Shown: positions 1 to 24,905 of the stretch, piece by piece
How positions within the stretch are numbered: position 1 is the first letter of the stretch
Layout: each line of letters begins with the position of its first letter
Source: a virus
Virus record (IMG/VR): IMGVR_UViG_3300017729_000035
Span: 1 to 24,905 of that record
Strand: one strand, 5' to 3'
DNA: 24,905 bases
Made by a program: the position numbers and the translations under genes
Notes under the pieces: model-generated
Databases searched by the model: none
What the model was told of the DNA's origin: nothing
What the model saw: the letters and a program-made list of their open reading frames with translations, nothing else

Positions 1-1233
1 AGAATGTACAAGGGGCGTATAGAAAGTATTGTTTCTCGTATAACAGGTTTTGCTGATATGATTCAGCTTACTCATTTAAAACTACAACAGGTATTATCTA
101 GAATGGTACCAGATGGTGTTTATCTAGATGCCGATGGACTAGCTGAAGTAGATTTAGGCAATGGAACAAATTACAACCCGCAAGAAGCATTAAATATGTT
201 TTTCCAAACAGGTTCTGTAATAGGTAGATCATTTACACAAGAAGGAGATATGAATCCTGGTAAAGTGCCTATTCAAGAATTACAGTCTGGATCTGGTGGA
301 GCTAAATTACAATCTTTAATATCTACATATAATTATTATATGCAAATGATTAGAGATGTGACGGGATTAAATGAAGCTAGAGACGGCAGTACACCGGACG
401 CTAGAGCTTTAGTAGGAGTACAGAAATTAGCAGCAGCTAATTCCAATACAGCTACAAGGCATATATTAGACGCTACTTTATTCTTAGTGAAAGATTTATG
501 TGAAAATCTATCATTGCGTATATCTGATATACTCGAATATTCACCTACTAAGGAAGCATTTATACATAAGATAGGAAATCAAAACGTGGCTGTATTAGAA
601 GAAATGAGTGATTTATATTTATACGATTTTGGTATATTTATAGAATTACAACCTGACGAAGAAGAAAAAGCGGTTTTAGAAAACAATATACAAACAGCTT
701 TACAGACAGGGCTTATAGATCTTACGGATGCTATAGACATAAGAGAGATAAAAAACATAAACTTAGCTAACCAGCTTTTAAAAATAAGAAGGGTTGAGAA
801 ACAAGAAAGAGACCAGCAAATGCAAGAACGAAACATTCAAGCGCAGTCTGAAGCTAACGCTCAAGCTCAACAAGTCGCTGCTCAAGCTGAAATACAAAAG
901 CAGCAGGCTTTAACACAACAAAAAATGCAACTGGAGCAAATGAAAGCTCAGATTGATGCTGAAAAAATGCGAGCTGAAGTTAAAGCTAAAAAAGAATTAA
1001 TGAGTCTTGAGTTCCAAATGAACATGCAACTAAAAGGTATAGAGGTGCAGGGTAAAAAGTCAGAGCTAGCAGAAAGAGAAAACAGAAAAGACGAAAGAAC
1101 TAAAATACAAGCAACTCAACAAAGTGAGCTGATAAACCAAAGACAAAATGACACTATGCCTAAAAACTTTGAATCATCAGGAAACGATGTACTTAACGGT
1201 AATTTCAACTTAGGATCTGGCGATCCTAGGTAA
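1..1233 (+). CDS. Portal protein, C-terminal part (gene truncated by left window edge)
   Basis: The reading frame is open from base 1 (an Arg codon precedes the first Met), so the true start lies upstream and only the last 410 residues are seen. The first half is helical with a run near residues 117-155 (DVTGLNEARDGSTPDARALV, then Gln/Asn/Ala-rich) typical of portal proteins of environmental short-tailed phages, where the wing/stem region precedes the barrel. From about residue 265 to 370 the chain becomes a Gln/Ala/Lys/Glu-rich coiled coil with many Gln and Met, ending in a polar Gly/Asn tail. The gene lies directly before a scaffold-like gene and the capsid gene, the usual position for a portal. 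The role inferred is the dodecameric DNA-entry channel at one capsid vertex. The call rests on context and sequence character, not on a search. Confidence 0.78.
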   Translation, partial: RMYKGRIESIVSRITGFADMIQLTHLKLQQVLSRMVPDGVYLDADGLAEVDLGNGTNYNPQEALNMFFQTGSVIGRSFTQEGDMNPGKVPIQELQSGSGGAKLQSLISTYNYYMQMIRDVTGLNEARDGSTPDARALVGVQKLAAANSNTATRHILDATLFLVKDLCENLSLRISDILEYSPTKEAFIHKIGNQNVAVLEEMSDLYLYDFGIFIELQPDEEEKAVLENNIQTALQTGLIDLTDAIDIREIKNINLANQLLKIRRVEKQERDQQMQERNIQAQSEANAQAQQVAAQAEIQKQQALTQQKMQLEQMKAQIDAEKMRAEVKAKKELMSLEFQMNMQLKGIEVQGKKSELAERENRKDERTKIQATQQSELINQRQNDTMPKNFESSGNDVLNGNFNLGSGDPR

Positions 1234-1265
1234 TAATAGTAGTAATAATTATATAATATTTTATC

Positions 1266-2402
1266 ATGGAAGAAGAATTAAAAACCGAGGTAGAGAACAC
1301 TGAAGAAACTCAACCTCAAGAAATTTCCCCTATCACTCGAGAAGATAGTGGTTTAATTAAAGTAGACCTAGGACAATTAAACAAAGCAGACGCTGAGGTT
1401 GTAGAACAAGAGGAGAAACAACCAGAGCCAGAAGATGTTCCAAAAGAACAACTTGAAACAACAGAAACTCCGGTCTTGCAAGAAATAACAGAAGAAGAGG
1501 TTGTTGAGCAAGCTGAAGAAATTGAAAAGCAAGTAGTTGAGGCGATTGAAAAACAGGAACCTGGTATTGAACTACCTGAAAATATTCAAAAAGTTGTAGA
1601 CTTTATGAATGATACAGGGGGGAGCTTGAAAGATTACGTTAATCTAAGCACCGATTATTCATCTTTAAACGAGGATCAGTTGCTTAGGGAGTACTACGAA
1701 AATACTAAGCCTCACTTAGACTCTGAAGAAATAGGATTTGTTATGGAAGACAAATTTAGTTTTGACGAGGAAATGGACGAGGATAGAGATATACGCAGAA
1801 AAAAATTAGCTAGGAAAGAAGAATTAGCAAAAGCTAAAAATCACCTAGAAAGTTTAAAAGGCAAATATTACGAAGAAATAAAAGCTGGGTCACGGTTAAA
1901 CCCAGAGCAAAAAAAGGCGGTTGAATTTTTCAATCGTTATAACCAAGATAGCGAGAAGATGACAGAAGATAGAGATAGACAGTCATCTATATTTAACGAG
2001 AAAACTGAAAAACTATTTTCCAATGAATTCAAAGGTTTTGATTTCGAAGTTGGAGAAAAAAAATTTAGGTATAATGTTAATGATATAGAAGGTGTTAAAT
2101 CCAAGCAAGGCGACATTTCAAATTTCGTTAAGAAGTTCTTAAACGATAAAAATGAAATGGCAGACGCTAGGGGTTATCATAAATCTTTATTCACTGCCAT
2201 GAACCCTGACGCTATTGCTAATCACTTTTACCAACAAGGTAAAGCGGACGCGATGAAAACAAGTATGGAAAAAGCTAAAAACATTGATATGAATCCTAGA
2301 GGAACTCATGAGGATGTTAAGCCACCTAATGGGTGGAAAGTTAGATCTGTACCAGGGAATAATGGATCAACTACGAAGCTTAGAATTAAAAAAAGAAAAT
2401 AA
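1266..2402 (+). CDS. Scaffold-like acidic protein
   Basis: This 378-residue protein starts at ATG 1266 after an A/T-rich gap containing several stop codons in series. Residues 1-100 are extremely Glu-rich and low in complexity. Residues 165-215 are a charged helix with KKLARKEELAKAKNHL character. The end is strongly basic (RIKKRK). An acidic, helical, elongated protein with a basic tail, encoded between portal and major capsid genes, is the hallmark of internal scaffolding proteins (compare T7 gp9), whose basic C-terminus contacts the capsid shell. No protease motif is visible in it, and no separate prohead protease gene lies in the window, so a T7-like scaffold that leaves without proteolysis is plausible. 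Function is inferred from position and composition only. Confidence 0.7.
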   Translation: MEEELKTEVENTEETQPQEISPITREDSGLIKVDLGQLNKADAEVVEQEEKQPEPEDVPKEQLETTETPVLQEITEEEVVEQAEEIEKQVVEAIEKQEPGIELPENIQKVVDFMNDTGGSLKDYVNLSTDYSSLNEDQLLREYYENTKPHLDSEEIGFVMEDKFSFDEEMDEDRDIRRKKLARKEELAKAKNHLESLKGKYYEEIKAGSRLNPEQKKAVEFFNRYNQDSEKMTEDRDRQSSIFNEKTEKLFSNEFKGFDFEVGEKKFRYNVNDIEGVKSKQGDISNFVKKFLNDKNEMADARGYHKSLFTAMNPDAIANHFYQQGKADAMKTSMEKAKNIDMNPRGTHEDVKPPNGWKVRSVPGNNGSTTKLRIKKRK

Positions 2403-2424
2403 TAATTACTAAACTTTACAAATA

Positions 2425-3858
2425 ATGGCAAATGGATCATTTACTGGGAGTGCAGCGGCTTTAGCGCACTTAACTCCTAGACCAACACAAACGTTGTTTA
2501 ACGACAACTACCTGGCCCTTGGGGACATGGATTTTACACAACAATTCTTACCAGAAGTATATGAGAAAGAAGTAGAACGTTACGGAAACCGTACGATCTC
2601 TGGATTCTTACGTATGGTAGGAGCAGAAATGCCTATGGCATCTGACCAAGTAGTATGGTCTGAGCAAGGGCGTTTACACATTGCTTATGATGATGCAACT
2701 ATAGCATCAGCAACTTCAATTACAATCCCAGCTGTAGGAGGAAAAAGTAAAAACTTAATCGGACCTGGAGACACTATAGTTGTAGCCAAAGCTGATGGAT
2801 TATTAGTTGAAAAAGCATACGTTAGAGCTGTAGCAACTGCAGGAAACGGGGTAGCTACTTTAACTGTTGCAGGATACGCAGGAAACCTTACGGTTACTGG
2901 TTCTGGAAACGTGAAAGTATTCGTATACGGTTCTGAATATGCAAAAGGTACATCAAACGCAGGAACTTCTGTTGATGCCGCTTTCGAACAATTTAGTAAC
3001 AAGCCAATCATTTTACGTAACAAATACGCAGTAAGCGGATCTGATACAGCACAGATTGGATGGGTGGAAGTAACTACTGAAGCTGGAACTTCTGGATACT
3101 TGTGGTACTTGAAGTCTGAGCACGAATCTCGTATACGTTTTGAAGATCACTTAGAAATGTCTATGATTGAAGCTGAAAAAGCTGCTAACGCAATTACGCC
3201 AGCTGCTGGATTAGGAGGAGGAACTCAAATTACAGGTTCTGACGGACTTTTTGCAGCTCTTGAGAACAGAGGTCTTGTTTACACAGACGCGGATTTTGGA
3301 ACTGGAGGAGACTTAGGATTAAGCGATTTTGACGCTATCTTAGGAGAGCTTGATAAGCAAGGGGCTATCGAAGAAAATATGTTATTCTTAGATCGTTCAA
3401 CTTCTTTGGGTATTGATAATATGTTAGCTGCTCAAAATTCTTACGGAACCGGAGGAACATCTTATGGTGTATTCGAAAATTCGGAAGACATGGCACTTAA
3501 CTTAGGATTCAGTGGATTCCGTAGAGGATCTTACGATTTTTACAAGACAGATTGGAAATACTTAAACGATGCTACAACTAGAGGACTAGTTGGGGATATC
3601 GAAGGTGTGGTTGTTCCTGCTGGAACTTCAACAGTTTACGATCAAATGTTAGGTAAAAACATTTCAAGACCTTTCTTACACATCCGTTACAGATCTTCTG
3701 AAGCAGATGACAGAAAAATGAAGTCTTGGATCACGGGATCTGTAGGAGGAAACTACACAAGCGACGAGGATGCAATGAACGTTCACTTCTTATCAGAAAG
3801 ATGTTTATGTGTACAAGCGGCAAACAACTTCATATTATTGAAGAATACTGCAGCATAG
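2425..3858 (+). CDS. Major capsid protein (HK97-fold type, with beta insertion)
   Basis: This 477-residue protein forms the icosahedral shell. The N-terminal segment (residues 1-75: short Gly/Ala arm, then LPEVYEKEVERYGNRT and FLRMVGAEMP) resembles the N-arm and first helix of HK97-fold capsid proteins of environmental and Bacteroidota phages. Residues about 90-170 are a beta-rich insertion (repeated GDTIVV, KAYVRAV and VKVFVYGSEYAKGT strands) that looks like an inserted decoration domain; T7 gp10A is only 344 residues. After it comes a long acidic helix (FEDHLEMSMIEAEKAANA), the likely spine helix. Arginine is encoded by CGT about as often as AGA, unlike neighbours that use AGA almost only, which suits a very highly expressed gene. 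It is followed by a strong hairpin. Position after the scaffold and before connector genes agrees with the call. Confidence 0.9.
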   Translation: MANGSFTGSAAALAHLTPRPTQTLFNDNYLALGDMDFTQQFLPEVYEKEVERYGNRTISGFLRMVGAEMPMASDQVVWSEQGRLHIAYDDATIASATSITIPAVGGKSKNLIGPGDTIVVAKADGLLVEKAYVRAVATAGNGVATLTVAGYAGNLTVTGSGNVKVFVYGSEYAKGTSNAGTSVDAAFEQFSNKPIILRNKYAVSGSDTAQIGWVEVTTEAGTSGYLWYLKSEHESRIRFEDHLEMSMIEAEKAANAITPAAGLGGGTQITGSDGLFAALENRGLVYTDADFGTGGDLGLSDFDAILGELDKQGAIEENMLFLDRSTSLGIDNMLAAQNSYGTGGTSYGVFENSEDMALNLGFSGFRRGSYDFYKTDWKYLNDATTRGLVGDIEGVVVPAGTSTVYDQMLGKNISRPFLHIRYRSSEADDRKMKSWITGSVGGNYTSDEDAMNVHFLSERCLCVQAANNFILLKNTAA

Positions 3859-3874
3859 TAAATTAATGTAATTT

Positions 3875-3912
3875 TTACCCCTGTTACATCAACGGGGGTA
3901 ATTATTACTTTT
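3875..3912 (+). terminator. Hairpin after capsid gene, possible (leaky) terminator
   Basis: Bases 3875-3885 pair with 3891-3901 (11 pairs, one T-G wobble, loop of five, GC-rich middle CCCC/GGGG). The following stretch, ATTATTACTTTTAT, is U-rich in the transcript but not a pure U run. It starts 16 bases after the capsid stop codon. It could stop part of the transcripts, or protect the 3' end of an abundant capsid mRNA. The pairing is directly visible; its activity is inferred. Confidence 0.65.
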
Positions 3913-3938
3913 ATAAAATTATTTAATCATATTATATC

Positions 3939-4799
3939 ATGGCAAACAAGAAAAAGCCCGTAGCTAAGAAAGCTACACCACAAGAGCCTATCACTGATGA
4001 GGCACCAGTACAAATAGAAAAAGCGGAACCAGTAGCAATTAAACCTACTAAACCTGCTAAACCAACATGGGAATATAGAGACAGAACTTATGTTCTAAAG
4101 ACAGGCAAGTCTCCACTTTTATATACATTACCATCTAAGCATTCTCAAAGAAAGCCATTATTATGGTTTGATCCAGAAAAAGGATTTCAAAGAGAATTGC
4201 GCTACGCTACTAATCAGAAGTCCCCCTTTGTAGACGAGCAAAAAGGACCTGCTACATTAGGCAGAATAGCAATGAGAGATGGCATGATTAAAGTAAAAAA
4301 AGAAGATGTAGCTTTGCAAAAATTACTTTCTTTGTATCACCCGCTAAAAGATAAAATATATTACGAGTTTGACCCCGTAGAGGTTTCTGTAAATGAACTA
4401 GACTGGATCGAGTTAGAACTTGATGCGTTAACTTTAGCTAAGGATATGGAAATTGACACAGCTGAAGGAATATTAAGAGCTGAATACGGTAGTGCAGTTA
4501 ATGATTTATCATCTAGTGAATTAAAAAGAGATCTAATGATATTTGCCAAAAGGCAACCTGCATTATTTATAGAATTAGCTAATGACGACAACGTGCAACT
4601 ACGTAATGTAGGCATCAAAGCTGTAGAGGCTAGAATAATAAATTTATCCTCTGATCAAAGAACGTTCACTTATGGAGAAGGAAACAGAAAATTAATGACT
4701 GTACCTTTTGACGAACACCCATATAGTGCTTTAGCTGCATTCTTTAAGACTGACGAAGGAATGGAAGTGTATAAAGCAATATTAAAAAGACTTTATTAA
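3939..4799 (+). CDS. Virion-module protein of unknown function
   Basis: This 286-residue protein begins with a disordered Lys/Pro/Ala/Glu leader (residues 1-40, starting MANKKKPVAKKATPQEP) followed by a compact body. Residues 45-75 are beta-like (WEYRDRTYVLKTGKSPLLYT), and residues 140-230 are mostly helical, with an acidic patch ELDWIELELDALTLAKDMEI. No catalytic motif or membrane segment is seen. It sits alone between two intergenic hairpins, after the capsid gene and before the two connector genes, so a head-completion or head-associated role is the obvious guess. I do not recognise the family from sequence alone, and its expression could be set apart from its neighbours by the flanking hairpins. 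Confidence 0.85.
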   Translation: MANKKKPVAKKATPQEPITDEAPVQIEKAEPVAIKPTKPAKPTWEYRDRTYVLKTGKSPLLYTLPSKHSQRKPLLWFDPEKGFQRELRYATNQKSPFVDEQKGPATLGRIAMRDGMIKVKKEDVALQKLLSLYHPLKDKIYYEFDPVEVSVNELDWIELELDALTLAKDMEIDTAEGILRAEYGSAVNDLSSSELKRDLMIFAKRQPALFIELANDDNVQLRNVGIKAVEARIINLSSDQRTFTYGEGNRKLMTVPFDEHPYSALAAFFKTDEGMEVYKAILKRLY

Positions 4800-4806
4800 G
4801 TCACTT

Positions 4807-4848
4807 TTATAGTAGCTAGGCTGCTTAACGGTGGCCTAACTATTATAA
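4807..4848 (+). promoter_or_regulatory. Long intergenic hairpin without U-tract
   Basis: Bases 4807-4824 pair with 4831-4848: 18 positions, of which only one (C4816/A4839) does not pair and three are G-T wobbles, with a six-base loop TTAACG. What follows in the + strand is AT- then A-rich (ATAATAAAAAAAG), not T-rich, so it is not a standard intrinsic terminator in the direction of the genes. It ends 17 bases before the ATG at 4865. Likely roles are an RNase processing site, a 3'-end stabiliser for the upstream mRNA, or control of translation of the next gene. The structure is visible; the role is inferred. Confidence 0.7.
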
Positions 4849-4864
4849 TAATAAAAAAAGAAAA

Positions 4865-5554
4865 ATGAGCGTAAATATAAATACTGTTTATCAAAGAGTA
4901 CTAGCGGTACTTAACAAAGAACAACGAGGGTATGTTACGCCTCAAGAATTTAATTTGTTCGCAAACCAAGCACAATTGGATTTGTTTGAACAATATTTTT
5001 ATGACATTAACCAATTCGGTAGAATACCAGGAAACGAAACCGAATATTCAGATATGGTAGATCTTTTAGAAAAAAAACTAGCTATATTTGAAACATCTGC
5101 AGTCCTGGTCGCTTCAGCTGGTAAATTCACTTTGCCTTCAAGCATGTATAAACTAGGGGCTATTTTATATAATAATATAGAAGTAGAAAGAATTACTCCT
5201 AAAGAATGGATATACATAAACCAATCTCCTTTAACTAAACCAACCAACGCTAGACCTATATATAAAACCGCAGGGACTAATCTTATCGAAGCAAAAGGTT
5301 CTGCTACCCTGACTTCCGGAGTAAGTGCACAATATGTTAAAAAACCAGCCACTGTAATATGGGCTCACAAAACGTTATTTAATGAGCCTTTGTACGATCC
5401 TGCAAACAGCGTTAATTTTGAACTAGATGTTTCTGAAGAAACTGAGCTAGTTATAAAAATATTAGAGTTATGTGGCATATTAATAAAAGATCTAGGGTTA
5501 TATCAAATATTTGACAAAGAAGATCAAGAAACAATACAACAACAAAAATCATAA
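4865..5554 (+). CDS. Head-to-tail connector / tail ring protein (gp11- or adaptor-like)
   Basis: This 229-residue protein opens with a helical segment (INTVYQRVLAVLNKEQRGYV, then EFNLFANQAQLDLFEQYF) that matches the start typical of adaptor and ring proteins of podovirus-like phages from Bacteroidota and aquatic samples. The middle (residues 80-175) is beta-rich with short strands about LPSSMYKLGAILYNNIEVERI, and the end is a helix with ETELVIKILELCGILIKDLG. It starts right after the long hairpin, and its stop is three bases before the next gene, so the two are surely co-translated. Position after the capsid block and before a nozzle-like giant corresponds to T7 gp11 or P22 gp4, which seal the portal. 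The family assignment is from recollection of the pattern, not from a search. Confidence 0.65.
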   Translation: MSVNINTVYQRVLAVLNKEQRGYVTPQEFNLFANQAQLDLFEQYFYDINQFGRIPGNETEYSDMVDLLEKKLAIFETSAVLVASAGKFTLPSSMYKLGAILYNNIEVERITPKEWIYINQSPLTKPTNARPIYKTAGTNLIEAKGSATLTSGVSAQYVKKPATVIWAHKTLFNEPLYDPANSVNFELDVSEETELVIKILELCGILIKDLGLYQIFDKEDQETIQQQKS

Positions 5555-5557
5555 TAT

Positions 5558-6463
5558 ATGGGCTTAATAACACAAACCGACGAACAATATTATTTAGGTC
5601 CAGACGGAGTATGGAATAGCTTTGACGAAGATTATGGAAGCTATCAATTTACTTCTATAGGAGATATTATAAATAACTTTATGATTTCTTACGTGGGGTT
5701 AGAAAAGAATATATCTAAAGTAAAAAGAACCGAAGTAGCTTTTCACGCTCAAAGAGGGATACAAGAGTTTAGCTTCGACACCTTACCTTCTATAAAAGCC
5801 CAAGAAATTGAGATAGGACCCACTTTAAACTTCGTTTTACCTAAAGACTACGTAAACTATGTAAAACTAGTTTGGGTTGATTCTAAAGGTATAGAACGGA
5901 TTATATATCCCACTAGTAAATCCTCTAACCCCTTGCCTATACTTCAAGATTCAGATTTTGAATATTTATTTGATCAGCAGACTCAAGAAATATTAACTGC
6001 GGAAGAATCTGAAACCAGAAAAAGATTTCAATCACAAAACAATGTAGGCAACAACGACAAAGAAGCTCTAGGCGATAGATTAAACCAAGGAGGATGGGGT
6101 AGACGCTATGGCCTTTCTCCTGAACAAGCTCAATCAAATGGAGTATTTTATATAGACCAAGTAGCTGGCATAATATATTTTGATTCTAGTTTTGTAGGTC
6201 AAATAGTTACGTTAAAGTATATATCTGATGGGTTAGCTACTGACGAAGAAATGGTTGTCCATAAATTTGCTGAAGAAGCAATATACAAGTATATAGCTTA
6301 TGCGGTATTATCTACAAGAGCTAATACGCCGGAATATTTAGTTGCTAGATACAAGAGAGAACTGGCAGCTACTCGAAGAAACGCTAAATTAAGATTATCA
6401 AATATTAAAATAGAAGAGATTACGCAAGTTATGCGTAACAAATCTAAAATTATAAAACACTAA
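5558..6463 (+). CDS. Second tail ring / tail tube protein
   Basis: This 301-residue protein starts at ATG 5558 in the context CATAATATATGGGC; the next gene repeats the same context three bases after this gene's stop. Residues 30-75 are helical (IGDIINNFMISYVGLEKNIS), and residues 85-130 are beta strands (EIEIGPTLNFVLPKDYVNYV). A charged Gln/Glu-rich loop covers 140-180. The next strands, FYIDQVAGIIYFDSSFVG and VTLKYISDGL, are the kind found in phage adaptor proteins of ring type. The C-terminus is a basic helix (ARYKRELAATRRNAKLRLSN). Together with the preceding 229-residue protein it probably forms stacked dodecameric rings under the portal. It could instead be the only gp11 equivalent, with the previous gene a gp4-like adaptor. 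Confidence 0.65.
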   Translation: MGLITQTDEQYYLGPDGVWNSFDEDYGSYQFTSIGDIINNFMISYVGLEKNISKVKRTEVAFHAQRGIQEFSFDTLPSIKAQEIEIGPTLNFVLPKDYVNYVKLVWVDSKGIERIIYPTSKSSNPLPILQDSDFEYLFDQQTQEILTAEESETRKRFQSQNNVGNNDKEALGDRLNQGGWGRRYGLSPEQAQSNGVFYIDQVAGIIYFDSSFVGQIVTLKYISDGLATDEEMVVHKFAEEAIYKYIAYAVLSTRANTPEYLVARYKRELAATRRNAKLRLSNIKIEEITQVMRNKSKIIKH

Positions 6464-6466
6464 TAT

Positions 6467-9400
6467 ATGGGTGAGTTTGTACATGTTTTCCAATCAGGAA
6501 GAATGAACACGGATCTTGACGAAAGACTTGTTCCAAATGGCGAATATCGAGATGCATTAAATTTAGATTTAGCAAACTCAGACAATGGCAACATGGGTTC
6601 TTTACAAAATGTAGAGGGCAATTTGCAATTAAGAGGTAAACCTCAATGGAACAATAACTATATAGATTCTTTAACTAATCCAAAATGTATAGGATCTTTT
6701 GTTGATGATAAAACAGACAAAATTTATTGGTTTATAACTTCTACGGAAGCCGATTGTATTGCTGAATACAACTTTGTAGGTGGTCAAATAAAACCAGTCA
6801 TAGTTGACACCAATAACGTTCTAAACTTTTCTACACAGAACTTAATTACAGGCATAAATATTATTGACAATCTATTGTTTTGGACAGATAACAATTCTGA
6901 ACCAAAAACAATAAATATTGATAAGTTTAAAAGAGGATCTGTAAACTTTGTAACACACACTAAAATACCAGCCTACGACAGCACAAGTCAAACCTATAGT
7001 GCTAATTTAACAGGTAGACCTAATTTTAATGAAGCTGATGTAACGGTTATTAAAAAGTCCCCTCTTACAGCGCTTACATTAGATATGTCAGCTAGTTCTC
7101 GAGGCAATAAGCCTGGCACTGGAGCAAGTCCCGTGCCTTATGGCGTGTATAATCCAACCACTAATCCTGCTAACGGTAGAATAAATTTTACTTATGCACC
7201 TGATGACACTGTTCCTGCAATTAGAGAATCGCTACCTACAAGGCATGATTGGCAGACCAATATAACTGGAGATTCTGATTATTATGAGGACACTAGCATA
7301 GAAGGATGGGATGGTTATTTATTATTAAACTTTGCTTCAACAGGATTACAGCCTAATACATGGTTGCTTGGAGATACGATTATCTTAACTTTTGACTCCA
7401 ACGACTTTGACTTTACAGATCAGGAATATAGTGTATCTTTAAGATTAGTCGAAGATCTAAATGCTAATGGCTTAAACTGGAAAGCTGAAATTCAAGCTAT
7501 ATCGTCTGATATAGGAACATTTATAGATGGCAACGGGGACATTACTGAACTACCGTGGGAAGCTTTGTTGGAAGAAGAAGACGCTATGTTTAAAGACATA
7601 TTCCCTCGATTTGCTTACAGATGGAAATTTATTGATAACGAATATTCTACGTTTTCGCCTTTTTCAGAGGTAGCCTTTTTAGGGGGGGAATTTAGTTATG
7701 AATCCAGTGAGGGTTATAATATAGGTATGATAAATACTATCCGTAGCCTTGTACTAAAAGATATAAACTGGGGCCATGTTGACGTAGAAGAAGTAGATAT
7801 TCTTTACAAAGAATCTAATAGCTCCGCAGTATACGTCGTAGATACTCTAGTTAAAGATGAATCATACGATACATCTGGAAGCCTTATAACTGAATTTGAA
7901 GTTGAGACTGAATTAATAGGAGCTTTAGTAGAGGGCAATCAAATATTACGGCCCTGGGATAACGTGCCTAGAAAAGCTCAAGCTCAAGAAATAATAGGCA
8001 ATAGAATAGTATATGCTAATTATTTGCAAAATTACAATGTTCCAACTACTACTTTAACTCTAAGTTCTATATCTAATCAATACGAAATAGAAGATGTTGG
8101 TTCCCCTGTATTTTCTGTAAAATCTATGAGAACATACCAAGCAGGTGTGGTATATTTAGACAAGTATGGGAGAGAAACTCCTGTATTTACTAATAAAGAA
8201 GCAGGAGCACAATTAAGCATTGCTTCTTCTAGTTCATTTAATAGGCTTATAGCTCAGCCAACAAATACTCCACCTAGCTTTGCAACACACTATAAGATAT
8301 TTTTAAAAGAAACATCTAACGAATACTATAATTTAGCATTAGACAGATATTACGATGCTGAAGATGGTAACGTATGGCTGTCTTTTCCTTCTTCGGAAAG
8401 AAATAAAATATCAGAAGAGTCGTACTTAATAACAAAAAAACAACACGATAACAATGAAGCAGTAACTTCATTATCAAGGTACAGAGTTTTATCTATATCT
8501 GATGAGGCACCTGATTTTATAAAAACCGTAGATTCGGCAGTCTCTTCTGCGGGAGTAACAAATCAAGCTTCTATAAGCACAGGAGCATTAGGATTTGCTT
8601 TTATAGGGCCATCGCCTTCGGTTGATCCCGATTTTGGTCCTAAATTTAATGGTAATAAAATAACATTTGCTTTAGGCAATTTTACTTCTGAAGTCTATGA
8701 AGTACAGCTGCTTAGAGTAGTTAGCCAGCCTACAGGCTCGACTACTCTTTACGAACTCACTATAGACAGAGGTTTAGGCTCTGATGGAGAATTTTTGACT
8801 AATGTGGCTATTGGAAGTATTTTTAATATTAACGTTTTTGAAGACAAAGAAGAAACTAAACCTGAATATCAAGGTAGATTTTTTGTAAAGATACCTAGAG
8901 ATTTTTCTTTTGACTCTAACATAATGGCTTCATTTCAAGCATTAGACCCTCAGTATTCGATATTAGGTGCAATTTCATTCCTTCAATCCGGAGGATTAGC
9001 AAAACCCGGAGAAATAGGCCCTTCTTCAGCAGGAAACCCAGGGTACTATTGGATAGACTGGGGTAACGGCTTTGGAAATCCTGCGTCATATTATACTGCG
9101 GGAACTGGAGTCTGGATGCAAGGAGCACCAAGCTCTATATCATGGAGCCCTTCTGTTGGACCGGTAGGATCTTTAATCAATGATCCTCTTCCTGACGGAG
9201 ATTTTTTTCAGGATTTTGGACCTATAACAAAGGGTAGTAAATTTGTTGGATATACCTATGCTAAAGTAAAAGGGCCAAACGACAATGTTCCACCTAAATT
9301 TATTGATTCTATGTCAGGTAGTGCCCCAGGGCCTCGAGACCCAGATGGGGAAGCAAATAGAACTTCTAGAGTAGTAACTCCTAATGGATTTCTAACTACA

Positions 9401-12007
9401 GGAGCTTCAATAAGGTTTTTAAATAATACCACTGATGAACAATCAGAAGTGTATACTATAGATAAAGCTAGGGGATGGTGGCATGAAAGAAGTGATTCTG
9501 GTGAGCCTGACGCAAGGCAGTGGGCATACACTATTTTATTACAGTTAGATAGAGGGGTTGAAGAAAGTTGGGCTCCTGACCCAAACGGTAATTACACTAA
9601 TGCTCTGGCTGCTGCTGCTAATATTACCATACAAGCTGTAAAGCCGGTTGTTCCTAAAGGAAACAGGCTTCTTACATCTAATAACCCAGCTATATTTGAA
9701 ACAGAACCTAAAGAAGCGGTAGACCTAGATTTATATTATCAAGCCAGTGATGCTTTAGCTATAGCTGGATATAATGATCCGGTAGAATTAGAGTGGTATA
9801 ATTGTTTTAGTTATGGTAACGGAGTAGAGTCGAACAGGATTAGAGACGATTTTAATGCAGTTACTATAGATAAGGGCGCTACAGTGTCATCTATATTAGC
9901 AGATCCTTATGGAGAAGAAAGAAGAGGAAGTGGCTATATATTTTCTCAAATATATAATTCTACATCGGGAATAAATAGATTAAACCAGTTTATACAAGCA
10001 TTGCCTATAACAAAGGATCTTAATCCTATATATGGCACTATTCAAAAGCTACATGCTAGAGACACCGATCTTATAACCTTATGTGAAGATAAATGTTTTA
10101 GAGTATTAGCTAATAAGGATGCTTTATTTAATGCTGATGGGAATGCTAATGTAACTTCTAATACCAATGTATTAGGCCAAGCTACTCCTTACGCCGGTGA
10201 GTTTGGTATATCTAAAAACCCGGAGTCTTTTGCTGACTATGGATTTAGACTATATTTTACAGACAAAAGCAGGGGCACAGTGTTGAGACTATCTAGAGAC
10301 GGCTTAACAGAAATAGCAAGTAAAGGAATGGGAGATTTCTTTGCGGATAACCTAAAGGCTAATAGCCAATTAATAGGATCTTTCGATGCTGATAAAGGAT
10401 TGTACAATTTAACTTTAAATAATCTTACCTCGGAGTGGCAAACTAAATTTAACCCCATACAAGCGGATAATTTATCGATTGCATGTAAAGATAATATACA
10501 GAACCCTCCGCTTCAAGAAAATTACATAAGCACAACAATTTCTTTTAAAGAATCCGTAGACGGGTGGACTAGTAGAAAGTCTTTTATACCAGAGTCTGGA
10601 GTATCATTAAATGATACGTATTTTACATTTAAAGATGGCTTAATTTGGGGTCATGGATCAAACGTGTTATATAACAACTTTTATGATGAACAGTATATAA
10701 GTTCTTTTAATGTGCTTATTAATGAGATGCCTAATGTTGTTAAAGCTTACACTGCATTAAATTATACAGGAACTAAGTCTAGGGCGCTAGAATACGAAAA
10801 GTTTAACAACAATGACTGGTATTCTATAGCTGAAGTTAATGCAGAAGGGTGGACCCCCACTTCTTTAAGAGTGAAAAATCCCGGCTGGTATGTAAACTAT
10901 ATAAGGACAAATCTAGAAGGAGGAGAAGTAAAGGAATTCGAAGATAAAGAAGGAAAGTATTTTAATTATATAAAAGCGTTGGCTGTATGCGATGAAGCTT
11001 TTGGTTTAGGTACACCTACGTCCACAAGCTCAGCCCCACAGAGATATCTATTGAATACTTTTATAGATTTTACCTGTAGCAACACTGGATCATCTACTGA
11101 GCCAGATGTAAATTTATTCTTATGGACTAATTGGAATGAGATTATAGGCAATAATGATGTTACAATAACTAATGAAACAACCGCTTCGTCAGCTAAATGT
11201 ATAATAGAAAACTTTTATAACACTTCCAGCAATTATACCAACGTGACTAAATCGGGTACTCAATTCAAATATTTTGCCACGGCTGGCTTAGTTGTAGGCA
11301 CTCGATTGTATGATTATGATACGGATCAGCCTTTAACTTCAGCTGGGTTAGGGCTTTATGTTCCTAGTAATTTAAGAGAGCCTAGTGACCTTGCTTTAGA
11401 TGCAAACAATCCAGCATCTAATCCCCCTAATGAATACGATATAATAATCTATAATTCTAGTGGAATTATAACTGCAATAGTGCAATATAACCTAATATAT
11501 GCTGCATGCAATAAAGACGTTCCTACCACTTTTGACAGATTATTTGGAAATAAAGGAATAGTGTTAATCGCTAACTCCGGAGAAACTTCAGGAAATACAT
11601 ACTTGTGGTATGACACAACCCCTCCTTCAGATAGTATTGCGTGCGCTAATGTATTTGGAAATGGCAGGCTGTTTAGTGTTTCTACTCAGCTTAACCCAAA
11701 CCCTTTCTATCAAGGAGGAATAACTTACGAGGGCGAATACATATATAAAGCTTCAGGGGACTCTTGGACGTCAGCGGGTACTCAAGTATATTTAGATTCA
11801 AGTGGCACGGTACCCCATACATCTACTACATCAGTAAGAAAGTATATGGTACAAGTTGTAAATAGCGGAGTAGTGCAGCCACCTAGCCTTTTTGGATTAA
11901 CCCCAGGTGTAACTCCACCTCGATTCCCTAATTGGTGGATTATTTCTTTAAACGCCGCAGGTAAAATTAGTGCAGCTGCGCAATACGATAGCACAGGATG
12001 TGTTTAA
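6467..12007 (+). CDS. Giant tail nozzle / DNA-stabilisation-type protein with adhesive C-terminus
   Basis: This 1846-residue protein begins with FQSGRMNTDLDERLVPNGEY (residues 9-28) and continues with a RDALNLDL-type strand and MGSLQNVEGN. I recognise this signature from 'stabilisation protein'/tail-hub proteins of crAss-like and other Bacteroidota phages; they are related in role to P22 gp10 and T7 gp12. A second signature at about residues 1244-1280 (GISKNPESFADYGF, then YFTDKSRGTVLRLSRDG) belongs to the same family and looks like propeller blades. The chain is beta-rich throughout with no membrane segment. After about residue 1570 the character changes to cysteine-bounded, Thr/Ser-rich repeats, described separately. 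T7 gp12 is 794 and P22 gp10 is 472 residues, so this is a much enlarged version, probably a nozzle fused to receptor-binding material. Confidence 0.72.
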   Translation: MGEFVHVFQSGRMNTDLDERLVPNGEYRDALNLDLANSDNGNMGSLQNVEGNLQLRGKPQWNNNYIDSLTNPKCIGSFVDDKTDKIYWFITSTEADCIAEYNFVGGQIKPVIVDTNNVLNFSTQNLITGINIIDNLLFWTDNNSEPKTINIDKFKRGSVNFVTHTKIPAYDSTSQTYSANLTGRPNFNEADVTVIKKSPLTALTLDMSASSRGNKPGTGASPVPYGVYNPTTNPANGRINFTYAPDDTVPAIRESLPTRHDWQTNITGDSDYYEDTSIEGWDGYLLLNFASTGLQPNTWLLGDTIILTFDSNDFDFTDQEYSVSLRLVEDLNANGLNWKAEIQAISSDIGTFIDGNGDITELPWEALLEEEDAMFKDIFPRFAYRWKFIDNEYSTFSPFSEVAFLGGEFSYESSEGYNIGMINTIRSLVLKDINWGHVDVEEVDILYKESNSSAVYVVDTLVKDESYDTSGSLITEFEVETELIGALVEGNQILRPWDNVPRKAQAQEIIGNRIVYANYLQNYNVPTTTLTLSSISNQYEIEDVGSPVFSVKSMRTYQAGVVYLDKYGRETPVFTNKEAGAQLSIASSSSFNRLIAQPTNTPPSFATHYKIFLKETSNEYYNLALDRYYDAEDGNVWLSFPSSERNKISEESYLITKKQHDNNEAVTSLSRYRVLSISDEAPDFIKTVDSAVSSAGVTNQASISTGALGFAFIGPSPSVDPDFGPKFNGNKITFALGNFTSEVYEVQLLRVVSQPTGSTTLYELTIDRGLGSDGEFLTNVAIGSIFNINVFEDKEETKPEYQGRFFVKIPRDFSFDSNIMASFQALDPQYSILGAISFLQSGGLAKPGEIGPSSAGNPGYYWIDWGNGFGNPASYYTAGTGVWMQGAPSSISWSPSVGPVGSLINDPLPDGDFFQDFGPITKGSKFVGYTYAKVKGPNDNVPPKFIDSMSGSAPGPRDPDGEANRTSRVVTPNGFLTTGASIRFLNNTTDEQSEVYTIDKARGWWHERSDSGEPDARQWAYTILLQLDRGVEESWAPDPNGNYTNALAAAANITIQAVKPVVPKGNRLLTSNNPAIFETEPKEAVDLDLYYQASDALAIAGYNDPVELEWYNCFSYGNGVESNRIRDDFNAVTIDKGATVSSILADPYGEERRGSGYIFSQIYNSTSGINRLNQFIQALPITKDLNPIYGTIQKLHARDTDLITLCEDKCFRVLANKDALFNADGNANVTSNTNVLGQATPYAGEFGISKNPESFADYGFRLYFTDKSRGTVLRLSRDGLTEIASKGMGDFFADNLKANSQLIGSFDADKGLYNLTLNNLTSEWQTKFNPIQADNLSIACKDNIQNPPLQENYISTTISFKESVDGWTSRKSFIPESGVSLNDTYFTFKDGLIWGHGSNVLYNNFYDEQYISSFNVLINEMPNVVKAYTALNYTGTKSRALEYEKFNNNDWYSIAEVNAEGWTPTSLRVKNPGWYVNYIRTNLEGGEVKEFEDKEGKYFNYIKALAVCDEAFGLGTPTSTSSAPQRYLLNTFIDFTCSNTGSSTEPDVNLFLWTNWNEIIGNNDVTITNETTASSAKCIIENFYNTSSNYTNVTKSGTQFKYFATAGLVVGTRLYDYDTDQPLTSAGLGLYVPSNLREPSDLALDANNPASNPPNEYDIIIYNSSGIITAIVQYNLIYAACNKDVPTTFDRLFGNKGIVLIANSGETSGNTYLWYDTTPPSDSIACANVFGNGRLFSVSTQLNPNPFYQGGITYEGEYIYKASGDSWTSAGTQVYLDSSGTVPHTSTTSVRKYMVQVVNSGVVQPPSLFGLTPGVTPPRFPNWWIISLNAAGKISAAAQYDSTGCV
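11198..12001 (+). repeat. Two degenerate C-terminal protein repeats in the giant nozzle-like protein
   Basis: Residues C1578-C1681 and C1726-C1845 share a layout: an opening Cys followed by a hydrophobic residue and an Asn/Phe-rich turn (CIIENF / CANVFGN), then an aromatic strand, then GTRLYDYD / GTQVYLDSS, then an isoleucine-rich strand, then SGIITAIVQY / AGKISAAAQY, and a closing Cys four to five residues after the QY. The two units are 104 and 120 residues long and diverged, so they are protein-level, not DNA-level, repeats. Similar small 'variable-tip' modules are common at the ends of Bacteroidota phage tail proteins. A receptor-binding role is inferred. Confidence 0.55.
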
Positions 12008-12025
12008 TAAATAAATAACAATAAA

Positions 12026-13519
12026 ATGGCAGAAGATCTATCATTAGAATTCAATTATACTGCTACTGTAGTGCAATATACTATATTAGAAAACACTAAT
12101 ATTTCTAGTCAGCACCCTACGGCAGTTATAAAAATAACCGCTAACCCGGGGTATACGGTAACAGCCGGAAATTTTTCTTGGAATGGCCCTTTAGCAGGGG
12201 TGGCAAGCGTAGCTTTTACTCAGGACGGCGCATTTGTTTTATGTACTGTTACATATAATACATCTTATGTAATGCCCTCTTATAATCTTGATATAGGCTT
12301 GTGTATAACTGGAGACGCTGTCTTGGCAGGGGTAACCGTAGCAGGCACTTTAACCAGTGTGGTAGGCGCCGGCGTAACAACCTCAACACCCACGGAAAAC
12401 AACACCGCTTACAGCGCGACCGGTGCGGAAGGATCCACATCCTCTACTTTATTTACTAGAACTTATACTGCTGCTTCTGGCAAATATTGGCCTGATAATG
12501 CGAGCCCTAACATACAACTTACATCTGGAAATTTAGGTCAATACAATATTACTCAAACACCTACATACACAGCTAATAATGAACTTACTGCTATAACTTA
12601 TACGGTAACTTATATATTTACTAACACAAATGTATCTGGAGATAAATTTAATATAACAATACCTAAAGTTGCAACTATTTTAGCACCAGCAACAGGAGTT
12701 ACGTCGTTTACTGGACCAACTACGGGGGTACAATCTAGCGGAACTAATTACGTTATGGCAGTGCAAGGTGCGCCAGGGGCTACGTATAGCATTTCTATGA
12801 ATAACGGAACAACTTCCACCACCGTGGTAACCAATGCGGTGATGGGAGCTACTGGGAACGCTCAGCACAACTTTATAATTCCGGCTAATACAGGTACATC
12901 GAATATAACGTGGACAGCAACAATATCTGGAAATATAGAAACGGGTGTTCCTACTACAATAACGTTTATACAGTTATATCCGGTTGCTTCTTGTGGCGGT
13001 CCATTAGCTAATGCCTCTGCTAACGCAATAACTGATTATACTGAGCAGCTAACTTCCGGAGGCGGAGTATTAGTGTTTTTGGTTAAAGCGGGAGCGGCTA
13101 CTAAATTTGAAATAATACACGGAAATGCTGCCGGGACTAAAAAAGCTACATCAGGTAGGATAGATCCAAATTTAACTAACTCAGGACCTTTTGACAATGC
13201 AACAGGTACTCCCCCCTCCAACACCTTACCTACAAACACCCAAGCAAATGGAGGTATAGATCAATATATTCAAAATCCTTCCAATCCTAGTAAAATGTCA
13301 ACTAGGCAAAGCGATTTTAATACCGCTACTACCTTTAGTATTCCAAGCATGACTATTGGAGGAGAAACCTATCATCAAGTTGTATGGTGGAAATATACAG
13401 GATCTGAGTATTCAGCTAATAATACGGCTACTTTAAGAGTGACTAATTCAAATGTACCAGGAACTCAAGCGGCTAAAATCTATAAAGTGTGCTGTCCAGG
13501 TGCTGGATGCACAACATAA
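12026..13519 (+). CDS. Beta-sandwich tail fibre / adhesin-like protein
   Basis: This 497-residue protein is very rich in Thr, Asn, Gly, Ala and Ser and poor in charge. Residues about 35-105 and 145-220 each look like an Ig-like beta sandwich with the same ordering (aromatic-Gly turn, then strand, then TVTYN / TVTYIFTN, then a hydrophobic end strand). Residues 225-315 form a third such unit (TYSISMNNGTTSTTVVTN). The last 175 residues are a different domain, opening with ASCGGPLANAS, including KFEIIHGNAAGTKKATSG and YHQVVWWKYTGSEY, and ending in a Cys cluster (KVCCPGAGC, residues 487-495). It follows the nozzle gene by 18 bases. A surface-exposed fibre, collar or receptor-binding role is inferred; no depolymerase motif is visible. 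Confidence 0.6.
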   Translation: MAEDLSLEFNYTATVVQYTILENTNISSQHPTAVIKITANPGYTVTAGNFSWNGPLAGVASVAFTQDGAFVLCTVTYNTSYVMPSYNLDIGLCITGDAVLAGVTVAGTLTSVVGAGVTTSTPTENNTAYSATGAEGSTSSTLFTRTYTAASGKYWPDNASPNIQLTSGNLGQYNITQTPTYTANNELTAITYTVTYIFTNTNVSGDKFNITIPKVATILAPATGVTSFTGPTTGVQSSGTNYVMAVQGAPGATYSISMNNGTTSTTVVTNAVMGATGNAQHNFIIPANTGTSNITWTATISGNIETGVPTTITFIQLYPVASCGGPLANASANAITDYTEQLTSGGGVLVFLVKAGAATKFEIIHGNAAGTKKATSGRIDPNLTNSGPFDNATGTPPSNTLPTNTQANGGIDQYIQNPSNPSKMSTRQSDFNTATTFSIPSMTIGGETYHQVVWWKYTGSEYSANNTATLRVTNSNVPGTQAAKIYKVCCPGAGCTT

Positions 13520-13530
13520 AAAAATAAACT

Positions 13531-13884
13531 ATGGCGGACTTAACAATACCTATACAAATAAACTTTGCAAATCACACCCCAATAGGATTAGATTTGCACG
13601 ATATAATATGGTACTCTGACACATCAACAGGAGAAGAAGTGATGATGGGTCCAGTGACAACTATAGTGAACAATGATGCTGCTTCAACGTACTATATAAC
13701 AGTAAGCGCCTCTTATGGAGTTTCAGCCCCTACAACATCAGATTTTGTTTACTATAAGAAAAATCCAATAGGATATGTAAGCTCTTTAAAAGGGTATTTT
13801 GCAGAGGCACAGTTTGTAAACACAGAAACTAAATATGCAGAATTGTTTTCGGTTGGCGCTGAAGTATTTGAGAGCAGTAAATAA
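13531..13884 (+). CDS. Small beta-rich virion-module protein
   Basis: This 117-residue protein has no membrane segment or catalytic motif. Strands such as IPIQINFANHTPIGLDLHDI and YYITVSASYGV alternate with short polar turns. The composition is like that of the preceding fibre-like protein, so it may be a decoration, fibre-accessory or assembly protein. The start is supported by the leader AAATAAACTATG, which recurs before other genes here. It stands between the fibre-like gene and the internal ejection proteins, the place where T7 carries gp13, but no similarity to gp13 is claimed. Function unknown. Confidence 0.75.
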   Translation: MADLTIPIQINFANHTPIGLDLHDIIWYSDTSTGEEVMMGPVTTIVNNDAASTYYITVSASYGVSAPTTSDFVYYKKNPIGYVSSLKGYFAEAQFVNTETKYAELFSVGAEVFESSK

Positions 13885-13914
13885 TGTGTAATAATATAAT
13901 ATAAAACAGAAAAT

Positions 13915-14550
13915 ATGTTAGGATCAGCACTAGGCGTCGTAGGAGGCCTTACAAAAATAGCCGGTGGAATTATCGGATCGAAGAAAAGAAAAGCTGAGCA
14001 AAGAGCAGCTCAGAAAGAAATGAACATGAGAAAGGCTCAGTTTGAAATGGCTGATACTTCTAATGTATATAAAGACATGGAAAATACCATGGAAGACTTA
14101 ACCGTTAATACGCAGCAAGCGGATTTTCAAGCGCAGCAAGCAAATCAAGGTATTGCAAATACTATGAATGCAATGCAAGGAGCAGCTGGCGGTAGTGGCA
14201 TTGCAGCTATGGCTCAAGCTATGGCAGGACAGCAAGCTCAGAATATGCAACAAGCTAGTGTATCTATAGGTCAGCAGGAACGAGCTAATCAGATAGCCGA
14301 AAGAAATATGGCTAGCCAATTACAAAACCAAGAGCGAGTAGGGGAATTACAATCTAGGGCAGCTGAAAAAGAAAAAACAGATACATTATTTGGTATGTCT
14401 CAGCAAAGGCTAGGAGCTGCAAATCAAGCTATGGAGGCTCAAAGACAAGCAATAATAGGTGGTGTTGGAGATATGGTTTCAGGGGCCTCGGGAATGGGTG
14501 GCATACAAAATGCTTTAAAAGGAAACTTTATAGCGGACGCAGAGGAATAA
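13915..14550 (+). CDS. Internal virion (ejection) protein, T7 gp14-like
   Basis: This 211-residue protein starts with a Gly-rich hydrophobic segment (LGSALGVVGGLTKIAGGIIG, residues 2-21) followed by a basic helix (SKKRKAEQRAAQKEMNMRKA). The rest is a Gln/Ala/Met-rich helix of low complexity, with a flexible Gly patch near residue 92 and another hydrophobic Gly-rich stretch at 182-197 (GGVGDMVSGASGMGG). This pattern is typical of gp14-type internal proteins of short-tailed phages, which leave the capsid first and form a pore in the outer membrane. It is followed by two further internal-protein-like genes in the same order as T7 14-15-16. The assignment is by character and order. Confidence 0.7.
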   Translation: MLGSALGVVGGLTKIAGGIIGSKKRKAEQRAAQKEMNMRKAQFEMADTSNVYKDMENTMEDLTVNTQQADFQAQQANQGIANTMNAMQGAAGGSGIAAMAQAMAGQQAQNMQQASVSIGQQERANQIAERNMASQLQNQERVGELQSRAAEKEKTDTLFGMSQQRLGAANQAMEAQRQAIIGGVGDMVSGASGMGGIQNALKGNFIADAEE

Positions 14551-14560
14551 TAAAAAAAAT

Positions 14561-15919
14561 ATGGCAAATTCAGATTTAATAAAAGGTGCTGGAGCATTAT
14601 ATGCTAGCCAAGCAACTGACATGGGAGCTTCGTTTTCTAAAAGCTTAGAGAAAGGGATAGCTAGAGCTCAGCAAATTACACAAGCTAAGAAACGAGAAAA
14701 GGCGGCTATAAACAATAGAACAGCTAATTTTATAAATAGACTGAATTCTACTGTAGACGTAACTAATTTAGACGGGGCTCAGCAGCAAGCAGTAACTGAT
14801 TTTTTAGTTGAAGGAAGAAATGAATATGCTAGTTTAGCAGGACAAGTTGCTAAGATGGACCCAGATAGCGGCGGCTATATGGACGCTGTGAGTAGAATGA
14901 ATGATATACAAATGAGTTTCCAAACTTTAGCTGGAAATATAAAAATGTATAAAAAAGATAGAGTTAATTTTTTAGAGGATTTTGATAACGGAATGCTTTC
15001 TGAAGGCAACGAGGTAGGGCCATTAGGAGAAGTTTCTAGTATATATACGGATGGTAGTAATTTCAGTGTTTCAGCAGGAGGAGGATTGCAGTTTTTTGAT
15101 GAGGTGACAGGTCTTAGTAAAAATTATTCAGATATTCAAAAGCCGTTTTTAAAAGATTTTGCGGCGGCAGACGCTATAATGAAAATGAATGAATCTCTGT
15201 ACTCTTCAGGTAAATCATTAACCGGGGCTAGGAGAAATATGATACAACAAAAGCTTAAAAACTTAATAAGCAAAGGAGGCAGAGATACTCTTATGTCTTT
15301 AGCATCGGATGATTTTATTATGGAGGGTGGTTTAGGATTGATGGATCCTATGTTATTTGAGCCAGAAAATCAAGATGCTTTAAAACAAGCTGTATTAGAT
15401 GGTTATATGAATGTGCTAGATGCTTCAGCTGCTCAGGGAGCTGCGGACAAAGCACCTAAATCTTCTAATAACGGGAGTCTAGGATTTACAAGAACTGTAG
15501 CTAACGAAATTAGAACAGCAGGTCCTATATTAGATGCCGCCGATGCATTTATGAATATGAATGCTCAAGGTATGGCTGATCAGCTAAATTATAAATTAGG
15601 CAAGTCTAATTATATGACTACAGAAGAATTTAAAAGACTAGCGAAAGAACAAAAAGGTTTTGACGAAGCTATTTTTAACCAAAGATATGGTAAATATGAA
15701 TTAGTTAAATTTGATGGCGACGCTACAGTACCTGTTCCGTTTGACATTAAAAACCCTAAAAAAGCTTTTGAATTATATTTAGATTCTTCAGGTTTAAGTA
15801 ATCAAGCTAAAAATTATTTCATAGGAAACTTTAATTTAAAAGAAACGCCTGATAATAATACTGAAATGTCAGAGGAAGAAAAAGCCCAAGAATTAATTAA
15901 TAAATACGCAAACTCCTAG
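14561..15919 (+). CDS. Internal virion protein, T7 gp15-like position
   Basis: This 452-residue, mostly helical and soluble protein has an amphipathic N-terminus (IKGAGALYASQATDMGASFS) and a basic helix at 30-50 (KGIARAQQITQAKKREKAAI). The middle (residues 55-245) is alpha-helical with many Met/Asp/Gly turns, and the tail ends in an acidic helix (EMSEEEKAQELINKYA). No enzymatic motif is seen. It lies 10 bases after the gp14-like gene and four bases before the megaprotein gene, so all three are translated together. T7 gp15 (747 residues) occupies the same place and builds the periplasmic channel with gp16. The present protein is shorter, and homology is not shown, only equivalent position. Confidence 0.6.
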   Translation: MANSDLIKGAGALYASQATDMGASFSKSLEKGIARAQQITQAKKREKAAINNRTANFINRLNSTVDVTNLDGAQQQAVTDFLVEGRNEYASLAGQVAKMDPDSGGYMDAVSRMNDIQMSFQTLAGNIKMYKKDRVNFLEDFDNGMLSEGNEVGPLGEVSSIYTDGSNFSVSAGGGLQFFDEVTGLSKNYSDIQKPFLKDFAAADAIMKMNESLYSSGKSLTGARRNMIQQKLKNLISKGGRDTLMSLASDDFIMEGGLGLMDPMLFEPENQDALKQAVLDGYMNVLDASAAQGAADKAPKSSNNGSLGFTRTVANEIRTAGPILDAADAFMNMNAQGMADQLNYKLGKSNYMTTEEFKRLAKEQKGFDEAIFNQRYGKYELVKFDGDATVPVPFDIKNPKKAFELYLDSSGLSNQAKNYFIGNFNLKETPDNNTEMSEEEKAQELINKYANS

Positions 15920-15923
15920 ATAT

Positions 15924-18900
15924 ATGGACGAATTAAATGATATTGTACAAAATATGGTTGCCGCTGGGGAGAGCGAAGAAAATATAGCCCTTGTAATAAA
16001 ATCATATACGGGAAAGACAAACGACTCTGCGAATGTGGATCCAAGTGTGGAGTCAGACACTACGGGATCTGGATTGGACGATGGTTTTTCGGAGTCTCAA
16101 GAAAAAGATACGGAAATTGAAAGATTATTCGGTAAGAACGAAGTTACCGATTTTTTCGGAGATATAGCTAGAGCTTGGCAATCGGGTACAGCCCAGGGAA
16201 GATCTTTAGATTCTGCTATAGAAATATTTAAGAGTGGCAAAGACATGACTGAAGATCAGTATGTTGAATTTGTTGAGCAAGCTCGAGCTATGGAAGATGC
16301 TGGCCAAACAGATGAAATGATAGAATTTGGCAAGCAATATGCTAAAGATAAAGAAGAATATGGAAGTGTAGGTGGGTTTTTTACAAGTTGGTGGAAAAAT
16401 CCAACAGTGATGACACAATACACTGCACAATCATTAGCCAATATGGCTTCTAGTGCAAGAAACAGTGAAGAAGCTGCTTTAATGGCTGCTGGAGGCGTTG
16501 CAACTGGAGCAGGAATTGGTTCTGCTATTCCAGTTGTTGGAACTATTTTAGGAGGACTATCAGGCGGGATGGGAGCTTTGTCTGGAACTATGGAAGTAGG
16601 TTTTACTACTGCTCAGTTATTACAAGAAGCTGCAATAGACGCGGGTAAAGATTGGAATACTATGTCCAACAAAGAGCGAATAGACTGGACTAAAGAAGTT
16701 GTAAATAATGAAGAACTATATAACGATCTAACTAACAAAGCTTTAAGAAGAGGCATCGCTATTGGGTCTATAGATGCAGTTACCGGAGCTTTGACTGGTG
16801 GCATAGGTGGAGCTGCTAAAAAAGGTGTTGCTGCAACAACTAAAAGTGCTCTTGCTGGAGCTGCTGAAGTTGCTGCTGTTGCTGCTACTGAAACAGCCGG
16901 AGGATTGGCTAGTGAAATAGCTGGACAGTTAGCCGCTGAACAAGAATTAGATGCTCAAGAAATACTTACTGAAGGATTTGCAGATAAAACGTTTACACTT
17001 GTAAAGATAGCTAGAGGAGGTTTAAAAGGTCCTAAGTATACATTAGCAGGTGAAAAAATGAATGGCAAAAGATTTAGAGAGGCTGTTCAAACAATGGACG
17101 ATGCTACCGTTGCTACCGTGGATTTTGAAATATCTAATGATCCTTTAATGGAGAAGATAATTCAGAACAGAAAACAAGATATAAAAATAGATCAAGAGAT
17201 CGATGCCACTATAAGCGGAGTTGATGATAGAGCTGAAATAATTAAGCTACAAAAAAAATTAAACAAATTAAAAGGGAACGACAGTGTAACTGCGAGCAAT
17301 ACTAAAAAAGAAATACGATCTCAAATAACTGAAATACAAGATAAGTATAAAGGCTCTGAAGTTGATGTAACTATTAAGCAACGCCAGGAAGCTGTAGCTA
17401 AGGCGGTTGATACTAAGTTTGAAGAAAACTTTAATAAATACTATAAAGGGGCTAAGCAAGCAGCTAAAGATTTAGGTTTTAAAAGTACACAAGGCCCTAA
17501 AATTTACAAAACAACGAAAGGGTTTATATCTGCTATTGCTAAAGCCGAAAACCTGTCATTTGATGAAGCTCAAGAAAAAGCTAAAGGAGCTGATGGTGTA
17601 TTCTTAGGGGAAGGTATTATGTTTATTGATAAACAAAAAGCTAAAGAAGTAGGCGCTATTACGGGTGCTTCTCATGAGCTATTACACCCTGTGTTTAATG
17701 CAGCAATTGGTGACGCCAAAGCTCAAGGCAAAATAGTTAGGGAGTTTAAGAAAGCAATGACCTCTAAACAGAAAAGATTTGTTAGAAATAAACTTAAAGC
17801 TAATGTAAAACCAGAAAACTGGAATACAGAATACTTAAATTACTTCTCCGATGCAATCCTAAAGAATGAAATTAACTACGATAAAACCCTCTTTGAAAAG
17901 CTAAAAGATGTTGTCTTAAGGGTGCTCAAAGGAGCAGGTTTTGATAATGTTTCTTTTGATAGTGGTAGAGAAGTATATAACTTTTTAAAAGAATACAATA
18001 CCAGCTTAAAAGAAACTGGGCAGGTAAGTGAAAAAGCAGTTGAAGCTATTAAAGCCGCTGAGCAAGCTAAAGGCATAAAGGTAGCAGAGGTAGGTAGAGT
18101 AGGAGATGTACAAAAATCTGTTAACCAAGAAATACTAGATTTAACAGACGCATTAGACGCGGCGGAAGACGCTTATGCTGCGGATCCAAATAATCCTACA
18201 TTGGAAAAAAATGTAGAGTTAGCTGAAAAAGCTTTAGACGAAGCTGAAGAGAGAGCTTTATCTGGCACTCCAAAACCTAAAGTTGTAGCTCCTAAACCTA
18301 AGAAAGAGGTTAAGAAAGAAGCTAAGAAAGAGGATAAGCCTAAGGCTAAAAAAGAAACAACTAGCAAGCAAAAAGAACTTAATGAAAAAGTTGATAAGCT
18401 AGCTGGTAAAAAAGACGAAGACGGTAATTACGTAATGTCTAAAAAAGAATGGGATAGAACTGGCATAGGTAAAGCTAGTCAATCCATTATTTATGGAGAC
18501 ATATTAAATCCGTTAATAACAAGAGGTATAACGGGAGAAGGAGTACAGGGAAAGTCTTTGCAAGACTTCATACAGGCTGTTAAAGATGAGTTACTTTCTG
18601 TGCTTATGAATTTTAATCCTGAGAAAAACAACAGTTTAATAGGGTGGATTAATAGTCAATTACGTTTTAAGAAAGGTAATGTACTAAAAAGATTCAAAAA
18701 GGAGGCTGATCTTGGGGGTAAATCTTTAGATGTAGAAGCTGGAGAAACAGGTTTTGCGGGTAATATATCGGGAGATGCAGGTGTTATCAGAAACTTTGCA
18801 GATGAAAAACAAATTGCGCCAGATAAACTCGTAAAAGCATCGAAAGTAATAACTCCTAAAGTCAGGGCGGACTTAGCAAACATGCTAAAGAAATGGGCTA

Positions 18901-21900
18901 GCCAGAACAATATAGATTTCGATATATTTAGGTTTGGGGATGTAGACGCTAATGCTACTGTTAAAATAGACGGCAAAGATGTTAAGATATTAAATGAAGT
19001 ATTAAAAGAATTATTCCCAGGCGTTGATCCTGAAAAGTTTTTAGATAGCCGTACTATGTTTACTAGTGGAGAAGCCTCTACTGTTTTAAGCAAGTTAGCT
19101 GAAAATGATCAAGAATTAATAGAGCTATTTATAAACCTCTTGCCTAGAGGGGCAGTAATGCCTAAAGGTAAGAATAAAGCTATAGTTAAAGACGATAACT
19201 ACGGTAAATCTACTAAGCTAGATGGTTCCATATTAAAAAACTTTTACGATAAAGGTACAGAAAGATTCACTAAAAAAGCTGGACTTACACCTTTTATATT
19301 GAAAGATAATATTCGTTACAGTGACGTACATAAAGCTTTTGGAATGGATTCATCCGGTAATAAGCTAAATTACCAAAGAGCTAAATCGGGTATTGTATTA
19401 TCTTCTGCTTACAAAATGTTAGGCAAACTAATAATGAATGAGGTTATTAGAACAGATTTAGGGTTAACCGCTGAGCAAAAAATGAATGTAGGTGCTGGTA
19501 AAAGTGATTTACAGTTTAGCAAAACTCAATCGGGTGCACTAGAAGGAATCGGAGTTTCCATGGATTTTCTTGACAATGCCCCCCCCAACAAACGTATAAA
19601 TGCAGGTATAAACTTATACGTTGAATTAGCGGAAAAATATAGTTTTGAGGATTTTAAAAATTATTTACTTCCTGTAATATCTAGAAATAACCCGTCTAAC
19701 GACGAAGGCAATACTCAATTGTTTTCGGGTAGAGAAGAATTTTTTAAAGTTTTAGCACAAAGTCAGAAAGACAGAGGTTTTCCATCGGCATTTAGAGGGG
19801 GCATTGGAGCAAGAATGTCTAAGGGAAAAACTAATTACACGAGTACATTTGTTTTAGGAGATGGAAAAGTATATACATATAACTTTGGAAAAGGATCTTT
19901 TACAACTCCCTCTGGTAAAAAAGTTAAAATACCAGTCGAAGGCCTTGCTAGTACATTAGCTCAAAGAGCAAGTAGTTATAACTATATTACAAAAGAAGGC
20001 AGCGGTTTTATAGCAAATATTGAAAATAGAAAAAACTTTGCTAAAGACCAAGAGAATGGATTATTTAGATTAGTTAAAGATTTAAAGAAAAAGATAGACA
20101 ATCTTCCAGAAGATGTTGAACGTGCAAACGAAATAAAACTAGAAGTTTTTGCTGTATTGCAGTTTTTAATAGATAATAAAGACGCTTTAATTAGGACCGC
20201 TGCATCTCCTAAATTTATGGCTCTTATTGACGATAAAAGTGCTAAATACATATACGAACATTCGCAACCAGCTTCTGTAACTTTAGGTGAATTGTCTCAA
20301 ATAGTGTTTGATTCTCTAGCTAAAAAGAATAAGTTTGGGAAAAACTTAAATGAAAATTTAAGAGAAGTGTTTGATGAAGTTATGGAAGGCTTTGTAGTAT
20401 CTTTAATACCTGAAATATACGACCAAATATTAAGGAAGGTAGGCCTAGAATACGCTATGCCACGTGAGGGCACTTCTGATTTACAGGATTATAGCAAAAA
20501 AGTTCAAAAGCTTTTAAAAAATGGTCTTCCCCCAAGATACCTTAATGAAGCTTTTATTAACGAAACAAAAAAAAGAGGTCTAGTGCCGCTGCATGAGATA
20601 TTGGATGATATTACGGCTGAAGACATTAAGCTTAATGTATATATGCAGCCTTCTCGTAATGCTATAGAAACCACTGAAACTTTAAACAAAGCTAATAATA
20701 ACGCTAATAATATCAATGCTAAACCTAAAGGCATAAGTGTTTGGGATTTTGACGATACATTAGCTAAGACTAAAAGTAATGTATTATATACAATGCCTGA
20801 TGGTACTAAAGGTAAACTTAATGCAGAAGAGTTTGCTAAAAAGGGTGATCAGATGCTGGAAGAGGGAGTTGAATTTGACTTTAGTGAATTTAGTAAAGTT
20901 GTTAATGGGAGCAAGGGTCCTTTCTTTGAAAAGGCTATGGCTAGAAATAAAAAGTTTGGAAACAAAAATGTTTTCATACTTACAGCCAGACCAGCAAACA
21001 GCGCAAATGCTATACACGAGTTTTTAAAAGGTATTGGATTAGACATACCTTTAGCAAATATTACAGGCTTAGCTGACTCCTCGCCTCAAGCTAAAGCTGA
21101 TTGGATTGTTGGTAAAGCTGCAGAAGGTTATAACGATTTTTATTTTGCAGACGACGCCATCCAAAATGTTAAAGCGGTAGCCAAGGCATTGGAGGTACTA
21201 GACGTTAAGAGCAAGGTTAGACAAGCGAATGTGCAATTTTCCAAAAGCATGAACAGCACGTTCAATCAAATGATTGAAAAGAAAAGTGGTATTGATGCTA
21301 GGGGTACTATATCTAAATATAAAGCATCGGTGATGGGCCGTAAGAAGGGTCGATTCCAATTCTTTATACCCCCAGGAGCTGAAGATTTTGAAGGTTTAAT
21401 GTACAAGTTATTAGACAAAGGAAAGCTTGGTGAACAACAAAAAGAGTGGTTTAAGAAATCATTGTTCGATCCTTTTGCTAGAGGAATAAACGAATTTGAC
21501 ACATACAAGCTGCAAGTAGCTAATGCTGTTAGACAACTTAAAAAGTCTTTAAAGGATATACCTAAAGAATTAGGCAAAAGAGACCCTAAGACAGATTTTA
21601 AATATGAAGATGCAGTTAGAGTATATCTTTGGCAATTAAACGGTCATGAAATAAAAGGAATATCTGAATCTGATATTAAGACTTTAGTAGATATTGTTAA
21701 AAATTCTCCTAACTTAAAAAGATTTGCAAGGCAACTAAATAAAACTATGGGTGGCTACCCTGCCCCTCAAGAAAGTTGGTTAGCTGGGACTATTACAACT
21801 GATGCTATAAATATGGTTAATACCATAAAAAGAAAAGAGTTTTTAGAAACTTGGCAACAAAACGCAGATATAATATTTTCAGAAGACAATCTAAATAAAC

Positions 21901-23258
21901 TAGAAGCTACGTTTGGAGAAGATTATGTAGAGGCTTTAAAAGATTCTTTGTATAGAATGAAATCTGGACGTAACAGACCATCTGGTGCTAATAAACTAAC
22001 TAATAGGTTTATGAATTGGGTTAATGATTCGGTGGCTACCATAATGTTCTTTAATACAAGATCAGCATTATTACAAACATTGTCAACTGTAAACTTTATA
22101 AACTGGGGTGATAACAATCCGTTATTAGCAGCTAAAGCTTTTGGTAATCAAAAACAATTTTGGGGTGATTTTGCAATGCTATTTAATTCCGACTTCTTAA
22201 AATCTAGACGTACAGGATTAAAAAACGATGTAAATGCCGATGAAATTGCCAATGCTGCAGCTACTCAGACTAATAAAGTAAAAGCCGCACTAGCAATATT
22301 ACTTAAAGCTGGTTTTTTACCCACACAAATAGCTGATAGTTTTGCTATTGCAATGGGTGGAGCATCTTTTTACAGAAACCGGGTTAATACTTATATGCAA
22401 AAAGGTGAAGGTAAACCTGGCATGGGTAGATTAGCTGCAGAAGAACAAGCTTTCTTGGACTTTCAAGAAATAGCGGAAGCTACACAACAATCATCTAGAC
22501 CTGATAGGGTATCACAACAACAAGCTAGCCCCCTGGGGCGTATTATATTAGCTTTTGCGAATACACCTATGCAATATATGAGATTAACTAAAAAAGCTTT
22601 CTTGGATCTTAAAAACGGCCGTGGCAGTGCTAAAGAGAATATTACTAAGATGCTTTATTATGCGGCAATACAAAACGTTATATTTAGTAGTTTACAATCG
22701 GCTTTGTTTGCAACGTTGTTTGATGACGAAGAAGAGGAAGAGACCAAGAAGAAAGGAGTTAGAGTGGCTAACACCATGTTGGATTCAATGCTTAGAGGTT
22801 TAGGTATATACGGGGCTGTAGCTTCGACGGTTAAAAACATTGCAATGGAAATTGACGAGCAATCTAAAAAAGATCGCCCTGATTATTCTGAAGCCGCGAT
22901 AAAAGCATTAGACTTATCTCCACCTATATCTTCTAAAATAAGAAAAGGAAGAAGTGCCGGTAGAGCTTTTAGCTATAAAACAACAAGAGAAAAAATGGTT
23001 GGATTTGGTTTAGATAACCCAGCTTATTATGCGGTTGGTCAAATAGCTTCTGCTACTGCAAACATCCCTTTAGATAGGGCAATAGGCAAAGCAAATCATG
23101 TTAGATTAGCCTTTGCTCAAGAAACCAAATTTTGGCAATCATTGTCTTTATTATTAGGATTCAGTGAATGGGATCTTAATATGATAGAAAAAGATAAAAA
23201 GAAAAGTAAATTTGGTCAAAAAATGAATTGGAAAAAAAGAAATTGGAAACAACGTTAA
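15924..23258 (+). CDS. 2444-residue polyvalent virion megaprotein (ejection protein with embedded enzymatic domains)
   Basis: This gene alone takes nearly 30 percent of the window. Order of parts: residues 1-35 a small helical start; 186-222 and 277-335 Gly/Ala-rich hydrophobic segments fit to insert in a membrane; 584-588 an HELLH zincin motif; 783-817 a Lys/Pro/Glu linker; 881-936 a sigma-70 region-2-like stretch; 1608-1744 a HAD phosphatase; about 1810-2270 an apparently conserved block (IPPGAEDFEG, LPTQIADSFAIAMGG, AFANTPMQYMRLTKKAFLDL) ending in a hydrophobic helix and an acidic patch DDEEEEE; then a basic tail. QFSK occurs at 1197-1200 and 1771-1774. This mosaic agrees with the 'polyvalent proteins' described for phages and conjugative elements (Aravind and co-workers). 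Position after gp14- and gp15-like genes makes it the gp16 equivalent, ejected with the DNA. I see no lytic transglycosylase motif. Confidence 0.8.
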   Translation: MDELNDIVQNMVAAGESEENIALVIKSYTGKTNDSANVDPSVESDTTGSGLDDGFSESQEKDTEIERLFGKNEVTDFFGDIARAWQSGTAQGRSLDSAIEIFKSGKDMTEDQYVEFVEQARAMEDAGQTDEMIEFGKQYAKDKEEYGSVGGFFTSWWKNPTVMTQYTAQSLANMASSARNSEEAALMAAGGVATGAGIGSAIPVVGTILGGLSGGMGALSGTMEVGFTTAQLLQEAAIDAGKDWNTMSNKERIDWTKEVVNNEELYNDLTNKALRRGIAIGSIDAVTGALTGGIGGAAKKGVAATTKSALAGAAEVAAVAATETAGGLASEIAGQLAAEQELDAQEILTEGFADKTFTLVKIARGGLKGPKYTLAGEKMNGKRFREAVQTMDDATVATVDFEISNDPLMEKIIQNRKQDIKIDQEIDATISGVDDRAEIIKLQKKLNKLKGNDSVTASNTKKEIRSQITEIQDKYKGSEVDVTIKQRQEAVAKAVDTKFEENFNKYYKGAKQAAKDLGFKSTQGPKIYKTTKGFISAIAKAENLSFDEAQEKAKGADGVFLGEGIMFIDKQKAKEVGAITGASHELLHPVFNAAIGDAKAQGKIVREFKKAMTSKQKRFVRNKLKANVKPENWNTEYLNYFSDAILKNEINYDKTLFEKLKDVVLRVLKGAGFDNVSFDSGREVYNFLKEYNTSLKETGQVSEKAVEAIKAAEQAKGIKVAEVGRVGDVQKSVNQEILDLTDALDAAEDAYAADPNNPTLEKNVELAEKALDEAEERALSGTPKPKVVAPKPKKEVKKEAKKEDKPKAKKETTSKQKELNEKVDKLAGKKDEDGNYVMSKKEWDRTGIGKASQSIIYGDILNPLITRGITGEGVQGKSLQDFIQAVKDELLSVLMNFNPEKNNSLIGWINSQLRFKKGNVLKRFKKEADLGGKSLDVEAGETGFAGNISGDAGVIRNFADEKQIAPDKLVKASKVITPKVRADLANMLKKWASQNNIDFDIFRFGDVDANATVKIDGKDVKILNEVLKELFPGVDPEKFLDSRTMFTSGEASTVLSKLAENDQELIELFINLLPRGAVMPKGKNKAIVKDDNYGKSTKLDGSILKNFYDKGTERFTKKAGLTPFILKDNIRYSDVHKAFGMDSSGNKLNYQRAKSGIVLSSAYKMLGKLIMNEVIRTDLGLTAEQKMNVGAGKSDLQFSKTQSGALEGIGVSMDFLDNAPPNKRINAGINLYVELAEKYSFEDFKNYLLPVISRNNPSNDEGNTQLFSGREEFFKVLAQSQKDRGFPSAFRGGIGARMSKGKTNYTSTFVLGDGKVYTYNFGKGSFTTPSGKKVKIPVEGLASTLAQRASSYNYITKEGSGFIANIENRKNFAKDQENGLFRLVKDLKKKIDNLPEDVERANEIKLEVFAVLQFLIDNKDALIRTAASPKFMALIDDKSAKYIYEHSQPASVTLGELSQIVFDSLAKKNKFGKNLNENLREVFDEVMEGFVVSLIPEIYDQILRKVGLEYAMPREGTSDLQDYSKKVQKLLKNGLPPRYLNEAFINETKKRGLVPLHEILDDITAEDIKLNVYMQPSRNAIETTETLNKANNNANNINAKPKGISVWDFDDTLAKTKSNVLYTMPDGTKGKLNAEEFAKKGDQMLEEGVEFDFSEFSKVVNGSKGPFFEKAMARNKKFGNKNVFILTARPANSANAIHEFLKGIGLDIPLANITGLADSSPQAKADWIVGKAAEGYNDFYFADDAIQNVKAVAKALEVLDVKSKVRQANVQFSKSMNSTFNQMIEKKSGIDARGTISKYKASVMGRKKGRFQFFIPPGAEDFEGLMYKLLDKGKLGEQQKEWFKKSLFDPFARGINEFDTYKLQVANAVRQLKKSLKDIPKELGKRDPKTDFKYEDAVRVYLWQLNGHEIKGISESDIKTLVDIVKNSPNLKRFARQLNKTMGGYPAPQESWLAGTITTDAINMVNTIKRKEFLETWQQNADIIFSEDNLNKLEATFGEDYVEALKDSLYRMKSGRNRPSGANKLTNRFMNWVNDSVATIMFFNTRSALLQTLSTVNFINWGDNNPLLAAKAFGNQKQFWGDFAMLFNSDFLKSRRTGLKNDVNADEIANAAATQTNKVKAALAILLKAGFLPTQIADSFAIAMGGASFYRNRVNTYMQKGEGKPGMGRLAAEEQAFLDFQEIAEATQQSSRPDRVSQQQASPLGRIILAFANTPMQYMRLTKKAFLDLKNGRGSAKENITKMLYYAAIQNVIFSSLQSALFATLFDDEEEEETKKKGVRVANTMLDSMLRGLGIYGAVASTVKNIAMEIDEQSKKDRPDYSEAAIKALDLSPPISSKIRKGRSAGRAFSYKTTREKMVGFGLDNPAYYAVGQIASATANIPLDRAIGKANHVRLAFAQETKFWQSLSLLLGFSEWDLNMIEKDKKKSKFGQKMNWKKRNWKQR
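17640..17960 (+). other. Zincin-type metallopeptidase domain within the megaprotein
   Basis: The HExxH motif is H584-E585-L586-L587-H588, in the context ITGASHELLHPVFNAAIGD, at bases 17673-17687. The two His would bind zinc and the Glu would activate water. A third ligand may be E636, in NTEYLNYFSDAI, where zincins of polyvalent proteins often have an ExxxxF-type helix; that choice is a guess. Likely targets are host proteins, phage proteins or this protein itself. No signal or pro-region is seen. Confidence 0.6.
18561..18740 (+). other. Sigma-70 region-2-like segment within the megaprotein
   Basis: Residues D881-F897 (DFIQAVKDELLSVLMNF) have the same length as DLIQEGNIGLMKAVDKF, which I recall from E. 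coli RpoD region 2. The alignment continues without a gap through the Phe, a charged turn (FNPEKNNS against FEYRRGYK), an aromatic position (W908) and R914. It ends near SLDVEAGE (934-941), resembling the SLD motif that often follows in sigma factors. No region 4 helix-turn-helix is evident. Basis: pattern recognition; a profile search is needed to settle it. Confidence 0.42.
20727..21218 (+). other. HAD-superfamily phosphatase domain within the megaprotein
   Basis: Motif I is SVWDFDDTLAKTKS, with D1608 as the expected nucleophile and D1610 as general acid. Motif II is VFILTARP (T1687). A motif III lysine lies in the AKADWIVGK stretch, and motif IV is FYFADDA (D1743, D1744). All four motifs are in order over about 140 residues, with a cap-like insert after motif I, so an active enzyme is likely. 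Substrate is unknown; nucleotides, nucleic acid ends or phosphoproteins are all possible. Confidence 0.8.
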
Positions 23259-23272
23259 AAAACAAAACTATG
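23256..23272 (+). promoter_or_regulatory. A-rich translation start motif that decides the start of the 59-residue gene
   Basis: The leader AAACAAAACTATG directly precedes the Met codon at 23270. Nearly the same sequence stands before 13531 (AAATAAACTATG) and 23711 (AAATAAAACTATG). No Shine-Dalgarno sequence is present. This is why 23270 is preferred to the in-frame ATG at 23228, which would overlap the megaprotein gene. Confidence 0.6.
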
Positions 23273-23449
23273 AAACCTATAACAGCAAGAATTAAAGAAA
23301 GTAGAGGTGCTTCCTGTGGGTGTGGTACACCTAATAAACTAAAAGATGCTTGTTATCGTAAAGCTAAAGCTAAATACGATAAATTCCCATCGGCTTATGC
23401 TTCTGGGTACATAGCTAAATGTAGAAAACGTAACGGTAACATAGGATAA
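23270..23449 (+). CDS. Small basic protein with PSAYASGYIAKCRK motif
   Basis: The 59-residue product begins MKPITARIKESRG. An in-frame ATG exists at 23228, but it lies inside the megaprotein gene and lacks the A-rich leader. The protein has the Cys pair SCGCG, then a Lys-rich helix, then KFPSAYASGYIAKCRKR. The 'PSAYAS...KCRK' pattern is widespread in small proteins of aquatic phages and large viruses, function unknown; it may bind nucleic acid or be packaged. The stop overlaps the next start (TAATG), showing coupled translation. Confidence 0.8.
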   Translation: MKPITARIKESRGASCGCGTPNKLKDACYRKAKAKYDKFPSAYASGYIAKCRKRNGNIG

Positions 23450-23706
23450 TGGGATTTAAAATGAAATCTTCGCCTTTTAAGGTAAGAAAGACAAAAGAAG
23501 GATTAGCTTTAAAACGTTGGTTTAAAGAAGAATGGAAAACTCCTGAGGGTAATGAAGACTACAGCAAAGGAGGAAATACCTTTCGCCCAACTAAAAAAGT
23601 TTCAAAGGACACCCCAGCAACATGGGATGAGCTTACCCCCGCTGAAAAAGCAAGAGGACAAAGAGAAAAAAACACAAAAGGAAGAGTTAGTAAATATAAA
23701 AAATAA
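23449..23706 (+). CDS. Small basic protein with KRWFKEEW motif
   Basis: The 85-residue product starts at an ATG that shares its A with the preceding stop; an alternative in-frame ATG four codons later (23461) has a better A-rich leader. The sequence ALKRWFKEEWKTPEG is followed by a Lys/Gly/Thr-rich region (FRPTKKVSKDTPATWDELTP) and a basic end. It resembles the small 'WFKEKW' proteins (perhaps the DUF5872 type, from memory and uncertain) found next to PSAYAS-type proteins in aquatic viruses. Strong positive charge suggests DNA contact or packaging in the virion. Function unknown. Confidence 0.8.
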   Translation: MGFKMKSSPFKVRKTKEGLALKRWFKEEWKTPEGNEDYSKGGNTFRPTKKVSKDTPATWDELTPAEKARGQREKNTKGRVSKYKK

Positions 23707-23710
23707 AACT

Positions 23711-23857
23711 ATGAGTCTGCAAGAAATAAAATTATACTTTATTAACGGGAGCGCATTAAGTATAACTACGTTTACTCAAATAGAAGACTGGCTCAAGATA
23801 ATACTTTTATTAGTAACTATCGGGTACACTATTTCTAAATGGAATAATATAAAATAA
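23711..23857 (+). CDS. Putative holin, small single-span membrane protein
   Basis: The 48-residue product starts MSLQEIKLYF; the start is fixed by the leader AAATAAAACTATG, although the frame is open further upstream. Residues about 27-44 (WLKIILLLVTIGYTISKW) form one clear membrane helix bounded by Trp and Lys, preceded by a short amphipathic part. A tiny membrane protein one base before a cell-wall peptidase gene is the usual arrangement of a holin. It is short for a holin (T7 gp17.5 has 67 residues), so a membrane accessory protein is the alternative. Confidence 0.65.
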   Translation: MSLQEIKLYFINGSALSITTFTQIEDWLKIILLLVTIGYTISKWNNIK

Positions 23858-23858
23858 T

Positions 23859-24185
23859 ATGAGTATATATTTTAAGGAGTGTGAAAAAAACATGGACGAA
23901 GACTTTCTAGCTAAATTAGATAACGCTAGAGTAATAGCTGATATACCATTCATAATAAATTCAGCATGGCGCAGTCCCGAACATAATAAAAAGGTTGGAG
24001 GAAAACCTAATTCCTCGCATTTAAAAGGTTTAGCTGTAGATATAAAAATAGAAAATAGCAGACAGAGATTTATAGTACTACAAGCTTTAATAGCAGCAGG
24101 CTTTACCAGAATAGGTATAGCAAAAACATTTATTCACGTCGACGGAGATAACGAAAAAGATCCGCGAGTAACTTGGTTATATTAA
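23859..24185 (+). CDS. M15-family peptidase, probable endolysin
   Basis: The 108-residue product carries the zinc-binding motif of D-Ala-D-Ala carboxypeptidase/M15 endopeptidases: S53-H54-L55-K56-G57-L58-A59-V60-D61 (SxHxxGxAxD) and a second site FIHVD (H93). The metal ligands are expected to be H54, D61 and H93. SAWRSPEHN at 35-43 is the usual conserved segment upstream. It would cut peptide bonds in peptidoglycan at the end of infection. There is no signal peptide, so it needs the holin just upstream. The N-terminal YFKECE part is typical of the family, so the start at 23859 is kept, though an internal AAGGAG at 23874 precedes a second ATG at 23892. Confidence 0.88.
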   Translation: MSIYFKECEKNMDEDFLAKLDNARVIADIPFIINSAWRSPEHNKKVGGKPNSSHLKGLAVDIKIENSRQRFIVLQALIAAGFTRIGIAKTFIHVDGDNEKDPRVTWLY

Positions 24186-24194
24186 AAAAAAATT

Positions 24195-24296
24195 ATGAAA
24201 AACAAAAAAGATTCTAAATTTAGAAAATTACTTATAGTATTAATGAAAAAATGGAATTCGTTCCTCTACATGCTAATGTTTAAAAACTACGATTAA
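24195..24296 (+). CDS. Very small basic/hydrophobic protein (33 residues)
   Basis: An ATG at 24195 after an A-rich leader opens a 33-codon frame ending in TAA at 24294. The product starts MKNKKDSKFRK, then has a mixed hydrophobic segment (LLIVLMKKWNSFLYMLMF) and ends KNYD. The place directly after the peptidase gene and before the terminator fits a lysis accessory, such as a spanin-like or antiholin peptide, but nothing specific is recognised. It may also be a chance frame. Confidence 0.45.
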   Translation: MKNKKDSKFRKLLIVLMKKWNSFLYMLMFKNYD

Positions 24297-24300
24297 AATT

Positions 24301-24332
24301 AAAGCCGCTACAGTTAAGTAACGGCTTTTTTT
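24301..24332 (+). terminator. Intrinsic terminator ending the late operon, likely bidirectional
   Basis: AAAGCCG (24301-24307) pairs with CGGCTTT (24322-24328), and inside it TAC (24309-24311) pairs with GTA (24318-24320) around one mismatch. A run of seven T (24326-24332) follows on the + strand. On the - strand the same stem is followed by TTTAATTTTAAT. It lies between two converging genes, so it can end transcription from both sides. Confidence 0.88.
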
Positions 24333-24335
24333 AAT

Positions 24336-24905
24336 TTAAGTAATTTCACAAGCTCCCCCAGCGCAAGCAAGTTCTCCTGACAAATCAGTTTCGTCATCGT
24401 CTTCTTCAATCCTTGCAATGTCAACTAGTCGCAGTGTTTCCATCATTTCATTATACTTAGTCTCATCTATATCTTCAAAAGGTGCTTGTACATAAGTGCC
24501 TCCATTGTAAGGCAATACAGATAGACCATTATAAAACTTCTTATTATCCCACATCCATTCACCAATCATATCCCACTCATCTTCTTTAATAGATACAGTA
24601 GCAGATATGTTATGTGTATTTCTGCCGTCTCTGTGTCCTGGCTTAACCCACATTTCAGATACAAACTTTACCCGCTCTAATAATTCCACAGGGTGCTCTG
24701 TTCTAAGCATAGATCCTTTTGGCGCTTTCTGTGGTATAGATATTACAGCTGTGTCGTGAGGTCTAAAGTATTCATCTTCAACTAACTCAGGATGGTTTTC
24801 AGCAAGGAACTTATACATTGACTCGTTCTTACCTACACGTATTCTTCTTACATAATAATCATTATGCCAAGCATGAATACCAGATGACGTTCCTAACGTC
24901 AATGA
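24336..24905 (-). CDS. nrdJ: Class II (adenosylcobalamin-dependent) ribonucleotide reductase, C-terminal part
   Basis: Only the last 190 codons are inside the window; the frame remains open to base 24905, so the start is beyond the right edge. The fragment opens with LGTSSGIHAWHNDYYVRRIRVGKNE, which I recognise from monomeric B12-dependent ribonucleoside-triphosphate reductases. The end has the sequence LACAGGACEIT with two Cys five residues apart, the same spacing as the C731/C736 pair of the Lactobacillus leichmannii enzyme, which passes electrons to the active site. The enzyme turns ribonucleotides into deoxyribonucleotides for phage DNA replication. It needs cobalamin from the host. The orientation, opposite to the structural genes, indicates an early or middle operon. 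Gene symbol by class only. Confidence 0.82.
   Translation of the reverse strand, partial: SLTLGTSSGIHAWHNDYYVRRIRVGKNESMYKFLAENHPELVEDEYFRPHDTAVISIPQKAPKGSMLRTEHPVELLERVKFVSEMWVKPGHRDGRNTHNISATVSIKEDEWDMIGEWMWDNKKFYNGLSVLPYNGGTYVQAPFEDIDETKYNEMMETLRLVDIARIEEDDDETDLSGELACAGGACEIT

Follow-up and report, generated by a model that had tools for sequence, protein, structure and literature searches.

A predicted RNA hairpin conserved between capsid and tail-ring genes in a lineage of uncultured phages

Intercistronic hairpins and the junction at 4807-4848

Hairpins between cistrons are found in several described systems. In the podovirus T7, RNase III processing sites are hairpins between cistrons that carry a constant internal loop, while in filamentous phages a terminator between genes VIII and III, after the major coat gene, lowers downstream expression. 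The hairpin of the Rhodobacter pufBALMX operon lies right after its upstream cistron. According to PMC11354728, the stoichiometry of the puf proteins is set by ribonucleases and by the position of RNA-stabilising elements.

Here, we analysed a hairpin at positions 4807-4848 of the window, which is a whole linear virus record of 24,905 bases from a marine phage. Like the puf hairpin, it sits right after the upstream cistron, between genes that would be needed at unequal levels in one operon, although its sequence and genes are unrelated and the element is described here by sequence comparison. It shares the intercistronic position in a podovirus with the T7 sites but not their constant internal loop. 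As with the filamentous phage terminator, the hairpin follows a major coat gene and would lower downstream expression; that terminator ends transcripts, whereas the window hairpin has no U-tract. The same two-gene border in the cultured phages elemo, phi38:1, Calle_2, Gundel_1 and ctfjg026 also carries a hairpin soon after the homologue of the upstream gene, and Panino, phi18:3 and phi46:3 have this border with inserted genes. The cultured phages differ in having a shorter GC stem, a U-rich tail and a promoter motif, whereas the window has a longer stem and neither of the other two. The features of the window are:

2425-3858, plus strand: capsid gene (phrog_13704, head and packaging, E 6.3e-95; family label 'virion structural protein')
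3868-3908, plus strand: post-capsid hairpin, weakly terminator-like; its core (3875-3901) sits on a basal stem of GUAAU/AUUAC, and a short U-rich tail follows
3939-4799, plus strand: 286-aa gene of unknown function with a hairpin on each side (phrog_34748)
4789-4802, plus strand: possible 5-bp mini hairpin over the 286-aa gene's stop codon, pairing 4789-4793 to 4798-4802
4807-4848, plus strand: predicted conserved intercistronic RNA hairpin (5' arm 4807-4825; loop 4826-4829, UAAC; 3' arm 4830-4848), with a core at 4817-4838 and an AU-rich basal stem formed by 4807-4815 with 4840-4848
4849-4864, plus strand: A-rich unpaired spacer of 16 nt, TAATAAAAAAAGAAAA
4865-5554, plus strand: 229-aa tail ring protein, first gene 3' of the hairpin (phrog_14543, virion structural protein; Foldseek)
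24304-24332, no strand assigned: control, a hairpin resembling an intrinsic terminator, with U7, where two genes of this phage converge (scores +20.0 and +14.6)

The gene order is portal, a 378-aa protein, capsid, the 286-aa unknown, two virion structural proteins and an 1846-aa protein. The 378-aa protein has no clear family and is perhaps a scaffold, and the product of 2425-3858 is named as the major capsid protein on the grounds of position and family. Structural modelling of the 229-aa protein (pLDDT 72.9) gave a best Foldseek match to 7qoj_E of the phicrAss001 tail barrel (E 2.8e-7, probability 1.00, TM 0.61), and the 1846-aa protein matched the crassvirus muzzle C-terminal domain at E 1.6e-4 and 22.5 bits, under the curated cut-off of 27. 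The hairpin therefore divides a capsid side, with the capsid and 286-aa genes, from a tail-barrel side. A PDB fold search with the model of the 286-aa protein (pLDDT 69.8) was empty at E<=0.001, and profile searches with the sequences of this and the 229-aa protein gave no PDB chain at E<=1. Homologues occur in named phages of Flavobacterium, Cellulophaga, Maribacter and Tenacibaculum, so the host of the window phage is likely a member of the Bacteroidota, judging from homologues whose ring proteins are only 20-31% identical among the records listed. One relative (L172) encodes a GroEL-like chaperonin (L172:13419-14972; phrog_5725, E 4.8e-137).

The 65-nt gap between the 286-aa and 229-aa genes holds the hairpin 7 nt past the stop codon and 16 nt before the ATG. 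Its 18 pairs, interrupted by the single mismatch C4816/A4839, comprise a core of 9 pairs set on an extra AU-rich basal stem of 9 pairs. The region 4780-4880 folds at -24.5 kcal/mol, compared to -13.1 (sd 2.5) for shuffles (z -4.56; 0/200 shuffles equally stable), and the opposite strand folds worse (-18.0, z -2.29; 3/200 shuffles equally stable). The preliminary description had placed an 18-position intergenic hairpin at exactly these coordinates. It had also called the stem longer than a terminator needs, which is fair given the added basal stem, and the sequence 3' of it A-rich without a U-tract; indeed, no two adjacent U occur within the 16 nt 3' of the stem.

Rfam 15 gave 0 matches in the window, and three matches in 3840-4900 were all far below the gathering score, at which the hairpin belongs to no known RNA family in Rfam. 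The titles and opening abstract lines of the open-licence papers listed in the searches did not describe the element, and similar DNA in phage records was limited to short matches in 21 records, 0 of which covered 80%.

Conservation and pairing among relatives

To the window we added the best 80 of at least 596 and the best 80 of 262 confirmed relatives from IMG/VR, two lists that share contigs; as these are the closest of several hundred relatives, deeper variation is under-sampled. Four of the 160 loci (L119, L132, L139 and L145) had no readable downstream start and were dropped, leaving 156 loci and the window, or 157 junctions, 76 of them distinct. A hairpin of at least 12 pairs was present in 75/76 distinct junctions and one of at least 16 pairs in 60/76, while 14/76 had stems of 12-14 pairs and L121 had 9. 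Together with the shuffle z, this rules out a chance fold as the origin of the hairpin. The distance of the stem from the preceding stop codon (median 7 nt, quartiles 6-7) is shorter and varies less than that from the ATG (median 16 nt, quartiles 13-18).

Hairpins of quite different sequence occupy the same place in L059, L058, L054 and the L040 group. Another of these is a UUCG-loop hairpin in L045, L115, L117, L120 and L121, where a small frame is inserted behind the hairpin, and the hairpin stays by the stop codon of the 286-aa gene. The small frame is Cys-rich (in L045 at 3837-3998, 53 aa, KGLGDTIEA...CGCSKRKEYLNNKFPY), and a similar one lies elsewhere in G003 (L172 within 17621-17833); it is perhaps a duplicated or mobile tiny gene. 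In the distant L182, whose ring protein is 36% identical, the basal UUAUAG/CUAUAA is kept and the apical stem differs. The L182 contig is titled Maricaulis sp. (Alphaproteobacteria) and carries this phage module; mis-binning is likely.

A model of the hairpin (R1) found one strong site per record in 18/20 long relatives (64.8-94.8 bits) and a weak single site at the same junction in the remaining two (31.4 and 24.6 bits). Its other listed matches were on the opposite strand of the same sites (at most 41.6 bits) or at two places elsewhere (22.1 and 21.1 bits). This single-site pattern in the long relatives rules out a dispersed repeat. In the nine cultured-phage loci L161-L169, the model matched nothing at E<=5.

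The preliminary description had suggested looking for compensatory base changes in related phages, and the outcome was largely positive. Alignment A1 comprised 59 of the 72 short distinct junctions. Those with other hairpin sequences were left out (L030, L034, L038, L039, L040, L042, L047, L054, L056, L058, L059, L060 and L075), as were four junctions over 200 nt. RNAalifold predicted 13 pairs on A1 and the window's own fold was used for the counts, which thus lean to the window's structure; controls with the pairing slid along the alignment still scored lower, at most 0.090. Of the main-stem cells, 94.1% are paired. When the mini hairpin is counted with the main stem, covariation scores 0.234 compared to 0.182 (sd 0.007) in shuffles, 0/500 of which were as high, and 43 cells were changed on both sides compared to 19.2. 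Two of the five measures fail to beat the shuffles: pairs with two-sided change (6 compared to 4.6; 105/500 shuffles reach 6) and pair types (26 compared to 24.2; 74/500 reach 26) show no excess. The variable pairs of the basal stem (columns 35/68, 37/66 and 38/65) remain paired.

On a ring-protein tree, built with FastTree only and with long branches flagged, 143 branches carried changes in the main stem. Pairing was kept on 101 of these (10 two-sided, 91 one-sided), broken on 29 and restored on 8, and 200 random re-pairings kept on average 1.2 two-sided and 34.6 one-sided. Two of the tree counts weigh the other way: the two-sided maximum over the re-pairings was 10, equal to that observed, and the 29 breaking branches compare to a shuffled mean of 23.1. 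Since pairing-preserving changes were found, lack of covariation, which the preliminary description had named as refuting it, is not what the relatives display. The mini hairpin at 4789-4802 pairs in 69.6% of A1 cells (columns 11/24 AU:22 GC:16 GU:4 other:12), with exchange of G-C and A-U among relatives; its tree support is weak (44 changed branches, with pairing kept on 13, broken on 16 and restored on 13).

The main-stem pairs comprise 863 Watson-Crick, 176 G/U, 34 A/C and 31 other combinations, and the coding strand folds better than its complement in 70/72 short distinct junctions and 18/18 junction clusters. Because G/U far exceeds A/C and the complement is less stable, the conserved form is a coding-strand RNA structure, where it is the pairing that is conserved and an action is not implied. 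A minus-strand RNA or DNA palindrome is disfavoured by the same two observations. From these comparisons, the hairpin is a lineage-wide RNA element, which adds a conserved phage RNA without an Rfam match.

Proposed segmental mRNA stability and the rival of possible leaky termination

Capsid and tail-ring proteins are expected to be needed in unequal dosage, as their copy numbers differ in phicrAss001, where PMC10172136 gives nine capsid-protein copies per asymmetric unit and dodecameric tail rings. We tentatively read the hairpin as an intercistronic element by which, as in the puf operon, parts of a single late mRNA come to differ in stability, and give this reading a little less than even weight. 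RNA polymerase would mostly read through the hairpin into the tail-ring genes, and the long mRNA would then be cleaved, possibly by a nearby endonuclease cut, or decay from 3' to 5', with the stable hairpin acting as the protected 3' end of the capsid/286 segment. That segment would outlast the downstream part and yield more protein than the ring genes. That the element acts at the upstream segment's 3' end is suggested by the hairpin hugging the upstream stop codon even where a frame is inserted. The element has same-strand neighbours and no TAnnTTTG in the junction and may lie inside a single transcription unit, and its conserved pairing is that of coding-strand RNA, as a puf-type hairpin would have.

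A close rival is a leaky intrinsic terminator, or attenuator: transcription would stop in part in the AU-rich 3' arm, and fewer transcripts would reach the tail genes. We consider this a real possibility, if a somewhat doubtful one. The window hairpin has the stable stem and short loop of an intrinsic terminator but no U-tract right after the stem, and it is absent from the 18 terminator-like sites called in a scan. By a terminator score of the d'Aubenton-Carafa type, with the best sub-hairpin chosen, it reached -13.5, under the threshold of zero, and the clade median was -4.6. With the best sub-hairpin picked in this way, 31/72 short clade junctions nevertheless lie above zero, and L044 (+43.1), L042 (+33.2), L058 (+27.7) and L078 (+24.0), which have U-rich tails, may carry a standard terminator. 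In the window, the basal stem pairs where the U-tract would sit, its variable pairs remain paired among the relatives, and the same phage has the U7 terminator-like control between convergent genes, all of which count against attenuation. The window hairpin itself is, on these features, predicted not to be a standard terminator.

Attenuation draws some support from the post-capsid hairpin, which folds at -21.4 (z -3.72), has UUUUAU directly 3' and scores +11.4. The preliminary description had proposed that the two hairpins isolate the 286-residue gene. Both are real and they flank it in 155/157 loci (at least 10 pairs upstream and at least 12 downstream), with a hairpin of at least 10 pairs in 85/86 distinct gaps between the capsid and 286-aa genes, but the two are not equivalent, because the post-capsid one has the UUUUAU tail and a weak terminator score. 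In the structural operon, the two gaps flanking the 286-aa gene are alone among the plus-strand ones shorter than 100 nt in folding below -8 kcal/mol (2/4 such gaps in the window, 2/7 in the late stretch of G003 and 2/9 in G001). Several gaps over 100 nt fold too, at -14 to -56 kcal/mol in branched structures, and look like missed coding sequence. A leader like TATTTAATYATATTATATC immediately 5' of the ATG of the 286-aa gene (window 3920-3938) recurs in relatives and is a possible promoter or translation signal. Allowing 3 mismatches or fewer, the window and L173 each have a single copy, in matching positions, and L172 has one at a different place.

Leaky termination also draws on the ten cultured phage records examined, out of 79-85 with homologues. 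In the eight that were scored, the junction hairpins are all terminator-like (8/8, +29.6 to +57.1). The tail is a run of eight U in elemo, ctfjg026 and phi18:3; Panino has six U, Gundel_1 four, and phi38:1 and Calle_2 have U4-C-U6. A weakened terminator is the simplest ancestry for the window hairpin, given that its counterpart is terminator-like in the eight cultured relatives scored. All ten cultured loci also have TAnnTTTG at 23-39 nt before the ring ATG. This motif is the host-type promoter consensus, for a window host that is itself predicted. The ten represent about six lineages (ctfjg026; elemo; phi38:1 with Calle_2; Gundel_1; Panino; phi18:3 with phi46:3), and in Panino, phi18:3 and phi46:3 the motif sits behind the inserted genes. 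The inserts are accessory genes (L165 4922-6704, L166 4923-7388 and L162 8306-9409, in phi18:3, phi46:3 and Panino, respectively). The motif occurs twice in PMC6847099.

In the window's clade, TAnnTTTG was found in 0/76 distinct junctions, so that after a terminator no host-type promoter motif would restart transcription. Read-through should therefore feed the tail genes, barring an unrecognised promoter type; a phage-type promoter of such a kind could lie in the junction, which counts against segmental stability. A sigma-70 type scan gave 57 sites compared to 50.3 in shuffles and was not used. The cultured relatives would achieve the same dosage step by a terminator followed by a new promoter, and the presence at their junction of both a promoter motif and a hairpin of terminator type fits a dosage that is separate for the two sides. 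This partly supports the preliminary description, in which protein ratios would be controlled by mRNA processing or translation. The same gene border seems to have been solved in two ways: the cultured phages examined use terminator and promoter, and a large set of uncultured relatives uses a hairpin that lacks a U-tract. The border offers a natural experiment in the setting of structural protein ratios by phages, and it cautions that hairpins after capsid genes are not all terminators.

Cleavage, translation and DNA-level readings

Another reading is a dedicated cleavage site, at which a double-strand RNase, either RNase III of the host or a factor of the phage, would cut the stem and part the capsid and tail messages. 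The 60/76 distinct junctions with at least 16 pairs would suit such an enzyme, as would the basal UUAUAG/CUAUAA that persists in L182 under another apical stem. Set against the about two turns of duplex of an RNase III site, the window has 18 pairs, L121 has 9 and the others have 12-25, including those with only 12-14, and no constant internal loop of the T7 kind was seen in the stem; we regard this reading as improbable. More speculatively, and with a probability that we put low though above that of cleavage alone, the basal UUAUAG/CUAUAA may be recognised by a specific RNA-binding factor or nuclease, of the host or of the phage, that sets the capsid-to-tail ratio after transcription, in a lineage that replaced a terminator-promoter boundary. 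If true, the factor-read basal stem would represent a new cis-regulatory RNA family in uncultured marine phages of Bacteroidetes.

Translation control, which the preliminary description had also put forward, fared less well. Here, in acting on the ring gene, the hairpin would shield its start region or be bound by a protein. The stem does end 16 nt short of the ATG, and PMC6847099 describes F. johnsoniae translation as responsive to structure close to the start. The start codon is left free in 72/72 short distinct junctions, however, with the stem 8-25 nt away, and in loci with the inserted small frame the hairpin's place follows the upstream stop rather than the ring start, making this reading quite unlikely. 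A DNA-level palindrome (binding site, cruciform, origin or packaging signal) is the least plausible explanation and we give it hardly any weight: the basal arms, TTATAGT and ACTATAA, show strong conservation and symmetry, and resemble half of a separate palindromic element, perhaps by chance, but the abundant G/U pairs break DNA symmetry while keeping RNA pairing, and the complement nearly always folds worse.

That separate element is a recurring, imperfect palindrome of about 40 bp, of the type GACATTAGC - TATATATA - AGTAACAGGCTATTGTC, which lies near the starts of gene runs. The pattern was not found in the window, and a stricter version of it found nothing. It occurs at:

L172, about 6275 (plus strand)
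G003, about 61265 (minus strand)
G001, about 40775 (minus strand)
L044, about 2409 (minus strand)
L045, 2899; L052, 3046; L062, 3054; L115, 3734
L110, L111, L113, L114, L117, L119, L120 and L121, about 3950

The palindrome is a candidate phage promoter or regulator site. In some phages it sits between the post-capsid hairpin and the 286-aa gene, and its right half resembles the 5' arm of the window hairpin.
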